This document shows, one piece after another, positions 1 through 64,000 of a DNA stretch of 64,000 nt. The notes beneath the pieces were generated by a model. The model saw only the letters and a program-made list of their open reading frames with translations. It searched no databases and was not told the DNA's origin. The DNA comes from Caldicellulosiruptor owensensis OL (GTDB lineage: Bacteria > Bacillota > Thermoanaerobacteria > Caldicellulosiruptorales > Caldicellulosiruptoraceae). Every line of letters starts with the position of its first letter. The stretch's first letter is position 1. Made by a program: the position numbers and the translations under genes. The stretch covers positions 860,501 to 924,500 of the forward strand of contig NC_014657.1 of NCBI RefSeq assembly GCF_000166335.1, given 5' to 3'.

Positions 1-1
1 T

Positions 2-439
2 ATTTTAACTTTAATAGAGAAAGCTCAGGAGGCAATAGACCAGAAAAAGGCTGAGGAACTTGAAAAGAAGCTCAGAAGTATGCAGTTTACTCTTGAAGAT
101 TTTTTAGATCAGCTAAAGCAAATAAAGAAGATGGGACCTTTATCTCAGATTATTTCCATGATACCCGGCATTAAACTAAAGGGTGATGTGGATTTTGATG
201 CTGGTGAGAAGGAACTTAAGAAGATAGAAGCAATTATAAATTCAATGACAAGAGAAGAACGCCAAGACCCAAGCATTATTAATTCCAGCAGAAAAAGACG
301 AATTGCAATGGGGTCAGGCACCACTGTTCAAGATGTAAACAGGCTTTTGAAACAGTTTGAAGACATGAAAAGGATGATGAAGCAATTTTCGAACCCCAAC
401 TTTGCTAAGAAAGGAAAAATTAAATTTCCTTTCATGTAA
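2..439 (+). CDS. ffh: Signal recognition particle protein Ffh, C-terminal part (5' truncated)
   Basis: The reading frame is open from base 2, so only the last 145 codons of Ffh are present. Ffh is the GTPase of the signal recognition particle; this part is the methionine-rich M domain, which binds SRP RNA and signal peptides. Seen: the linker ending in FLDQL, the MIPGIKLKG segment, and clustered methionines near the end (KRMMKQF). The adjacent rpsP, khpA, rimM and trmD match the Bacillus ffh-rpsP-ylqC-rimM-trmD order. The gene is truncated only by the window edge. Confidence 0.95.
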
Positions 440-477
440 TATACATTAAAACGTTTATAGGAGGAGGTGATTTTAAA

Positions 478-723
478 GTGGCAGTAAGAATAAGGCTCAA
501 GAGAATGGGTGCAAAAAACAATCCTTTTTATAGAATTGTTGTTGCGGATTCAAGAACGCCAAGAGATGGAAAAACAATTGATGAGATTGGTTATTACAAT
601 CCTCTAAAAAATCCAGCTGAAATAAAGGTGGATGTTGAGAGAGCTAAAAAATGGCTTTCAAACGGTGCTCAGCCAACAGATACAGTTAAAATTCTACTTA
701 AAAAAGCTGGTGTGATTGAATAA
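478..723 (+). CDS. rpsP: 30S ribosomal protein S16
   Basis: 81-residue protein of the usual S16 length, a small-subunit assembly protein bound to 16S rRNA. It opens [11 protein letters not shown], with [10 protein letters not shown] and SRTPRDGK, the hallmark N-terminal segments of the family. The start is GTG at 478, placed by an AGGAGGTGA ribosome binding site at 461-469. It lies 38 bp after ffh and 29 bp before the KH-domain gene, consistent with one translation operon. Confidence 0.97.
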
Positions 724-752
724 AACATATGTAGAAGGAGGGGTAGTTTATC

Positions 753-986
753 ATGCTAAAAGATTTAGTTGAAGTCATAGCAAAATCTCTTGTTGACAAT
801 CCAGATCAGGTAAAAGTAAGCGAAATCCACGGTGAGCAGTCAGTAATTATTGAGCTCAAAGTTGCTCCTGAAGATATGGGAAAGGTTATTGGCAAGCAGG
901 GAAGAATAGCAAGAGCTATAAGAACAGTTGTCAGAGCTGCAGCAAACAAAGACAACAAGAGAGTTATAGTTGAAATTTTACAATAA
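753..986 (+). CDS. khpA: KH-domain RNA-binding protein KhpA
   Basis: 77-residue single KH domain (YlqC family). The RNA-contacting GxxG loop is visible as GKQG at residues 47-50, within VIGKQGRIARAIR. In other Firmicutes KhpA pairs with KhpB and affects cell division and sRNA stability; that role is known for the family, not shown here. It follows rpsP in the conserved order and is closed by a strong terminator at 987. Confidence 0.93.
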   Translation: MLKDLVEVIAKSLVDNPDQVKVSEIHGEQSVIIELKVAPEDMGKVIGKQGRIARAIRTVVRAAANKDNKRVIVEILQ

Positions 987-1020
987 AAGAGTTAGGCATG
1001 CTTATGCCTAACTCTTTTTT
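987..1020 (+). terminator. Intrinsic terminator after khpA
   Basis: A 13-bp perfect stem (987-999 with 1004-1016) with a GCTT loop runs into a T tract. It sits between khpA and rimM, so part of the transcription stops inside this translation cluster. Confidence 0.85.
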
Positions 1021-1036
1021 AAAAAGGAGGTAGATT

Positions 1037-1546
1037 ATGTATAAATACCTCCAGGTTGGCAAGATTGTAAACACATTTGGACTCAAGGGTGAAGTGAAAG
1101 TAATACCTCTTACAGATGAGGTTGACAGGTTTTCTGAGCTTGAATATGTTCTTTTGGAAGACAACCTTTCAACAAAGCTCACAATTGAGAGGTATAGAGT
1201 AAAAGATAATATCGTGATAATAAAGTTCAAGGAGATTTCGAGCATAGATGAAGCACAAAAGCTGAAAAACAGGTATATAGTGATAGAAAGAGAAAGAGCC
1301 AAAAAACTGCCAAAGGACACTTATTTTATATGTGATATTATTGGGCTTGAGGTGTATGATTTAGATGGTAGAAAACTGGGTAGAATAAAGGATGTTTTAA
1401 AAACTGGCAGCAATGATGTGTATATTTGCGACAGCTATATAGGAAAGAAAGACATACTGATTCCTGCTTTGAAAGACATTGTAAAAGAGGTCAATATTGA
1501 AGAGGGATATATGAAAATAAGGATTGTTGAAGGGTTGTTAGATTGA
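1037..1546 (+). CDS. rimM: Ribosome maturation factor RimM
   Basis: 169 residues, the usual RimM length. The N-terminal RimM barrel (about residues 1-85; [16 protein letters not shown]) is followed by a PRC barrel (about 95-165; [13 protein letters not shown] and DILIPAL). RimM binds S19 and helps mature the 16S rRNA head. The start is ATG at 1037 behind AAAAAGGAGG. The stop overlaps the presumed TTG start of trmD, implying translational coupling. Confidence 0.95.
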
Positions 1547-2286
1547 AGATGATATTCAAAGTTCTAACTTTGTTTCCAGAAGTGATTTTGTCTGCAACAA
1601 ATTACAGCATATTAAAAAGAGCTCAACAAAAAGGGCTGATAAAGATAGAGGCAATTAATATACGAGATTTTACAATTGATAAACACAAGAGGACAGATGA
1701 CTATCCATACGGTGGCGGGTTTGGAATGGTTATGACTGCCCAGCCGATAATTGATGCGTATGAGAGTATAAAACCAGCCAAACCTCACAGAGTTATTTAT
1801 CTCACACCTCAAGGAAAAACATACACTCAGCGGTATGCAGAGCAGCTGTCAAAAGAAAAAGAGATTGTAATAATATGTGGGCACTATGAAGGAATTGACC
1901 AGAGAGTAATTGACATGATTGTGACAGATGAGATTTCTATAGGAGACTATGTTTTAACTGGAGGAGAGTATGCTGCACTTGTGGTGATTGACTCAGTTTC
2001 GCGGCTTGTAAAGGATGTCATTGAAGAAAAGTCAGCTCAAGAAGAAAGTTTTTCAACAGGGCTTTTGGAATATCCGCAGTATACAAGACCGCTTGAGTTC
2101 AGAGGTAGAAAAGTTCCTGAGATACTTTTGTGCGGAGACCATAAAAAAATAAGAAAGTGGAGAAGGTATCAGAGCTTACTGAAAACAATAAAAAACAGAC
2201 CTGATTTGCTCAAAGATTTTGAGCTGACAGACGAAGACAGAGAATTTTTAATAAAATATTGTGAGACGCAAAAAATTGTGTTATAA
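1543..2286 (+). CDS. trmD: tRNA (guanine-N1)-methyltransferase TrmD
   Basis: SPOUT-class enzyme that methylates G37 of tRNAs from S-adenosylmethionine. The trefoil knot is marked by GHYEGID (residues 113-119) and GDYVLTGGE (134-142); the N-terminus carries LTLFPE and GGGFGMV. Two starts are possible: TTG at 1543, 8 nt after an AAGGG site and overlapping the rimM stop, or ATG at 1549. TTG is chosen on spacing. Length is about 245 residues, normal for TrmD. Confidence 0.96.
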
Positions 2287-2289
2287 TTA

Positions 2290-2391
2290 CACATGTTCAT
2301 TTTTGGGCTTTTTTCTTGTAAATAAAGTTTATGGTCCTCTGCAAACAAGGTTTGCAAGAACATCCTTATTGCTGGAAGGAGGGAAAATGGA
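2290..2391 (+). promoter_or_regulatory. Possible L19 leader upstream of rplS
   Basis: About 105 bases lie between trmD and rplS. They include a small hairpin (GCAAAC/GTTTGC, near 2341-2355) followed by GAACATCC and the rplS ribosome binding site. Firmicutes are known to carry an autoregulatory L19 leader here; the position fits, but consensus agreement was not tested. Confidence 0.35.
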
Positions 2392-2393
2392 AG

Positions 2394-2783
2394 ATGGATA
2401 TAATCAGAGAGATTGAAAGCGAAATGCTAAAAAAAGATATTCCTGATTTCAAACCTGGTGACACAGTAAGAGTTTACTTTAAGGTCATTGAAGGTGGAAG
2501 AGAAAGAGTGCAAGCTTTCGAAGGGCTTGTCATAAAAAGAAGAGGAAAAGGACTTTCGGAAACTTTTACTGTTAGAAGAATTTCATATGGTATTGGTGTT
2601 GAAAGAGTGTTCCCTCTTCATTCACCCAGGCTTGAGAAGATTGAAGTTATAAGAAGAGGTAAAGTGAGAAGAGCAAAACTCTACTACATCAGAGAAAAGA
2701 TAGGTAAGGCTGCAAAGATTAAAGAGCTTGTTCAACAGCCAAACAATAAAGAGAATAACAATACCGAAGAGACTAACGCTTAA
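2394..2783 (+). CDS. rplS: 50S ribosomal protein L19
   Basis: L19 sits at the 30S-50S interface. Seen: [29 protein letters not shown] and [30 protein letters not shown] split over the usual blocks. An in-frame start exists at 2331, but ATG 2394 is preceded by GGAAGGAGG and gives 129 residues with the standard MDIIREIE beginning. The asparagine-rich tail (about 15 residues) is longer than in Bacillus and overlaps the terminator. Confidence 0.95.
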
Positions 2784-2806
2784 AAAAAGCTTAGTCTCTT
2801 TTTTAT
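2767..2806 (+). terminator. Intrinsic terminator overlapping the rplS stop
   Basis: The AAGAGACTAA arm (2767-2776) pairs with TTAGTCTCTT (2791-2800); an inner GCTT/AAGC adds four pairs with one bulged base. Six Ts follow. The left arm lies inside the last rplS codons. Confidence 0.8.
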
Positions 2807-2836
2807 ATTTACAACAAAAAGAGGAGGACTTTTGCT

Positions 2837-3685
2837 TTGATCGTTCAGTGGTATCCTGGCCATATGCAAAGGGCGAAAAGAGAAATTTTGGAGCTAAACA
2901 AGTATATTGATTTGTATCTAATTTTGCTTGATGCAAGAGCACCTTTGAGTTCCAGAAACGAACAGCTCGAAGCTTTGATAAAAGATAAGCCTAAGATTTA
3001 TGTTTTGAACAAATCAGATTTAGCTGACGAAACAAAAAATCACGAATTTGTAAAATATTTTCAGAAAAATAACCAGGTTGCTGTATGTATTGACTCTTTA
3101 AAAGGAACAAATGTAAAGAGTATATTGAAAATAGCCGAAAATTTATTAAAAGAGAAGATTGAAGAGGCAAAACAAAAAGGTCGAAGAAAAATTATAAGAT
3201 TTGCTGTTCTTGGAATACCGAATGTCGGAAAATCGACACTTATAAACAAAATAACAAATTCAGCCAAGGCAAGAACAGGTGACAAGCCTGGTGTTACAAG
3301 GGCAAAACAGTGGATAAAAATCAACGACTACTTTGAGATGCTTGACACACCAGGGATACTTGTACCAAAGCTTGAAGATGATACTGTTGCGATAAAACTT
3401 TGTGCGATAGGCAGTATTAAAGAGGAGCTCTTTGACAAAGAACTTGTTGCAAAGAAAACAATTGGGATGATAAAAGAAAGATATTCTCACCTCTTGAATG
3501 CCAAGTATTCAATCGATTTTTTCACCCTTTCGGAGGAAGAGTACCTAACAGAAATTGGAAAGAAGAGAGGATGTATACTCAAAGAGGGCAAGATTGATAC
3601 TCTTAAAGCAGCAACAATGTTTTTGGACGATTTGAGAAAAGGAAAGATTGGGAGGATAACACTTGATGAGGTTGTCAGAAGATGA
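2837..3685 (+). CDS. rbgA: Ribosome biogenesis GTPase RbgA (YlqF)
   Basis: 282-residue circularly permuted GTPase needed for late 50S assembly. Motif order shows the permutation: G4 NKSD (58-61) precedes G1 GIPNVGKS (126-133) and G3 DTPG (170-173). The N-terminus MIVQWYPGHMQRAK is typical. The TTG start at 2837 follows AGAGGAGG. Its end overlaps rnhB by about 20 bases, the same rplS-ylqF-rnhB order as Bacillus. Confidence 0.95.
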   Translation: MIVQWYPGHMQRAKREILELNKYIDLYLILLDARAPLSSRNEQLEALIKDKPKIYVLNKSDLADETKNHEFVKYFQKNNQVAVCIDSLKGTNVKSILKIAENLLKEKIEEAKQKGRRKIIRFAVLGIPNVGKSTLINKITNSAKARTGDKPGVTRAKQWIKINDYFEMLDTPGILVPKLEDDTVAIKLCAIGSIKEELFDKELVAKKTIGMIKERYSHLLNAKYSIDFFTLSEEEYLTEIGKKRGCILKEGKIDTLKAATMFLDDLRKGKIGRITLDEVVRR

Positions 3686-4286
3686 AAACTATTTTGAAAT
3701 AGAAGAGAAGCTTTTGAATGAAGGTTACAGATTTATCTGCGGTGTTGATGAAGCAGGAAGAGGACCTTTGGCAGGACCTGTTTTTGCTGCAGCAGTTGTA
3801 ATGGACAGAAAAAGGATAATTGAAGGTGTGAGAGACTCAAAAAAGCTGACTCCTAAAAAGAGAGAAAAACTCTTTGAAGAGATAATAAAAGAGAGCATAG
3901 CCTATTCTGTTGCCATGGTGGATAGCAAAATCATAGATGAGATAAACATAAACAATGCAACTTTTTCGGCCATGAAAAATGCTATAGAAAACTTAAAAAT
4001 TGAGCCCGACATAGTGTTAGTTGATGGTTATGAAATTCCGAACCTGAACTTTAATCAAAGAGCTATCATAAAGGGTGACAGAAAATCCTACTCAATTGCT
4101 TGTGCGTCCATCTTAGCAAAGGTTTCAAGGGATAGATATATAGTAGAGATTTCTTCAAAGTACCCACTCTATAAATTTGAAAAACACAAAGGATATGGCA
4201 CAAAAGAGCACATAGAGATTTTGCGAAAATATGGTCCGTGTGAGATTCACAGGATTTCGTTTTTGAAAAATATTCTATCTCTTTAA
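3666..4286 (+). CDS. rnhB: Ribonuclease HII
   Basis: Removes ribonucleotides from RNA-DNA hybrids. The catalytic N-terminal motif DEAGRGPLAGPV is present near residue 28, with VLVDGYEI and the KHKGYGTKEH block further on. A TTG at 3663 is in frame, but ATG 3666 is preferred; either gives about 206 residues, normal for the family. The gene starts inside the 3' end of rbgA, indicating coupled translation. Confidence 0.95.
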   Translation: MRLSEDENYFEIEEKLLNEGYRFICGVDEAGRGPLAGPVFAAAVVMDRKRIIEGVRDSKKLTPKKREKLFEEIIKESIAYSVAMVDSKIIDEININNATFSAMKNAIENLKIEPDIVLVDGYEIPNLNFNQRAIIKGDRKSYSIACASILAKVSRDRYIVEISSKYPLYKFEKHKGYGTKEHIEILRKYGPCEIHRISFLKNILSL

Positions 4287-4296
4287 GGTGAAAAAT

Positions 4297-5709
4297 ATGA
4301 ATCAAGTAAATAATCTTGTAACTTTCTTAAAACAAAATAACATAAAAGAGATACTGAACCTTTTTGATAGTCAAGCAAAAGAATTTGATGCTCAGGTTGT
4401 CGGAGTTGAAGGAGATAGGCTTATTCTGAGTGTAGGTTCAAAGACAATTTTAGCTCAAAATAGTTCTTCATTTTCTTTCAATCCAGGTGACAAGTTGCGT
4501 CTTACAAATCCTGTTTGGAAAGATGGCAAACTTACATTCAAGATAGTAGACGTTATATCTGGGAAAGAAGAATCTGCTGCTGTATCTTACTTTGGTAGGA
4601 AACATCAGGAAGGAGTTTTATTTAAAACCTTTAACACTTTGAAGTTGGAAAATATATTTAATTTTTCAGAAGGTTCAGAAGGAGAGATTTTTGTTATTCC
4701 GGAAGATAAATTTACAGCTGAATTATTGGAGTTTGCAGAAAATGAAAAGGTGTTTGCAACATCTTTGGAGATTGAGAAAGACGAAAATGTCTTTTTGAAG
4801 TTATCTGATAAAACTTTTGAATTAAAAAAAGAGGTCTTTTTTGGAAGTCAAAATGAAAATGGGATATTGGAAAAGCTGAAATTTTCTGACTACAAAAGTG
4901 AGAGTTTTATAGTGGTATTCGAAAAAGGGAAAGGATTGATTTTTGTTCCTCAGAAGAATTTCATGAAGGATTTTTTAAAAGGTATGTTAAATGACCATAT
5001 AAGAAACTTTGATATTAAGATAAATAATGAAAATGACTTATTTGCTTTTTTGGGCTTGATTTTTTCTAAAAAGCCTTTGTCAAAACAGGAGTTTATAAAA
5101 GAAAAAAGTGAATTTATAAGGTTTGTGGAGAAGATTAAAGAGTTTTTTGAAAGATTTCAAAATAAAGAAGCAGTTAAAATTCAAGATGTTGCTTTGAATA
5201 AAAAAGAGGAATTTTTACTTTTCAAGGTAGCTGCTTCTAACAAAGAGTTTTCAGAACAAAAAATGTTGCAACTTTTGGAGAAAATAAACCAGAATCAAAA
5301 CCAGCAAATCACACTTGATTTTGATACCTTTTGCATGAATATTTATAATCTCAAGTATGAGCTTAATAATCATCCATATGAAATTTCAGTTTTTGTTAAT
5401 AAAAAGAAGGGAGTTTCAAACTTCAAAGCAAATTCCATTATGATAAAACTGACAACAGAAAACATTGGTACAATAGGCATTTATATTAAAAAGATTTTTC
5501 AGGGTAATTTCAAATCAATCATAGTTTGTGAGAGACTGTCAACCCTCAAATTAATAAAAGAAAACCAGAAACAGCTTTTGGAATTTTTAAAAGCGAAAGG
5601 TTATAAACTTGATATTGAGTATAAGATAGACCAGACTACCAATTCTTCTCTTACAGTTGACTATTTAATATTTGATAATACTTTGGGCAGACTTGATTTG
5701 AAGGTGTGA
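4297..5709 (+). CDS. Hypothetical protein in the YlqG / hook-length-control-like position
   Basis: About 470 residues. I do not recognise a catalytic domain. The N-terminal 90 residues look like a small beta domain (VVGVEGDRLILSVGS, FNPGDKLRLTNPVW). The C-terminal third (about 360-470) resembles the FliK-like C-terminal region by pattern (IKLTTENIGTIGIYIK, LLEFLKAKGYKLDIEYK). In Bacillus the gene between rnhB and the FlhB-like ylqH is ylqG, so position supports that assignment. ATG 4297 has AAGGTG upstream; GTG 4288 is an alternative. Confidence 0.55.
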   Translation: MNQVNNLVTFLKQNNIKEILNLFDSQAKEFDAQVVGVEGDRLILSVGSKTILAQNSSSFSFNPGDKLRLTNPVWKDGKLTFKIVDVISGKEESAAVSYFGRKHQEGVLFKTFNTLKLENIFNFSEGSEGEIFVIPEDKFTAELLEFAENEKVFATSLEIEKDENVFLKLSDKTFELKKEVFFGSQNENGILEKLKFSDYKSESFIVVFEKGKGLIFVPQKNFMKDFLKGMLNDHIRNFDIKINNENDLFAFLGLIFSKKPLSKQEFIKEKSEFIRFVEKIKEFFERFQNKEAVKIQDVALNKKEEFLLFKVAASNKEFSEQKMLQLLEKINQNQNQQITLDFDTFCMNIYNLKYELNNHPYEISVFVNKKKGVSNFKANSIMIKLTTENIGTIGIYIKKIFQGNFKSIIVCERLSTLKLIKENQKQLLEFLKAKGYKLDIEYKIDQTTNSSLTVDYLIFDNTLGRLDLKV

Positions 5710-5713
5710 GATA

Positions 5714-5992
5714 ATGAATGAAAAAAAGATAAAAAAAGCTGTGGCTGTAAAATATGATATTAAAGACATAGCACCAAAGGTTATTGCGAAAGGAAAAGGT
5801 TATGTTGCAGAAAAGATTATTGAAAAGGCAAAACAGGAAGAGATTCCTGTATTTGAACACAAAGACGTGGCAGAGAAACTGTTTAGTTTAGAACTTCAAG
5901 AATATATTCCGGAAGACTTGTATGAAGTTGTTGCGCAGATATTAGTTTTCATTGGATATCTTGATAAAATTAATAGGAACGGGGAAAAGTAA
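5714..5992 (+). CDS. FlhB-like small protein (YlqH family)
   Basis: 92 residues resembling only the cytoplasmic C-terminal domain of the flagellar/type III export switch protein FlhB: AVAVKYD, then APKVIAKGKGYVAEKI and AKQEEIPVFEHKDVAEKL. The membrane part and the NPTH autocleavage motif of true FlhB are absent. It starts 4 bp after the YlqG-like gene and ends 3 bp before yraN, so these are probably co-translated. Function of the family is unknown. Confidence 0.75.
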   Translation: MNEKKIKKAVAVKYDIKDIAPKVIAKGKGYVAEKIIEKAKQEEIPVFEHKDVAEKLFSLELQEYIPEDLYEVVAQILVFIGYLDKINRNGEK

Positions 5993-5995
5993 AAG

Positions 5996-6355
5996 ATGAA
6001 TTTAAAGCAGGTGGGAAGATTTGGTGAGGATCTGGCGGTTGATTTTTTAAAAAAACAAGGATATGAGATTTTGAGAACCAATTTTCAATGTAGGCTTGGT
6101 GAAATTGACATAATAGCAAAAGAAGGAAATACGATTGTATTTGTTGAGGTAAAAACAAGGAAAAGTTTGAAATTTGGTTTACCTTCAGAATCTGTCAACT
6201 TCAAAAAACAGCTTCACATAAAAAGGGTTGCTGAATATTTCATTGCATACCATCTTTCGCAAGACAAGTATTTGTACAGATTTGATGTTGTGGAGATATT
6301 TATAGATGGCAAAAATGATGTGACAAAAATAAATCTTATCAAAGATGCATTTTAA
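5996..6355 (+). CDS. YraN family endonuclease-like protein (UPF0102)
   Basis: 119 residues with the restriction-nuclease-like core of the family: GEID (residues 35-38) and FVEVKTRK (49-56), giving the E-x-D plus E-x-K pattern. The N-terminal GRFGEDLAVDFLKKQGY is characteristic. Substrate is unknown in general. It is the last gene of the cluster; a terminator follows at 6375. Confidence 0.85.
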   Translation: MNLKQVGRFGEDLAVDFLKKQGYEILRTNFQCRLGEIDIIAKEGNTIVFVEVKTRKSLKFGLPSESVNFKKQLHIKRVAEYFIAYHLSQDKYLYRFDVVEIFIDGKNDVTKINLIKDAF

Positions 6356-6374
6356 GGAAGGTTGAAAGAGGTAG

Positions 6375-6406
6375 AAAGCCACTAATAAAAGTGGCTTTTA
6401 TTTTTT
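6375..6406 (+). terminator. Intrinsic terminator after yraN
   Basis: Stem AAAGCCAC/GTGGCTTT (6375-6382 with 6391-6398), 8-nt loop, followed by a run of Ts. Confidence 0.8.
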
Positions 6407-6414
6407 GTCCAGGC

Positions 6415-6442
6415 ACCTTTTTTGAACTTAAAACATAGATTA
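6415..6442 (+). promoter_or_regulatory. Sigma-K-type promoter for dpaAB
   Basis: The sequence has AC at 6415-6416, exactly 17 bases, then CATAGATTA at 6434-6442. This matches the mother-cell sigma-K consensus (AC, 16-17 bases, CATANNNTA). spoVFAB is a known sigma-K operon in Bacillus, so motif and gene agree. No sigma-A-like pair was seen here. Confidence 0.6.
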
Positions 6443-6480
6443 TATTAGCTTTACAGCAAGAACAAAAAAGAGGGATAATG

Positions 6481-7359
6481 ATGGAAAAACATATAGGTGT
6501 TATTGGTGGGGACCAGAGGATTTTGATTTTGGCGGAAAGCTTGGCTGATAAAGGATTTGATGTTTTGCTCTGGGCAACAGATAAAAGCAAAGTGTTCAAT
6601 AGTCCAAATATAAATTTTGCAGAGACTTTGGATGAGGTTATTGAAAAGTCTAAGGTATTAATAGGACCAATTCCCCTCACACAGGATGGAAAGTATATAT
6701 TTGCACCTCTTTCACAGCAGTCTGTAGAGATACAAAGTTTAATAGAAAAGCTATCTTGTAGAGATATTTTGCTCATTGCAAGCGTAATTCCTGAAAGTGT
6801 GAAGAATCTTTGCAGAGAAAAAAATGTTAAATTTTTTGACCTTTATGAAAAAGAAGAGCTTGCGATACTGAACGCAATTCCTACTGTTGAAGGGTGTTTA
6901 ATGATTGCAATTGAGAAGATGCCAATTACCCTTCACTCTTCGAACATCTTAATACTTGGATATGGAAGAATAGGCAAAGTCCTTGCAAAAGTCTTGAGAG
7001 GGTTTGAAGCAAACATATATGTGGCTTCAAGGAAAAGCTCAGATCTTACATGGTGCAAAGCATTTGGTTTTCTACCGGTCCGCCTCTGTGATGTAGCAGA
7101 GTATGTAAATAAAATGGATTTGATTATTAATACCATTCCTGCTGGGGTTGTTACAAAAGAAGTGATAGATAGGATAAGAACCGATACTCTTGTAATTGAC
7201 CTTGCCTCAAAACCAGGTGGAGTAGACTTTGAATATGCAAGGGAAAAGGGTATTGAAGTGGTACATGCACTTTCTCTTCCCGGCAAGGTGGCACCAGTTA
7301 CAGCTGCCAAATATATATCTGAAGTACTGTTGAGTTTGCTGGAAGAAATCTGGGGGTGA
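6481..7359 (+). CDS. dpaA: Dipicolinate synthase subunit A (SpoVFA/DpaA)
   Basis: 292-residue NAD(P)-dependent subunit that, with DpaB, makes dipicolinic acid from dihydroxytetrahydrodipicolinate for the spore core. The N-terminal Rossmann-like part begins HIGVIGGDQR; the dinucleotide fold ILGYGRIGKVLA lies near residue 160, followed by DLIINTIPAGV. ATG 6481 is chosen over the adjacent ATG 6478 because it sits 6 nt after GAGGG. dpaB follows after 4 bp. Confidence 0.93.
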   Translation: MEKHIGVIGGDQRILILAESLADKGFDVLLWATDKSKVFNSPNINFAETLDEVIEKSKVLIGPIPLTQDGKYIFAPLSQQSVEIQSLIEKLSCRDILLIASVIPESVKNLCREKNVKFFDLYEKEELAILNAIPTVEGCLMIAIEKMPITLHSSNILILGYGRIGKVLAKVLRGFEANIYVASRKSSDLTWCKAFGFLPVRLCDVAEYVNKMDLIINTIPAGVVTKEVIDRIRTDTLVIDLASKPGGVDFEYAREKGIEVVHALSLPGKVAPVTAAKYISEVLLSLLEEIWG

Positions 7360-7363
7360 TAGA

Positions 7364-7960
7364 GTGAGCCTGAACAATCTGAAAATAGGGTTTGCCATTA
7401 CAGGGTCGTTCTGCACATTTGACCAAATAATACCTGTGCTTGAAGAACTCAAAAAACAAGGTGCAATCATAACACCAATATTCAGTGAAAAAGTACAGAC
7501 AACCGATACACGCTATGGAAAAGCGGACGAAGTTGTGAAGAGAATAGTTTCTATTTGTGGAAACCCGCCAATAACAAATATTGTGGAAGCAGAACCTGTC
7601 GGTCCTAAAAAACTGTTTGATGTACTGGTTGTTGCACCTGCAACAGGGAACTTTATCGCCAAGCTTGCAAATGGAATTGTTGATGAAACCCCTGTTATGT
7701 GCGTAAAAGCGCATCTTAGAAATCAAAGACCGGTGGTAGTTGCGATATCTACTAACGATGCGCTTGGTCTTAACTGCAAAAATATTGCCCTTCTTCTAAA
7801 CACAAAAAATATTTACTTTGTCCCATTTAGGCAGGATGACCCTGTGGCAAAGCCAAATTCACTTGTTGCAGAATACACTCTTCTCATTCCTACAATAATT
7901 GAAGCAGTATCTGGCAAGCAAATTCAGCCACTTTTGCTTTGTCCCGGAACAAAAAAATGA
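7364..7960 (+). CDS. dpaB: Dipicolinate synthase subunit B (SpoVFB/DpaB)
   Basis: 198-residue flavoprotein-family subunit of dipicolinate synthase. Seen: GFAITGSFCTF near the N-terminus, VAPATGNFIAKLANGIVDE in the middle (the flavin-family PATGN segment) and LCPG near the end. GTG start at 7364 after GGGGGTGA. Cotranscribed with dpaA and ended by a terminator. Confidence 0.93.
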   Translation: MSLNNLKIGFAITGSFCTFDQIIPVLEELKKQGAIITPIFSEKVQTTDTRYGKADEVVKRIVSICGNPPITNIVEAEPVGPKKLFDVLVVAPATGNFIAKLANGIVDETPVMCVKAHLRNQRPVVVAISTNDALGLNCKNIALLLNTKNIYFVPFRQDDPVAKPNSLVAEYTLLIPTIIEAVSGKQIQPLLLCPGTKK

Positions 7961-7962
7961 TG

Positions 7963-8004
7963 AAGACCCCCGCAGAAGAATATTTTAAGGGGGTTTTATT
8001 TTTT
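7963..8004 (+). terminator. Intrinsic terminator after dpaB
   Basis: AAGACCCCC (7963-7971) pairs with GGGGGTTTT with one G-T pair, then a T-rich run. It separates the dpa operon from ftsK. Confidence 0.75.
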
Positions 8005-8060
8005 TGGAAAAAGGCTATAATATTCTTAGAAAAATAAGCACAGAAGAAGTGAAAGGATTT

Positions 8061-10244
8061 ATGAGAGCAAAGGCAGTTTCGAAAAAGAAGAGATATAAAA
8101 TAAAAAAAGAGGTTTTTGACAGGTTAAATGCTGAGGTGTACGGGACTTTTTTGTTATTTGTCTTTCTATTTCTTGTTTTTTCAGTTTCAACGGATAAAGT
8201 AGGAATAGTTGGCGATTTTGTCAAGAAAACCTTGTTAGGATGTTTTGGAGCAGGTGTTTTCTTAATCTTTGCTTTCATGCTCTATGTATCGCTGGATTCA
8301 ATTTTAAGAAGGGCAAGGGTGTTTGACAAAAGGGATATAATTGTATTTACCTATATACTTCTTATATTCATGATTTTTACCACCTTTATGCAAGCAAATA
8401 TAAAATCTTCTGGTTCATTTATAAAGGTTTTAAAAGACGCATACTTTGATGGTTTGAACTTCAAGGGATTTGGTGTTTTCGGCTGGGCTATTACATACCC
8501 TTTTGTATCGTTGTTTGGTTTTACAGGCACGCTCATTATTTGTTTTTCCACGCTTATAATCATGAGTATGATTGTTTTCAGCTTTTCGATAAGGGATTTT
8601 TTAAAACAGAGAAAGCTTAAAAATAACCAGCAAAATGAAAAAAGGGTAGAAAAGACTGAAGAGAATATAAAGATAAAAAGCAATGGGTTTTATAACTTCA
8701 ATTCTGATGCTGATATAGAAGAAGAAAAAAAAAGTGAAGAGGTCATTGTAAATATACCTGAAAAATCTAAGAAAAGTAATAAGGTTGTAGCCAAAAAACA
8801 AACATTACAATCAAGCAGTCAATATTTGTATCCTCCTATTGACTATCTTAAAAAACAAAATGATAACTTGCAGGTTTCGAGAAAAGATGTAAATGAAAAT
8901 ATAAGAAAGCTGGAAGAGACGTTAAAAAACTTTGGTATTGAAGCTCAGGTGACAGAAGTAAATGTTGGACCCACAATTACAAGATATGAGCTGCAACCGG
9001 GACAGGGGGTAAAGGTCAGCAGAATTGTCAATCTTTCTGATGACATTGCGCTTGCACTGGCAGCACCATCTGTTAGAATTGAGGCACCAATTCCAAACAA
9101 GTCTGCAATAGGAATAGAAATTCCAAACAGAGAACCAAAACCTGTTTATATAAGAGAGCTGATTGAAAGTCCGGATTTTTACACACTGCAGTACAAGATA
9201 CCATTTGCCATAGGTAAAGACGTTGCAGGAAGTCCTGTGATAGCAGATATAACAAAAATGCCTCACCTTTTGATTGCAGGTGCAACGGGGTCGGGGAAGA
9301 GTGTGTGTATAAATTCGCTTATAATAAGCATTCTTTACAGGTGCATACCTGATGAGGTAAAACTAATTTTAATTGACCCCAAGGTGGTTGAACTGAGTCT
9401 GTACAATGGTATACCTCATCTTTTAATACCTGTTGTAACAGATGCAAAGAAAGCTGCAAATGCTCTTGCCTGGGCAGTAGGAGAAATGACAAACCGTTAC
9501 AAACTGTTTGCTCAAGCAGGAGTAAGAGATGTTATTGGTTATAACAAGTGGTGTGATGAAAATGGACAAGAAAAACTTCCATATATTGTAATTATTATAG
9601 ATGAACTTGCCGACCTTATGATGGTATCACCTGCCGAGGTTGAAGACAGCATATGCAGGCTTGCGCAGATGGCACGGGCAGCGGGTATGCATCTTGTTGT
9701 TGCGACCCAGAGACCTTCTGTAGATGTCATCACTGGTCTTATTAAAGCAAATATTCCGTCGCGAATAGCCTTTGCTGTATCATCCCAAGTTGACTCACGA
9801 ACAATTTTAGACCAGGCGGGTGCTGAAAAGCTTTTGGGAAGAGGTGATATGCTATATCTTCCAATAGGTTTGGCAAAACCTCTGAGAGTTCAAGGTGCAT
9901 ATGTTTCTGAAAGCGAAGTTGAGAAGGTTGTGGAGTTTTTAAAACAGAACTCTAACATTGAGTACAATCAGGAAGTGATTGAAGAGATAAACAGCAAGGT
10001 TTTAGATGTTAAAGATGATAAGGCTGATGAGCTTTTGATCAAGGCTATTCAGCTTGTGGTGGAAGCGCAGAATGTTTCAACCTCGTTTTTACAAAGAAAA
10101 CTCAGAATTGGTTATTCAAGGGCGGCAAGGCTGATTGACCAGATGGAGGAAAGAGGAATAATTAGCAAGATGGATTCTACCGGCAAACGCCAGGTTTTAA
10201 TAACCAAAGAGCAGTTTGACGAGATGCTTATGAATATGGAGTGA
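8061..10244 (+). CDS. ftsK: DNA translocase FtsK/SpoIIIE
   Basis: About 727 residues. An N-terminal membrane domain with roughly four hydrophobic spans (to about residue 180) is followed by a charged linker and the motor: Walker A GATGSGKS near 407-414, Walker B IIIDELADLM near 511-520. The C-terminal winged-helix gamma domain (FLQRKLRIGYSRAARLID) reads directional DNA motifs. An in-frame TTG exists at 8004, but a TATAAT at 8016-8021 and GAAAGGA before ATG 8061 favour the later start. It pumps chromosomes through septa. Confidence 0.95.
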   Translation: MRAKAVSKKKRYKIKKEVFDRLNAEVYGTFLLFVFLFLVFSVSTDKVGIVGDFVKKTLLGCFGAGVFLIFAFMLYVSLDSILRRARVFDKRDIIVFTYILLIFMIFTTFMQANIKSSGSFIKVLKDAYFDGLNFKGFGVFGWAITYPFVSLFGFTGTLIICFSTLIIMSMIVFSFSIRDFLKQRKLKNNQQNEKRVEKTEENIKIKSNGFYNFNSDADIEEEKKSEEVIVNIPEKSKKSNKVVAKKQTLQSSSQYLYPPIDYLKKQNDNLQVSRKDVNENIRKLEETLKNFGIEAQVTEVNVGPTITRYELQPGQGVKVSRIVNLSDDIALALAAPSVRIEAPIPNKSAIGIEIPNREPKPVYIRELIESPDFYTLQYKIPFAIGKDVAGSPVIADITKMPHLLIAGATGSGKSVCINSLIISILYRCIPDEVKLILIDPKVVELSLYNGIPHLLIPVVTDAKKAANALAWAVGEMTNRYKLFAQAGVRDVIGYNKWCDENGQEKLPYIVIIIDELADLMMVSPAEVEDSICRLAQMARAAGMHLVVATQRPSVDVITGLIKANIPSRIAFAVSSQVDSRTILDQAGAEKLLGRGDMLYLPIGLAKPLRVQGAYVSESEVEKVVEFLKQNSNIEYNQEVIEEINSKVLDVKDDKADELLIKAIQLVVEAQNVSTSFLQRKLRIGYSRAARLIDQMEERGIISKMDSTGKRQVLITKEQFDEMLMNME

Positions 10245-10253
10245 GGAAATAGA

Positions 10254-12122
10254 ATGGCTTTTTTACCTATTTGCAGGGAAGACATGAAAAAGCGTGGGTG
10301 GGACGAGCTTGACTTTGTATTTGTGTGCGGAGATGCGTATGTTGACCATCCATCTTTTGGCCATGCAATAATATCACGAATAATAGAAGATTATGGTTTT
10401 AGAATTGGAATAATTCCTCAACCTGACTGGAAAGACTCAAAAAGCATAACAGTGTTGGGAAGACCGCGGATTGCTTTTTTGGTATCGGCAGGGAACCTTG
10501 ACTCCATGGTTGCACATTACACTTCATTTAAAAAACCACGGAGCGAGGATTATTATTCGCCTGGTATGAAAAGAGGAAAAAGACCAAACAGAGCAACAAT
10601 TGTTTATTGTAATTTGATAAGAAGAGAGTATGGTGATATTCCCATCATAATTGGTGGTGTAGAGGCTTCTTTGCGAAGGTTTGCTCATTATGATTACTGG
10701 TCGGATAAAGTGAGAGCCTCGATATTGATAGACAGCAGTGCTGATCTTTTGATATACGGAATGGGTGAAAAACCCTTATTTGAAATTCTACCAAGGCTCA
10801 AAAAAGGAGAGAACATAAAAGAGATAAGAGATGTTCAAGGGACGTGTTATGTAGCAAAAGATATTCAGCATCTTGAGGGAAAAGACTACATCATCATTGA
10901 CAGCTATGAAAAAGTGAAAGAAGACAAGGTGGCGTATGCCCGTGCTTTTGCTATTCAGTACAGGGAACAAAACCCGTACACAGGAAAGATAATTGTCCAG
11001 CCACATAAAAATTTATATGTGGTTCAAAATCCGCCAGCAAAGCCTTTGACAGTGGAAGAGATAGACTATGTTTATTCTCTGCCGTATGAGCGAAACTATC
11101 ATCCCATTTATGAAAAAGAAGGCGGTATAAAAGCACTGGAAGAGGTCAAGTTCAGCATTGTATCTCACAGAGGGTGCTTTGGAGGCTGTAATTTCTGTGC
11201 TCTTCACTTTCACCAAGGGAGAATTGTCCAAAAAAGAAGTCAGAAGTCCATCTTAGATGAAGTGAAAAAGCTAACAAAACTTCCCGATTTTAAAGGATAT
11301 ATTCATGATGTTGGTGGACCTACTGCAAATTTCAGAAATCCTGCATGCTTTCTGCAGCTTGAAAAAGGTGCTTGTAAAAACAGACAGTGTCTTTTTCCTC
11401 AGCCATGCAAGAATTTAGAGGTTGATCATACCGAATATTTTGAACTTTTAGATAGAATAAGAAAGATCAAAGGTGTAAAGAAAGTATTTATAAGGTCTGG
11501 GATAAGGTATGACTATCTTTTACTTGACAAAAACTACAGGGAATTTTTAGAAAAGCTTTGTATGTACTATATTTCTGGTCAGTTAAAAATAGCACCTGAA
11601 CATGTTTCTAATAATGTGTTAAAATATATGGGTAAACCTCCTAAAGAGGTGTATGAGAAATTTGTAAAAGAGTATTTTGAGGTAAATAAAAGGCTTGGTA
11701 AAAAACAGTATATCATTCCTTATCTTATGTCAGGACATCCGGGGACAACCCTTGAAGATGCAATTGAGCTTGCAGTGTTTCTAAAAAGAAATGGGTTTGT
11801 ACCAGAACAAGTTCAGGACTTTTATCCAACACCAGGAACTGTATCAACTACAATGTATTACACCGAATTAGATCCATTTACCTTAGAAAAGGTTTATGTT
11901 CCAAAGACGTTAAAAGAAAAGATGATGCAAAGAGCTCTTTTGCATTTTCACAACCCCAAAAATTATGATTTAGTATATGAGGCTTTAAAAATTGCTAATA
12001 GAGAAGATTTAATAGGATATGGTAGAGACTGCTTAATACCACCAAAATTAAAGAATGGAGGTAATAAAAGTGTCAGCAAAGATAATAGACGGAAAAAGAA
12101 TAGCTCAAGAAATAAAAAATGA
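10254..12122 (+). CDS. YgiQ family radical SAM protein (UPF0313)
   Basis: 622 residues. The radical SAM cluster motif is C308-x3-C312-x2-C315 in [10 protein letters not shown]. The family-typical N-terminus ([31 protein letters not shown]) resembles a B12-binding-like fold. A second cysteine group ([12 protein letters not shown]) lies near residue 380. Substrate is unknown for the family. It begins 9 bp after ftsK and its lysine-rich 3' end overlaps folD by about 50 bp. Confidence 0.9.
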
Positions 12123-12939
12123 AGTAAAGACTGAGGTCGAAAAACTAAAACAAAGAGGAATAGAACCAGCTTTGGCTGTTGTGATTGTGGGAGATGACCC
12201 GGCATCCAGAAGTTATGTGAATTCCAAGAAAAAAGCATGTAGCGAGGTTGGAATAAATTCTGTGGAGTTTGCTCTGAGCAAAAACACAACTCAAGAAGAG
12301 CTTGAGAGCTTAGTTGACAGACTAAACAGGGATGAGAAAATAAACGGCATATTGGTTCAGCTTCCGTTGCCAAATGGACTTGATGAGAAAAGGATTTGCA
12401 CAAAAATCCTTCCACACAAGGATGTTGACGGGTTTCATCCGCTCAATGTTGGAATGGTTGTAACTGGCATAGAGTTTGAAAGAGCAATCAAACCGTGCAC
12501 ACCATTTGGGATTATTGAGCTTTTAAAAAGAGAAAATATAGAGATAAAAGGAAAACATGCTGTTGTGATAGGAAGAAGCAATATTGTTGGGAAGCCCCTG
12601 GCTTTACTTCTTTTGAGAGAAAATGCAACAGTTACTATTTGCCATTCATATACAAAAGATTTAAAAGAGATTTGCAAACAGGCAGATATCCTTGTTGCTG
12701 CAGTTGGAAAGCCAAGGTTTGTCACATCTGATATGGTAAAAGAAGGAGCAGTTGTAATTGACGTTGGAATAAACAGGGACGATGCTACCCAGAAACTTGT
12801 TGGTGATGTTGACTTTGAAACAGTAGAAAAAGTGGCATCGTTTATTACACCTGTTCCCGGTGGTGTTGGACCAATGACAGTTGCTATGCTTATGAAAAAC
12901 ACGCTTTTTGCTACAATGCTTCAAAACAATCTGGTGTGA
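12070..12939 (+). CDS. folD: Bifunctional methylenetetrahydrofolate dehydrogenase / cyclohydrolase FolD
   Basis: About 289 residues. Interconverts methylene-, methenyl- and formyl-tetrahydrofolate. Seen: [14 protein letters not shown] (catalytic lysine region), [37 protein letters not shown] and [10 protein letters not shown], all family signatures. GTG 12070 is chosen because GGAGGT at 12057-12062 lies 7 nt upstream; 12055 is an in-frame alternative. The start lies within the ygiQ-like gene. Confidence 0.96.
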
Positions 12940-12957
12940 AGAAGGAGTGCCAAGAAA

Positions 12958-14280
12958 TTGATAAAGGTTGGATTTGTCTCACTGGGGTGCAACAAAAATC
13001 TTGTTGACAGTGAAATAATGATGGGCGCATGTGTAAAGGCAGGATTTGAAATAACCTCAAATGCAAAAGATGCTGATGTGATTGTTGTAAACACATGTGG
13101 TTTTATAAACGATGCAAAACAGGAGTCCATAGACACTATATTAGATATGGCTGAGTATAAGAATAAAAAATGCAAATTTTTGATAGTGACAGGGTGTTTA
13201 ACACAGAGGTATAAAGATGAAATATTAGAGCAGATGCCAGAGATTGATGCAATACTTGGTGTGAAAGAGATGTTAAAACTACCTGAGGTAATAAAGGATT
13301 TATATGAAGGTAAGCAGAAGATAAAAGTGTTCAATGATGCATCATCGTTTGTATATTCTAGTTCAATGCCAAGGGTAATTGCCACGCCCAGTTACTATGC
13401 CTACATAAAAATTGCAGAAGGGTGTAACAACAGATGTTCTTATTGTTCCATACCCTTTATTAGAGGCAAGTATACAAGCAGACCCATTGAAGATATAGTA
13501 AAGGAAGCAAAAGAATTAGCAGAAAAAGGATACCAGGAAATTATTCTCACAGCTCAGGATACTACAAAGTATGGCATAGACCTTTATGGTAAAAAAATGT
13601 TGCCTGCATTACTTGAGGAGCTTGAAGGGATTGAAAAAATAAAATGGATAAGATTTTTGTACTCTTACCCTGAGGATTTAGACGAAAATCTTATAGATGT
13701 GGTAAAATCTTCTTCTAAAATAGTTAACTATTTTGACATTCCAATTCAGCATATAAATGATAGAATATTAAAACTCATGAACAGAAAAACAACAAAAGAA
13801 GGTATAAAAAGGCTGATAGAGAAGATAAGAAGAAGTTTTGATGAAGTAGTTATAAGAACGACAGTTTTGGTTGGATTTCCAACAGAAACTGACGAAGAGT
13901 TTGAAGAGCTTTGCAGTTTTTTAAAATGGGCTGAGTTTGACAGGCTTGGTGCTTTTATGTATTCTCAAGAGGAAGGGACACCTGCTTTCAAGCTTCCACA
14001 GGTTGATGAAGATATAAAACAGAGAAGATATGAAAAGGTTTTAAATATTCAAAGAAAAATTTCTAAGAAGCAAAACAGAAAACGAGTTGGTAAAGAATAT
14101 GAAGTGGTTATCGAAGCAAAAGACAGAAATAACTTTTACATTGGAAGGAGCCAGTTTGAAGCACCAGAGGTCGACGGAAAAGTTTTGGTGTTTTCTCAAA
14201 AGAAACTGATAGCTGGCGAGTTTGTCAAGGTAAAGGTACTTGATGCGTTTGAGTATGATTTGGTAGGAGAGATAATTTGA
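12958..14280 (+). CDS. rimO: Ribosomal protein S12 methylthiotransferase RimO
   Basis: 440-residue radical SAM methylthiotransferase. The N-terminal UPF0004 domain has SLGCNKN and VNTCGF cysteines; the radical SAM motif is C156-x3-C160-x2-C163 in EGCNNRCSYC; a C-terminal TRAM domain ends the protein. The opening VGFVSLGCNKNLVDSE favours RimO over MiaB. TTG start at 12958. It shares the A of its stop with the ATG of pgsA. Confidence 0.93.
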   Translation: MIKVGFVSLGCNKNLVDSEIMMGACVKAGFEITSNAKDADVIVVNTCGFINDAKQESIDTILDMAEYKNKKCKFLIVTGCLTQRYKDEILEQMPEIDAILGVKEMLKLPEVIKDLYEGKQKIKVFNDASSFVYSSSMPRVIATPSYYAYIKIAEGCNNRCSYCSIPFIRGKYTSRPIEDIVKEAKELAEKGYQEIILTAQDTTKYGIDLYGKKMLPALLEELEGIEKIKWIRFLYSYPEDLDENLIDVVKSSSKIVNYFDIPIQHINDRILKLMNRKTTKEGIKRLIEKIRRSFDEVVIRTTVLVGFPTETDEEFEELCSFLKWAEFDRLGAFMYSQEEGTPAFKLPQVDEDIKQRRYEKVLNIQRKISKKQNRKRVGKEYEVVIEAKDRNNFYIGRSQFEAPEVDGKVLVFSQKKLIAGEFVKVKVLDAFEYDLVGEII

Positions 14281-14828
14281 TGAATGTTGCAAATATTCTA
14301 ACAAGTGTAAGAATATTTTTAATTCCTGTGTTTATGTTTTTTTTGCTCTACAGTAGTATACCATATTCTAAGGTGATTGCAGCAGTTATATTTATAGTTG
14401 CAGCAATTACTGACAGTTTAGACGGGTATATAGCAAGAACAAGAAAAATTGTAACAAATTTCGGTAAGTTTTTAGACCCTCTTGCAGACAAATTGTTAAT
14501 AACCGCAGCACTTGTGTGCTTGGTGGAGCTGAAAAAGGTTTCTTCCTGGGTTGCCATGATTATAATTGGAAGAGAGTTTGTAGTAACTGGTCTTAGGATG
14601 GTTGCAGCAGCTGAAGGTGTGGTTATTTCTGCAAATGTGTGGGGAAAACTGAAAACAATAAGCCAGATTGTGGCAGTCGTCCTTCTTTTGCTTGACAACT
14701 ATCCTTTTGTTCTCATGGGATTTCCTTTTGATAAAATAATGTTATATATTGCAGTAATTTTAACAATTTATTCAGGTTTTGATTATATAAAGACTAACTG
14801 GAAAGTGATAGATTTTACAAAAAAGTGA
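14280..14828 (+). CDS. pgsA: CDP-diacylglycerol-glycerol-3-phosphate 3-phosphatidyltransferase
   Basis: 182-residue membrane enzyme making phosphatidylglycerophosphate. The CDP-alcohol phosphotransferase motif is present: DSLDGYIAR, then GKFLDPLADK (D-G-x2-A-R...G-x3-D-x3-D). N-terminal NILTSVRIFLIPVF and several hydrophobic spans fit. ATG 14280 overlaps the rimO stop (TGATG), so it is coupled. Confidence 0.94.
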   Translation: MNVANILTSVRIFLIPVFMFFLLYSSIPYSKVIAAVIFIVAAITDSLDGYIARTRKIVTNFGKFLDPLADKLLITAALVCLVELKKVSSWVAMIIIGREFVVTGLRMVAAAEGVVISANVWGKLKTISQIVAVVLLLLDNYPFVLMGFPFDKIMLYIAVILTIYSGFDYIKTNWKVIDFTKK

Positions 14829-14838
14829 GGAGAAATTC

Positions 14839-16074
14839 ATGATAGCCGAAGTAATAAGTGTTGGTACAGAACTGTTACTTGGGCAGATTTTAAATACAAA
14901 TAGCCAGTATCTTGCTCAGAAATTAGCTGAACTTGGTATTGATCTTTATTTTCAGACAACTGTTGGAGATAATATGGAAAGACTCAAAATGGCAATTGAT
15001 ATAGCCACAAAAAGGTCTGACATATTGGTTTTTACAGGTGGACTTGGTCCAACATCTGATGACATTACAAAAGAAGCAGTAGCAGACTATTTTGGTTTAA
15101 CGCTTGTACTGGACGAAAATGTATTAAAAAGAATTGAAAAGTTTTTCGAACGCAGGCAGGTAAAGATGCCTGAGATTAACAAAAAACAAGCATATGTTCC
15201 CGAAGGTGCAAAAGTTCTTCACAACAAAAATGGTACAGCACCTGGACTCATCATTGAAAAAGACGGCAAGATTGCAATTTTGCTTCCTGGACCTCCTTTT
15301 GAGATGCAGCCGATGTTTGAAGAAGAAGTTTTGCCTTATTTAGAGAAGTTTTCAAAACAAAAGATTTACTCAAGAGTTTTAAAGTTTGTTGGAATAGGTG
15401 AGTCTTCTATTGAAGAGGCTCTGAAGGATTTAATTCTCTCTCAGACAGATCCGACGTTGGCTCTTTATGCAAAGCCATATGAAGTTGAGCTGAGAATTAC
15501 AACAAAAAAAGAGAGTGAAGATAGTGCAAAATCACTTCTTCAATCGATGGAAGATAGAATAAGAGAACGTTTAGGAGAGTATATTTATGGTGTTGATAGG
15601 CAGCTACTGGAAGAAGTTGTGGTGAGCTTACTTGCAGAAAAGAAGTTAAAGGTTAGTGTTGCCGAGTCGTGCACGGGAGGGCTTATCTGTAACAAGCTTA
15701 CCAACATTCCAGGTGCATCCGAAGTGTTTGACAGGGGATTTATAGTATATTCAAATGAGGCTAAGATGAAACTGCTTGGTGTTCCAGAACAAGTTTTGAA
15801 AGAATATGGGGCAGTAAGTTCTCAGACAGCAAGGTATATGGCACAGGGAGCACTTTCAAATTCGCTTGCCCACATTGCTCTGTCTGTGACGGGAATTGCA
15901 GGCCCAGGCGGTGGAAGTGAAGCAAAACCTGTTGGGCTTGTATATATTGGTATTGCAACAAAAGACAATAGCGAGAGTTTTGAATTCAGGTTTTCGGGTG
16001 ACAGATTAAGGATAAAAGAGATGACTTCAAAGGCTGCCCTCAACATTTTGAGAAAAAAGATAATTGATTATTGA
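14839..16074 (+). CDS. cinA: CinA family protein (NMN deamidase / competence-damage protein)
   Basis: 411 residues in two domains: an N-terminal MoCF-like domain (ISVGTELLLGQILNTNSQY; TGGLGPTSDDIT) and a C-terminal NMN amidohydrolase domain (VAESCTGGLICNKLT; GPGGGSEAKPVG). It recycles nicotinamide mononucleotide; the link to competence is historical and comes from its position before recA, which is kept here. Length is normal. Confidence 0.94.
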   Translation: MIAEVISVGTELLLGQILNTNSQYLAQKLAELGIDLYFQTTVGDNMERLKMAIDIATKRSDILVFTGGLGPTSDDITKEAVADYFGLTLVLDENVLKRIEKFFERRQVKMPEINKKQAYVPEGAKVLHNKNGTAPGLIIEKDGKIAILLPGPPFEMQPMFEEEVLPYLEKFSKQKIYSRVLKFVGIGESSIEEALKDLILSQTDPTLALYAKPYEVELRITTKKESEDSAKSLLQSMEDRIRERLGEYIYGVDRQLLEEVVVSLLAEKKLKVSVAESCTGGLICNKLTNIPGASEVFDRGFIVYSNEAKMKLLGVPEQVLKEYGAVSSQTARYMAQGALSNSLAHIALSVTGIAGPGGGSEAKPVGLVYIGIATKDNSESFEFRFSGDRLRIKEMTSKAALNILRKKIIDY

Positions 16075-16099
16075 AAAGTTAGAGACAAAAGTATATAAT
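16071..16099 (+). promoter_or_regulatory. Sigma-A promoter for recA
   Basis: TTGAAA at 16071-16076, a 17-bp spacer, and TATAAT at 16094-16099. The -35 overlaps the cinA stop. The predicted start of transcription falls at the edge of the SOS-like box at 16105. Confidence 0.75.
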
Positions 16100-16104
16100 A
16101 ATTC

Positions 16105-16118
16105 TAAACATATGTTCG
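16105..16118 (+). promoter_or_regulatory. SOS (LexA) box-like operator before recA
   Basis: TAAACATATGTTCG matches the Gram-positive consensus CGAAC-N4-GTTCG fully in the right half and at three of five bases in the left half. Its place over the recA start of transcription fits LexA repression. The degenerate left half makes this moderate. Confidence 0.55.
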
Positions 16119-16136
16119 AAAAGATGGGGGTTAAAA

Positions 16137-17207
16137 ATGGAAAACTTAGATAAGAAAAAAGCTTTAGACAAGGTTATTATGGAAATTGAAAAGGCTTACG
16201 GGAAAGGCGCTATAATGAAGCTTGGCGAGATGGCAAAAGAAAATATTGATGTTATACCTACAGGTGCGCTCTCGTTGGACATTGCGCTTGGCGTTGGAGG
16301 AGTTCCGCGAGGCAGGATTGTAGAGATTTATGGTGCAGAGTCATCTGGGAAGACCACCATTGCGCTTCACATAATTGCAGAGGCACAGAAAATGGGTGGT
16401 GAGGCAGCATTTATTGACGCTGAGCATGCGCTTGATCCATTTTATGCCAAAAAGCTTGGTGTTGACATAAACAATCTTATTGTTTCCCAGCCAGACAGTG
16501 GCGAGCAAGCTTTGGAGATTGTGGAGGCGCTTGTTAGAAGTAATGCAATAGATGTTATTGTAATTGACTCTGTTGCAGCGCTTGTACCTCAGGCGGAAAT
16601 TGATGGTGAAATGGGAGAGGCGCATGTTGGGCTTCAAGCAAGGCTCATGTCACAGGCGCTCAGAAAGCTTGCCGGTATTACAAGTAAGACAAAGACCACA
16701 GTCATATTCATAAACCAGCTTCGTGAAAAGGTTGGTGTGATGTTTGGTAATCCTGAGACAACACCAGGTGGTAGAGCGCTTAAGTTCTATGCATCTGTCA
16801 GATTAGAGGTTAGAAAAGGTGAGATTATTAAGTCTCAAGGGCAACCAATAGGCAGCAAAGTAAAGGTTAAGGTTGTTAAGAATAAGGTTGCGCCACCGTT
16901 TAAAGAGGCTGAGTTTGATTTGATTTATGGAGAAGGAATCTCAAAAGAAGGAAATGTTTTAGATGTTGCAGTTAACATCGATGTTATTCAAAAGAGTGGG
17001 GCGTGGTATACTTACAACGGTCAGAAGATTGGTCAGGGTAGAGAAAATGCAAAACAGTTTTTGAAAGAAAATCCTGATATAATGCAAGAGATAATTGAAA
17101 AGATAAGGCAGAATGCAAACCTTGCGTTCGAAAAGATAAAGACAACAGCAGAGATTTCTGATGAGGATTTGCTGTTGAGTGGTGAAATTAATGAGGATAT
17201 TGGATAA
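16137..17207 (+). CDS. recA: Recombinase RecA
   Basis: 356-residue ATP-dependent strand-exchange protein and SOS coprotease. Walker A GAESSGKT is at residues 66-73. Also seen: [22 protein letters not shown] broken across the L1 region, [21 protein letters not shown] of the L2 region. ATG 16137 follows GATGGGGG. recX overlaps its end by about 17 bp, the usual recA-recX pairing. Confidence 0.98.
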
Positions 17208-17793
17208 AAAGATAGTTGGGAACCGAGCTTTGCTTGTTTTTGACAATGGCAAAGAAGTTGAGATAGATAGAGAGGTCTATCTTGAAAGAAGATTGTATAC
17301 AAAAGATGAGGTAGACCAAAAAGAATTGGAAGAGGTTTTATTTGAAAGTGGTCTTAAAAGTGCAAAAAGGTTGCTGGTAAGCTACATTCAAAGGTATCCG
17401 CTTAAATCTGAATATGGATATTACAAATATTTGCTTTCCCGCGGGTATGATTCGGCTACTGCTTTGAAGGCGGTGGCTTATTTTGTTAATAGCGGATATA
17501 TTGATGAGCTGGAAAATGCCAAAAAGCTTGTAAATAAGTATCAAAAGAGAAAGTCAAGCTTTGAGATATTACAGCTTTTGCGGAAAAATGGGTTCAAATC
17601 ATCCACAATTTCAAAGCTAAATTTAAAGTCTGAAAATGATAAAGAAATTCTTCTAAAGCTTTTGCAAAAGAAGTTAAGGAGAGTAAATAAAGAGGATAGC
17701 AAAGAGATTTTAAAGGTTATTAAGTGGTTTGTATCAAGAGGATATGACTACAATACAGTGGTTGAAAAAATTAGAGAATTCTTAGATTATTGA
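17191..17793 (+). CDS. recX: Regulatory protein RecX
   Basis: About 200 residues, with three-helix repeats typical of Rec[34 protein letters not shown] and [13 protein letters not shown]. RecX modulates RecA filaments. ATG 17191 lies inside the recA end; an upstream GTG (17179) is in frame. Sequence conservation of this family is low, so the position after recA is an important part of the case. Confidence 0.82.
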
Positions 17794-17806
17794 GAAGCCG
17801 CCATTG

Positions 17807-17835
17807 TTGACACTGTGTGCAAAAAGTAATAAAAT
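17807..17835 (+). promoter_or_regulatory. Sigma-A promoter for rny
   Basis: Perfect TTGACA (17807-17812), 17-bp spacer, TAAAAT (17830-17835) in the 95-bp gap between recX and rny. Confidence 0.65.
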
Positions 17836-17888
17836 TTAATTGAAGCAGTTTTTTATAATCTATCATTAACTTATTCAACACAAAGGAG

Positions 17889-19454
17889 GTGCAAAAGATT
17901 AGTGAGACATTGAAACTTGTAGTTACTATAGTAATTGCTTTGGTAGCATCAATGGTTGCCTTTTTCTTGGGCTATTTATATAGAAAGAAGATTGCTGAAA
18001 AGACCATAAAAAGTGCTGAGCAAGAAGCCCAAAGAATTGTTGAGGAGGCCAAAAAACAGGCTGAGGCATACAAAAAAGAGGCAACACTCCTTGCAAAAGA
18101 AGAGATACACAGAGCAAGGAGCGAATTCGACAGGGAAGTAAGAGAGCGAAGAGCAGAGCTTCAGAGGTTCGAAAGAAGGCTTATCCAAAAAGAAGAGATG
18201 CTTGACAAAAAGATGGCGTCTGTAGAGGAAAAAGAAGAGCAGCTCAATCAGAAGCTGAAAGATATTCAAAAACTTCAAGAGGAGATTGAACTTTTAAAAC
18301 AAAAAGAGCAGGAAGAGCTGCAAAGAATTTCTGGGCTCACTCAGGAAGAAGCAAAACAAATTATACTCAAGAGTGTTGAACAGGATGTTAAACATGATGT
18401 TGCGCTCATGATAAAAGAGCTTGAACAGCAAGCGAAAGAAGAAGCTGACAAAAAAGCCCGAGAAATTATTGCTACTGCTATCCAGCGCTATTCGTCAGAT
18501 TATGTTGCAGAAAACACTGTTTCTGTTGTGACACTCCCAAATGATGAGATGAAAGGTAGAATCATAGGTAGAGAAGGTAGAAATATTAAGACATTTGAGA
18601 CTGTTACAGGAATTGACCTTATAATTGACGACACACCCGAGGCAGTAATATTATCAGGGTTTGACCCGATAAGGCGTGAGATAGCAAAACTTACGTTAGA
18701 AAAGCTTATTTTAGATGGACGAATACATCCTGCACGAATTGAAGAAATGTACGAAAAAGCAAAACGAGAGGTTGAGAATAAAATTCGAGAAGAAGGAGAA
18801 AGAGTTGTATTTGAGCTTGGAATTCACAACTTGCATCCAGAACTCATTAAGCTCATAGGCAAACTTAAGTACAGAACAAGCTATGGTCAAAATGTTCTTG
18901 CACATTCTATTGAGGTAGCAAACATAGCAGGTATCATGGCAGCAGAGCTCGGTCTTGACCAGAGTGTTGCAAAGCGTGCAGGGCTTTTGCATGACATTGG
19001 CAAAGCAGTTGACCATGAAATGGAAGGGTCACATGCCCTGATTGGTTATGAGCTTGCTAAAAAATACAAGGAGACAAACCCGGATGTTCTTGAAGCGATT
19101 GGTGGGCATCACGGTGAGATGGAAACAAGGTCAATTTACAATGTGTTAATTCAGGCTGCTGACTCTGTTTCAGCAGCACGCCCAGGAGCTCGAAGAGAAT
19201 CTCTTGAGTCTTATATAAAAAGACTTCAAAAACTTGAAGAGATTGCGAATTCTTTTGATGGTGTTGAAAAAGCTTATGCAATCCAGGCAGGAAGAGAAAT
19301 AAGAATAATGGTAAAGCCTGACCATGTGAGTGACGATGATATTGTTATAATGGCAAGAGAAATAGTAAAGAGGATTGAAAGTGAGCTTGATTATCCAGGT
19401 CAGATAAAGGTAAATGTAATCAGAGAAGTTCGAGCAGTTGAATATGCAAAATGA
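17889..19454 (+). CDS. rny: Ribonuclease Y
   Basis: About 520-residue membrane-anchored endoribonuclease that initiates mRNA decay. An N-terminal transmembrane helix ([19 protein letters not shown]), a long charged coiled coil (about 30-185), a KH domain ([15 protein letters not shown]) and an HD domain ([12 protein letters not shown]) occur in that order. The GTG at 17889 overlaps its own AGGAGG (17884-17889); by spacing the better start is ATT at 17898, so initiation may be non-canonical. A terminator follows. Confidence 0.95.
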
Positions 19455-19456
19455 GA

Positions 19457-19513
19457 AAAAAAGCGTGTTTTGTTCATGGCTTTTAAAAGCTTTGAACAAG
19501 ACACGCTTTTTAT
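19457..19513 (+). terminator. Intrinsic terminator after rny
   Basis: Long hairpin with arms AAAAGCGTGT and ACACGCTTTT plus inner TTGTTCA/TGAACAA pairing, followed by TTTTTATA. It separates rny from ymdB. Confidence 0.8.
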
Positions 19514-19546
19514 AAATTTATTCTGAAAAATATCTGGAGGTATAGA

Positions 19547-20326
19547 ATGAGATTTTTAGCTATAGGAGATGTTGTTGGAAAGCCGGGGAGAAACATTCTA
19601 AAAAATACTCTTTCAAAACTCAAGGAAAACTACAGGATAGATGTTGTAATTGCTAACTGTGAGAATGCTGCAGGTGGTAATGGACTTACCAAAAAAGTTG
19701 CAGATGAGCTTTTTTCTATAGGGATTGATGTTATGACAATGGGAAACCATGTGTGGGCAAATAAAGAGATTTTTTCTTTCATAGAAAATGAGAACAGGAT
19801 AATAAGACCTGCAAATTATCCCGAGGGTTCTACACCGGGTAGAGGATATAATGTGTTTGAAAAAAACTATATAAAATTTGCAGTTATTAACTTGTGCGGC
19901 AGAGTATTTATGGAAAATTTGGACTGTCCTTTTAGGAAAATTGATGAGATTTTGAAAAAAATAGAATGTCCAATAATCATTGTTGATTTTCATGCAGAGG
20001 CCACATCAGAAAAAATAGCCCTTGGATTTTATGTTGATGGTCGTGTTTCTTGCGTATATGGGACTCATACACATGTGCAGACAGCAGATGAAAAAATACT
20101 TCCAAATGGTACAGCTTATATAACAGATATTGGTATGACAGGACCATATGACTCTGTGTTGGGTGTTGACAAGGATATTGTAATTCAAAAATTCACAACC
20201 CTTCTTCCTGTCAGATTTGAGGTTGCCAAAGGTAAAGCTCAGTTCAACGGAATCGTATTTGAAGTTGATAACAAGACCGGCAAAGCAGTTTCTATTGAGA
20301 GGATAAACTTTACACTGGAAGAGTAA
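19547..20326 (+). CDS. ymdB: YmdB family metallophosphoesterase
   Basis: 259 residues of the TIGR00282 family. Metal-site motifs: GDVVGKPGR at the N-terminus, NCENAAGG, TMGNHVW (GNH), VDFHAEATSEK and YGTHTHVQTAD. In Bacillus YmdB is a 2',3'-cyclic-nucleotide phosphodiesterase affecting biofilm choice; that role is known only for the homologue. The rny-ymdB neighbourhood is conserved in Firmicutes. Confidence 0.92.
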   Translation: MRFLAIGDVVGKPGRNILKNTLSKLKENYRIDVVIANCENAAGGNGLTKKVADELFSIGIDVMTMGNHVWANKEIFSFIENENRIIRPANYPEGSTPGRGYNVFEKNYIKFAVINLCGRVFMENLDCPFRKIDEILKKIECPIIIVDFHAEATSEKIALGFYVDGRVSCVYGTHTHVQTADEKILPNGTAYITDIGMTGPYDSVLGVDKDIVIQKFTTLLPVRFEVAKGKAQFNGIVFEVDNKTGKAVSIERINFTLEE

Positions 20327-20346
20327 ATATTTGTACAGCCTTTGCG

Positions 20347-20388
20347 AGAGCTGCAAGGAATCAAAATTTGCAGCTCTTATTTTTTTTC
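20347..20388 (+). terminator. Intrinsic terminator after ymdB
   Basis: AGAGCTGCAA (20347-20356) pairs with TTGCAGCTCT (20368-20377), followed by a T-rich run. A CATAATAA at 20405 looks like a sigma-E -10 for spoIIIAA, but no -35 was found at the right distance. Confidence 0.75.
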
Positions 20389-20454
20389 ATAATCTTCTGG
20401 GTAACATAATAATAATTTAATATAGAACAAATGAGAAAGGAATGTGAGGTCTTA

Positions 20455-21396
20455 ATGGCAGTTGCAAGTGTAAATACAGAAGTTGAAAAACTCCTTGACA
20501 GACTTCCTGCCGAGATTGTTTACACAATCAAAACAACCTTTGAAGAAAATCTTCATGAAATATGTGAGATAAAAATAAACTTGAACTGTCCACTGATTGT
20601 AATTGGTAAAAGAGAGTATGTCTTCGAAAGTTTGATAATTACAAAAGAAATTTTAAACAAATGTATAAGCAGGCTGACAAACAACTCTCTGTTTACATAT
20701 GAAAAAAACATACTCCAGGGATATTTCACAGTTGACGGTGGACATAGAGTGGGGGTTGCCGGAAAATTCACTTTTGAAAATGGAAGCAAACAGGGGTTTG
20801 TTAACTCAATCAGTGGGCTTAATATAAGAATTTCTAAAACGGTGAGAATTGAACCTGAGAGAATCTTAAAACATGCAGTGAAAGAAAATCTTGATAGTAT
20901 CTATAACACTCTCATAATCTCCCCGCCTGGCTGTGGGAAAACTACACTTCTCAGGAACATTGTAAGAATCTTGAGCTCTGGTGAAGGAATTTTGGCAGGA
21001 AGAGGATTTAGAGTAGTGGTAATTGATGAAAGGTCTGAGATTTGCATGGTAGATAATGACAGAAGGGAGATTGGTATCAGAACCTTTGTGTTGGACGGAG
21101 TGGATAAGCTCAGAGGGGTTTTAATGGCTGTAAGAAGTTTAAATCCTCAGATAATTGCGATGGATGAGCTCGGGTCGCCTTCTGATTATTTGGCAGTTTG
21201 TGAAGCGTCAAAGATGGGTGTGAAGATAATTGCAACAATGCATGCAGAGTCGGTAAAAGACATTTATATGAGAGAGTTTTCAAGAAAGATAATCAATCAG
21301 GGTGTTTTTGAAAAGGTGATTGTCTTAAGTTCCAGAAACGGTCCCGGGACCATTGAAAAAATACTGTCGCTGGGTGAAGAGAAAAATGGTGATTAA
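20455..21396 (+). CDS. spoIIIAA: Stage III sporulation protein AA (secretion-type ATPase)
   Basis: About 313 residues; the ATPase of the mother-cell-to-forespore SpoIIIA channel. Walker A PPGCGKTT near residue 157; VVIDERSEI and MDELGSPSDY supply Walker B-like acidic residues. ATG 20455 is preferred because GTGAGGT lies just upstream; 20431 is an in-frame alternative. First of eight consecutive spoIIIA genes. Confidence 0.94.
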   Translation: MAVASVNTEVEKLLDRLPAEIVYTIKTTFEENLHEICEIKINLNCPLIVIGKREYVFESLIITKEILNKCISRLTNNSLFTYEKNILQGYFTVDGGHRVGVAGKFTFENGSKQGFVNSISGLNIRISKTVRIEPERILKHAVKENLDSIYNTLIISPPGCGKTTLLRNIVRILSSGEGILAGRGFRVVVIDERSEICMVDNDRREIGIRTFVLDGVDKLRGVLMAVRSLNPQIIAMDELGSPSDYLAVCEASKMGVKIIATMHAESVKDIYMREFSRKIINQGVFEKVIVLSSRNGPGTIEKILSLGEEKNGD

Positions 21397-21871
21397 GGTA
21401 ATTGGTTCGGTTTTGATTATTTTTTCATCTTGCATGATTGGGTACTATCAAACCTTGAAGTTGTGGCAGCAGGTAAAGATTGTAAACCATATGATAGTGT
21501 TTTTTACATATGCAAAAGCAAATGTAATTGTAGCACGTTTGACGTTTGCCGAGATTTTGGAAAATTTCAAGCTCAAAGAGGAAAGTAAGTTTAATCAGGT
21601 AATTGAATACTACTTTTTATCCATAGGGAAAAACCAAAGTGATGTTAAAAATATTTATCAACTTGATGAGAATCTTCATAAGCTTCTTATTAGTCTTTTT
21701 AATGTCATAGCTTTTTATTCTATAAGCGAAATAGAAAAGGTTTTGGATGAAGGAATTAGAGAACTTAGAGAATACTACGATGCTTACAAATTCAGATACA
21801 AGAAAAATAGCAAAATGTTTGCAGTGCTTGGGATTTTTTGTGGAGTGTCTCTTTGCATATTACTTCTGTAA
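21386..21871 (+). CDS. spoIIIAB: Stage III sporulation protein AB
   Basis: About 161 residues with terminal hydrophobic segments: VIKVIGSVLIIFSSCMIGYY at the N-terminus and FAVLGIFCGVSLCILLL at the C-terminus, resembling GspF-like subunits. ATG 21386 follows GTGAAGAG and overlaps the end of spoIIIAA by 11 bp. Confidence 0.88.
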   Translation: MVIKVIGSVLIIFSSCMIGYYQTLKLWQQVKIVNHMIVFFTYAKANVIVARLTFAEILENFKLKEESKFNQVIEYYFLSIGKNQSDVKNIYQLDENLHKLLISLFNVIAFYSISEIEKVLDEGIRELREYYDAYKFRYKKNSKMFAVLGIFCGVSLCILLL

Positions 21872-21893
21872 GTGGGTTGAGGTGTAAGAATTG

Positions 21894-22094
21894 ATGAATG
21901 GAATAGATTTGATTTTCAAGATAGCAATAATAGGTATCATCCTGTACCTTGTAAATCAGGTGCTTATAAAAGCTGAAAAGGAAGAACTTGCGATGATGAC
22001 AACCCTTGTAGGAGTTATAATTGTACTTTTTCTCATAATTGACCTCATAAGAAGGTTTTTTGATACTGTTAAATCAGTTTTCAATCTTTACTAA
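21894..22094 (+). CDS. spoIIIAC: Stage III sporulation protein AC
   Basis: 66-residue, almost wholly hydrophobic protein with two spans (IFKIAIIGIILYLVNQVLI; MTTLVGVIIVLFLIIDLI), the expected size for SpoIIIAC. The ATG at 21894 is preceded by an in-frame TTG. It is a membrane component of the SpoIIIA-SpoIIQ channel. Confidence 0.9.
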   Translation: MNGIDLIFKIAIIGIILYLVNQVLIKAEKEELAMMTTLVGVIIVLFLIIDLIRRFFDTVKSVFNLY

Positions 22095-22115
22095 GATGCT
22101 GAGGAACCACGAAAA

Positions 22116-22502
22116 ATGGAAATATTAAATATCATTGCGCTTTGCATGGTCTCAATTTTTGTTGTGAGTATATTAAAAAGAACTCAAAAAGAGATTGGAC
22201 TTGCTGTGGCGGTCATTGTTGGAATACTCATTTTTTTGATGCTGATTGATAAGCTTGTGTATGTTGTTGAGAAGATTGTTGAGATGAGCAACAGAGTTTC
22301 ATTTGCAAGCGGCTATGTAAAGACGTTAATAAAAATGACTGGTATTGCACTGGTTTCAGAGTATACAGCAAGCGTGTGTAAAGACAGCGGTGAGAGTGCA
22401 ATTGCTGAAAAGGTGGAATTTGCAGGAAAGATTATAATCTTGTTTTTATCACTTCCTTTAATAATGAGCCTATTTGATTTGATTACCAAATTTTTAAGAT
22501 AA
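22116..22502 (+). CDS. spoIIIAD: Stage III sporulation protein AD
   Basis: 128 residues with at least three hydrophobic spans and SPOIIIAD-like text TLIKMTGIALVSEYTASVCKD and AIAEKVEFAGKIIIL. Related to SpoIIIAC and adjacent to it, 21 bp downstream. Confidence 0.9.
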   Translation: MEILNIIALCMVSIFVVSILKRTQKEIGLAVAVIVGILIFLMLIDKLVYVVEKIVEMSNRVSFASGYVKTLIKMTGIALVSEYTASVCKDSGESAIAEKVEFAGKIIILFLSLPLIMSLFDLITKFLR

Positions 22503-22511
22503 GAGGAATGA

Positions 22512-23624
22512 ATGATGGGACAAAAGAGTTTAGTTTCAGTGTGTATACTTGTGTTTTTCATAGTAGCACTTGAAAGTTGCCAAGCATCCCAGCTTTCGCA
22601 AGAATACGTTAAAAAAACGAAACAAATTTTAAATGATTACACTGAAAAAGATATAAAAAGTTATCTGGAAAGCATTGTAGAACAAAAAAGAGCAAAGCTG
22701 GATATGGTAAATGTTTTGAAGGAAAAAATATTGGGACAGATTTTTTCTACTTTTCGTCAAATAAGTTTGATAATTATTATAGCCCTATTATATATACTCA
22801 TTGCAAGCGTTCAAACAGGTCTTAAGAATCAGTCGGTTGCAAATGTAACGTTTTTGGCTTTTTTCTTTACAGAGGTTTTGATTGTACTTCAAAATTTAAA
22901 AGATGTTCTTTTAGATGCCCAGCAGACAGTTCAAAATGCGTGCAATTTTGCTGAAGTATTTTTTCCTCTTTTTGTTTCTCTGATAGCTTCTATGGGATAT
23001 CCAACGTATGCAGCTGCAATGAGCCCAAAGATAATGTTTGCCATTGTCTTCTCGTCTGAATTTTTGAAAAACATCATCTCGCCCTTTGCGTACACTTACA
23101 TACTTCTCAGTATTTTATCAAATATTGATAGTGGAAGATTGGGATTGAGAAGGGTTCTGGGTTTCTGTAAAACTATATTGATGTGGAGTATAGTGATTGG
23201 GATTGTTGTATTTGTTGCTATTGTGTCTGTAGAAGGTATTACAAATGTTACAGTGGACAGCTTAATTACAAAATCAATTAAATACAGTGTTGGAAACTTT
23301 GTGCCGTTTGTAGGGAAGATATTATCCGATGCTGCGGACACTCTCGCCACAAGCCTTGCTATAGTAAAAAATTCTCTGGGTGTGGTGGGTTTAATAGTTT
23401 TGCTTATAGGGATTGGAATTTCGCTTTTAAAGATTTTGGCTGTATTTGTTGTTTTCAGAGTAGCAGCTATTTTTGTTGGTTTGGTTGGGGATGCAAAGCT
23501 TGCCCAGTTTTTGGATGACTATGCGGATGTACTCATTTTGATTTTTGCAATAGCATTTGCAGCTTTGTGTATGTTTGTTGTTGCGTTTTCCTCATCCCTC
23601 TTTTTGCTTCAGGTTGGAAGGTGA
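22512..23624 (+). CDS. spoIIIAE: Stage III sporulation protein AE
   Basis: 370-residue polytopic membrane protein with an N-terminal signal-like segment (LVSVCILVFFIVALESCQA) and about six to seven further spans. FPLFVSLIASMGYPTYAAA and GKILSDAADTLATSL are typical of the family. It lies 9 bp after spoIIIAD. Confidence 0.9.
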   Translation: MMGQKSLVSVCILVFFIVALESCQASQLSQEYVKKTKQILNDYTEKDIKSYLESIVEQKRAKLDMVNVLKEKILGQIFSTFRQISLIIIIALLYILIASVQTGLKNQSVANVTFLAFFFTEVLIVLQNLKDVLLDAQQTVQNACNFAEVFFPLFVSLIASMGYPTYAAAMSPKIMFAIVFSSEFLKNIISPFAYTYILLSILSNIDSGRLGLRRVLGFCKTILMWSIVIGIVVFVAIVSVEGITNVTVDSLITKSIKYSVGNFVPFVGKILSDAADTLATSLAIVKNSLGVVGLIVLLIGIGISLLKILAVFVVFRVAAIFVGLVGDAKLAQFLDDYADVLILIFAIAFAALCMFVVAFSSSLFLLQVGR

Positions 23625-23628
23625 GAAT

Positions 23629-24123
23629 ATGCAGGAAATTCTCAACGAGGTAGCACTTTCTCTATTTTATATAGTAATAATTGCAATTTTTATAGAAAAC
23701 TTGGTAAATGAAAGCTACAGAAAGTACATAAATATTTTTTTAGGATTGACAGCAAGCATAGTATTGATAACACCTATTTTGGAAAACTCTGAATTTTTAA
23801 AGTTTGAGTTTCAGAAAAACCTGAAGAAGATAGAGAGTGAATTCAACCAGCAGGGAGTTTATTCTCAAGATATTTATAGACAAGCTCTTATACAAGAATA
23901 TAAAAACAAACTAAAAGATGAGATTGAAGATAATATAAGGGAGATATGTGGAAAAGAGATACAAGTTGTTAACGCGAGCATCTATGAAGATATTGATTCA
24001 CCTGATTTTGGTAGGCTTAAAGAGATAAAAATTGAAGGTGAGTATGATAGAAAGGTGGTTGAAATAATTTCAAACAAGTACCACGTGTGCAAGGATAGAA
24101 TCTATTTCCAAAAGCTGAGGTGA
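23629..24123 (+). CDS. spoIIIAF: Stage III sporulation protein AF
   Basis: About 164 residues. Two N-terminal membrane segments (VALSLFYIVIIAIFIENLV; INIFLGLTASIVLITPIL) precede a soluble domain with the RBM-like ring-building region. ATG 23629 has GGTGAGAAT upstream and is 4 bp after the spoIIIAE stop; earlier in-frame codons lie inside spoIIIAE. Confidence 0.87.
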   Translation: MQEILNEVALSLFYIVIIAIFIENLVNESYRKYINIFLGLTASIVLITPILENSEFLKFEFQKNLKKIESEFNQQGVYSQDIYRQALIQEYKNKLKDEIEDNIREICGKEIQVVNASIYEDIDSPDFGRLKEIKIEGEYDRKVVEIISNKYHVCKDRIYFQKLR

Positions 24124-24128
24124 AAAAG

Positions 24129-24683
24129 ATGTCTGATTTGAGAAGAATAAAAAATTTGCTTGAAAATGTTATTAAAAACAAAGATTTAATTATCTTTTTA
24201 GGTGTATGTGGAATATTTCTTCTTGTAGTTTCTTCAAATTTTTCTACATCTTCAAAACAAACAAGTGCTAATATAAAACAACAAGAAATTCAAGAGGATG
24301 GACAGCAGTATGAACAGCTAATTGAGAAAAAACTTGAGGGTATATTAAAGGAAATAGACCCAACAAGAGATGTTTCAGTGATGATAACTTTCGACGACTG
24401 CTACGAGTACGTGCTTGCTACTGAAACAAGGGAGAACAGGCGAAGTGAAAAACAAAACCAAAATACAACAATTTCTGAAGAAGAAATAGATAGCAAAGTA
24501 GTGGTGTTGCAACAGCAAGGTGAATCAAAACCTTTTGTGGTGAAAAGGATATACCCAAAAGTCAGAGGAGTGGCTATAGTTTCTAAAGGAGCAAGGGATA
24601 AGAGGGTATATATAGGACTTGTTAAGGCTGCATCAACTGTGCTTGGTATAACTCCTGATAAAGTGGAGGTGTTTGTTAAGTGA
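24129..24683 (+). CDS. spoIIIAG: Stage III sporulation protein AG
   Basis: About 184 residues: one N-terminal membrane helix (LIIFLGVCGIFLLVVSSNF), then an extracytoplasmic ring-forming domain (VSVMITFDDCYEYVLATET and VRGVAIVSKGARDKRV are the recognisable blocks). ATG 24129 follows GAGGTG; a GTG at 24120 overlaps the spoIIIAF stop. It forms the channel ring in the intermembrane space. Confidence 0.9.
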   Translation: MSDLRRIKNLLENVIKNKDLIIFLGVCGIFLLVVSSNFSTSSKQTSANIKQQEIQEDGQQYEQLIEKKLEGILKEIDPTRDVSVMITFDDCYEYVLATETRENRRSEKQNQNTTISEEEIDSKVVVLQQQGESKPFVVKRIYPKVRGVAIVSKGARDKRVYIGLVKAASTVLGITPDKVEVFVK

Positions 24684-25216
24684 ACAAGAAGATATTTGTA
24701 AAAGTATACAGCAAAAGACAGCTTATAATAATTTCGCTTGCCATCTTGCTTATAGTAGCAGGAATTATAAATTCAAGAATGGAGCTTGGAAATAAAAAGA
24801 AGATAAACCCTTCTGTAATTGAAGTAAGTAACCCGACTGTACACAAAAGTGAAAATAATGTTGAAGAAGGGACAATTGATGAAATGAAGCTAAAAAGAGA
24901 AATAGAACGCTCTAAAGAGATAAACCTTTTAAAGTCTCTTTTAAATGACCAAGCTGATGCAAATGCTCAGAAAAAGATTGATGATAAGATAGCTAAAATT
25001 ATTGATATCAGCAACAAGGAAATGACTTGCGAAAATGTTTTGAGTTCTAAGGGTTTGGGAGAGTGTGCAGTATTTTACACAGATGATACAATATATGTTG
25101 TGGTGCAAAAGAAACTTGAAAAGAGAGAACTAATTCAGATTCAGAGTGTGATAATGAACGTATTTAAGGTGGATTTTAACAAGATAAGAGTGTCTCAAAA
25201 TAAAAACTTAAATTAA
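24680..25216 (+). CDS. spoIIIAH: Stage III sporulation protein AH
   Basis: 178 residues: one N-terminal membrane helix (QLIIISLAILLIVAGIINS) and a periplasm-like ring domain that in Bacillus binds SpoIIQ. The middle is coiled (MKLKREIERSKEINLLKSL), and the C-terminal block SSKGLGECAVFYTDD is family-like. GTG 24680 overlaps the spoIIIAG stop by four bases. Last gene of the operon. Confidence 0.88.
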   Translation: MNKKIFVKVYSKRQLIIISLAILLIVAGIINSRMELGNKKKINPSVIEVSNPTVHKSENNVEEGTIDEMKLKREIERSKEINLLKSLLNDQADANAQKKIDDKIAKIIDISNKEMTCENVLSSKGLGECAVFYTDDTIYVVVQKKLEKRELIQIQSVIMNVFKVDFNKIRVSQNKNLN

Positions 25217-25222
25217 CTGATG

Positions 25223-25252
25223 TTGTTAAAACAAAAAAGTATAGGGTATAAT
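25223..25252 (+). promoter_or_regulatory. Sigma-A promoter for asp23-amaP
   Basis: TTGTTA (25223-25228), 18-bp spacer, TATAAT (25247-25252), 51 bp before the asp23 start codon. Confidence 0.6.
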
Positions 25253-25302
25253 ATATAACATAGAATGAAAATTCTTATTAAAGATTGAGGAGGTATTTTA
25301 AT

Positions 25303-25689
25303 ATGTCAGAAAACACTATTGGCGAAACAATGGGTGGGGTTGTAAAGATTGCTGAAGAAGTTGTGGCTATAATTGCAGCGGTTGCAGCCTCTGAAGTAAA
25401 AGGCGTTGCATCTATGGTTGGGTCTTGGACAGGCAATATTACAGAAGCTCTGGGCAAAAAGAATTTAGCAAAAGGTGTAAAAGTTCAGGTAGGAGAAAAG
25501 GAAGCGGCAATTGACATCTACATAACAGTAGAATATGGTGTCAGAATTCCAGAGGTCGCATGGGAGATTCAGGAGAGAGTAAAGAGTGCTGTTGAGAGCA
25601 TGACAGGCTTGAAAGTTGTTGAAGTCAATATACATGTTCAGGGAATAAAGTTTGAAAAAGAAGAGCAAAAAGAAGAGGTGGCAGAGTAA
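25303..25689 (+). CDS. Asp23/Gls24 family envelope stress protein
   Basis: 128 residues with the Asp23 core: GVVKIAEEVVAIIAAVAASEVKGV, then YITVEYGVRIPEVAWEIQERVKSAVE and VNIHVQGIKF as separate blocks. Family members coat the membrane through AmaP, which is encoded next. ATG 25303 follows GAGGAGGT; the upstream in-frame TTG is not needed. It has its own promoter and a terminator at its stop. Confidence 0.93.
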   Translation: MSENTIGETMGGVVKIAEEVVAIIAAVAASEVKGVASMVGSWTGNITEALGKKNLAKGVKVQVGEKEAAIDIYITVEYGVRIPEVAWEIQERVKSAVESMTGLKVVEVNIHVQGIKFEKEEQKEEVAE

Positions 25690-25721
25690 ATCTCTGGGCA
25701 GCAGAGATTTACTCTCATTTT
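25684..25721 (+). terminator. Hairpin terminator/attenuator at the asp23 stop
   Basis: A perfect 13-bp stem GAGTAAATCTCTG/CAGAGATTTACTC (25684-25696 with 25702-25714) includes the stop codon; a short T-rich stretch follows. It could reduce read-through into amaP. Confidence 0.7.
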
Positions 25722-25741
25722 TGTGAGGAGGAAAGGTGCAA

Positions 25742-26281
25742 ATGAAAATCGGTGAGAGAATACTTTTGACCATATTTACATTAATTGTAATTTTTCTTTC
25801 TGTGATTGCTATTTTGCTTCCACTCAACATCTTTGACGTAGATACTGTTCAAGCTGCGGTATATGATTATATGAACACACCCATATATGCCATCATACCG
25901 CTGCTTCTGATAGTAATGGGGTTTTCAGTAATGTTTATTGGTGTTAAAAAGAAAAAAGCAAGGCTTGGGATAATTCACACAAACGAGTTTGGGAATCTCT
26001 TAATCTCACCAAAGACATTTGAGTCGGCAGGGTACAATGCAGTAAAGGACATAAAAGGAATAAAAGATGCTTCGATTGAGATAGAGTTTGACGAAAGTGG
26101 TGTTATATATTACATTGATGCTGTTGTTACAAATGATGTTAATGTTCCTGAGTTGACAAAAGAGGTTCAAAATGCTATAAAGAGTCATGTGGAAGTGGCA
26201 ATAGGAATTCCTGTTAAGGCTATTAACTTTCACGTGAAGGATATGGTTGCCCCGCAAGTACCTATTACTCATTTGAGGTAG
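25742..26281 (+). CDS. amaP: Alkaline shock response membrane anchor protein AmaP
   Basis: About 179 residues. Two N-terminal membrane helices (ILLTIFTLIVIFLSVIAIL; AIIPLLLIVMGFSVMFIG) are followed by an Asp23-like cytoplasmic domain (GNLLISPKTFESAGYNAVK). AmaP anchors Asp23. ATG 25742 follows AGGAGGAAAGG. It lies between asp23 and the DUF2273 gene, the standard arrangement. Confidence 0.9.
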   Translation: MKIGERILLTIFTLIVIFLSVIAILLPLNIFDVDTVQAAVYDYMNTPIYAIIPLLLIVMGFSVMFIGVKKKKARLGIIHTNEFGNLLISPKTFESAGYNAVKDIKGIKDASIEIEFDESGVIYYIDAVVTNDVNVPELTKEVQNAIKSHVEVAIGIPVKAINFHVKDMVAPQVPITHLR

Positions 26282-26291
26282 GGGTGTTAAA

Positions 26292-26501
26292 ATGGATTTG
26301 TTGAAGGAATTTTTGATAAAGCACATAGGAGAAGTAATAGGCGGGCTGATTGGTCTTATATTTGCAATATTTGTGCTTATATTTGGTTTTTTTAAGACAC
26401 TGTTTATATTTATTTGCATAGCAGTGGGTATATTTGTTGGAGGACGGTATTTTGAAAAGAAGAGACTGATTGAGTTTTTGGACAAACACTTACCATGGTA
26501 A
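26292..26501 (+). CDS. DUF2273 family small membrane protein
   Basis: 69 residues with an amphipathic start, a hydrophobic double span (IGGLIGLIFAIFVLIFGFF and TLFIFICIAVGIFVGG) and a basic tail. DUF2273 proteins regularly follow Asp23/AmaP; exact role unknown. It starts 10 bp after amaP and is probably in that operon. Confidence 0.85.
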   Translation: MDLLKEFLIKHIGEVIGGLIGLIFAIFVLIFGFFKTLFIFICIAVGIFVGGRYFEKKRLIEFLDKHLPW

Positions 26502-26525
26502 AAAAGGGGTTGGAAATAAAGAAAA

Positions 26526-26963
26526 ATGCACAGAAGAAGGAAGACAAGAGAACTTTGTATGAAGATTTTGTATGCTTACAGATTTGAAGATGGCTCACAA
26601 GACATAATAGAATTTTACAAAAAGTTTAGAGAATTAAATCAAGACGAAGATTTCAGGGATATCGATGAGGAATATCTTGAAAAATTATTAAAAGGAGTTA
26701 TTCAAAATCAGCAGAGAATAGATAGCCTTATTGAAAAGTACTCAAAAGACTGGCCACTGAGTAGGCTTCCGATGGTTGAACTTGAACTTATGAGGGTGGC
26801 TGTGTATGAGCTTTTGTTTGAGGAAGATGTACCTGTTTCTGTTGCAATTGACGAAGCTGTTGATCTGTCAAATATATTTGGGATAGAAAAGGCGCCAAGC
26901 TTTGTGAACGGTATACTGGGGAGGATTGCAGCAAATGAGGTGAAAAGAGGCCAGAAATCATGA
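26526..26963 (+). CDS. nusB: Transcription antitermination factor NusB
   Basis: 145-residue all-helical NusB fold: RRKTRELCMKILYAYRF at the N-terminus, WPLSRLPMVELELMRVAVYEL, and PVSVAIDEAVDLSNIFG. With NusE it binds boxA RNA in rRNA antitermination. It overlaps xseA by four bases, beginning a nusB-xseA-xseB-ispA block. Confidence 0.96.
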   Translation: MHRRRKTRELCMKILYAYRFEDGSQDIIEFYKKFRELNQDEDFRDIDEEYLEKLLKGVIQNQQRIDSLIEKYSKDWPLSRLPMVELELMRVAVYELLFEEDVPVSVAIDEAVDLSNIFGIEKAPSFVNGILGRIAANEVKRGQKS

Positions 26964-28324
26964 TGATAAACAATATAGTGCCCAAGAAAGAATGGAGCGT
27001 TTATGAACTCACAAGCTATTTAAAGAAAAAAGTTGAGATGGATGTTCTTTTAAAAAACATATACCTGAGAGGAGAGGTTATAAGACCTTCAATTTCAGGT
27101 GATCATCTTTATTTTGAACTTAAAGATTTAGAATATGATGCAAAGATAAAATGCGTATTTTTCTGGTTCGATAAAAGTTTAGAAATAAAGCATGGAACTA
27201 AAGTGCTTGTAAAGGGCAATGTCATTTTCTATGAAAAAGAAGGGGTAATTGAGCTAAAAGTAAACGAAATTACTGATATAGGACTTGGGGAGTTATTTAT
27301 AAAGTTAAAGCAGCTTGAAGAAAGGTTAAGACAGGAAGGACTTTTTGATTCAAAGTACAAAAAAGAAATTCCACGTTATCCCAAAAAAATTGGGATAGTT
27401 ACTTCAAAGAATGGTGCAGCAATCAGAGATATTCTTAATACAATTTATACTCGATTTGAAAATATTCAGGTATATATTTATAGCTGTTCGGTTCAGGGAC
27501 AAAACGCTCCATATGAAATTTGCGAAGGGATAGAGTATTTTAATACATCAGAGCCTGTTGAAGTTATAATTGTGGGACGGGGTGGAGGTTCTTTTGAAGA
27601 TTTGATGGCGTTCAACAGTGAGATGGTTGTAAGAAAGATATTTGAATCTAAAATTCCTGTTATATCGGCGGTAGGGCATGAGAGGGACTATGTTTTAAGT
27701 GATTTTGTTGCGGACATGAGGGCTATAACTCCTACCAATGCTGGGGAGATAGTAGTTAATTTCCAGAAACAGGCATTAGAAAAATTAAGTGAGTTTCAAA
27801 AAAGATTAAAGAATGCTATAGAGAAATTATTAAATCTTAGTAACAATAAAATAGAAATACTTAGATACAAACTATACCAGAATTCCCCTGCAAATACCAT
27901 TGCAAAGTGTATTCAAGATGTTGATTTATGTCGTCATAAACTTTCTTTTGCGGTAAACAAAAAGCTTCATGAAATACATAGGAATTTGAAAAGTTTTGAA
28001 AAGAGACTGGCTGACAGGAATCCTGAATTAAGACTTTCGGTTATTAGAACAAATTTTGATAACTGCAGCAGGAGGCTTGAAGAAGCTTTCAAGAAGGTTT
28101 TACAACAAAAAGAATTTGTATATAAAGTAAATCTCGAAAAGTTAATTGCCTTAAATCCTCTGAATGTTTTAAAGAGGGGGTATTCTATAACATTACATAA
28201 TTCAAGGATTTTAACTACCATTTCACAAATTAGTAACGGAGATGAGATAATAACTCGACTTTCGGATGGTATAATAAAATCCAGAGTGTTTTTCAAACAA
28301 AAAGGAGCTGGAAGAGATGTGTGA
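26960..28324 (+). CDS. xseA: Exodeoxyribonuclease VII large subunit
   Basis: 454 residues. An N-terminal OB-fold (YLRGEVIRPSISGDHLYFEL) is followed by the catalytic domain (PKKIGIVTSKNGAAIRDI; GRGGGSFEDLMAFN; SAVGHERD; ADMRAITPTNAGE) and a helical C-terminal arm. Together with XseB it degrades single-stranded DNA. ATG 26960 overlaps the nusB stop. Confidence 0.96.
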   Translation: MMINNIVPKKEWSVYELTSYLKKKVEMDVLLKNIYLRGEVIRPSISGDHLYFELKDLEYDAKIKCVFFWFDKSLEIKHGTKVLVKGNVIFYEKEGVIELKVNEITDIGLGELFIKLKQLEERLRQEGLFDSKYKKEIPRYPKKIGIVTSKNGAAIRDILNTIYTRFENIQVYIYSCSVQGQNAPYEICEGIEYFNTSEPVEVIIVGRGGGSFEDLMAFNSEMVVRKIFESKIPVISAVGHERDYVLSDFVADMRAITPTNAGEIVVNFQKQALEKLSEFQKRLKNAIEKLLNLSNNKIEILRYKLYQNSPANTIAKCIQDVDLCRHKLSFAVNKKLHEIHRNLKSFEKRLADRNPELRLSVIRTNFDNCSRRLEEAFKKVLQQKEFVYKVNLEKLIALNPLNVLKRGYSITLHNSRILTTISQISNGDEIITRLSDGIIKSRVFFKQKGAGRDV

Positions 28325-28577
28325 ATTACAAAGAGATATAAAATTTGAAGATGCAATGAGAAGATTAGAAGAAATTGTAAAAAATTTAGAAGAAGGAAAT
28401 CTTTCTCTTGAAGAAGCTATAGAGCTTTACGAAGAAGGAATTAAACTTACAAAAATTTGCAATGATATACTCCGCAGCGTAGAAAAGAGAGTGGTGTTAA
28501 TTGAGAAACTGAATGGTGAATATGTTCAAGATGATATTACCGATGATATTTATGGAGGTTTAGGGCAAAGAGAATGA
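28317..28577 (+). CDS. xseB: Exodeoxyribonuclease VII small subunit
   Basis: 86-residue helical hairpin with FEDAMRRLEEIVKNLEEG and LSLEEAIELYEEGIKL, diagnostic of XseB. It overlaps both xseA (8 bp) and ispA (4 bp). The acidic tail (QDDITDDIYGG) is slightly longer than usual. Confidence 0.95.
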   Translation: MCELQRDIKFEDAMRRLEEIVKNLEEGNLSLEEAIELYEEGIKLTKICNDILRSVEKRVVLIEKLNGEYVQDDITDDIYGGLGQRE

Positions 28578-29473
28578 TAAGCAGAAAATTAGAAGAGTAT
28601 ATAAACCTTTCACAGAAAAAAGTGGAGAAACATTTAGATGGAATTTTAAAAGAAAGATCTCCGGAAATAATATATCAGGCTATGAGATATAGTGTTTTTG
28701 CAGGGGGAAAAAGACTGAGACCTTTGCTGTGTTTACTTTCGTATCAAATGTTTTCAGAAGACAAAGAAATTGATCAGAAGATTTTAGATATCGCATCTGC
28801 AATTGAGCTTATTCATACCTATTCTCTCATTCATGACGATCTTCCAGCAATGGACAATGATGTCTTGCGGAGAGGAAAACCTACAAATCATGTAATGTTT
28901 GGAGAAGCAATAGCCATTTTGGCAGGGGATGCGCTTTTAAATTTAGCGGCAGAAGTTTGCATGGACTGGATATTGCGCTATGGTTGCAGAGAAAACTTGA
29001 TAAAAGCAGCTAAATACCTTTTCTGGGCATCTGGCGTGGAGGGTATGATAGGCGGCCAGGTTATTGATATAACAAACTCTGGACAGGATATTAAAAATGA
29101 AGAGCTTTTGTTTGAAATGCACTTGAAGAAAACCTCAAGGTTGATTCAGGCATCGTGTGTATGCGGAGCTCTTGTAGCAGGCGCAGAAGATAGGGTTGTA
29201 TTTGACTTGGAGGAATACGGGAAAAATCTTGGTCTTGCCTTTCAAATAAGAGATGATGTTTTAGATGTTATCGGTGACAGTAAAAAGGTAGGCAAAAGCA
29301 TAGGAAAGGATATAAAGGAAAAGAAGAGTACATTTGTAACCTTTTATGGTTTGGAAAAAGCACAACAGCTTGTTGAACATTATTCTCAGAAAGCTATAGA
29401 TGTAATAAAAAAGTATGACAATTCAGAACTTCTTATAGAACTTACCAATTATTTGATAAACAGAGAAAAGTAG
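28574..29473 (+). CDS. ispA: Polyprenyl (farnesyl) diphosphate synthase
   Basis: 299 residues. The first aspartate-rich motif is DDLPAMD at residues 88-94 (the DDx4D bacterial form) and the second is DDVLD at 227-231; GGKRLRP and GGQVIDI are also present. It condenses IPP with DMAPP and GPP. Position after xseB is conserved in Firmicutes. Confidence 0.94.
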   Translation: MISRKLEEYINLSQKKVEKHLDGILKERSPEIIYQAMRYSVFAGGKRLRPLLCLLSYQMFSEDKEIDQKILDIASAIELIHTYSLIHDDLPAMDNDVLRRGKPTNHVMFGEAIAILAGDALLNLAAEVCMDWILRYGCRENLIKAAKYLFWASGVEGMIGGQVIDITNSGQDIKNEELLFEMHLKKTSRLIQASCVCGALVAGAEDRVVFDLEEYGKNLGLAFQIRDDVLDVIGDSKKVGKSIGKDIKEKKSTFVTFYGLEKAQQLVEHYSQKAIDVIKKYDNSELLIELTNYLINREK

Positions 29474-29476
29474 CAG

Positions 29477-29504
29477 TTGACATAATTTAAATAAAATTTA
29501 TAAT
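29477..29504 (+). promoter_or_regulatory. Strong sigma-A promoter for rnpB
   Basis: Perfect TTGACA (29477-29482), 16-bp spacer, perfect TATAAT (29499-29504), 6-7 bp before the mature 5' end of RNase P RNA. Confidence 0.85.
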
Positions 29505-29510
29505 AGAATA

Positions 29511-29862
29511 TGCGAGCAGGTCGAACGGCTGCGCAAGGAAATTACCCTTGTGAGGAAAGTCCGAGCTCCACAGGGCAGGGTGCTGGGTAACACCCAGTGG
29601 AGGCAACTCCAAGGAAAGTGCAACAGAAAAGAACCGCCATCCATTATTGGATGGTAAGGGTGAAAAGGTGAGGTAAGAGCTCACCAGCAGTCAGGCGACT
29701 GGCTGGCTGTGCAAACCCCACCCGGAGCAAGACCAAATAGGGGAACAATGCAGTGGCCCGCTGCGTTCCCGGGTTGGTCGCAAGAGGTCTGATGGTAACA
29801 TCAGATCCAAAGAGAAATAGCCGTTCACGACAGAACTCGGCTTACAGACCTGGTCGCACATC
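29511..29862 (+). ncRNA. rnpB: RNase P RNA (class A-like)
   Basis: A GC-rich ~350-nt segment with the conserved cores of bacterial RNase P RNA: GAGGAAAGTCCGAGCTCC near the 5' end (CRI), GGAAAGTGCAACAGAAA (CRII/III region), AAACCCCACCCGG, and the 3' ACAGAACTCGGCTTACAGACC. The terminal helix pairs TGCGAGCAGGTC with GACCTGGTCGCA. It processes tRNA 5' ends. Ends are estimates within a few bases. Confidence 0.96.
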
Positions 29863-29881
29863 AAAAAAAGATAATTCAAAA

Positions 29882-29917
29882 AATGCCCAAGCTTGATATT
29901 TCAGCTTGGGCATTTTT
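29882..29917. terminator. Bidirectional terminator between rnpB and the MFS gene
   Basis: AATGCCCAAGCT (29882 on) pairs with AGCTTGGGCATT; T runs lie on the right and A runs on the left, so it can stop both rnpB and the convergent transporter gene. Confidence 0.8.
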
Positions 29918-29931
29918 ACATTTTGTATGTT

Positions 29932-31272
29932 TTACGCTCTTTTTATTTTCCTTTTAATAACGTTCCTGAGACTCTTTGCACCGGGTTCCTTTACGTTCTT
30001 TTTAAGGTAAATCACAGCTAAGAATCTTAAAAAACCTGATACAAAAAATGCGACATGGTATGTGGCTATGTTAAAATTCATGTAATGCTTGAAAAAGTCA
30101 ACAATATAGGGTGCAATATCTTCTATAAGGTAACCTCCAAGTACAATTGGAATAGCTGTTCCGAATATTGCGTTGAACATATTTATAACACCGACATACA
30201 TAGACGTTTGAGTCTGGTCAGATAATTTCAAAATTAGGTTGTTATTGCTCATATCGATTATAGGCCAGAGCATTCCTGCAAATATGCTTATTAAAGTCAC
30301 TAAGTACTTATAATTGTTTTCATTGGTGAAACACCACACAACCGGCAACAAAGACAGAAGACTTGCTGCAAAAAGGAGCATGGGTCTGTTACCTATTTTA
30401 TCTACCACTCTTCCTATGTATGGCAATGTGAGTATGGTTACAATGTTGCTTACAATTTGGGTCAGGAGAATTATATCAAAATAACTCATTTTAAGGTCTT
30501 TTATCATATACATATTAAAATATGGGCCTGCAATGCTAAGTCCAAAGTTCCAGATTACAAAAAAGATCATAAATTTTTTAAAGTAGTCGTTTTTAAGTGT
30601 AGAAATAAACATCTTTTTCAAATCAATTTGTTGCTTCTGACCCTTCATAGGAAGGTCTTTTACAAAGAAGAAACAACTTATATCCAGCATTCCCATAATA
30701 GCAGCAAACACAAAGACTATAGAAAATCCTGTAAGGTTATTGTGTAAGTCTAAATATTTTCCAATAGCAAGTCCGCTGAGCATTCCCACTATGGTGGAGA
30801 TTGTTGCTCTTCTTGAAAAGAACCTGCCTCTTATATGCATTGGAACTAAGTCATTTATCCACGACCAGAAAGAAACATTTGTGAATGAGTTGGAAATTGA
30901 TGATATTGTCATCAATAGTATTAACAAAAATAGTAATATATATGAACCTTTTCCGAAAATCAGCGGTAAAATGGCTATCAGTGCCCACGGTAATCTATGG
31001 AGAAATCCGCTTATTAAAAATATGAGCTTTCTTTTTTTTGATTTTTCTAAAAAATAAGATGCAAAAACTTGCGCCACACCGCCAAGTACTGGTAGTGCAA
31101 GCATTACACCATACATCAGATCGCCAAATCCTATTACTTTTGCAAATCCAGCAACCGGTGACCCTGTGGTGACATTAAAAAAAACTATGCCAAATGTGAT
31201 GCCAAGTATTACAAAATTGAGACTCTTGCGCAAAGAATTGTCTGATGTCAAGTCTGCGTTTAATTTGAACAT
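29932..31272 (-). CDS. Major facilitator superfamily transporter
   Basis: 446 residues with about 12 hydrophobic spans. MFS cues: the loop ASYFLEKSKKRKL between spans 2 and 3 and the VPMHIRGRFFSRRATIS motif, plus YIGRVVDKIGNRPMLLF in the second half, which resembles the repeated MFS loop. Substrate cannot be told. It is monocistronic and convergent with rnpB; upstream is the ISLre2 element. Confidence 0.85.
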   Translation of the reverse strand: MFKLNADLTSDNSLRKSLNFVILGITFGIVFFNVTTGSPVAGFAKVIGFGDLMYGVMLALPVLGGVAQVFASYFLEKSKKRKLIFLISGFLHRLPWALIAILPLIFGKGSYILLFLLILLMTISSISNSFTNVSFWSWINDLVPMHIRGRFFSRRATISTIVGMLSGLAIGKYLDLHNNLTGFSIVFVFAAIMGMLDISCFFFVKDLPMKGQKQQIDLKKMFISTLKNDYFKKFMIFFVIWNFGLSIAGPYFNMYMIKDLKMSYFDIILLTQIVSNIVTILTLPYIGRVVDKIGNRPMLLFAASLLSLLPVVWCFTNENNYKYLVTLISIFAGMLWPIIDMSNNNLILKLSDQTQTSMYVGVINMFNAIFGTAIPIVLGGYLIEDIAPYIVDFFKHYMNFNIATYHVAFFVSGFLRFLAVIYLKKNVKEPGAKSLRNVIKRKIKRA

Positions 31273-31417
31273 TTAATGACCCCCAACAAGCTACATAATT
31301 TACTTTGTTTACGAATTCATTTTTTTGTTGCATAATTTTATTATACTCCAATATTTTATTAAAAAAAACTGTAGGTTTAAAAACGATAGTGTCAAGAGTT
31401 TGTAGGGAAATTTTTTA

Positions 31418-32857
31418 TTAAAATACGACTGCATTTAAGAAATCTCCAGTACTTAGGCCTTTCAGTACTCTAAACGTCAAATCAACTTTTCCTCTTGCTA
31501 AAATTGGCACATTATTCCTCGTCTCCTCAATCTGTTTCCTTATCTTCTTAACATTTTTTCTCACAATTTCTTTCAATATTTTTTCTTCTTTCTCTTCCTT
31601 GCCACAAATCTCTTTTAAATATGCTTCTTTCAAGTTTACACCATTATACTTCAAGCTCAATAACTTTACCATCACTTCTGCTCCTTGTTCGCTCCATCCT
31701 CTTGGTCTTGAACTCATCCTATCTGCTAATACGTGGCTTACATGCCCTTCTGCACTACATCCTTTTATAATCCTATTATCTAACTCTAATACTATATTAT
31801 CCCAATGATTGGCTATATATCTCCTACTTTCATTTATCCTCTTCAACGCTCTTTTGTCCTCTCCAGCCTTTTCCATCGCTTTAGCTACCAATCCCTCAAA
31901 CTTCTCTCTATCCTTATCCCTCAATGCTTCTACTATCCCAGCAAAAATATTCTTATCTCCACCGCTTATTTTGATTACCTCTCTCATTAGATGAAACCTG
32001 TCTAATACAAATTCTGCACCCACTATCCATTCAAGCCCTTCCTTTATCCATGCCGCTCCATCCCCTAACAAATATATCTTCTCTATCTTCTCCGTTTCAT
32101 AGTGCTCCTCTATATATTCACTTACTTTTGACCAAAAATCTTCTGGTCTCTCTTTAATACTGCTAAAATAATGCACCCCTTTTAATTCCTTTCTTTTGAC
32201 AATCCCTTTCTCTTCTTTATATCCCTCATTTATGTACGCAAGCTTCGCTATCTTCCCTTCTCCGTTTTGTAACGAAATATGATCTTCATCTGCCTCTATA
32301 TAAAGTTCTTTTACCACTTTTTTACTGCCTGCAACTCCTTTTTTATTATGCTCGATTCTATCTAACTGAGCTGCCTCTATCCTCCTCAAAATATTCATTA
32401 CACTTTGTCTTGTCATTTTCTCTTCTCCTAATACTTCTTTGGCTGCTTTTTCATATGATATTTCCACTACTTTCTCAACTATTGCTGCTTTGACTGCTTT
32501 GTCTATTCTTTGGTATTTCTCTATCCCCAAAATTTCATCTGCTAAATACACATACCCTCCCTCTTCTTTATTCTTGTAGTACGTCCTTATATATTCCACA
32601 TCTCCAAATATTGTCTTTATGCTCCTCTTATCTTTCCTTACAACCTCATACCTTGCCTTCCTCTTCTTTTCATTCCTTACAATCTCATCTACAAGCCCGC
32701 ATGCCTCTTTTATCATCTCCTTCCCTATCTCATCCATCTTCTCCTTCAATTCCATTGAATACATCGCTATATCTTTCTCACCTCTTAATATCTCCACTAT
32801 CCCTTCTCCAAATCTATTTAAAAGTTCCTCTATTTTTGCTATAATATTATCAAACAT
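31418..32857 (-). CDS. ISLre2 family transposase (UPF0236)
   Basis: 479 residues, full length for the family. Seen: KRSIKTIFGDVEYIRTYY near residue 80, LYIEADEDHISLQ, KIYLLGDGAAWIKEGL and FVLDRFHLMRE, with acidic residues placed as in DDE-type transposases (D in EADEDH and in LGDGAAW). It appears intact, so the element may be active. The start codon at 32857 lies behind a GGAGGGAG site that can be masked by an upstream hairpin. Confidence 0.88.
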   Translation of the reverse strand: MFDNIIAKIEELLNRFGEGIVEILRGEKDIAMYSMELKEKMDEIGKEMIKEACGLVDEIVRNEKKRKARYEVVRKDKRSIKTIFGDVEYIRTYYKNKEEGGYVYLADEILGIEKYQRIDKAVKAAIVEKVVEISYEKAAKEVLGEEKMTRQSVMNILRRIEAAQLDRIEHNKKGVAGSKKVVKELYIEADEDHISLQNGEGKIAKLAYINEGYKEEKGIVKRKELKGVHYFSSIKERPEDFWSKVSEYIEEHYETEKIEKIYLLGDGAAWIKEGLEWIVGAEFVLDRFHLMREVIKISGGDKNIFAGIVEALRDKDREKFEGLVAKAMEKAGEDKRALKRINESRRYIANHWDNIVLELDNRIIKGCSAEGHVSHVLADRMSSRPRGWSEQGAEVMVKLLSLKYNGVNLKEAYLKEICGKEEKEEKILKEIVRKNVKKIRKQIEETRNNVPILARGKVDLTFRVLKGLSTGDFLNAVVF

Positions 32858-32859
32858 TT

Positions 32860-32957
32860 TGCTCCCTCCTTTGGTTTGTTTTTCCTTTCAGTTTTCTTCT
32901 TCTTTTTTTGCTCATTATTTTATATCATTCTCTCATTTTTCCCAAGAGGAGGGAGCA
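32860..32957 (-). promoter_or_regulatory. Hairpin able to hide the transposase ribosome binding site
   Basis: On the transposase-sense strand, TGCTCCCTCCT (32957-32947) is perfectly complementary to AGGAGGGAGCA (32870-32860), which contains the Shine-Dalgarno; TTGG/CCAA adds four pairs after a one-base bulge. Only transcripts entering from outside the gene would carry both arms if the native promoter lies between them. Confidence 0.5.
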
Positions 32958-33039
32958 TTTTTTCCATCTCAAGTCCTATAAATATTTTACACTAAGTTTA
33001 AAAACCTACAGTCGACTATTAAAATTTTGTTAAAAAAAA

Positions 33040-33591
33040 CTATTGTTCAAGCTGTTTACCGAAAAAAGATGTTGCAGCTTGAACAAGCTTGTAATCTGAG
33101 TCACCCATAACAACATGGGATTGTGTTGAACACATAATCACGCTGCCGATTACACTTCCTTCGGAAAGTATAGGGCTTACTATCTGAGCAGTATATCTTG
33201 TTGTATCGCCTTCAACAATCGGTATACTGCTCATGTCATTTTCAGATTTCACAACGACAATAGAATTTTCTTCCATAACCCTTTCCAGTTCTTGGCTTAA
33301 AGGCTTATCCATGTAATCCTTTTTAGAAGCGCCAGCAACGGCAATTACTCTATCTCTGTCAGTGATAATTATAATATGACCGCTTACCTGATGAAGAGTT
33401 TCAGCATATTCTTTGGCAAATGCCCCCATTTCGCCAATAGGGGAATATTTCTTTAAGATTACCTCCCCTTCGTTATCGGTATATATCTCAAGCGGGTCAC
33501 CTTCTCTGATTTTAAGAGTTCTTCTTATTTCTTTCGGGATTACAACCCTTCCTAAATCATCAATTCTTCTAACAATTCCCGTTGCCTTCAT
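33040..33591 (-). CDS. spoVT: Stage V sporulation protein T (SpoVT)
   Basis: 183 residues: an N-terminal AbrB-type swapped-hairpin DNA-binding domain (MKATGIVRRIDDLGRVVIPKE) and a C-terminal GAF-like domain (about 55-178). In Bacillus it tunes sigma-G genes in the forespore. ATG 33591 has AGGAGCTG upstream. A terminator for it would have been replaced or displaced by the adjacent IS. Confidence 0.94.
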   Translation of the reverse strand: MKATGIVRRIDDLGRVVIPKEIRRTLKIREGDPLEIYTDNEGEVILKKYSPIGEMGAFAKEYAETLHQVSGHIIIITDRDRVIAVAGASKKDYMDKPLSQELERVMEENSIVVVKSENDMSSIPIVEGDTTRYTAQIVSPILSEGSVIGSVIMCSTQSHVVMGDSDYKLVQAATSFFGKQLEQ

Positions 33592-33657
33592 CTTGTTTCA
33601 GCTCCTTTTTTAAATATTTCTATAATTAGTTTTAATAATTTTTTGCAGCCTTATTCT

Positions 33658-34029
33658 TTACTTTTCTTCGTCAACCTTTTTTATTAAATTTTCCAGTTGT
33701 ATTTTTCTAAATACCTGCTTTTTTAGCATATTATTAACAATTTGTTTTGGTAGTTTGTCTCTGTAGTATTTTAAATATCCTTCTGTATAGAGGTAGTTTT
33801 TTACTAAGTTTCTTACCTCATTTTCTCTGTCATGTTCATTTAGGATTGCTTTCTGAATATTATCTATTTGCTCTTCTCTTCGTCTTTGCTTTTGAATAAC
33901 CTGTTGAATCTTTTCATATGGCAAAATCTCACCATACTCTTCAAGATGACGTTTGGTGCGAGTATAGTTTTCGATAAGATTTTTAAAATGAACAAATCTG
34001 CGTTTGTTTATATAGAGTTCATCTTTCAT
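33658..34029 (-). CDS. Hypothetical helical protein
   Basis: 123 residues, strongly charged and predicted helical throughout (KRHLEEYGEILPYEKIQQVIQK; LRKQ-type heptads). No motif recognised. It appears to hold two similar halves: TRTKRHLEEYGEILPYEKI and LYTEGYLKYYRDKLPKQIV both read as helix-turn repeats. It lies 66 bp upstream of spoVT on the same strand and might be cotranscribed. Role unknown. Confidence 0.6.
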   Translation of the reverse strand: MKDELYINKRRFVHFKNLIENYTRTKRHLEEYGEILPYEKIQQVIQKQRRREEQIDNIQKAILNEHDRENEVRNLVKNYLYTEGYLKYYRDKLPKQIVNNMLKKQVFRKIQLENLIKKVDEEK

Positions 34030-34103
34030 TTTTTCACCTGACGATAAAAATGTTCTATCTAATATTTTTTACAAATCAATATATTTTTAATCCAAAAAGT
34101 GAT

Positions 34104-34132
34104 TTCAAATCAAACCAAAAATGCTGTATAAT
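34104..34132 (+). promoter_or_regulatory. Sigma-A promoter for iorAB
   Basis: TTCAAA (34104-34109), 17-bp spacer, TATAAT (34127-34132), 46 bp before the iorA start. Confidence 0.55.
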
Positions 34133-34178
34133 AAAGTACAAAACAGCTTATATTGAGAAAGGGTGATAAATAGAAATT

Positions 34179-35975
34179 ATGAAAAAAGTCCTGATGGGAA
34201 ATGAAGCTGTAGCATATTCTCTTTTTATAAATGGTGTAAATGTTGTTGTTGGATATCCAGGCACGCCTTCGACAGAAGTAATAGAAACGTTGAAAAATTT
34301 TCAGGATGACGATTTTTATGTTGAATGGTCTACAAACGAAAAAGTAGCACTTGAGATTGCTGCAGGTGCAAGCCTTGCAGGTGCTAGAGCTGTTGCTACT
34401 ATGAAACAGGTAGGTTTGAATGTTGCAGCAGACCCTCTTTTGTCTCTTTCAGTTGTTGGTGTAGAAGGCGGACTTATAGTGTTTGTAGCGGATGATCCTG
34501 GACCTCATTCCTCGCAAACAGAACAGGATACACGGAACTTCGCGAGATTTTGCAACTTACCAGTTTTTGATCCTTCTTCTCCAAAAGAAGCTTTTGAACT
34601 CATAAAACCTGCTTTCGAAATTTCAGAAAAGTATAATTTGCCTGTGCTTTATCGCATGACAACAAGAGTTTGTCATTCTAACCAGTCAATTGAGTTTGAG
34701 TTAAAAAGAGAAAAGAGGAGGATTAAAGGTTTTGAAAAAAGGCCAGATTGGGTTATCTTGCCTGCACTTTCGTACAAAAAGCACGTAGAACTTGAGAAAA
34801 AACTTCAGGATATAAAAAAAGATCTTTCTGTTTACAACAGAGTTGAGGGTAAAGGGAAAATAGGAATTATAACAGGTGGGGTTTCGTATTTTTACGTCAA
34901 AGAAGCTATAAAAGGTTTTGAAGATTTGTTTTCTATCTTGAAGATTACAGTAGCACATCCTTTAGATGATGAAATTGTATTGGGATTTGTGGAAGATAAA
35001 GAAGTGCTAATATTCATCGAAGAACTTGACCCTGTATTAGAAGAAGAGGTAAAACTAATACTTTTTGAAAATGGGAAATTGCTTCCTGTGTATGGTAAAC
35101 GCAACGGTTATGTTCCCTTTGCAGGTGAATTTGATGTTGATAAAGTAAGAAACATTTTTTACAAAATACTTTCTGATGAGAAATTTTTGGTTAGGAATAC
35201 ATTTGTGGATGTTTTGCAAATTCCAAAAAGGCAGGCACAACTCTGTGCGGGCTGTCCTCACAGAAACTCGTTTTTGATTGTAAAATATGCAATGAAGGGT
35301 AAAGATGTGATTTTCACAGGAGATATTGGATGTTACACGCTTGGATTTGCAAAGCCAATTTCAACGACTGATACCTGCCTTTGTATGGGAGCAAGCATCA
35401 CAATGGCGCAAGGTCTTAAGATTGCAGATAGATCAAAAAAGGTGATTTCTTTTATTGGAGATTCAACTTTTTTCCACAGTGGGATTACGGGCCTTGTAAA
35501 TAGTTACTACAATAGACACAATATAACCGTATGCATTTTAGACAATCTAACAACTGGCATGACAGGTTTCCAGCCACATCCTGGGACTGGTAAAAAGATT
35601 TACGGAGAAGAAGGAAGAAAGGTTAGCATTGAAGATATTGTCAAAGGGATAGGTGTTGAAAAGATTTTGGTGATTGATCCTTACTCTGATTTTACTGAGA
35701 ATGTAAATAAAGTCAGAGAATTTTTGAAAGACGAAGAACTTGGAGTGATAATCTTTCGAAGAGAATGTGCAAACATGGGCTCAAAAGAAAGTTACCTTAA
35801 GATAAATCAGAACTGTTCTAATTGCAAAGGATGCATGCAAATAACAGGCTGTCCTGCATTAAAAGAAGATGAAAATGGTAATATCTTTATAGATTCAGCT
35901 TTGTGCAATGGTTGTGGGCTTTGTAAAAGTTTTTGTCCATATTCAGCAATAGAAAAGGTGATGAAAGATGACTGA
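34179..35975 (+). CDS. iorA: Indolepyruvate ferredoxin oxidoreductase, alpha subunit
   Basis: 598 residues. The N-terminal pyrimidine-binding domain (GYPGTPSTEVIETL; EWSTNEKVALE) is followed by a TPP-binding domain (GDIGCYTLG; DNLTTGMTGFQ). Two 4Fe-4S motifs close the protein: CSNCKGCMQITGCP and CNGCGLCKSFCP. It oxidatively decarboxylates aryl pyruvates to aryl-acetyl-CoA with ferredoxin. It overlaps iorB by 8 bp. Confidence 0.94.
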   Translation: MKKVLMGNEAVAYSLFINGVNVVVGYPGTPSTEVIETLKNFQDDDFYVEWSTNEKVALEIAAGASLAGARAVATMKQVGLNVAADPLLSLSVVGVEGGLIVFVADDPGPHSSQTEQDTRNFARFCNLPVFDPSSPKEAFELIKPAFEISEKYNLPVLYRMTTRVCHSNQSIEFELKREKRRIKGFEKRPDWVILPALSYKKHVELEKKLQDIKKDLSVYNRVEGKGKIGIITGGVSYFYVKEAIKGFEDLFSILKITVAHPLDDEIVLGFVEDKEVLIFIEELDPVLEEEVKLILFENGKLLPVYGKRNGYVPFAGEFDVDKVRNIFYKILSDEKFLVRNTFVDVLQIPKRQAQLCAGCPHRNSFLIVKYAMKGKDVIFTGDIGCYTLGFAKPISTTDTCLCMGASITMAQGLKIADRSKKVISFIGDSTFFHSGITGLVNSYYNRHNITVCILDNLTTGMTGFQPHPGTGKKIYGEEGRKVSIEDIVKGIGVEKILVIDPYSDFTENVNKVREFLKDEELGVIIFRRECANMGSKESYLKINQNCSNCKGCMQITGCPALKEDENGNIFIDSALCNGCGLCKSFCPYSAIEKVMKDD

Positions 35976-36528
35976 TATTATAATAGCTGGAGTAGGTGGA
36001 CAGGGGAATATCCTTCTTTCCAGAGTAATTTGTCAGCTTTATACAAATAAAGGTTTTGATGTTAAGTCGGCTGAGAACATTGGAATGAGCCAAAGGGGTG
36101 GCTCTGTGGTAAGCTATATTAGAACAGGAGAAAATGTAGGACCAATTATACCAGATAACATGGCTGATATTTTGATTGGACTTGAGATGTGTGAAGCTGC
36201 GAGAAATGTTAATAAGATCAATAAAGATTCTATAGTTGTTTTAAACGATAGATTCATAAGGTTCAATAGTTTAGATTTCAAAAAAAATCAGATAGTCAAA
36301 TTTTTTGAATTAAACTTTCCGAAATTAAGAATAGTTAGCGCCTATGATATTGCTGTTAAATTGGATATGCCAAAGGCAGAGAATATTGTAATGCTTGCTT
36401 TGGTATGCAAAGATGGGTTTTTACCTTTTTCAAAAGAGGAAATTTTAAAAGCTTTGGAGCAGGTATTGAGGCCAAAAATGTATGAGATGAATAAAATTTT
36501 AGTTGAAAATATTTACGAAAAATATTAA
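35968..36528 (+). CDS. iorB: Indolepyruvate ferredoxin oxidoreductase, beta subunit
   Basis: 186-residue gamma-type domain of 2-oxoacid oxidoreductases: IIAGVGGQGNILLSRVI at the N-terminus and NIGMSQRGGSVVSYIR, the standard IorB segments. It forms the complex with IorA. Adjacent paaK suggests a joint route between aromatic amino acid keto acids and aryl acetates. Confidence 0.94.
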   Translation: MTDIIIAGVGGQGNILLSRVICQLYTNKGFDVKSAENIGMSQRGGSVVSYIRTGENVGPIIPDNMADILIGLEMCEAARNVNKINKDSIVVLNDRFIRFNSLDFKKNQIVKFFELNFPKLRIVSAYDIAVKLDMPKAENIVMLALVCKDGFLPFSKEEILKALEQVLRPKMYEMNKILVENIYEKY

Positions 36529-36580
36529 AATCTTATATATTAGTAGTTGATAAAGAGAAAAGTAGAGAGGAGAAGAGGCT

Positions 36581-37828
36581 ATGGAAAGTGTTGAGATGAG
36601 AGAAAGTGTAAATGAACTTTTTTTGATTCAACTTGAAAATGTCTTTAAAAATAGTCCATTTTATAAAGAAAAATTCAGGGAAGCCGGAATAGAGCTGGAG
36701 GATATAAAGGATTTAGAAGACATCAAAAAACTTCCATTTACAACAAAAGAAGAGCTAAGAGCAGCATATCCGTTAGGGCTTATGGCTACAGATGAAAAAA
36801 AGGTTGTAAGAATTCACTCATCGTCGGGTACCACAGGAATGCCGGTAATTATTCCTTATACTCAAAAAGATGTTGATGATTGGAAGGAAATGGTGAAAAG
36901 ATGTTATCAGTTTGCAGGAATTACAGAGTATGACAGAATTCAGATAACTCCTGGATATGGGCTGTGGACAGCAGGTATTGGGTTTCAGCTGGGTGCAGAG
37001 TTTCTTGGTGCAATGACAATTCCTATGGGACCAGGGAATACAGAAAAACAACTTCAAATGATGGTGGATTTAAAGTCAACAGTAATTGTTGCAACTTCAT
37101 CTTATGGTCTTTTGCTTGCTGAAGAGGTAGTTAAAAGAGGGTTAAAAGACAAGATACATTTAAGAGTTGGAATATTTGGATCTGAAAGATGGGGAGAAAA
37201 ACAGCGAAAAACTATTGAGGAGTATCTGGGTATAGAGAGTTTTGATATTTATGGGCTAACAGAGATTTACGGACCGGGAATTGCGATAGATTGCAAAAAA
37301 CATACAGGTCTTCATTATTTTGACGATTTTCTGTATTTTGAAATAATTGACCCTCAAACAGGCGAAAATGTACCTGATGGAGAGTTTGGTGAACTTGTCA
37401 TAACTACGTTGAAAAAAGAAGGTGCTCCTCTTATAAGGTACAGAACAAGGGATATTACACGAAAAATTCCGGGTGAGTGCAACTGTGGTTCTAAGTATCC
37501 ACGAATTGACAGGATTGTTGGCAGAACTGATGATATGGTAAAAGTCAAAGGTGTTAATATATTTCCTGCTCAGATAGATATGTTTTTAAAGGACATAAAG
37601 GGTGTTGGCAGTGAGTATCAAGTAATAATAGAAAGAATTGATTACAGAGATAAACTTACATTAAAGATTGAAGTTGAAGATGAATATTTTACTTCTGAGA
37701 TGAAAGAGTTAATTTCTCATGAGTTTAAAAATAAAATAGGAGTATCACCTGAAGTTGTATTGTGTAGGATAGGTGAACTTCCTCGTAGTGAAAAGAAGAC
37801 CAAACGTATATTTGATTTGAGAGGCTGA
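36581..37828 (+). CDS. paaK: Phenylacetate-CoA ligase
   Basis: 415-residue adenylate-forming ligase. P-loop-like SSGTTGMP at residues 81-88; YGLTEIYGPG; LIRYRTRDITR; GRTDDMVKVKGVNIFP. In anaerobes PaaK next to iorAB is thought to convert aryl-acetyl-CoA to aryl acetate with ATP gain, or the reverse. It begins 52 bp after iorB. Confidence 0.93.
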   Translation: MESVEMRESVNELFLIQLENVFKNSPFYKEKFREAGIELEDIKDLEDIKKLPFTTKEELRAAYPLGLMATDEKKVVRIHSSSGTTGMPVIIPYTQKDVDDWKEMVKRCYQFAGITEYDRIQITPGYGLWTAGIGFQLGAEFLGAMTIPMGPGNTEKQLQMMVDLKSTVIVATSSYGLLLAEEVVKRGLKDKIHLRVGIFGSERWGEKQRKTIEEYLGIESFDIYGLTEIYGPGIAIDCKKHTGLHYFDDFLYFEIIDPQTGENVPDGEFGELVITTLKKEGAPLIRYRTRDITRKIPGECNCGSKYPRIDRIVGRTDDMVKVKGVNIFPAQIDMFLKDIKGVGSEYQVIIERIDYRDKLTLKIEVEDEYFTSEMKELISHEFKNKIGVSPEVVLCRIGELPRSEKKTKRIFDLRG

Positions 37829-37835
37829 AGACAAA

Positions 37836-38813
37836 ATGATAAAGAACCTTAAGACAAGTAGAGGAAAGCAGCTGCTTTCCTCTATTTTGCTTGTTGGAGT
37901 TATTTATTTGTTGTCTCCAACCTCGGTTTCTTACGACAAACTCAGTGCAAATAGATTACTTACGTGGCTTTTTGCGTTGCAGCTATTTATTTTCTTTGGT
38001 GTGGCAATTACTATTTCTTTTGTACTGCGAGTACTGAGAGTAAAATATTCTCAAAAGGTTTGTTCATTTATCTTTTCTCTTTGTTTAAACGATATGCTGA
38101 TTCTGACGATGCTGTTTACAGCTGCACATATTATATTCATGCTGACAATAGTAAATACAATAGGAAGTTCATACAGATGGGTAGTAAAAGGTATAAACTT
38201 TGATATCATGCTTTCAGTGGCAGACATGGTTATAGTTATTGCTTATTTTTGGGTATTATATAAAAACAGTTATCCTGTTAATTTTCTCAATGCGCTATTA
38301 AAAGCTTTGAAAAGAGCTGTGAAAGAAAACAATAAAGAAGATATAAACGAAAAACTTTTAATTTTAAAACATTTTATTCAAAATTACCCTTATCATTTCA
38401 ATAAAAGTCTATTGGAGCCAATACTTGCAAGTTACAAAACTATCAAGATTTTATCAGAAATTAAGAATGAAAATGGTTATTTGAGAGAGATAGTTGATCT
38501 ACTTATTTCTTTGTACTTTCACCTTCTGAATTCCCATGAGCTAAAAAGTGCTTATAAGATATTTGAGATAATCCTTGAGTATGGTAGTATTAGCCAGTTA
38601 AAAAGAAAAATAAGTTTTTTAACATATGAAGGGATAGAAAAAAGAAAAATATTTTATCTAATAAAATGTTTTGAAAGAGGAAGAAGAAAAAACTATTTTT
38701 ATCCTAAGCTCAAAGTTTTCAAGAAATATTTAATTACAATTGGATTTTGCAGACCAAATAAGGAATGGTTCAAAAAGGTGATGTATAAACATCACCCGCA
38801 AAAAGAAAATTAA
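37836..38813 (+). CDS. Hypothetical membrane protein
   Basis: 325 residues. The N-terminal half has about four hydrophobic spans (LLSSILLVGVIYLLSP; WLFALQLFIFFGVAITIS; MLILTMLFTAAHIIFML; MVIVIAYFWVLY); the C-terminal 170 residues are basic, helical and soluble. No known domain recognised. It starts 7 bp after paaK, and its codons 9-16 form a perfect palindrome that looks like a terminator, so expression may depend on read-through. Confidence 0.6.
   Translation: MIKNLKTSRGKQLLSSILLVGVIYLLSPTSVSYDKLSANRLLTWLFALQLFIFFGVAITISFVLRVLRVKYSQKVCSFIFSLCLNDMLILTMLFTAAHIIFMLTIVNTIGSSYRWVVKGINFDIMLSVADMVIVIAYFWVLYKNSYPVNFLNALLKALKRAVKENNKEDINEKLLILKHFIQNYPYHFNKSLLEPILASYKTIKILSEIKNENGYLREIVDLLISLYFHLLNSHELKSAYKIFEIILEYGSISQLKRKISFLTYEGIEKRKIFYLIKCFERGRRKNYFYPKLKVFKKYLITIGFCRPNKEWFKKVMYKHHPQKEN
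37859..37889 (+). terminator. Terminator-like palindrome inside the next gene
   Basis: A perfect 13-bp inverted repeat, TAGAGGAAAGCAG/CTGCTTTCCTCTA (37859-37884), is followed by TTTTG. It would end the ior-paaK transcript but lies in the first codons of the membrane protein gene at 37836. Confidence 0.5.
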
Positions 38814-38820
38814 GAATAAA

Positions 38821-38875
38821 ACCCCTTCTCTTTGGAAAAGATAGTAAATAGAAATACCAAAGAAAGGGGTATTTT
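38821..38875 (+). terminator. Hairpin between the membrane protein and DUF421 genes
   Basis: ACCCCTTCTCTTTGG (38821-38835) pairs with CCAAAGAAAGGGGT (38857-38870) with one bulged base, followed by ATTTTT. The right arm contains the DUF421 ribosome binding site, so it may act as terminator, translation block, or both. Confidence 0.55.
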
Positions 38876-38876
38876 T

Positions 38877-39563
38877 GTGGTTATAACCATTTTTTTTAGG
38901 ACATTAATTTTATATGTATTAGTGGTATTGGTGATGAGACTTATGGGAAAAAGACAGATGGGAGAACTTCAACCATTTGAGCTTGTCATTACAATAATGA
39001 TTTCTGAACTTGCAGCTGTTCCAATGCAAAACACCGGTGTACCTCTTATAAACGGTATAATTCCTATTTTAACCCTCTTATTTTTGCAAACCTTAATTAC
39101 ATTTGGAAGCTTGAAATCTGATTTTATAAAAAAACTTGTGTGCGGAAGTCCTACTATTTTGATAGCGAAAGGTAGAATTTTAGAAGATGCACTAAAAAAA
39201 ACACAGTATAGCTTAAATGATCTTATGGAACAGCTGAGAATAAAAGGGTTTTTTAACATTCATGATATAGAGTATGCCATACTGGAAACAGATGGGGATA
39301 TTTCTGTGATTCCAAAGTCTCAAAAAAGATATGTCACACCTGCTGATTTGGGAATACCAACAAAGTATGAAGGGATTCCAATAAGTATAATTGTCGATGG
39401 CAAAATAAAGGAAGAGTCTTTAAAATGTGCTAATTTAACATTAGAGCAAGTACTCACAGAGATAAAAAAAAGAGGAATAGAAGATATTCAGCATGTTTTT
39501 TTTGCCTGCATTGATCCTGAGGGCAACTGGTTTGTTCAAAAAAAGGAGGGAAAAGGCAAGTGA
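38877..39563 (+). CDS. DUF421 family (YetF-like) membrane protein
   Basis: About 228 residues. Three N-terminal hydrophobic spans are followed by the DUF421 soluble domain. Family signatures: MRLMGKRQMGELQPFELVI, then SPTILIAKGRI and LMEQLRIKGFFNIHDIEYAILE. GTG 38877 follows AAAGGGG; a TTG at 38832 lies inside the hairpin and is disfavoured. Function of the family is unclear. It overlaps the next gene by 4 bp. Confidence 0.88.
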   Translation: MVITIFFRTLILYVLVVLVMRLMGKRQMGELQPFELVITIMISELAAVPMQNTGVPLINGIIPILTLLFLQTLITFGSLKSDFIKKLVCGSPTILIAKGRILEDALKKTQYSLNDLMEQLRIKGFFNIHDIEYAILETDGDISVIPKSQKRYVTPADLGIPTKYEGIPISIIVDGKIKEESLKCANLTLEQVLTEIKKRGIEDIQHVFFACIDPEGNWFVQKKEGKGK

Positions 39564-39940
39564 AGGTATGGTCCACAGTGGTTTGCTTTGTCATCTTAAT
39601 AGTTATGCTTACACTAATTTCAACACTGCTAATATTAGGTGCTGCTGATAAGATTGAGAATGACCTGTCTGGCTTGTATAAAAATGTTGTTAAAAACAAC
39701 TACAATCTTGCAAAGTCAAACTACTTTGATATTGTGAAGAAATGGAATAAATATAAGAAAAGCTGGGCTATGCTTATTGAGCACCAAGAAATAGATAAGA
39801 TAGATGAAGAGCTCACAAAAATAAAGGAATATCTTTTGGAACAAGACAGAACTCTTTTGCTCAGCGAGATAAGTCTTCTCAAGTTTTATATTCGTCATGT
39901 CAGAGAGATGATTTTATTCAAGATTGAAAATATTTTTTAA
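39560..39940 (+). CDS. DUF4363 family protein
   Basis: 126 residues: one N-terminal membrane helix (VVCFVILIVMLTLISTLLIL) and a helical extracytoplasmic domain (WNKYKKSWAMLIEHQEIDKIDEELTKI broken by a YLLEQD turn). DUF4363 genes commonly follow DUF421 genes, as here. GTG start overlaps the DUF421 stop. Role unknown. Confidence 0.78.
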   Translation: MKVWSTVVCFVILIVMLTLISTLLILGAADKIENDLSGLYKNVVKNNYNLAKSNYFDIVKKWNKYKKSWAMLIEHQEIDKIDEELTKIKEYLLEQDRTLLLSEISLLKFYIRHVREMILFKIENIF

Positions 39941-40015
39941 AAATTTTTTAATACAAATGTGCGTTTGAGTGGTATATAATATATAAGAAATGTTTTTTGA
40001 ATGGAGGGGAGAGCC

Positions 40016-40660
40016 ATGAAAAGGTATGCTTTAGTTATGGGCTACTCCTTTGAGGAATATGACATTGAAAACGGCAACGCAGGTTTTGCTTACTTTTTCG
40101 TAGAAGACTTAAAAGAGCTTGAAAAAGACAAATTTACTAATATTACCTACAAAGATTATAATGAGTTTGCAATAAAATTTAAAGAGGCAGCTTTAGCAGA
40201 AAAGTTGGATACTTATTTGATAGATAATATTATCGAGGCATGTGTGGATATTTCCCGGATAATATATCCGTCGGATAGATTTTTCTCTGTTATTACCTAT
40301 AATGTTTCAGAAGGGTTTAAAGAGCTGATGTACGAAACTAAAGCTAACGAGTTTAAGATTATATACGATCGAAAATCAAACTCTGTCGAAATAAGAGGAG
40401 AAGGTGTTCTGCGTGATCCAGTGGTAGTAAAAGAATATGATATTGTTGATGCTGTTGATGAATTCCTGTTTGAGTACAGAAAAGAAAATGTGAAACAGTT
40501 TATGCTCAGCCTTAAGAAGATGTATAAAGACAAGTATGGTGAGGACCTGAGGATGAATGTTGTTGGTAACAAACTTTTGATTTCAATTGGGAAAGATACA
40601 TTTGAATTTGACGATAGCAGGCTGGATGTGGTTTATAACTTTATTATGAGCAGAAAATGA
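40016..40660 (+). CDS. Hypothetical protein
   Basis: 214 residues from ATG 40016, which follows GGAGGGGA; an in-frame ATG at 40001 precedes the ribosome binding site. Mixed alpha/beta, no membrane span, no family recognised. It has its own upstream TATAAT (39975-39980) without a clear -35, and lies 11 bp before the CoA-binding gene, so they are probably cotranscribed. Confidence 0.6.
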   Translation: MKRYALVMGYSFEEYDIENGNAGFAYFFVEDLKELEKDKFTNITYKDYNEFAIKFKEAALAEKLDTYLIDNIIEACVDISRIIYPSDRFFSVITYNVSEGFKELMYETKANEFKIIYDRKSNSVEIRGEGVLRDPVVVKEYDIVDAVDEFLFEYRKENVKQFMLSLKKMYKDKYGEDLRMNVVGNKLLISIGKDTFEFDDSRLDVVYNFIMSRK

Positions 40661-40671
40661 GGAGGAAAAAT

Positions 40672-41073
40672 ATGGACTCAAAAACTATTGAGGCAGCCTT
40701 GGGTTTTAAAAACTGGGCTGTGGTTGGTGCAACACCAAACAAGCAAAAATATGGATACATGGTCTTCAAAAAACTTAAAAAAAAAGGTTACAATGTGTTT
40801 GCTATAAATCCTTTGTACGATGAGATTGAGAATAACAAGGTATACAAAACGCTGTTGGATTTAGAACGGAAAGTAGATTGTGTGAGTATGGTTATTGCAC
40901 CAGAAAGAGGAAAGATATATATTGAACAAGCAGCCATAGTAGGAGCAAAGTATGTTTGGTTTCAGCCAGGAGCCGAAAGTAACGAGCTTATTGAGCTATG
41001 TAAGAAAAATAGTATAATTCCAATTTACAATGCATGTGTTTTGGTTGCGTTAAACCACAAAAATAACTTTTAA
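40672..41073 (+). CDS. CoA-binding (YccU-like) protein
   Basis: 133 residues of the CoA_binding Rossmann family: KNWAVVGATPNKQKYGYMVF, YNVFAINPLYDEIE, VSMVIAPERG and YVWFQPGAES. Family members bind CoA or nucleotides; the exact role is unknown. ATG 40672 follows GAGGAGG. A strong terminator follows. Confidence 0.88.
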   Translation: MDSKTIEAALGFKNWAVVGATPNKQKYGYMVFKKLKKKGYNVFAINPLYDEIENNKVYKTLLDLERKVDCVSMVIAPERGKIYIEQAAIVGAKYVWFQPGAESNELIELCKKNSIIPIYNACVLVALNHKNNF

Positions 41074-41079
41074 AAGATT

Positions 41080-41128
41080 AACCGCCATCTGTATTTAAAA
41101 AGTTGAGTAAGATGGCGGTTTTGTTTTT
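41080..41128 (+). terminator. Intrinsic terminator after the CoA-binding gene
   Basis: AACCGCCATCT (41080-41090) pairs perfectly with AGATGGCGGTT (41110-41120), followed by TTGTTTTT. The next 146 bases to 41274 hold only an AT-rich stretch with a small CACAAATTT/AAATTTGTG palindrome; no gene seen. Confidence 0.8.
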
Positions 41129-41274
41129 ATTAGAAAGCCTTGAAGATTTATTCCAGTTTGATTTCGAATGGAACTATGTTACAACCACAAATTTCTAAAA
41201 ATTTGTGCACAAAATTTTAAAAATGTGGTATATCTTGTAATAGAATAAAACAAAAAAGAGGTTGTGATAAGACG

Positions 41275-41664
41275 ATGTTATTTGAGAAAATTGTCAACAT
41301 AATTGTTGATGCAATTATTATTGCGATTGACATAGCTTTTTATATTGGATTGCCTGCTGCTTTAGTAGCGTTAATCGTACTGCTCATAAAAGGCATAGTT
41401 TCCGGTATTATTTCTGTATTTCACGATCTGCGTTATTGGTTTGTTCAGAAATACACCATCTACGACAACAACTTTAAATTGAAATACAAAAAAACCTTTC
41501 CAGAAAATAATAAGTCAAGCGGAGGGATTGAAACGATGGGTAGAAAAACAAAAAGCTATGCAAAAGTCCTGACAAGTATATTGTCAGGACTTACATTTTT
41601 ATCAAAAACACAGCAAGAAGACTCCCACCTCTTTAAGGTAGAAGATGAATTGCTAAAAATATGA
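41275..41664 (+). CDS. Hypothetical small membrane protein
   Basis: 129 residues. One or two N-terminal hydrophobic spans (IVDAIIIAIDIAFYIGLPAAL; IVLLIKGIVSGIISVF) and a basic, serine-rich C-terminal half. No family recognised. It ends 23 bp before tnpB, and its last codons may include the left end of the IS element, so its native C-terminus could have been changed by the insertion. Confidence 0.5.
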   Translation: MLFEKIVNIIVDAIIIAIDIAFYIGLPAALVALIVLLIKGIVSGIISVFHDLRYWFVQKYTIYDNNFKLKYKKTFPENNKSSGGIETMGRKTKSYAKVLTSILSGLTFLSKTQQEDSHLFKVEDELLKI

Positions 41665-41687
41665 TACAATATTTTGGGTGATTTCAG

Positions 41688-42878
41688 ATGTACAAAACAC
41701 AGAAAAATCATATAAGATGTGATAAACAAACGTACAGGGCAGTTCGAATCCTATGCCGTCTTTCAAAGAATCTGTACAACTATGCACTCTACCATGTAAG
41801 ACAACACTATTTTAAAACTCAGGAATATCTTCGATATGAAAATGTATATCATCTTGTAAAAGGGAACGAAAACTACAGATTACTACCATCTCAAGTTGCC
41901 CAGCAAACCATTTTAGCAGTGGACCAAGCTTTTAAATCGTTTTTTGGTTCACTGAAAGCAAAGAAAAAAGGAAAGATTGACAAGAAGATTTCCATGCCAA
42001 AGTACTTGCCCAAGGATGGGATGTTTCTTCTCAGTTTTCCTGAAGACCAGTTCAAGGTAGAAGGGAACAAATTGAGATTGAGTCTGGGTAGGAATTTCTA
42101 CAAAGAGTTTGGGACAAAGTATTTGTATTTTGAACTGCCAGTAACAGTTTCAGGTAAGAGGATAAAAGAAGTCAGGATAGTAGCAAGGTTTCATGGTAAA
42201 TGGTTTGAGATTGAGTATGTGTATGAAGAAGAAGAGCAGAGTTGTGATCTTAACAAAGACAGGTACTTATCAATAGACCTTGGTCTTGACAATTTTGCGG
42301 CTGTAGTTGATACCATCGGGACTGCCTTTTTGATAGAAGGCAGGTATATAAAATCAGTTAACCGATGGTACAACAAAGAAAAAGCAAGACTGCAGAGTAT
42401 ATACTCAAAGCAGGGTGTAAAATTTGGTAAAAAACTTGCTCAGATTTCTCTTAAAAGACAGCATATAATTGACAATTTTTTAAATCAGGCAGTGAACAGG
42501 ATAGTTAAGCATTGTCTAAACAATCAAATTGGGACAGTAGTAGTTGGAGAAATGAAGAGTATAAAACAAGAGATAGGACTTGGGAGAGTGAATAATCAAA
42601 ACTTTGTGAGTATTCCGTATGATAAGTTCAAGAGGAAGTTAGAAACAAAGTGCAGGTATTATGGCATAGAGTATATGGAAATTGATGAAAGTTATACTTC
42701 ACAGAGATGTAGCAGATGTGGGACGGTCAAGAAAAGTAACAGGAAATACAGGGGATTGTATATGTGCAGAGATTGCGGGTATGTAGTAAATGCGGATATA
42801 AATGGAGCGATGAACATACTTGCAAAAGTAGCTGGCGAATCTGCTAAGATAGCAGATAGCTTAGTTGTGGGTGTGTGA
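41688..42878 (+). CDS. tnpB: RNA-guided nuclease TnpB
   Basis: 396 residues, full length. RuvC-type catalytic residues: D197 in SIDLGLDNFA, E288 in VVVGEMKSIKQ, D370 in NADINGAMNI. Zinc finger C341-x2-C344 and C360-x2-C363. N-terminal HIRCDKQTYRAVRILC is TnpB-like. Known TnpBs cut DNA guided by an RNA from the element's right end, helping element retention; all catalytic residues are present, so it may be active. Confidence 0.93.
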   Translation: MYKTQKNHIRCDKQTYRAVRILCRLSKNLYNYALYHVRQHYFKTQEYLRYENVYHLVKGNENYRLLPSQVAQQTILAVDQAFKSFFGSLKAKKKGKIDKKISMPKYLPKDGMFLLSFPEDQFKVEGNKLRLSLGRNFYKEFGTKYLYFELPVTVSGKRIKEVRIVARFHGKWFEIEYVYEEEEQSCDLNKDRYLSIDLGLDNFAAVVDTIGTAFLIEGRYIKSVNRWYNKEKARLQSIYSKQGVKFGKKLAQISLKRQHIIDNFLNQAVNRIVKHCLNNQIGTVVVGEMKSIKQEIGLGRVNNQNFVSIPYDKFKRKLETKCRYYGIEYMEIDESYTSQRCSRCGTVKKSNRKYRGLYMCRDCGYVVNADINGAMNILAKVAGESAKIADSLVVGV

Positions 42879-42962
42879 ACCACCCTGTGAGAATAAGGGT
42901 AGCATAGCTACCAAACTTCTCACGAAGCCTCCACCTCTTCAGGTGTGTGGTAGTTCACACAC
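42871..42962 (+). ncRNA. Right-end omega RNA scaffold of the TnpB element
   Basis: Nested hairpins: outer GTGTGTGAAC/GTTCACACAC (42871-42880 with 42953-42962), GTGAGAA/TTCTCAC (42887-42893 with 42917-42923), GGTAGC/GCTACC inside it, and CACCT/AGGTG near 42932-42945. It overlaps the tnpB stop, as omega RNAs do. The guide would be the next ~16-20 bases, which here belong to the Uma2 remnant. Confidence 0.65.
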
Positions 42963-43141
42963 AATTTAAGGTCAAAGAATACTGGATTGTCAACCCTAAA
43001 AATCAAACAATCTTGGTATATAGACTCAAAGACAATGAAGATTACTTGCCACCAGAAGCTTATACCTTCAATGACAAGGTAAAGATTGGTATCTTTGAAG
43101 ACCTGATGATAGACTTTTCCCAAATCAAAGAGGTGTTATAA
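42962..43141 (+). pseudogene. Uma2 family (DUF820) nuclease-like gene, 3' remnant
   Basis: About 58 codons encode the C-terminal end of a Uma2 protein: FKVKEYWIVNPKNQTILVYRL, then PPEAYTFNDKVKIGIFEDL and IDFSQI. The N-terminal two thirds, including the catalytic acidic residues, are missing; the sequence is abutted on the left by the TnpB element, and no 5' part is found upstream. Its last codons hold the GAGGTG used by the integrase gene that begins 1 bp later. Confidence 0.75.
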
Positions 43142-43142
43142 G

Positions 43143-44345
43143 ATGCCTGCAAAGACAAAAAAGAGAGGGAATAATGAAGGCAGCATATACAAAAGGAAAG
43201 ATGGGCTCTGCTGCGGTCAAATCACCATAGGAAGAGATGAAAACGGCAGACAAAAGCGGCAGTATTTCTATGGCAAGACAAGACAGGAAGTTGCCGACAA
43301 GATAGCCAAGGCACTGAACGACTTAGCAAACGGAATATATGTTGAGCCTGCAAGAATGCTATTAAAAGACTGGCTTCATACTTGGCTTTGGGAATACAAA
43401 AAACAAACATTGCGACCTTCAACTTTTAAAGATTATTTATGTTATATTGAAAGACATATAAATCCTACAATTGGTCATTATAAGTTGAAAGAACTTCGCC
43501 CAGAACATCTTCAAACTTTGTATAACGTAAAATATCAAGAAGGATTGAGCATAAGCACAATTAAACAAATTCATACTGTTTTACATTCAGCTTTAGACCA
43601 AGCTTTGAAAAATGGACTTGTCAACAGAAATGTTTCAGAGGCAACCACTTTACCAAAAGGCAAGCCAAAAAGAGAGATAAGAATACTGAGTTTAGAAGAA
43701 CAACAAAGATTTATTGCAGCTTTGGAAAGGGAAAGATTGAAAACTGCGTTTCTTGTTGAGTTAGCAAGTGGACTTAGAATTGGTGAACTTTTAGCTTTGC
43801 GCTGGAAAGATGTTAATTTTAAGGATGGATACATTGAAGTTAGAAGGTCTTTACAGCGTGTAAGGATTTTTGATGGAGGCAATTCTAAAAAGACTGCACT
43901 TGCTTTTCAAGAACCTAAAACAGAAGCAGGTAAAAGAATAGTGCCTTTGCCACCAGTAATAATTGAAGAGTTAAAACAGCACAGAAAAAAACAGTTAGAA
44001 GAAAAACTGAAAGCTGGAGCGCTTTATGAAGATAACGATTTAGTATTTGCAACAGAGCTTGGTACCCCAATTGACCCAAGAAATTTTGAAAGGCTTTTTT
44101 ACAGAATTAGAGAAAAAGCGGGACTTGACAAGAGTGTCAATTTTCATGCATTAAGACACACATATGCAACAAGGCTTTTAGAAGCAAATGAACATCCCAA
44201 AGTTGTTCAAGAGCTTTTAGGACATAAAGATATTTCTACAACCCTCAATATTTATTCTCATGTTATGCCTGAGATAAAGAAAGCTGCTGCAATGAAATTA
44301 AACAGCTTATTTGAGGATATAAAAACAAAGGGTAACCACTCCTGA
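43143..44345 (+). CDS. Tyrosine recombinase / integrase (left of the att site)
   Basis: 400 residues: an N-terminal arm-binding domain (GSIYKRKDGLCCGQI), a SAM-like core-binding domain (about 70-165), and a catalytic domain with R212, H335-x2-R338, H361 and Y371. All key residues are present. It points at the tRNA-Thr fragment 110 bp downstream and is convergent with the prophage integrase, so it may belong to a second, mostly lost element. Confidence 0.92.
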   Translation: MPAKTKKRGNNEGSIYKRKDGLCCGQITIGRDENGRQKRQYFYGKTRQEVADKIAKALNDLANGIYVEPARMLLKDWLHTWLWEYKKQTLRPSTFKDYLCYIERHINPTIGHYKLKELRPEHLQTLYNVKYQEGLSISTIKQIHTVLHSALDQALKNGLVNRNVSEATTLPKGKPKREIRILSLEEQQRFIAALERERLKTAFLVELASGLRIGELLALRWKDVNFKDGYIEVRRSLQRVRIFDGGNSKKTALAFQEPKTEAGKRIVPLPPVIIEELKQHRKKQLEEKLKAGALYEDNDLVFATELGTPIDPRNFERLFYRIREKAGLDKSVNFHALRHTYATRLLEANEHPKVVQELLGHKDISTTLNIYSHVMPEIKKAAAMKLNSLFEDIKTKGNHS

Positions 44346-44364
44346 GATAGTGGAGTAGTTACCC
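44330..44364 (+). terminator. Hairpin after the first integrase
   Basis: GGGTAACCACTCC pairs with GGAGTAGTTACCC with one mismatch; the tail is weak in T. The left arm overlaps the stop codon region. Confidence 0.4.
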
Positions 44365-44383
44365 TAAAATTTTACAGTTTCTC

Positions 44384-44405
44384 GGGTAGCTGTAGGGTAG
44401 CTGTA
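44384..44405 (+). repeat. Tandem direct repeat next to the att site
   Basis: GGGTAGCTGTA occurs twice without a gap (44384-44394, 44395-44405), 50 bp from the tRNA-Thr fragment. Related GGGTAAC/GTTACCC text lies just left. Such repeats can be recombinase arm sites. Confidence 0.45.
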
Positions 44406-44454
44406 GAAAATGTATTTGTTATATTTTACCTATCCTCAAACCCCTTGTTTTTAC

Positions 44455-44500
44455 TGGAGCTCCATGGGGGATTCGAACCCCCGACCGGTCGATTACGAAT
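44455..44500 (-). pseudogene. Displaced 3' part of tRNA-Thr(CGU): prophage attL
   Basis: On the minus strand this reads as the 3' part of a tRNA: anticodon loop TTCGTAA (CGT), stem TCGAC, a GGGGG-TTCGAAT-CCCCC T arm, acceptor ATGGAGC, discriminator T and CCA. The 5' half is not present to the right. Integration into a tRNA 3' end leaves such a fragment at the integrase side and a restored tRNA at the far end, which here would lie beyond 64000. Confidence 0.65.
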
Positions 44501-44565
44501 AGAACTAATCATTTTGTTAAATCCTTGCAAAATCAAGCTTTTCAACATAGATTAGCTGCTCATTG

Positions 44566-45696
44566 CTAATCTTTTGCTAATCTCTGCTCTAACTTCTCAA
44601 TTGCTTCTCTTTGCATATCTAAGTTTACATGTGAGTATAAATCCATCGTGATTGAGATTTGTGAATGCCCAAGTCTGTCTGATATGACTTTCATATTCAC
44701 ACCAGCTTGCAATAACAAAGTCGCATGTGTATGCCGTAAATCATGAAAGCGAATTTTCTTTATTTCATTTTGTTTGCTTAATATCTTGCTAAACTTTTTG
44801 CTTACATAATCAGGAACTTTGAACCTGCCATCTTCCCAAACACTGATAAAACCATCGTATGTTGTATCATAGTTTTGACCAAACTTTAGCTTGTTCTCAA
44901 GTTGCCTCTTTTTCTCTTCCTTCAATATTTCAACCAAATTATCTGTAAGTGCCACAATTCGCAGGCTTTTATCTGTTTTAGGTTTTTCCTTTATCACCAC
45001 TTCACCGTTTATATACTCTGCCACTCTGCGGACTGCACACACCTTGTTCTTAAAGTCAATATCATCCCATTTCAAACCGCATACTTCTCCAAGTCGCATC
45101 CCTGTGTAAAGAGCAAGCATAACATGAGCAAAGATTGGAGTATCTCTAAAAACTTCTTCAGCTTTCCTTATTTCATCCAAGTTCCAAACTTGCATTTCTT
45201 TTCGGTCTTTCTTCGGGGTTTCCACATTATCAAAAGGATTTTTAGTTACATACTGCCATTTCACTGCAAAATTATAGATTTCTCTCAACAAGCGATGAAC
45301 ATAATTCAGCGTTGTATTAGATATGCCTTGTTCCTTGAGAGTGTTATAAAACTTTGCGATTGTAAGTGGCTTCAAAGTAGCAAGTTCAATATCATTCAGA
45401 TATGGCAGCACATAAAAACGTAGCATTTTTTGATATGACTCTTGCGTCTTTGGAGTTAGCTTTTTACAGTGTATCTCAAACCACTCATTTATAAATTCTC
45501 CAATCGTTACATTCTTGTCTTCAACAAACTCTTGCTTTTCAATCTGATTTACAAGCTCAGCTAAAGCTTTCTCGGCTTCTTTTTTCGTTTTGAAGCCACT
45601 ATACCACTTGTACTTTTTCTTGCCTGTTGTTTCATCACGTCCAACATATACTACCACGCTATACGTGCTGCCTCGCTTTCTGATGTGTCCGCGCAT
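44566..45696 (-). CDS. Prophage tyrosine integrase
   Basis: 376 residues from ATG 45696, which follows GAGGTG. An N-terminal AP2-like arm-binding domain (GHIRKRGSTYSVVVYVG) and SAM-like domain precede the catalytic domain with R201, H318-x2-R321, H344 and Y354. It ends 66 bp from the tRNA-Thr fragment, the usual int-att arrangement, so it most likely mediates integration there. A likely promoter at 45778-45807 is back to back with that of the structured RNA. Confidence 0.94.
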   Translation of the reverse strand: MRGHIRKRGSTYSVVVYVGRDETTGKKKYKWYSGFKTKKEAEKALAELVNQIEKQEFVEDKNVTIGEFINEWFEIHCKKLTPKTQESYQKMLRFYVLPYLNDIELATLKPLTIAKFYNTLKEQGISNTTLNYVHRLLREIYNFAVKWQYVTKNPFDNVETPKKDRKEMQVWNLDEIRKAEEVFRDTPIFAHVMLALYTGMRLGEVCGLKWDDIDFKNKVCAVRRVAEYINGEVVIKEKPKTDKSLRIVALTDNLVEILKEEKKRQLENKLKFGQNYDTTYDGFISVWEDGRFKVPDYVSKKFSKILSKQNEIKKIRFHDLRHTHATLLLQAGVNMKVISDRLGHSQISITMDLYSHVNLDMQREAIEKLEQRLAKD

Positions 45697-45777
45697 GTTA
45701 AACACCTCGCAAAAAGGTATAAATTATTGTTGTTATGTGAATAATTTTAAATAGAATCGCACGAAATTATACACTAA

Positions 45778-45807
45778 AATATAATACAAAACAATATCAA
45801 ATGTCAA
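45778..45807 (-). promoter_or_regulatory. Integrase promoter (leftward)
   Basis: On the minus strand, TTGACA (45807-45802), an 18-bp spacer and TATATT (45783-45778), about 80 bp before the integrase start. Its -35 is one half of a perfect dyad shared with the rightward promoter. Confidence 0.5.
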
Positions 45808-45824
45808 AGAATGGATTGACATTT
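45799..45824. promoter_or_regulatory. Perfect dyad between two -35 elements
   Basis: AAATGTCAA and TTGACATTT form a perfect 9-bp inverted repeat with 8 bp between (45799-45807, 45816-45824). Each half contains the -35 hexamer of one of the two divergent promoters, so one dimeric regulator bound here could control both. Confidence 0.55.
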
Positions 45825-45844
45825 TTAAAAATGAAGCATATAAT
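45816..45844 (+). promoter_or_regulatory. Consensus sigma-A promoter for the structured RNA
   Basis: Perfect TTGACA (45816-45821), exactly 17 bp, perfect TATAAT (45839-45844). Predicted start near 45851. No open reading frame of note follows before the terminator at 45928. Confidence 0.8.
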
Positions 45845-45850
45845 AAAAGT

Positions 45851-45957
45851 GTATTTAGTTTATAAATAATGAATAGTAAGGGCAAGACCCGAACGGTGAG
45901 CCCTTCGGGGTCGGGGTAATCCCGACGAAGAGGTGCATTAAAAAATGCACCTCTTTT
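45851..45957 (+). ncRNA. Putative ~107-nt structured small RNA
   Basis: A GC-rich core stands out from AT-rich flanks. AAGGGC (45878-45883) pairs with GCCCTT (45900-45905); GACCC (45886-45890), inside that loop, can pair with GGGTC (45908-45912) outside it, giving an H-type pseudoknot. GTCGGG (45910-45915) can instead pair with CCCGAC (45921-45926), competing with the pseudoknot. A 12-bp terminator stem (45928-45955) with a short T tail ends it, 4 bp before the convergent DUF3800 stop. DUF3800-associated RNA motifs have been reported in bacteria; membership was not tested. Confidence 0.65.
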
Positions 45958-45961
45958 AGTT

Positions 45962-46816
45962 TTATGGGTATAACTTTAATCCTTTGCCCCATATATCTGG
46001 ATAACCGCAAATTTTCTTTTTAACTATTTGGAAGTCTGGTGATTCATGTAAAGTTTTTAAATAACGGTTTATTGGTTTAGCACATAAGTCGGCTAATTCA
46101 AGTCCAAAATATGTTTTTTGATAATTATCGCAATACTTTGGATTAAAATACACTCCTTTTATGTGCTTTTTTATTTCATTAGAAGTAATATATCTTGTTC
46201 CATTATCAAATATTCCTTTTACGTATTCAAGAAACTGTCTATCTTCTTTCTTACCTCTTCCTTCGAAAATAATAATAGCTGTTTCATCATTATCCAAAAA
46301 GTATTTAACGAATCTCTCTAATATAAAAACAAAAGAAAAACTATAGATTTCAAATGCATGGCCGAAATTTTTGAAAAGATGTTCTATTTTATTTACTGAA
46401 CCTGAAATGACTTTAAAATCAAGAGAATCAATCAAAATTGAAAGATCATTTATGAAGTTATTATACTTTTCATCATTGAGGTATTCCTTACTGAATGCTT
46501 TTTCACGTCTTTCTATGAATCTTGTTACGAAGCAAACTCTTTTCGTTGTATTTTTATCTACGTAATTTCCATTTTCCCAATATTTATACTTTAACTTCAT
46601 TATTTCGTTTTTAGCAGTTGAAAGATAGTCCCTATGAATTATTACCCCACATAATGTTAGTATATCTTTTTCACCTTTTTTATGTAATGAGGCCAGAGTT
46701 TTAAAATCTTTATATTCCTCTTTTATGACTTTATCTCCACTTTCATCTATAAAAAGGACATAATCAACATCAGAGGGGCAATAGTTTATAAATTTTGGTC
46801 TGTTTCGCCACCCCAA
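45962..46816 (-). CDS. DUF3800 domain protein
   Basis: 284 residues. Family motifs: FIDESG at 22-27 (acidic pair D24-E25), LTLCGVIIHRDYL, FEGRGKKEDRQ near 184-193 and LELADLCAKPINRYL at 239-253. The acidic pattern suggests a metal-dependent RNase H-like fold, but this is inference; the function is not established. TTG start at 46816 behind AAAGGAG. It lies downstream of the repressor and Mrr-type genes, where temperate phages carry lysogenic cargo. Confidence 0.8.
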   Translation of the reverse strand: MGWRNRPKFINYCPSDVDYVLFIDESGDKVIKEEYKDFKTLASLHKKGEKDILTLCGVIIHRDYLSTAKNEIMKLKYKYWENGNYVDKNTTKRVCFVTRFIERREKAFSKEYLNDEKYNNFINDLSILIDSLDFKVISGSVNKIEHLFKNFGHAFEIYSFSFVFILERFVKYFLDNDETAIIIFEGRGKKEDRQFLEYVKGIFDNGTRYITSNEIKKHIKGVYFNPKYCDNYQKTYFGLELADLCAKPINRYLKTLHESPDFQIVKKKICGYPDIWGKGLKLYP

Positions 46817-46908
46817 TTTTATTTCTTCTCCTTTCTATTGTTTTTCAATTCCGTGCATCCCATCATACTTCTTAGCTCTGCTGCTTGGGTTTGCGGCTTA
46901 GCCCTGAA

Positions 46909-48498
46909 CTATTTATTCAAAGAAATACGAACATTGTAGCCATATTTCTGAAACAAATATACAAGATTTGAACCATCTATAAGTGTCAATGGTTTGTCTT
47001 TAGCAAATTCTATAGAATCACTTCCAAAGTAGCTTGTTGTTACTAATATACCTTTTGTTGCACCTTCATTTATTACCGTGCCATATAAATCCCGAACTGC
47101 GGAAACCGGCACAACATTGTTGTATCGCTTAGCTTGAATAACAAATTTTCCACCTCTAATTGGATCTGGGTCAAATACAATAGCATCCACTCCACCATCA
47201 CGACTTGCTCGAGTTACTTTAACTTCAGCACCATTTTCGCTAAACATTTTTTCAAATAATTGTCTTACAAGGTGTTCAAAATCCTCCCAGTCCATTGTTG
47301 CTAAATTATCGATCGAATTTATTTCGGCTAAAATATCTTTTGATTCTACAAAGCGTTTATCCTCTCTATTAATATCAAGAATTGGTTTAACAGGTGGTAA
47401 ATTGACAAGAGCACCAGCAAACAAACCTTTTAAATTTCTAATACATTCCTTATAATCAACTTTTGCAAGATTGATGTTCATAAACTCTTCTCTATTAGTG
47501 TGTAAGGAAATAATGCAAGATGTGAACTCATTACCTGTTGCTTTGTCAATGGCAGTAACCCACCCATTGAATACTACTGAGTCGATTGTATGAGCATAAT
47601 CTGCTTCGAATATTTCATGAATAGTTCTTAATGTAACTTGAAAAATAATGTTCTCGTAAAAAATATCAAATTCTTTTTTCTTCATTTCTACAGGTTTTAT
47701 AGATTTTGTAGATTGAACAAATTTATATTCAACTACCTTGGGTACTTGGTCTGGATTAGGTAGATTATAAGACACAATGAGGATTTTTGTTTTATCGTCA
47801 TATTGAATTTCGTAATCTTTATTAAAACTTGGAGGATATTTCGAATTCTCTAAAATAACTTTAACATATTTTTCAACTGCTTCTTTTTCGCCATTTTCAT
47901 AAGCATTCTTCCATTCGGTAATTGACTTATTATACTCTTCTATTTCTCTCTCATGCTGTTGTTTTTTTTCATAGTATTGTTTCTGTTCTTCTTCTAACTT
48001 CTTTTTATAATCTTCTAAAGCAGAGTTATAAGCTTGAATAGCTTTTGCTTCTTGACTTTCTCTCATTTTTCGAAGAGAAGGAATGATTTTTTCTAAAAAC
48101 GATTTTTTAGGTACATGATAAAGTTTATAATAATCTTCTAATCTTGGTTCTTTAAGATTTGTCTGAAAAGGTGGATATGAAGCTTTCTTATATTGGGTAT
48201 TCCAATCAAGTCTGTCATCAACTGTCAATGTATATTTGAGTATATTCTTGTAATCTTCAATTTCTTTTTGCGCTTCTTGTGTCATTCTTAAAGCTTCATT
48301 TTTAAGATACTCTTTTTCCTCTTTCTCAGCTAACTTTATACTTTGTATCCTTTCTCTTTCCCTCTTTTTATACTCTTCATATTCCCATTTAGCAAAAAGC
48401 TGTTGTTTTTTAAGTTCAAACTCCCAATACGAATCTGCTTTTATTGTTGCAGATTTCATGAGATAATCATTAAAAAAGGTTTGCTCATAACGAGCCAT
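46909..48498 (-). CDS. Mrr-type restriction endonuclease with long coiled-coil N-terminus
   Basis: 529 residues. The C-terminal 130 residues form an Mrr_cat domain: WEDFEHLVRQLFEKM, then DGGVDAI (D438) and QAKRY (Q455-x-K457), the PD-(D/E)xK core. The first ~210 residues are charged coiled coil; a beta-rich middle region is unrecognised. It follows the repressor by 21 bp and GGAGG precedes ATG 48498. Likely a defence nuclease for modified or foreign DNA; target unknown. Confidence 0.85.
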   Translation of the reverse strand: MARYEQTFFNDYLMKSATIKADSYWEFELKKQQLFAKWEYEEYKKRERERIQSIKLAEKEEKEYLKNEALRMTQEAQKEIEDYKNILKYTLTVDDRLDWNTQYKKASYPPFQTNLKEPRLEDYYKLYHVPKKSFLEKIIPSLRKMRESQEAKAIQAYNSALEDYKKKLEEEQKQYYEKKQQHEREIEEYNKSITEWKNAYENGEKEAVEKYVKVILENSKYPPSFNKDYEIQYDDKTKILIVSYNLPNPDQVPKVVEYKFVQSTKSIKPVEMKKKEFDIFYENIIFQVTLRTIHEIFEADYAHTIDSVVFNGWVTAIDKATGNEFTSCIISLHTNREEFMNINLAKVDYKECIRNLKGLFAGALVNLPPVKPILDINREDKRFVESKDILAEINSIDNLATMDWEDFEHLVRQLFEKMFSENGAEVKVTRASRDGGVDAIVFDPDPIRGGKFVIQAKRYNNVVPVSAVRDLYGTVINEGATKGILVTTSYFGSDSIEFAKDKPLTLIDGSNLVYLFQKYGYNVRISLNK

Positions 48499-48519
48499 TT
48501 TTTGTAAGCCTCCTTCTTT

Positions 48520-49194
48520 CTAATAAATTCTTACTACTCTTTTAACCTTTCCCACAACCATGAAATCTTGCCCTTCAGTAATTACGATAGGCTCATATTT
48601 GGGATTTACAGACTGTAATATAATAGCATTTTCTTTTTTAATGACCTTTTTCACAACACCTTCATCCCCATTAACAATCACAACAGCTAATTCTCCAGAC
48701 TCTACATCAGGTTGTTTCCTAACAAGCACAAGATCGCCTTCAAAGATCTCTGGATACATAGAATCGCCTTTAACACGCAAAAAGAAATATTCCCCATCTT
48801 TTACTGTGTCCACTTCTACTAATTCACTGCCCAGATACTCTTCACATGCTAAGCTACCATCCGAGCCAGCTCTCACTGTGCCTATAATTGGGATGGGAAT
48901 CATTTTGCCTACTGGACGCACATCTGGATTGTTTTCTAAGAATTTTTTTACAACGTCATCGTCTTGGTTTGGATTAGGACTATTCGTTAGGCCCATTAAA
49001 TAGTCTGTTGAAACGTTAAAGAAATCGGCAAATTTTTTTACCATTTCTAAACTTGGCATACGTTTCCCCAATTCGTAGTTTGAAAGAGCTTGATTAGAAA
49101 TGTTTAACTTTTTAGCAACATCTTTTTGTTGTAAGCCTTGTTTTTCTCTTAGTTCTCTTATTCTCAATCCAAACAATTTTAGATTGAAATCCAT
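48520..49194 (-). CDS. LexA/CI-type self-cleaving phage repressor
   Basis: 224 residues from ATG 49194, the start nearest a GGTGA; in-frame ATGs up to 49212 exist. N-terminal HTH_3 (GLQQKDVAKKLNISNQALSNYE) and a C-terminal S24 domain: cleavage pair A109-G110 in VRAGSDG, S145 in KGDSMYP and K182 in VVKKV. The 37-residue Ser-Lys spacing equals that of LexA. RecA-stimulated self-cleavage would link induction to DNA damage. First gene of the leftward operon. Confidence 0.93.
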   Translation of the reverse strand: MDFNLKLFGLRIRELREKQGLQQKDVAKKLNISNQALSNYELGKRMPSLEMVKKFADFFNVSTDYLMGLTNSPNPNQDDDVVKKFLENNPDVRPVGKMIPIPIIGTVRAGSDGSLACEEYLGSELVEVDTVKDGEYFFLRVKGDSMYPEIFEGDLVLVRKQPDVESGELAVVIVNGDEGVVKKVIKKENAIILQSVNPKYEPIVITEGQDFMVVGKVKRVVRIY

Positions 49195-49226
49195 ATTCAT
49201 CACCATTTTCATTAATATTATAAAAC

Positions 49227-49243
49227 ATTAACGTCTTGTTAAT
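49227..49243. promoter_or_regulatory. Dyad operator near the repressor start
   Basis: Perfect 17-bp palindrome ATTAACGTCTTGTTAAT (6-bp arms, 5-bp centre), just downstream of the leftward -10, suitable for repressor autocontrol. Confidence 0.5.
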
Positions 49244-49245
49244 CA

Positions 49246-49274
49246 ATTATAGTATACCCAAAAAACACAGTAAA
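49246..49274 (-). promoter_or_regulatory. Leftward promoter for repressor-Mrr-DUF3800
   Basis: On the minus strand, TTTACT (49274-49269), 17-bp spacer, TATAAT (49251-49246). The predicted start falls at the palindrome 49227-49243. Confidence 0.65.
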
Positions 49275-49315
49275 CACGATGATGATAAACAAAATGAAAA
49301 ATTTTAAAAAACCTA

Positions 49316-49344
49316 TTGACAATAAACACAACGTTTAATATAAT
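49316..49344 (+). promoter_or_regulatory. Rightward early promoter with operator repeats
   Basis: Perfect TTGACA (49316-49321), 17-bp spacer, TATAAT (49339-49344; a second TATAAT overlaps). ATAAACACAACGTTTA (49322-49337) fills the spacer, and the related ATAAACATAGCGTTGA (49356-49371) lies over the start of transcription; 13 of 16 bases agree. These look like repressor or Cro sites. Confidence 0.75.
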
Positions 49345-49391
49345 ATAATCAAACAATAAACATAGCGTTGAAATACAAAGGAGGTGTTGAT

Positions 49392-49646
49392 ATGAGACTC
49401 AAAGAAATAAGAAAGATGAAAAATTTAAAACAAAAAGAAGTAGCTGAAAAACTTCAAATATCGCCACAACGATATTGTCAATATGAAAACGGCAAAAGAA
49501 AAATTCCCATCGATATAGCAATTAAGATAGCCCAAATACTTAACATGAGTATGGACGAAATTTTTTATGACAAATCGTTCAACACTGTGTTGAAACACAC
49601 CACCCCGCAGCATGAAGGGAGGGAAGCGGGTAAAACATCGGCTTAA
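49392..49646 (+). CDS. Cro-like HTH regulator
   Basis: 84 residues: an XRE-type helix-turn-helix (MRLKEIRKMKNLKQKEVAEK; LQISPQRYCQYENGKRK) and a short polar tail. ATG 49392 follows AAAGGAGGTG. As the first gene of the rightward operon, divergent from the repressor, it is in the cro position. Target sites are likely the operator repeats upstream. Confidence 0.85.
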   Translation: MRLKEIRKMKNLKQKEVAEKLQISPQRYCQYENGKRKIPIDIAIKIAQILNMSMDEIFYDKSFNTVLKHTTPQHEGREAGKTSA

Positions 49647-49683
49647 CTACTAACAATATACCAAAGGGAAGGGGGTGAAGGGA

Positions 49684-50127
49684 ATGCAGAGTTTACACAA
49701 TAACATTTACAAAACAGCCAGAAAAAATGCAGGATTGACTCAGATGCAAGCAGCGGAGCTTCTAAATGTTAGTGTCAGATCCTTAGCTGATTATGAGACA
49801 GGTAAGACAATTCCACCTGATGATGTGGTTATAGCAATGATAGAAGTCTACAAAGCACCATGGTTAGCTTATAGTCATCTACAAAAATCAACACTTATTG
49901 GTAATAAGTATTTGCCCGAAATAGACCTCTCAGATTTACCGAAAGCAGTTCTGCGTCTAAAGAAAGAAATAGCTGATGTAGAAAAGTTGGATTCTGAAAT
50001 AGTTAACATCGCATGTGATGGAAAGATAGACAAGCATGAACAAACTGCATGGGGGAAGATAGTAAAAGAAATTCGAGAAGCAATTTCAGCAGCTTATTCG
50101 GTTATTTTCTCAAGGGAAGGAGCGTGA
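49684..50127 (+). CDS. XRE family transcriptional regulator
   Basis: 147 residues. An N-terminal HTH_3 (ARKNAGLTQMQAAELLNVSV; SLADYETGKTIPP) is followed by a helical domain (LPKAVLRLKKEIADVEKLDSE broken in mid-helix). ATG 49684 follows GGGGGTGAAGGG. It is a second regulator in the early operon, of a kind common in Firmicute phages; role unknown. Confidence 0.8.
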   Translation: MQSLHNNIYKTARKNAGLTQMQAAELLNVSVRSLADYETGKTIPPDDVVIAMIEVYKAPWLAYSHLQKSTLIGNKYLPEIDLSDLPKAVLRLKKEIADVEKLDSEIVNIACDGKIDKHEQTAWGKIVKEIREAISAAYSVIFSREGA

Positions 50128-50133
50128 TTAAAA

Positions 50134-50874
50134 ATGAATGATTTACAAATTTTTAAGAACGAAGAATTTGGAGAAATAAGAATCATTATGAAAGATAATG
50201 AACCCTGGTTTGTGGGCAAAGACATAGCAGAAATTCTGAAGTATAAAGAACCTCATAAAGCCATAGTAAGACATGTTGAAGAAGAGGATAGGATGAAATA
50301 TCCCATCCCTACAAATGGCGGAATTCAAGAATCATGGATTATCAATGAAAGCGGATTGTATTCATTGATTTTAAGTTCTGAACTGCCAGAGGCAAAGAAA
50401 TTTAAAAAATGGGTTACATCAGAAGTATTACCTGCAATTCGTAAGACAGGTGGCTATGTTCATAATGATGAAGTATTCATAGAAACATATCTTCCTTTTG
50501 CAGATGACCTAACGAAAGCATTGTTCAAAAAGACTCTGGAGACAATTCGTAAACAAAATGAACTTATAAAGCAAATGAAGCCAAAGGCTGATTACTTTGA
50601 TGCATTAGTCGAACGTAATCTTTTGACAAATTTTCGGAATACAGCGAAAGAGCTAAAAATCAAAGAACGTGAGTTTATTCAGTGGCTCTTGGATAAAGGT
50701 TTTGTTTATAGAGACAGGCAAGGTAACTTAAGACCATATGCACAATATGTACCTGAATTGTTTGAAATCAAAGAATGGCAAAACGAAAAAACAGCTGGTG
50801 TACAAACATTGATAACTCCAAAAGGCAGAGAAACATTTAGATTACTACTGAAAGGGGATGAGAATCTTGGATAA
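50134..50874 (+). CDS. Phage antirepressor (BRO-N / KilAC type)
   Basis: 246 residues. N-terminal BRO-like domain (EIRIIMKDNEPWFVGKDIAE; WIINESGLYSLILSS; FKKWVTSEVLPAIRKTGGY) and C-terminal ANT/KilAC domain (KAKADYFDALVE-like KPKADYFDALVE, then FIQWLLDKGFVYRD). Such proteins oppose the CI repressor and promote induction. It starts 6 bp after the XRE gene. Confidence 0.92.
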   Translation: MNDLQIFKNEEFGEIRIIMKDNEPWFVGKDIAEILKYKEPHKAIVRHVEEEDRMKYPIPTNGGIQESWIINESGLYSLILSSELPEAKKFKKWVTSEVLPAIRKTGGYVHNDEVFIETYLPFADDLTKALFKKTLETIRKQNELIKQMKPKADYFDALVERNLLTNFRNTAKELKIKEREFIQWLLDKGFVYRDRQGNLRPYAQYVPELFEIKEWQNEKTAGVQTLITPKGRETFRLLLKGDENLG

Positions 50875-51124
50875 TAAGAAAGCTTACACAGTGCAAGAAG
50901 CAGCAAAGATATTGAGTCTTGGGAAGACAACAGTATATGAGCTTATAAGACAAAACAAAATCAAATGCATTTACATCGGCAAGAAGATAATCATACCGCA
51001 AAAAGCCATAGACGAATTCATAGAACAGAACATGACGACTTGCAAAGAATCAGAGCGGTTTGAACCCAAGATAACTTATCAGCCGAATGCAAAGCTACTA
51101 AGCATAAAAAAAATAAGCCTGTAG
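50867..51124 (+). CDS. Helix-turn-helix excisionase-type DNA-binding protein
   Basis: About 85 residues: a MerR-like HTH_17 domain (AYTVQEAAKILSLGKTTVYEL; IYIGKKIIIPQKAIDEFIEQ) typical of excisionases. The ATG at 50858 directly abuts its AAAGGGG site, so TTG 50867, nine bases downstream, is preferred. It overlaps the antirepressor end. It may act as recombination directionality factor or as a regulator. Confidence 0.75.
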   Translation: MDNKKAYTVQEAAKILSLGKTTVYELIRQNKIKCIYIGKKIIIPQKAIDEFIEQNMTTCKESERFEPKITYQPNAKLLSIKKISL

Positions 51125-51175
51125 GCTTAGGAAAACATACCAATTACATTATAACAGAAAGGAGAGATGAAAACA

Positions 51176-51454
51176 ATGTTGACAGTAGAAAATCTCAGAT
51201 TTTTGGATAAGCTTGAAGCTAAAAAGTTGACTTTAAATGAGTTATTGAAGAAATTTGATTATTTAAGAAAGTTGGAAGAGATGTGCGAAATCGAAGATGG
51301 CTATATTATAGCAGACAGAGCAAAGCAACGACACATAGATATTGATGATGAAAATGTTGTAAAAATGATACGCGATGCTTTGCAACTTTTACAAAAAAAG
51401 ACAAGGCAAGAAATTACAGAGCTTGAAAGACAGTACTTTGCCATGCTTGACTAA
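51176..51454 (+). CDS. Hypothetical phage protein
   Basis: 92 residues, acidic and helical (LRFLDKLEAKKLTLNELLKK; DENVVKMIRDALQLL). No family recognised. ATG 51176 is 9-11 nt from AAAGGAGAG; ATG 51167 is too near that site. It lies in the early operon and is followed by a GC-rich gap. Confidence 0.55.
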   Translation: MLTVENLRFLDKLEAKKLTLNELLKKFDYLRKLEEMCEIEDGYIIADRAKQRHIDIDDENVVKMIRDALQLLQKKTRQEITELERQYFAMLD

Positions 51455-51463
51455 CCAATACAT

Positions 51464-51522
51464 CGGGGCTGCGGCGCAAGGCTGCAGCGTACCCAGCCGC
51501 GGCGGGCGGGGCGGCTGGGGGA
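51464..51522 (+). other. GC-rich intergenic island with strong hairpin and G runs
   Basis: About 60 bases of very high GC between two AT-rich genes. CCCAGCCGC (51492-51500) pairs perfectly with GCGGCTGGG (51511-51519); the right side has G runs of 2-5 (GGCGGGCGGGG, then GGGGG), compatible with a quadruplex. No coding signal and no T tract, so it is not an intrinsic terminator. The rest of the 51455-51557 gap is a plain ribosome binding region. Confidence 0.6.
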
Positions 51523-51557
51523 AAAAGATGAAGAGGAAAATGAAGGAGGTATAACAA

Positions 51558-51767
51558 ATGAACGATAAGATTATATTGCTGTTCAATGCTTTTCTGTATA
51601 GAGGCAAAACAGCGGTCAATTCAAAAGACATAATCAAAAATTCTGTGGATTCTGATTATGAAAACATAGCCTTACACCTTTCTGAGGATTTCATTGAGGA
51701 AGCTTACAGAACATTGTTAAGAATGCGTGCGATGACCAAATTTGCGAAGAAGGAAGGGTTGCTGTGA
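51558..51767 (+). CDS. Hypothetical small phage protein
   Basis: 69 residues, no membrane span, helical (IILLFNAFLYRGKTAVNSKD; SEDFIEEAYRTLLRMRAM). Unrecognised. ATG 51558 follows GAAGGAGGT. Its stop overlaps the start region of the next gene. Confidence 0.6.
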   Translation: MNDKIILLFNAFLYRGKTAVNSKDIIKNSVDSDYENIALHLSEDFIEEAYRTLLRMRAMTKFAKKEGLL

Positions 51768-52021
51768 TGATAAAGCTACCGAAGGAAGAAGAAATTAAAG
51801 AAAGCAAAGTTAAAAAGTTAATGCGATATATTGCAACGTTTCTCAGTGGTGCTTTGGCTTGGCATATCTTAGAGCTGAGTATTACTACTCTGTTCAACAG
51901 GCAAGGCACACTCGGCGGCGAGGTGCTGGTGCTGCCGCTATTAGTTCTTACATTTTATATGGGTTGGACAGTAAAAGATGAGATTGAAAATCTAAAAAGA
52001 AGGGAGAATACGCAATGCTAA
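51767..52021 (+). CDS. Hypothetical small membrane protein
   Basis: 84 residues with two hydrophobic spans (YIATFLSGALAWHILELSI; EVLVLPLLVLTFYMGWTV) and a charged N-terminus. No family recognised. ATG 51767 is 8 nt from AAGGAAGGG; GTG 51764 is an alternative. It overlaps the Gam-like gene by 7 bp. Confidence 0.55.
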   Translation: MIKLPKEEEIKESKVKKLMRYIATFLSGALAWHILELSITTLFNRQGTLGGEVLVLPLLVLTFYMGWTVKDEIENLKRRENTQC

Positions 52022-52584
52022 ACGAACTTGAACTTTTAGAAATCAGAGAAGCAGAGAATTTTATGTATCAAGAGATAGATGAAAATGAAGATAAATCAAG
52101 ATTTAAAATATGCAATTTAGAACAAGCAAACTGGGCTTTCAGAAAAATCAGAGCGTTTAAGAAACAGATAGAAGAAAATGAAAAGTTAGCAAAAGCAGAA
52201 ATCGAAAGAATACAAAACTGGCTTAAAAAAGAAAATGAAAAGATTCAAAAAAGTATAGAGTTTTTTGAATCTTTAATTGGAGAGTATTTGATTGAGCAAA
52301 GAAAAGTGGATCCAAAGTTCAAATTATCTACTCCATATGGTAAAGCCACATTCAGAAAACAGCAGTTAAAGTGGGAATATGAAGAGGACAAGCTTGTTGA
52401 ATGGCTTGAATCAATGGGACTAAACGAAATGATAAGAGTGGTCAAGGAACCAATAAAAAATGAAGTTAAAAAACTCGCTGCTCAGATAAAAGAAGGGCAA
52501 GTAATTACTGAAGATGGTTTGATAATAGAAGGCGTAAAAGTAATTGAACAACCAGAAAAATTGGTTATTGAAATTAATGATTAA
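52015..52584 (+). CDS. Host-nuclease inhibitor Gam family protein
   Basis: 189 residues with the family pattern: a coiled N-terminus (KAEIERIQNWLKKENEKIQK; SIEFFESLIGEYL), then STPYGKATFRKQQLKWEYE and EGVKVIEQPEKLVIEI at the end. Gam proteins bind DNA ends and protect phage DNA from exonucleases. It is followed after 14 bp by a protein with an SSB tail, suggesting a recombination module. Confidence 0.85.
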   Translation: MLNELELLEIREAENFMYQEIDENEDKSRFKICNLEQANWAFRKIRAFKKQIEENEKLAKAEIERIQNWLKKENEKIQKSIEFFESLIGEYLIEQRKVDPKFKLSTPYGKATFRKQQLKWEYEEDKLVEWLESMGLNEMIRVVKEPIKNEVKKLAAQIKEGQVITEDGLIIEGVKVIEQPEKLVIEIND

Positions 52585-52598
52585 GGAGGATGATTTTA

Positions 52599-53423
52599 AT
52601 GGTAGAAAAGATACCAAATAGTGCTTATGCAAAAAGCAGTGAACCAAGTTTTGAGAATTTACCTGTACAAAGAAAAGAAGAAGTAAGTTTTATTGTTCCA
52701 AAAGTATCACAAAAAGTCGCTGAAGCTATTAAAGAAGAAATGAAAGGAATGCAGCTGAAATTTAAGAGAATCAAAATGCCGACAGGGGGATCAACGGTTT
52801 TTGAGATCCCTACCACTGATCCTAACAACCCCAAAATTGAGAAAGAACTTGTTGGTGTTATTGTTTATCACCATCCTATGAATATCTTGTGGAAAGACGT
52901 TAATAACCCAACTCCCGATTGTTACTCTATAGATGGTGAAAAGGGAATTGGTGAACCGGGTGGCAAATGCTCAGTATGCCCATATAATCAATTCGGAGCT
53001 AAAAAGGGTAGAGCAAAAGCCTGCAAAAATATTCACAGATTGTATCTCATACTTGATAAGGCTATTCCTTATGAATTCAACGTTCCGCCTTCATCATTGA
53101 ATAACTTTCATGAATATGTTCAGGATTATTCATTCCAGGGCTTTAGAAGCTATGAAATTATTACAAAAATAACTTTGAGAAAAGTAACCAACAAAGATGG
53201 CATTACGTATGCTCAAGCTATCTTTTCAATGGTTGGTGTTTTAGATGAAAAGAACAAAGAGGAGATGAAAAAGTTTGCTCAAAGCATAGAACAATTAGCA
53301 CAGAGAATACCGGTAATTGATAACAATGAAGAAACTGCAGAGGAAACAGTATCAGCAAAAAACAACAGTATTGATATAGAAGGTTTCGAAGAAAAGCTAA
53401 ATGAAGATGATTTACCTTTCTAA
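52599..53423 (+). CDS. Phage protein with SSB-type C-terminal tail
   Basis: 274 residues. The last residues NEDDLPF match the acidic tail by which SSB recruits partner proteins. A cysteine group C-x2-C-x13-C (KCSVCPYNQFG...KACKN) lies near residue 125-145. The fold is not the usual short SSB, and no family name is recalled. ATG 52599 follows AAGGAGGATG; an ATG at 52590 lies within the binding site. Likely a single-strand DNA binding protein for phage replication. Confidence 0.6.
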   Translation: MVEKIPNSAYAKSSEPSFENLPVQRKEEVSFIVPKVSQKVAEAIKEEMKGMQLKFKRIKMPTGGSTVFEIPTTDPNNPKIEKELVGVIVYHHPMNILWKDVNNPTPDCYSIDGEKGIGEPGGKCSVCPYNQFGAKKGRAKACKNIHRLYLILDKAIPYEFNVPPSSLNNFHEYVQDYSFQGFRSYEIITKITLRKVTNKDGITYAQAIFSMVGVLDEKNKEEMKKFAQSIEQLAQRIPVIDNNEETAEETVSAKNNSIDIEGFEEKLNEDDLPF

Positions 53424-53434
53424 CACTTGCCAGC

Positions 53435-53456
53435 GGAGAGGCGAGGCTGCCTCTCC
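53435..53456 (+). other. GC-rich hairpin before the tRNA
   Basis: GGAGAGGC (53435-53442) pairs perfectly with GCCTCTCC (53449-53456), loop GAGGCT; no T tract. It ends 8 bases before the tRNA-His 5' end and may be a processing or stability element. Confidence 0.5.
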
Positions 53457-53463
53457 AAAACAT

Positions 53464-53538
53464 GGTAGGCATGGTGTAAGAGTAGCACGGAAGGCTGTGG
53501 CCCTTCAAGTGCGGGTGCAAGTCCCGCTGCCTACCCCA
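53464..53538 (+). tRNA. tRNA-His (anticodon GTG), prophage-encoded
   Basis: Folds as a full cloverleaf: extra G-1 (53464) opposite C73 (53535), perfect 7-bp acceptor GTAGGCA/TGCCTAC, D stem GTGT/GCAC, perfect anticodon stem GAAGG/CCTTC with loop CTGTGGC (GTG at 53497-53499), 4-nt variable loop, perfect T stem GCGGG/CCCGC, encoded CCA (53536-53538). G-1:C73 is the histidine identity element. Oddities: T loop TGCAAGT has G in place of T55, and the 7-nt D loop AAGAGTA lacks the GG pair. Confidence 0.85.
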
Positions 53539-53570
53539 AAAAATTTAAATTGATTAGGAGGCATAGCAGT

Positions 53571-54521
53571 ATGGCAACATATAGACAAATATATATTTCA
53601 TACTGGCAAGACAGTTACATTTTAGATTTAGAACCAGAGGGCAAGCTTCTTTACATGTATTTCATGACAAATAGCAGAACAACACAATGCGGTATATACG
53701 AATTGCCTTTGAAAATCATACAGTTTGAAACAGGACTCGATAAAAAAACTATTGAAAGCTACATAAAAAAGTTCATTCAAGATAAAAAAATTCTCTACTC
53801 ATGGGAAACAAATGAAATATTTTTGCTTAATTGGCTTAAATACAACAACATTGACAGTCCAAAAACTTTAGCATGTGTCAAAAAAGAGTTGACAAACGTT
53901 AAAAACAAAGAGTACGTAATGGTCTTCTTGCAAATAGCTGAGAGCTTGAAGTACCCCATTGATGAGCTAAAAGAAGAGTTTGTCGATATTGCAAATACCC
54001 CTTCTGTATCCCTTGTATACCCCTTAGATACCCCTTCAATACCCCTAGGGGAAGAAAAATATAAAGAAGAAGAAGAAGAAAAAAAAGAAATATATAAAGA
54101 AGATATATTGTCATCTGACGATGACGGTAGCGCATCCGAAAAACAAACTAAAAAAGAAAGTTTAGTAATGACGGTAGATGAGTTTGTAGAGAGTTATAAC
54201 TCTATTTGCAAAAGTTTGCCTAAAGTAATGAAACTGACAGAAAATAGACGGAAGAAAATACGGAACTTAATAAAAAACATTCGAGATAGAACGTTGCTAA
54301 TCACTGGTCTACAAAAAGTTGAAGAATCTGATTTTCTGTCAGGTCGTTCTGGAAAATGGACAGGTTGCAATATCGACTGGATTATAAAAACTAACAACTT
54401 TTTGAAAATCTTAGAAGGTGTATACGATAACAAAGCTGGTAAGGAGGATGATAACAATGGAACGTCTGGGCGAAGCAATAAACAGGATGACCCATACGCT
54501 GGGATTGGACTCACATTCTAA
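53571..54521 (+). CDS. Phage replication initiation protein (DnaD/replisome-organiser-like)
   Basis: 316 residues. The N-terminal winged-helix-like region (ATYRQIYISYWQDSYILDLEP; CGIYELPLKIIQFETGL) resembles phage replisome organisers; an acidic low-complexity linker (about 160-195) follows, then a helical C-terminal domain. The next gene is a DnaC-type loader, supporting a role in origin opening. ATG 53571 follows TTAGGAGG. The C-terminus overlaps the loader by 65 bp. Confidence 0.75.
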   Translation: MATYRQIYISYWQDSYILDLEPEGKLLYMYFMTNSRTTQCGIYELPLKIIQFETGLDKKTIESYIKKFIQDKKILYSWETNEIFLLNWLKYNNIDSPKTLACVKKELTNVKNKEYVMVFLQIAESLKYPIDELKEEFVDIANTPSVSLVYPLDTPSIPLGEEKYKEEEEEKKEIYKEDILSSDDDGSASEKQTKKESLVMTVDEFVESYNSICKSLPKVMKLTENRRKKIRNLIKNIRDRTLLITGLQKVEESDFLSGRSGKWTGCNIDWIIKTNNFLKILEGVYDNKAGKEDDNNGTSGRSNKQDDPYAGIGLTF

Positions 54522-55305
54522 TTGTGAGATACAGATATGTCCAACTTGTGGAAAGCCACTACAAACAAAAATTGAAATACTTGGTATGTTACGTGTTGTA
54601 CCTGTAATGTGTGAATGTCAAAAAAGAGAATATGAACAGCAACAACAAATGAGAGAACTTGAGCAAAAAAGATTGAGACTTGAAAGGCTCAAGAAGTATT
54701 CTCTTATGGACGAGCAGTTTAGAGAATGCACGTTTGAGAATTTTATTGTTGACGATGAAAACGAAAAATATTACAAGCTTGCTCTTAATTATTGCCGAAG
54801 ATGGCAAGAGATGAAACAGAAAAATATTGGATTGTTGTTATGGGGTTTACCCGGCACGGGAAAAAGTTATTTAGCTTTCTGTATTGCAAACAAACTGATA
54901 GAACAGCTTATTCCTGTCATAGCTATCTCAAGCATAGGATTTTTGAATATGCTTAAACAAACTTACAGCAATTATGGACAAGAAGGTGAAGCGGAAATTA
55001 TAGCGATGTTCAGAAATGCCTCGTTGCTTGTTTTAGATGATTTAGGTGCAGAGAATGAAACAGGATGGGCCAAGGAAAAACTGTATGAGCTTATTGACTT
55101 CAGATACAGAGATAAAAAACCATTAATTGTAACAACAAATCTAACGCCTGACCAATTAAAACAAAAAATGACGCAGCAAGATAAAGTGCCAAGAACATAC
55201 GACAGACTTATTGAGATGTGTTATCCAATCGAAGTGAAAGGAAAGTCAAGAAGAATTGAAAAGGCTAAAGAAAAAGAAAACATTATAAAAAGCTTGCTTG
55301 AATGA
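54457..55305 (+). CDS. DnaC-like helicase loader
   Basis: 282-residue AAA+ ATPase. N-terminal zinc-binding cysteines (CPTCGKP, then CECQ), Walker A GLPGTGKS, Walker B LLVLDDLGAE, and LIVTTNLTPDQLK (sensor 1). Such loaders place the replicative helicase at the phage origin. ATG 54457 follows AAGGAGG inside the previous gene. Confidence 0.92.
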   Translation: MERLGEAINRMTHTLGLDSHSNCEIQICPTCGKPLQTKIEILGMLRVVPVMCECQKREYEQQQQMRELEQKRLRLERLKKYSLMDEQFRECTFENFIVDDENEKYYKLALNYCRRWQEMKQKNIGLLLWGLPGTGKSYLAFCIANKLIEQLIPVIAISSIGFLNMLKQTYSNYGQEGEAEIIAMFRNASLLVLDDLGAENETGWAKEKLYELIDFRYRDKKPLIVTTNLTPDQLKQKMTQQDKVPRTYDRLIEMCYPIEVKGKSRRIEKAKEKENIIKSLLE

Positions 55306-55330
55306 AAACAGGAAAGCGAGGAATTGAATA

Positions 55331-55582
55331 ATGCACTATAACTTTCCTGAAATCAAGAAAAAACCAGCTTCTTTAATACAGCAGCTTAACAAAATTGTTG
55401 AAGAGGCCAGTGAGGCCATTAAAGCAAGAGATGACATTGAAAGGGATTACGAGATTATGGATCTACTTCATGCGTGCGAGACATATCTGAGAATAAGAGA
55501 AAGTCAAGGAGTTGACTTGGAGAGAATAAAGAGCTTTGTAATTAGCAAAAACAAGCAAAGAGGCTATTACAAGGAGGAATGA
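55331..55582 (+). CDS. MazG-like small protein
   Basis: 83 residues, helical. The pattern EEASEAIKARDD followed by DYEIMDLLHACETYL matches the EExxE and ExxD helices of all-alpha NTP pyrophosphohydrolases. It is short for a full enzyme, so substrate and activity are uncertain. It begins 25 bp after the loader. Confidence 0.6.
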   Translation: MHYNFPEIKKKPASLIQQLNKIVEEASEAIKARDDIERDYEIMDLLHACETYLRIRESQGVDLERIKSFVISKNKQRGYYKEE

Positions 55583-55585
55583 GTA

Positions 55586-55750
55586 ATGGATTGGTATTGG
55601 GGATTAATAATACTTAGCTTAGGATTTTGCTTGGGCACTGTGTTCGGCGCTTGGTGGAAAAGCATATTTCAGCAAGAAAAATGTATACGATGCTTTAATG
55701 CAATGCAGAAGTTAGAGGAGGAGAGAGAAGATGACGGACATAATTCATGA
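55586..55750 (+). CDS. 54-residue membrane protein
   Basis: Starts at ATG 55586, eight bases after AAGGAGG, and ends at 55750, overlapping the sigma factor gene by 20 bp. One membrane helix (WGLIILSLGFCLGTVFGAWW) is followed by a C-x2-C pair (CIRC) and an acidic tail (KLEEEREDD). The resemblance to other tiny phage inner-membrane proteins is only in general form; no function assigned. Confidence 0.65.
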   Translation: MDWYWGLIILSLGFCLGTVFGAWWKSIFQQEKCIRCFNAMQKLEEEREDDGHNS

Positions 55751-56552
55751 CATGCTGCAAGCTGCTTCAGAATATGAACTGCTAACTCCAGAAGAAGAAA
55801 TAGAACTTGCAAAAAGAATTGAACAGGGCGACGAGAAAGCAAAAGAAAAGCTGTTCAGAGCAAACAAGAGACTCGTTGCTAATATTGCAAAGAGATATAG
55901 AGGTTTTGGATTAGACTATGAAGATTTGATGCAAGAGGGATTCATAGGACTAATGAACGCAGTAAACAAATATGATTATAGACAAGGCTATAGATTTGCG
56001 ACATATGCGACATGGTGGATTAGACAAGCAATAACAAAAGCTATCTATAACACAGGACGCAATATCAGAGTTCCTATTCATCTGCACGAACAAATGTTTA
56101 AAATAAGAAAGGTTTATAGAAAACTTTTACAAGAAAACAATAGAGAGCCAACAATAAGAGAAATAGCAAAGGAAATGAATTGGTCGACAAAGAAGGTTCA
56201 GAAAATGTTGGATTTATTTAACGAGATAGTATCATTGGATACACCAATAGGAGAAGACGGCTTAGCCACAATAGGTGATTTTATGATTGATGATAAAGCA
56301 TTTAGCTACTTTGAGAATGTTGAAAAACAACTTTTAGTTGAACAACTTACAAAATATTTTGATAAGTTGAGTGAAAAAGAAAAAAGAGTAATTGTCTTGC
56401 GATATGGTCTTGCGGATGGTAAAGGGAGAACTCTGGAAGAGGTAGGCAATGCATTAAATTTGACAAGAGAGAGAATAAGACAGATTGAAATAAAAGCTCT
56501 TAGGAAGATTAGATACAATCTTTTGAAAGATGAAAGGGCAAAAACGTTTTAA
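55731..56552 (+). CDS. Prophage-encoded sigma-70 (RpoD/SigA-like) factor
   Basis: 273 residues with regions 1.2-4 but no region 1.1: YELLTPEEEIELAKRIEQG (1.2), LVANIAKRYRGFGLDYEDLMQEGFIG split over 2.1-2.2, RFATYATWWIRQAITKAI (2.3-2.4), REIAKEMNWSTKKVQKML (3), and LRYGLADGKGRTLEEVG plus NLTRERIRQIEIKALRKIR (4). It is primary-sigma-like rather than ECF. It could redirect host RNA polymerase to phage promoters. Confidence 0.92.
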   Translation: MTDIIHDMLQAASEYELLTPEEEIELAKRIEQGDEKAKEKLFRANKRLVANIAKRYRGFGLDYEDLMQEGFIGLMNAVNKYDYRQGYRFATYATWWIRQAITKAIYNTGRNIRVPIHLHEQMFKIRKVYRKLLQENNREPTIREIAKEMNWSTKKVQKMLDLFNEIVSLDTPIGEDGLATIGDFMIDDKAFSYFENVEKQLLVEQLTKYFDKLSEKEKRVIVLRYGLADGKGRTLEEVGNALNLTRERIRQIEIKALRKIRYNLLKDERAKTF

Positions 56553-56566
56553 ATGAGGTGTAGAAA

Positions 56567-56959
56567 ATGATATACAAAATAATAATACCAGGTCGTCCTG
56601 TTCCGAAAGGGCGACCGCGATGGAATAAGTCAACAGGCGCAATTTATACTCCACCAGAAACGAAAAGATATGAAAAGACAGTATACATATTTGCTAAAAG
56701 TCAAATGACAAAAATGCTTAAAGGTGACGTCGATGTAAGAATAAAGGTTTACACAAAAAGAAAAATGGATATTGACAACGTTGCGAAGTCAATTTTAGAT
56801 GGGCTGATTGGAGCAGCATTTGAAGATGACAAACAAGTTAAACGCTTAGAAATAGAAATGTTAGACAAAGTTGATGAGGAACAAGTAATAATTGAGATTG
56901 GAGAGATTGAAAATGACAAAAAGAGAAATAGAAAGAGTAAAACAATGTCAGATGATTAA
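56567..56959 (+). CDS. RusA family Holliday junction resolvase
   Basis: 130 residues. The RusA pattern is clear: IPGRPVPKGRPRWNKS at the N-terminus and KRKMDIDNVAKSILDGL with FEDDKQV, supplying the catalytic aspartates. It resolves branched phage DNA before packaging. It starts 14 bp after the sigma gene and overlaps the next gene. Confidence 0.92.
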   Translation: MIYKIIIPGRPVPKGRPRWNKSTGAIYTPPETKRYEKTVYIFAKSQMTKMLKGDVDVRIKVYTKRKMDIDNVAKSILDGLIGAAFEDDKQVKRLEIEMLDKVDEEQVIIEIGEIENDKKRNRKSKTMSDD

Positions 56960-57125
56960 TTGCAAGCATTTCAAATACTGCAAAATAAAATGGGGGTTAG
57001 ACTGTAAATATCAGCAGGGTTCAAAAATTCCGCTATTTGTGGATAAAAGAAACTTGGTTGTCGAATATGATGGCCAAACATTATGGATAAGAAGAAGAAA
57101 CAACAACGATATAATGTTTGGATAA
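56913..57125 (+). CDS. Hypothetical cysteine-containing small protein
   Basis: 70 residues with four cysteines in the first half (VKQCQMINCKHFKYCKIKWG; DCKYQ) that could bind a metal. ATG 56913 follows GGAGAG and lies inside the rusA end. No family recognised. Confidence 0.55.
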   Translation: MTKREIERVKQCQMINCKHFKYCKIKWGLDCKYQQGSKIPLFVDKRNLVVEYDGQTLWIRRRNNNDIMFG

Positions 57126-57146
57126 ACAAAAAAGGAAGTGGTATGA

Positions 57147-57644
57147 TTGAGCATGTTAGATAGCAACATTTTTAGAGCAATTGAAAAAGTGCTATATCAC
57201 TATTTTGATATAAAACGTGAATTGAAGGACAAAGAAGAAGAGATTATGAATAGTCATAAAAACGAATTGAGAATCAATATAACCAATGTGGGGTTCTATT
57301 CTGATCCTACAGCTTCAACGGCAATTAAATTGTGCAGTGAAGAATTAGAACTAATGCGAAAATGGATACAAATTGTAGATTTAGCAAGAGCAAAGTTTAA
57401 AGATACAGGGAAAGAACGTTTGCTTGAAATGAAATATTTCGAAGAGTTAGCAATAGAGTATATTTGTTCCAAACTACACATAGAACGCAGAACTTTTTAT
57501 CATTGGCGTGATGATATTGTTGTCTACATAGCAAATTTAGCTGCAAAGTATGGTTTATATGACCCGGAAAATAATAAAATTGAAATACCAGCTTTCTTGA
57601 CCGCAAAATCTTTAAAAAAATGCGGCACAAAGAAAAACAAATAA
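57147..57644 (+). CDS. RinA/ArpU-like phage late-gene regulator
   Basis: 165 residues. The C-terminal half has a sigma-region-4-like helix-turn-helix (ELAIEYICSKLHIERRTFYHW) following SDPTASTAIKLCSEELELM, a pattern seen in RinA/ArpU regulators of phage late transcription. TTG 57147 fits the AAGGAAG spacing; ATG 57153 is an alternative. It lies directly before the terminated leader of the head operon, where such activators act. Confidence 0.75.
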   Translation: MSMLDSNIFRAIEKVLYHYFDIKRELKDKEEEIMNSHKNELRINITNVGFYSDPTASTAIKLCSEELELMRKWIQIVDLARAKFKDTGKERLLEMKYFEELAIEYICSKLHIERRTFYHWRDDIVVYIANLAAKYGLYDPENNKIEIPAFLTAKSLKKCGTKKNK

Positions 57645-57647
57645 TTG

Positions 57648-57656
57648 TGTTATAAT
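57648..57656 (+). promoter_or_regulatory. Extended -10 promoter of the late leader
   Basis: TGTTATAAT matches the extended -10 (TGnTATAAT); no recognisable -35 lies upstream, which suits a promoter helped by an activator or an altered sigma factor. Start predicted near 57663. Confidence 0.5.
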
Positions 57657-57662
57657 TAAAAT

Positions 57663-57767
57663 AGCTTTATAGTTTCATTGCTACCCTGCGCGCTGCAGGG
57701 TGCTGCAGGCGGCAGGGCTGGGAAAAGGCAATAACAAAGCTCCTTGCACAACGCAAGGGGCTTTTTG
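57663..57767 (+). ncRNA. GC-rich terminated leader RNA before the terminase genes
   Basis: About 105 bases. ACCCTGC (57683-57689) pairs with GCAGGGT (57695-57701), followed by the GC-rich stretch GCTGCAGGCGGCAGGGC. AAGCTCCTTGC/GCAAGGGGCTT (57737-57747 with 57753-57763) then TTTT forms an intrinsic terminator 30 bp before the terS start. The unit could be an antitermination-controlled leader or a small RNA. Confidence 0.6.
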
Positions 57768-57795
57768 GTTATATGGGCAAAGCGAGGTGGAGGTG

Positions 57796-58314
57796 ATGGC
57801 AAAGTACAATTGGGAAGAGTTGAAACAAAAATTTTTATTAGGTGATTATAAAAGCCTTCGTGAGTTTGCAGAGTGCGAAGGCCTTAATTATAAATCCAGC
57901 TATTTTTTTAAACGCACAAAGGGATGGATTGAAGAAAAAGAAGCAAGAGAGAAGGAAAAGAGAATTGAAATTATTGAGAGAGTAATAGAAAAGCAAATTG
58001 AACAAGAGGTTAACTGGAATACAACTCACCTCAAGCTTTGGGGTGAGTTTTTAAATATATTGCAGGAAGTTTTCAAAAATGCTGAAAGTGTAAAGACAAA
58101 GGATGGAAGGATTAACGCTTATGTTCTTGAGAAATTGGCCAATGTAATGGAAAAAGCGCAGAAGGGGCAGAGATTAGCTTTGGGGTTAGATGAACAGCAA
58201 CAAGCGGGGTATGAGGAGCTTATAACAAAATTACAGCAGATTGTAGGTGCATTGAACGATGATGTTCAGCCAGAAACAGAAGGAGTTTGCAAAGAAGGCG
58301 AAGAGCAAGCTTAA
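57796..58314 (+). CDS. terS: Phage terminase small subunit
   Basis: 172 residues. An N-terminal HTH-like segment (LREFAECEGLNYKSSYFFKR) and helical oligomerisation region fit small terminase. ATG 57796 follows GAGGTGGAGGTG; in-frame codons back to 57700 would run through the terminator and are rejected. It overlaps the large subunit gene by 56 bp. Confidence 0.78.
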   Translation: MAKYNWEELKQKFLLGDYKSLREFAECEGLNYKSSYFFKRTKGWIEEKEAREKEKRIEIIERVIEKQIEQEVNWNTTHLKLWGEFLNILQEVFKNAESVKTKDGRINAYVLEKLANVMEKAQKGQRLALGLDEQQQAGYEELITKLQQIVGALNDDVQPETEGVCKEGEEQA

Positions 58315-59473
58315 TATTGCTTATGGGAGTGTTAGAACTGGCAAAACCATCATAACGACAATAATGTTTTTGCTGCATGTGGTTGGCTTTAAACAAAAAC
58401 AACACTTTGCTATTGTTGGGAAAACAAGGGACACGGTGCGGCGAAATGTGATACCGATTATCGAGCAATATCTTGGCGAAGACAGCTTTACCTATACAAT
58501 CACCAGAGATGAGATAGAGTTTTTAGGGCACAAAATCTTTGTACTTGGCGCAAATGACGAAAAGGCTGAAACGAGAATTCGAGGTCTAACACTTGCGGGA
58601 GCTCTTTGCGACGAGGTGACGACTTATCCGAGGAGTGTCTTTGAACAGCTCTTAGCACGCTGCAGTGTAGAAGGGGCTAAAGTGTTCGCAACAACCAATC
58701 CAGATAGCCCTTATCATTGGCTGTATGTGGACTATATCCAAAAGGCTGATGAAAAGGGCTATTTTGTTATGAAGTTTTCGCTTGAAGACAACCCATTCCT
58801 GCCGCCGGAATACATTGAATTCATCAAGAAAACCTACACAGGGCTTTTCTACAAGCGTTTTATCCTTGGCGAATGGGTAGCAGCTGAAGGGATTATTTAC
58901 GATATGTTTGACGAGAAGACGCATGTTATAAATGAGTTGTCTGAAAAGTTTGACAAACACATTGTCGGCGTCGACTTTGGTATGCAAAACCCCACAGTGT
59001 TTTTGCTGATTGGGATTAAAGACAGCATAGCTTATGTGATTAAAGAGTATTACCACGAAGGCAGAGAACAAACCAAAACGGTTGACAGATACAGCAAGGA
59101 CTTCAAAGACTGGCTTGGCGACATAAAGCCGAGTAGGATATACATTGACCCATCGGCACAGGCTCTTATGCAACAGCTTAAAGCCGATGGGTTTTCTAAT
59201 GTGCGAGAAGCAAACAATGATGTGCTTGATGGAATAGCAACAGTGAGCAAGTTTTTGAGTCAGCAAAAATTGTTTGTTCATAGTAGCTGCAAGAACACAA
59301 TCAGAGAATTTTATTCATACGCATGGGATACAAAGGCACAGCAAAATGGGCAGGATAAACCGCTGAAAATAGCAGACCACTGCATGGATGCTTTAAGATA
59401 TGCATTGCATAGCGAGTATCCAGTAGCTCAAATTGTTCAACGCAAAGTGGTAGACAAACCGAGAGGGTGGTAA
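58259..59473 (+). CDS. terL: Phage terminase large subunit (PBSX type)
   Basis: 404 residues. ATPase: Walker A-like YGSVRTGKT near residue 22-30 and ALCDEVTTYP. Nuclease: VGVDFGMQNPT, IYIDPSAQAL and ADHCMDALRYAL, giving the RNase H-like acidic set. It packages DNA through the portal encoded next. Length is normal for this type. Confidence 0.95.
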   Translation: MMFSQKQKEFAKKAKSKLNIAYGSVRTGKTIITTIMFLLHVVGFKQKQHFAIVGKTRDTVRRNVIPIIEQYLGEDSFTYTITRDEIEFLGHKIFVLGANDEKAETRIRGLTLAGALCDEVTTYPRSVFEQLLARCSVEGAKVFATTNPDSPYHWLYVDYIQKADEKGYFVMKFSLEDNPFLPPEYIEFIKKTYTGLFYKRFILGEWVAAEGIIYDMFDEKTHVINELSEKFDKHIVGVDFGMQNPTVFLLIGIKDSIAYVIKEYYHEGREQTKTVDRYSKDFKDWLGDIKPSRIYIDPSAQALMQQLKADGFSNVREANNDVLDGIATVSKFLSQQKLFVHSSCKNTIREFYSYAWDTKAQQNGQDKPLKIADHCMDALRYALHSEYPVAQIVQRKVVDKPRGW

Positions 59474-59475
59474 GT

Positions 59476-60900
59476 GTGTTAACAAGCATAGAACAAATTG
59501 GGATAGGTGCCAAATGGCCGCCAGAAGGCGAATTAGAACGTTTAAACAGATATGACCAAAACAGAAAACTCTTTGAAGGTAGGCATGAGCTTGTATTCAA
59601 GGATTGGGTTAGATTGCTGCGTGATGATAAAAAAGCAACGCTGGAGATTATTCTGAATTGGCACAAGCGACTATCAACGTTATGGGCTGACTTGCTGTTA
59701 GGTGAGAGGCCAAGAATAACAGCGGGTGACCCTAACTCAAAAAAGCAACAGCAGCTTGAAGCTATTATTGAGAACAATGACTTTTTCAACGTTGCTTATG
59801 AGGTGGCTTTGGACATAAGCAGGTATGGGACAGGCATATTTAAGCTGCGTTACGATGGCAGAGCAATTATCGAAGCGATACCACCAAGTTTGTGGTTTTC
59901 TGTTGTTAGCCCGGACAACATCAAGGATGTGCAAGCTCACATTATCGCTTGGACATTCGACGTGCCGACACCAACACTACTGAACAAAGACAAAAAGACC
60001 ACATACCTTAGGCTTGAGATACATGAGAAGGGTAAAATTACGAACAGGTTGTTTGAGCTGAAAGACGGTATCATCAAACAAGAACTGGATGTTACGAGTT
60101 TTTATGACGATTTACAGCCAGAACAGGCCACGGGCATAGATGATTTCCTTGTGGTACCTGTACACAACATCCTTACCAGTGACAGGGTATATGGCCAGGA
60201 TGATTATTCAGATTTGGACAGTATCATCCAGGAGCTGGAGATAAGGGTAGCACAGATAAGCCGAATCCTTGACAAACACGCTGACCCACACATGGCAGGC
60301 CCAAGCACAGCATTAGAACAAAACGAGTATGGCGAATATGTTTTCAGAGGCGGGGGCAAGTATTTCCCACTTGAACAAGGCGACCCAGAGCCAAGATACA
60401 TCACATGGGATGGGCAGTTAGAAGCGGCGTTTAAAGAGATTGATTTGCTGATGGAACAGCTGTATGTGCTCTCAGAAACAAGCGCAGCAGCATTTGGACA
60501 GCTTAAAAGCGGCTTAGCTGAAAGTGGAACAGCTTTGCGTAGGTTAATGATGGCTCCACTTGCAAAGGTAAACAGGATTAGAATGCGTTTTGACCCTGCT
60601 ATAAAGAAAGTGCTCAAATTAGCTTCACAGCTTGAGGCTAAATTTGGACGTGGTATTGAACTTGAAACAATAAATATAGCTTGGAACGATGGGTTACCAC
60701 AGGATGAGAAGGAACAGGCAGAAATATATTCGTTGCTTGTCCAAAATGGTCTTATAAGCAGAGAAACAGCTTTAAAACATTTATTTGAATTTGACGCAGA
60801 TACACTCAAACAAGAATTAGCAAAGATAGCAGTTGAAACAGCGCAGGAAGCTCCAGCACTATTTACAACTACATTGCAAACACAACAGAATCAGCAATAA
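59476..60900 (+). CDS. Phage portal protein (SPP1 gp6-like)
   Basis: 474 residues from GTG 59476; GTG 59467 is an alternative. Portal features: NRKLFEGRHELVFKDWVRLL near the start, YEVALDISRYGTGIFKLRY, and the long helical crown (about 300-420) with ETSAAAFGQLKSGLAESGTA, characteristic of the SPP1-type family. It forms the dodecameric DNA gate. Confidence 0.92.
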   Translation: MLTSIEQIGIGAKWPPEGELERLNRYDQNRKLFEGRHELVFKDWVRLLRDDKKATLEIILNWHKRLSTLWADLLLGERPRITAGDPNSKKQQQLEAIIENNDFFNVAYEVALDISRYGTGIFKLRYDGRAIIEAIPPSLWFSVVSPDNIKDVQAHIIAWTFDVPTPTLLNKDKKTTYLRLEIHEKGKITNRLFELKDGIIKQELDVTSFYDDLQPEQATGIDDFLVVPVHNILTSDRVYGQDDYSDLDSIIQELEIRVAQISRILDKHADPHMAGPSTALEQNEYGEYVFRGGGKYFPLEQGDPEPRYITWDGQLEAAFKEIDLLMEQLYVLSETSAAAFGQLKSGLAESGTALRRLMMAPLAKVNRIRMRFDPAIKKVLKLASQLEAKFGRGIELETINIAWNDGLPQDEKEQAEIYSLLVQNGLISRETALKHLFEFDADTLKQELAKIAVETAQEAPALFTTTLQTQQNQQ

Positions 60901-60917
60901 CAAAGTGAGTGATATAA

Positions 60918-62348
60918 ATGCCTAACAATTTTGATGAAGAAAAGCTCATCCAAAGCCTTGCCGAACTTTATCGGCAGGGCTTTTTGAATGTTCTTAAAGT
61001 AATATTGGAAAAAGAAGCAAAGAAACAAGATACAGTTTATTTCAAAGATATTTTGAAACAAATCATTGAAATATTGGAACAGTTAGACCAAAACGCTGCC
61101 AAATGGATAGAGGAAAATGTTCCAAAGATATATCAGCAGAACTATATTGCAGTGATGGCTTTTATTAAACAATTAAAAGGTGAAGCAATACAAAATCCGA
61201 GTTTTAGCCAAATACATCAGAGAGCAATAGATGTGTTAGCGCAAAATCTTTATGACAATCTTAGAAATGCAACTCAGTTTGTGGGACGTAAATTTGATGA
61301 TTATTTTAGGCGAGCAAGTTTAGAAGCAGCAGGCAAAAAATATGTCAGCGGCGAAACATGGCAGCAGATGAAAAAGGATTTGATGGAGAAGCTTCTTAGC
61401 AAAGGTTTGACAGGATTTAAAGATAAGTTGGGTAGAGAGTGGCGATTGGATAGCTATTGTGAAATGGTAGCAAGGACATTGACAGGGGAAGCAGCGACAG
61501 TAGCGACAATCAATGCTTGCAAGGAATTCGATATTGACTTGGTGAGGATTTCTACGCACTATCCAACATGTCAGTTATGTGCACCAATTCAGGGTAAAGT
61601 ATACAGCCTTTCAGGTAAAGATGGGAGATATCCAAAGTACGGAGAAGATGGTGTAGTTATTCCCCGTCATCCAAACTGTAGACATGTATTAATGCCATAT
61701 ATCCGAGAACTTGATCCTAATGCCGAAGAGACAGAAAAGTATAGCAATACATCATTAACTGAGGATCCAAGAAGTGAGAAAGAGAAGGTGGCGTATAAAG
61801 AAGCACAGGAAAAACGGAAACAGCAATTTTACAATAAAGTGGAAAGAGAATATCTTAAAAATAAAAAGTTGTATGATGAGCAAGCAAGAGTTATAATAGA
61901 AAGTGAAAAAGATTATTCAGTTTTAATTAAAAAGTTGGCTGAGCTAAGGCAAATTGAGTGGGATAACACGCATTGGCTTATTAAAAAGGAACTAATATTA
62001 GAGGCAAGAAAAGAAAAGGAGTTGTATCGTGAAAAATATCACGTTGCAAAACATGGGTATACATTTGATGAGACGATACCAAGAAATCAAAAAGAAATTA
62101 CAGAAGAACATATAACAAAATATAAAAAATTCTTGTTACAAACCAAGAAAAATGCTGATGAGATATACACATTTAGAGACCCACAACGTGGAGATATTTG
62201 CTGGGCATTTATAAAATATGAAAAACGCAAGGTGAATTTAGCTTTGTTTAATGAGCATATGAATAAGGATGCAAGTGGTTGGGCATTCGAGGATAAAGAA
62301 GATTGGGCAAAGTATTTGGAAAAACAGCCATATATCCGAATTTTGTGA
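60918..62348 (+). CDS. Minor capsid / MuF-like head protein with extra C-terminal domain
   Basis: 476 residues. Residues 1-280 match phage minor capsid protein 2: HYPTCQLCAPIQGKVYSLSG and IPRHPNCRHVLMPYI carry its Cys/His set. After a charged helical linker (about 290-370), residues 370-476 form an additional domain (YHVAKHGYTFDETIPRNQ; FRDPQRGDICWAFIKY; KVNLALFNEHMN). MuF-type phage proteins are known carriers of C-terminal nuclease toxins, which this placement suggests. Confidence 0.8.
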   Translation: MPNNFDEEKLIQSLAELYRQGFLNVLKVILEKEAKKQDTVYFKDILKQIIEILEQLDQNAAKWIEENVPKIYQQNYIAVMAFIKQLKGEAIQNPSFSQIHQRAIDVLAQNLYDNLRNATQFVGRKFDDYFRRASLEAAGKKYVSGETWQQMKKDLMEKLLSKGLTGFKDKLGREWRLDSYCEMVARTLTGEAATVATINACKEFDIDLVRISTHYPTCQLCAPIQGKVYSLSGKDGRYPKYGEDGVVIPRHPNCRHVLMPYIRELDPNAEETEKYSNTSLTEDPRSEKEKVAYKEAQEKRKQQFYNKVEREYLKNKKLYDEQARVIIESEKDYSVLIKKLAELRQIEWDNTHWLIKKELILEARKEKELYREKYHVAKHGYTFDETIPRNQKEITEEHITKYKKFLLQTKKNADEIYTFRDPQRGDICWAFIKYEKRKVNLALFNEHMNKDASGWAFEDKEDWAKYLEKQPYIRIL

Positions 62349-62357
62349 GGTGAGAAT

Positions 62358-62636
62358 ATGGGAATACTTGAACAAGCTAAAATGGAAGCTGAAAGTCTTG
62401 ATATTTTTGAAGAGGAAGAACCTGATTATTTTGCGGTAAGTTATTTATTGAACATCCTTGATATTCTTCAAGAAAAACAGCTAATCAAGACACCCGAAGG
62501 CAAAGAATTACAAAAAAAAGTTTTAAAATACGCTGATAAACTTGCGCCTTTTGTAAAAGGCCCACCAAATGGTGAAACAGGTTGGTGGTGGCATATGGAT
62601 AAAGTTGCAAAAGGCGAGTTAAAACCACAAATTTAA
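62358..62636 (+). CDS. Hypothetical protein, possible immunity partner
   Basis: 92 residues, acidic N-terminus (ESLDIFEEEEPDYF), helical middle, and a tryptophan-rich end (GETGWWWHMDKVAKGE). No family recognised. It lies 9 bp after the MuF-like gene and before a terminator, exactly where a phage toxin-immunity partner would be. The immunity role is inference. Confidence 0.5.
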   Translation: MGILEQAKMEAESLDIFEEEEPDYFAVSYLLNILDILQEKQLIKTPEGKELQKKVLKYADKLAPFVKGPPNGETGWWWHMDKVAKGELKPQI

Positions 62637-62670
62637 CCACCTAACCGAGCAGGGTTGAGGTGGTATTTTT
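62635..62670 (+). terminator. Intrinsic terminator after the possible immunity gene
   Basis: ACCACCT (62636-62642) pairs with AGGTGGT (62658-62664), with inner AACC/GGTT, then ATTTTT. It may lower read-through into the scaffold and capsid genes. Confidence 0.65.
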
Positions 62671-62699
62671 ATGCCTTCTTGTAAGGAGGTGAGTATCAA

Positions 62700-63041
62700 A
62701 TGGCTGAGGAAAAAGTTAGTCGCAAAGCTTGGGGACAGTTTTCAGAAAGTGATTACGATTTGGAACAGTGGTGGAATGCCACACTGATTCATTTAGTACC
62801 GAAAAGCGAGTATACGAGCAAAGAACAATGCAAGCTGCCGATACGTGAACCAGACGGCACTTTGAACGAAAACGGTGTTATAGCAGCTGCGATTAGAATA
62901 GGCCAGACAAAAGCACCACGTGAACTTATTAGAAAAGCAGCAAGGCAGTTAATTGATATTTACAAGAATATTTTGAAACGTGAACCCCCAGAAAGCTTAT
63001 ATCGTTACGCTGGTCTAAAACCACCTACAAACAGTGAATAA
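62700..63041 (+). CDS. Hypothetical phage head-region protein
   Basis: 113 residues. The pattern AWGQFSESDYDLEQWWNATL, KEQCKLPIREPDGTLNENG and AARQLIDIYKNILKREPPE resembles a domain often found beside or inside phage prohead proteases, here alone and without a protease part. ATG 62700 follows GTAAGGAGGTGAG. Confidence 0.6.
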   Translation: MAEEKVSRKAWGQFSESDYDLEQWWNATLIHLVPKSEYTSKEQCKLPIREPDGTLNENGVIAAAIRIGQTKAPRELIRKAARQLIDIYKNILKREPPESLYRYAGLKPPTNSE

Positions 63042-63066
63042 GCACTCATTTAGAGTGCTTTTATTT
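63040..63066 (+). terminator. Intrinsic terminator before the scaffold gene
   Basis: AAGCACTC (63040-63047) pairs with GAGTGCTT (63053-63060), loop ATTTA, followed by TTATTTT. Confidence 0.65.
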
Positions 63067-63133
63067 TGCACATAAAACTTACGCTTAACGCTGAGCGGTT
63101 AATCAGCGGGAAAAGAAAGGGAGGTAAAGAATC

Positions 63134-63739
63134 ATGGCTGATGACATGAATAAGGCAACACAAACTAATCCTGCTGACGCTGGGCAGGACATGGCTAATC
63201 AAACTCAAACAGCGGATAATGACACTCAGCAATCCAAGTCTTTTACACAAGAAGATGTGGAAAGAATTGTGCAAGAACGACTTAGACGTGAACGTGAAAA
63301 ATACAAAGACTACAATGAACTAAAAAAGATTGCTGAGGAGTATAGAAAAATTCAAGAGTCGCAAATGAGCGAACAAGAAAAACTTCAGATGCGTCTTGCC
63401 GAGATAGAAAGAGAAAAGCTTGAAAGAGAAAGAGAACTGGCAGAGCTTAAGACAAGCCTTGTTAAGCAAAAGGTTTTGACTGAATTAGGTTTGCCTCTTT
63501 CATTAGCTGACCGCATTTTTGGTGAAACGGAAGAGGAAATCAGGCAGGACGCAGAAGAACTGAAAAAACTTTTAGGCTTGCAAGCTGGCAATAAAATTGG
63601 TGCACCAACGAACCCAGCAGGGGGAAACAAGCAGATAAGAACTTTTACAAAAGAAGAAATTGCAAGAATGAGTCCAGAGGAAATAAACAAAAACTGGGAC
63701 ATTATCTCAGAAGCTTTAAAACAAGGCTTAATCAAATAA
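63134..63739 (+). CDS. Phage scaffolding protein (DUF4355-like)
   Basis: 201 residues: a polar, glutamine-rich start, a long coiled coil (ERIVQERLRREREKYKDYNE; LQMRLAEIEREKLERERELA) and a helical end (TKEEIARMSPEEINKNWDI). This composition and the place directly before the capsid gene are typical of scaffolding proteins. ATG 63134 follows GGGAGG. Confidence 0.85.
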   Translation: MADDMNKATQTNPADAGQDMANQTQTADNDTQQSKSFTQEDVERIVQERLRREREKYKDYNELKKIAEEYRKIQESQMSEQEKLQMRLAEIEREKLERERELAELKTSLVKQKVLTELGLPLSLADRIFGETEEEIRQDAEELKKLLGLQAGNKIGAPTNPAGGNKQIRTFTKEEIARMSPEEINKNWDIISEALKQGLIK

Positions 63740-63766
63740 CAATGCTGATAAGGAGGTTGATTTAAG

Positions 63767-64000
63767 ATGGCTGTTACTAACTTTATCCCAACAATTTGGA
63801 GTGCAAGACTTTTAGAAAACTTGCAGAAAAGACTTGTTTACACAAACATTACAAACAACGACTATGAAGGTGACGTTAAGTTTGGCAACGCTGTGAAAAT
63901 TAATGCAATTGGCAGGGTAAATATATTCGACTATGCAAAATATACTGCATTGCCTGATCCACAGGTATTAGATAGCACACAGCAAACTTTGCTTATTGAC
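63767..64000 (+). CDS. Major capsid protein, N-terminal part
   Basis: 78 codons from ATG 63767 (after AAGGAGG), running off the window end. The text AVTNFIPTIWSARLLENLQK, VYTNITNNDYEGDVKFGNAV and KINAIGRVNIFDY resembles major capsid proteins of the P22-coat-like group that follow DUF4355 scaffolds. Only the N-terminal portion is visible. Confidence 0.85.
   Translation, partial: MAVTNFIPTIWSARLLENLQKRLVYTNITNNDYEGDVKFGNAVKINAIGRVNIFDYAKYTALPDPQVLDSTQQTLLID

Follow-up and report, generated by a model that had tools for sequence, protein, structure and literature searches.

A small structured RNA convergent with DUF3800 genes, apparently an additional DUF3800-associated family and possibly the partner of an RNase-HII-like protein

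The DNA analyzed here (the window) spans 64,000 nucleotides of the 2.43-Mb, single-contig genome of Caldicellulosiruptor owensensis OL and harbors a small RNA and a DUF3800 gene at the left edge of a ~29-kb prophage (Table 1). The tRNA-derived att direct repeats, which by reading appear to stem from tRNA-Thr (CGT), lie about 29 kb apart, one at ~44446-44503 and the second outside the window (G000:C1 ~933747-933801), and the provirus in IMG/VR measures 29,790 bp, in agreement with the prophage edge proposed in a preliminary description of this DNA. The prophage furthermore encodes a tyrosine integrase and, upstream of the DUF3800 gene, a Mrr-type restriction endonuclease. Two different tyrosine integrases lie back to back by the att repeat, that of the prophage on the minus strand and another at 43143-44345 on the plus strand, which may derive from another element occupying this site; an IS605 OrfB/TnpB-like gene (41688-42878) is located just outside the prophage.

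The RNA is headed by a consensus promoter, the only perfect one between 44500 and 47500, and ends in a terminator stem followed by a T-run. Both had been recognized previously, as had the non-coding nature of the ~107-nt unit, which is corroborated by the lack of a conserved reading frame in its relatives, and its convergence with the DUF3800 gene, whose stop codon is only 5 bp away. The terminator is probably used in both directions and would thus be shared with the DUF3800 mRNA. A perfect 9-bp inverted repeat covering the -35 hexamer may serve as an operator; it is the only perfect copy in the window, where the other match (9023-9048) has three mismatches. A palindrome between -35 and -10, considered as a covarying operator, gave a mean arm score of 6.6 as compared to 5.2 for shuffled sequences, with p <= 0.05 in just 21% of loci, and is a weak lead only. 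In loci of the L041 type, the -35 region is palindromic and accompanied by an outward TAGTATAT on the opposite strand, ~50 nt past the -35 of the RNA; this may be a divergent promoter that borders the unit, comparable to the promoter-like site directed towards the integrase in the window.

Table 1. Features of the RNA/DUF3800 locus (positions refer to the window)
Feature	Position	Strand	Remarks
Prophage tyrosine integrase	44566-45705	-	PF00589, E 6e-29
Divergent promoter-like site, towards integrase	45778-45807	-	TTGACA-18-TATATT; 11/12 match, not functional evidence
Perfect 9-bp inverted repeat, covering -35	45799-45824	.	AAATGTCAA-N8-TTGACATTT; candidate operator
Sigma-A promoter of the RNA	45816-45844	+	TTGACA-17-TATAAT; 12/12 consensus
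Small non-coding RNA, ~107 nt	45851-45957	+	presumed start ~7 nt past -10; end given by terminator
Stem 1	45878-45905	+	45878-45883 with 45900-45905; covariation; entire stem found by model R1
CGGG linker joining the stems	45906-45909	+	GGG nearly invariant across the RNA family
Stem 2	45910-45926	+	45910-45915 with 45921-45926, loop GTAAT; covariation; RNAalifold prediction
Intrinsic terminator hairpin	45927-45956	+	13-bp stem, then T-run
DUF3800 gene, 284 aa	45962-46816	-	PF12686, E 2e-9; predicted RNase-HII-like fold
Mrr-type restriction endonuclease gene	46909-48498	-	PF04471, E 2e-31; mREase_IV, E 2e-71

Folding of the full transcript yields a z-score of -6.3 against shuffled sequences, mainly because of the terminator, since removal of the latter leaves a z-score of -1.8. 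Likewise, the generic stem-GGG-stem pattern occurs twice in the window as compared to 2.25 times in simulated sequence, i.e., not above chance. Forcing stem 1 in the window RNA incurs a cost of 0.7 kcal/mol (-42.5 versus -43.2), the alternative fold being a local hairpin and not a pseudoknot. The anatomy of this copy alone is thus no proof of a structured core, which is instead supplied by its relatives.

As no full-length DNA homolog of the RNA was found in 13 genomes of the family, in phages, or in plasmids (DNA searches of IMG/VR returned only the same prophage), relatives were sought through the DUF3800 protein: homologs were taken from GTDB genomes, IMG/VR, phages, and plasmids, and the strand opposite the 3' end of each gene was read. 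The RNA adjoins the 3' end of DUF3800 in 66 of the 69 related loci (a few of them duplicated sequences), with 52 detected by a covariance model (E <= 1) and 14 by weaker criteria, namely a stem-2-plus-GGG rule (11) or, for three variants (L040, L049, L084), inspection by eye. Among the three loci lacking the RNA, the gene is truncated in L083, while the 3' flanks of L089 and L122 run, by sequence reading, into a PemK-like gene. The family consensus comprises stem 1, GGG, stem 2 (mostly 6-7 bp, capped by a GUAU-like loop), GG, and the terminator; the loop of stem 1, which has 16 nt in the window, is shorter in most relatives. The promoter layout is TTGACA-17-TAtaaT, with a perfect TTGACA in 50 and a 17-nt spacer in 54 of 61 cases.

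Twenty-two relatives, but not the window, served to build the covariance model (R1). Over 96 sources (543 kb) it produced 53 matches at E <= 1, without exception 3' of DUF3800 genes, and those at the 52 loci are all convergent. Its best match across the 64-kb window is the RNA described here (16 bits, E 0.097); with filters off and confined to the 126-nt intergenic stretch, it recovered 45878-45930 (17.3 bits, E 9e-5). R1 found no match at alphaproteobacterial, actinobacterial, and other distant DUF3800 loci, nor were exact core patterns found in viral contigs. In an alignment of 42 distinct rows, which was fitted to the structure and is hence biased in its favor, 90.1% of cells are paired (73.2 when shuffled), 83 cells show double changes (28.5 when shuffled), and the covariation score amounts to 0.474 as compared to 0.193 (0 of 500 shuffles), with far lower values for slid structures. 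Double changes occur in 12 of the 13 pairs of stems 1 and 2; for stem 2 by itself, 95.2% of cells are paired and six of seven pairs show double changes. On the same alignment, RNAalifold independently predicted stem 2, but not stem 1. The previously proposed tie between a structured RNA and DUF3800 is therefore well founded, given the 66 loci and the covarying stems.

The competing folds suggested in the preliminary description fared differently. All three complementarities on which they were based are present (45878-45883/45900-45905, 45886-45890/45908-45912, and 45910-45915/45921-45926), and the first and third pass the check for compensatory changes. The third, however, is the conserved stem 2 rather than a hairpin rivaling a pseudoknot. 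The second, a 5-bp helix from loop 1 to the linker that would create the pseudoknot, was rejected as a conserved feature, as it is essentially private to the window copy, recurring only in L053 (one of 62 relatives); it overlaps stem 2 and cannot coexist with all of it.

Linkage of RNA and protein is tight. In 12 host genomes, R1 detected the RNA once in 11, always as the known copy, plus one chance match inside a gene, and in 344 genomes of one phylum a single further copy, again beside DUF3800, plus another chance match; no significant match to an RNA without DUF3800 was obtained in either set. The only candidates for such solitary RNAs were these chance matches, which lie within coding genes (L138, L140). 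RNA and protein distances agree closely (Mantel r 0.88, permutation maximum 0.46), as expected under joint inheritance, which would equally follow from a role in cis or in mobility. A tree of 55 DUF3800 proteins requires two label changes, with the RNA confined to one side, where a single loss marks a nested clade made up of lactobacilli and streptococci (98/93 support). In all three scanned members of this RNA-less clade, a PemK/MazF-family gene lies directly downstream of DUF3800. The lactobacilli L029, L030, and L032 carry it 3' of DUF3800, where the RNA would stand.

Gene, RNA, and promoter move together between unrelated sites as a unit of ~1 kb, whose copies share 80-97% identity in unrelated contexts. 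For example, L041 matches the G713 and G702 loci over gene, RNA, and promoter only. The left edge of the unit is situated just before the Shine-Dalgarno sequence and the right edge ~50 nt past the -35 of the RNA, yet edges vary among copies, and L075 includes 90 nt of the end of an adjacent gene. Some copies of the unit neighbor repressors and integrases of phages, others are plasmid-borne or lie amid unrelated genes of the chromosome, and the flanking genes all differ (tRNA synthetases, Mur ligase, gyrase, S7, phage integrases, recombinases, repressors). Inspection of the aligned edges of copies by eye revealed neither terminal inverted repeats nor target duplications, and a search for empty sites that would define the exact ends gave neither a clean site nor a target duplication, synteny being too poor. 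Several copies adjoin tRNA genes, namely tRNA-Phe (L056, L061, L070, L071, L072), tRNA-Arg (L052, L085), tRNA-Gln (L053), tRNA-Pro (L028), and tRNA-Gly (L038).

For the DUF3800 protein of the window, an AlphaFold2 model (pLDDT 95) finds its top Foldseek matches in the PDB among RNase HII (best 1eke) and then RNase HI, with probabilities of 0.97-0.98; these matches are weak, with a best E of 4e-3, none at E <= 1e-3, and TM values of about 0.4. Conserved residues comprise D24 (49/50, one gap), E25, E185, R187, G188, D192, and D243, of which the acidic ones are invariant among the compared proteins apart from the single gap. The adjacent D24 and E25 are reminiscent of the first motif of RNase HII. 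A published AlphaFold2 analysis also assigned an RNase H fold to DUF3800 (PMC10910872). Sequence searches with DUF3800 returned no solved structures, no RuvC/TnpB Pfam match was found, PADLOC includes no DUF3800 model, and our literature search for its function found no paper. The window copy alone deviates at two near-invariant positions, with V97 in place of H and E102 in place of R (each in 48/50), and judging from its sequence may therefore be altered or inactive.

Small RNAs adjoining DUF3800 genes are known from Rfam as the DUF3800 motifs, to which the preliminary description had likened the RNA without deciding whether it was one of them. The RNA shares their traits, as it adjoins a PF12686 gene and has a conserved, covarying secondary structure. 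None of the Rfam 15 families, including those of DUF3800, matched it, and permissive thresholds gave chance-level matches only; as far as this comparison with Rfam models reaches, the RNA is an additional DUF3800-associated family. It differs in sequence and structure from the Rfam motifs, of which DUF3800-VII (RF02967) and DUF3800-VIII (RF03075) were encountered in the loci analyzed, whereas DUF3800-I (RF02969) and DUF3800-IX (RF02968) are listed by name. In L067, a single DUF3800 gene is accompanied by DUF3800-VII and -VIII side by side on its 5' side (L067:2143-2322) and by the new RNA on its 3' side, and there the Rfam models of the two former match other places than the new RNA. The promoters of DUF3800-VII and the new RNA in L067 share 59 of 68 positions, the similarity reaching to where the RNA body begins (alignment score 44, shuffled maximum 15), and that of the new RNA in L061 matches the promoter of DUF3800-VII in G667 at 47 of 56. 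Shared gene and promoter likeness thus indicate that the new RNA is of the same kind, albeit outside every Rfam family tested.

We tentatively favor the view that RNA and protein form a cassette in which an RNase-HII-like nuclease is controlled by its RNA partner, which would act in trans as an antitoxin. Such a cassette would consist of the DUF3800 protein with its predicted nuclease fold and a short RNA that is strongly and constitutively transcribed. The RNA would bind DUF3800 via the GGG linker and stem 2 and, as long as it is abundant, keep the nuclease in check, while loss of the RNA, be it through loss of the element or because a second phage stops host transcription, would free the nuclease. 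Much as with RNA antitoxins, the cassette could hence serve addiction or immunity to superinfection; an addiction or immunity role, already considered in the preliminary description, is possible from context. The antitoxin side is favored on circumstantial grounds, i.e., a promoter that is strong and constitutive, the mobility of the two-part unit, the repressor and integrase neighbors in several phages, and the swap for a PemK-family gene. Type III toxin-antitoxin systems (ToxIN, CptIN, TenpIN) resemble the new cassette in that a structured small RNA travels together with a nuclease, here a predicted one. In contrast to the ToxIN-type antitoxin, no tandem repeats were found in the new RNA, which moreover lies downstream of the protein gene in convergent orientation instead of preceding it within one operon, and DUF3800 appears RNase-H-like rather than ToxN/AbiQ-type (Pfam DUF3800 only; Foldseek RNase HII/HI).

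Alternatively, though with lower probability, the trans-acting RNA of such a cassette may be an activating cofactor or guide, such that DUF3800 would work only as an RNA-protein complex in which the RNA recognizes the substrate. The RNase H fold is common to RNA-guided nucleases, accessory proteins of some Cas12a2 and VI-F loci belong to DUF3800 (PMC10910872, PMC12669027), and the linker and loops of the RNA are conserved. TnpB/IscB with their omega-RNA resemble the pair in combining an RNase H fold (that of RuvC), which is predicted for DUF3800 as well, with an RNA encoded close by. However, the new RNA measures just ~60-110 nt and is closed by a terminator, shows no variable guide-like segment, and ends at the gene and not in flanking DNA, and DUF3800 has no RuvC/TnpB match.

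Less probable is a role of the RNA in cis, in which convergent transcription, antisense pairing at the 3' end, or structure in the 3' region would limit expression of DUF3800. Its convergent position next to the stop codon in nearly all loci and the presumably shared terminator would fit, but antisense pairing needs no covarying helices, and the window transcript stops before the coding sequence. In Breznakia (L084), furthermore, RNA and DUF3800 gene are arranged in tandem and share one strand, the RNA having a promoter to itself, and antisense overlap is thus dispensable.

Improbable, too, is a role of protein and RNA in movement of the unit itself, with a transposase- or resolvase-like use of the RNase H fold. 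This would account for the similar copies between differing flanks and for several copies by tRNA genes; against it stand the variable edges without visible terminal repeats or target duplications and the single RNA per host genome, unlike a typical insertion sequence.

Finally, an artifact, i.e., a chance promoter and terminator beside a gene, or a short coding gene, is barely credible: the core fold of the window copy barely beats shuffles and a 16-codon ORF can be read, but the relatives in 66 of 69 loci, the covariation, and frame-changing indels of 1-2 nt among close relatives speak against it. A coding reading was suggested by the similar peptides of L041 (MSKAIIFAWGSWYRGR) and L055 and was rejected, as the frame relative to GGGG shifts among close relatives, the indels lying between start codon and linker, so that no reading frame is conserved.

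Returning to the RNA-controlled nuclease, a broader and rather doubtful extension would be a new class of addiction or immunity modules, in which a small, exchangeable RNA controls an RNase-HII-like DUF3800 protein, with one and the same promoter driving either the new RNA or DUF3800-VII and a PemK/MazF-type gene replacing the RNA in one lineage. If true, this would offer a single functional explanation for all DUF3800 RNA motifs, several of which were listed earlier without an established function. To this question the new RNA brings a small, clearly delimited, covarying structure, near-universal linkage in one clade, a promoter homologous to that of a known motif, and a lineage with a toxin-family swap, and the ~1-kb size of the cassette makes the effect of DUF3800 RNAs on DUF3800 directly testable.

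In G667, a short gene end converges on the DUF3800-VII RNA (L211:1450-1510); no DUF3800 gene was found at this site, and the gene end may be a remnant.
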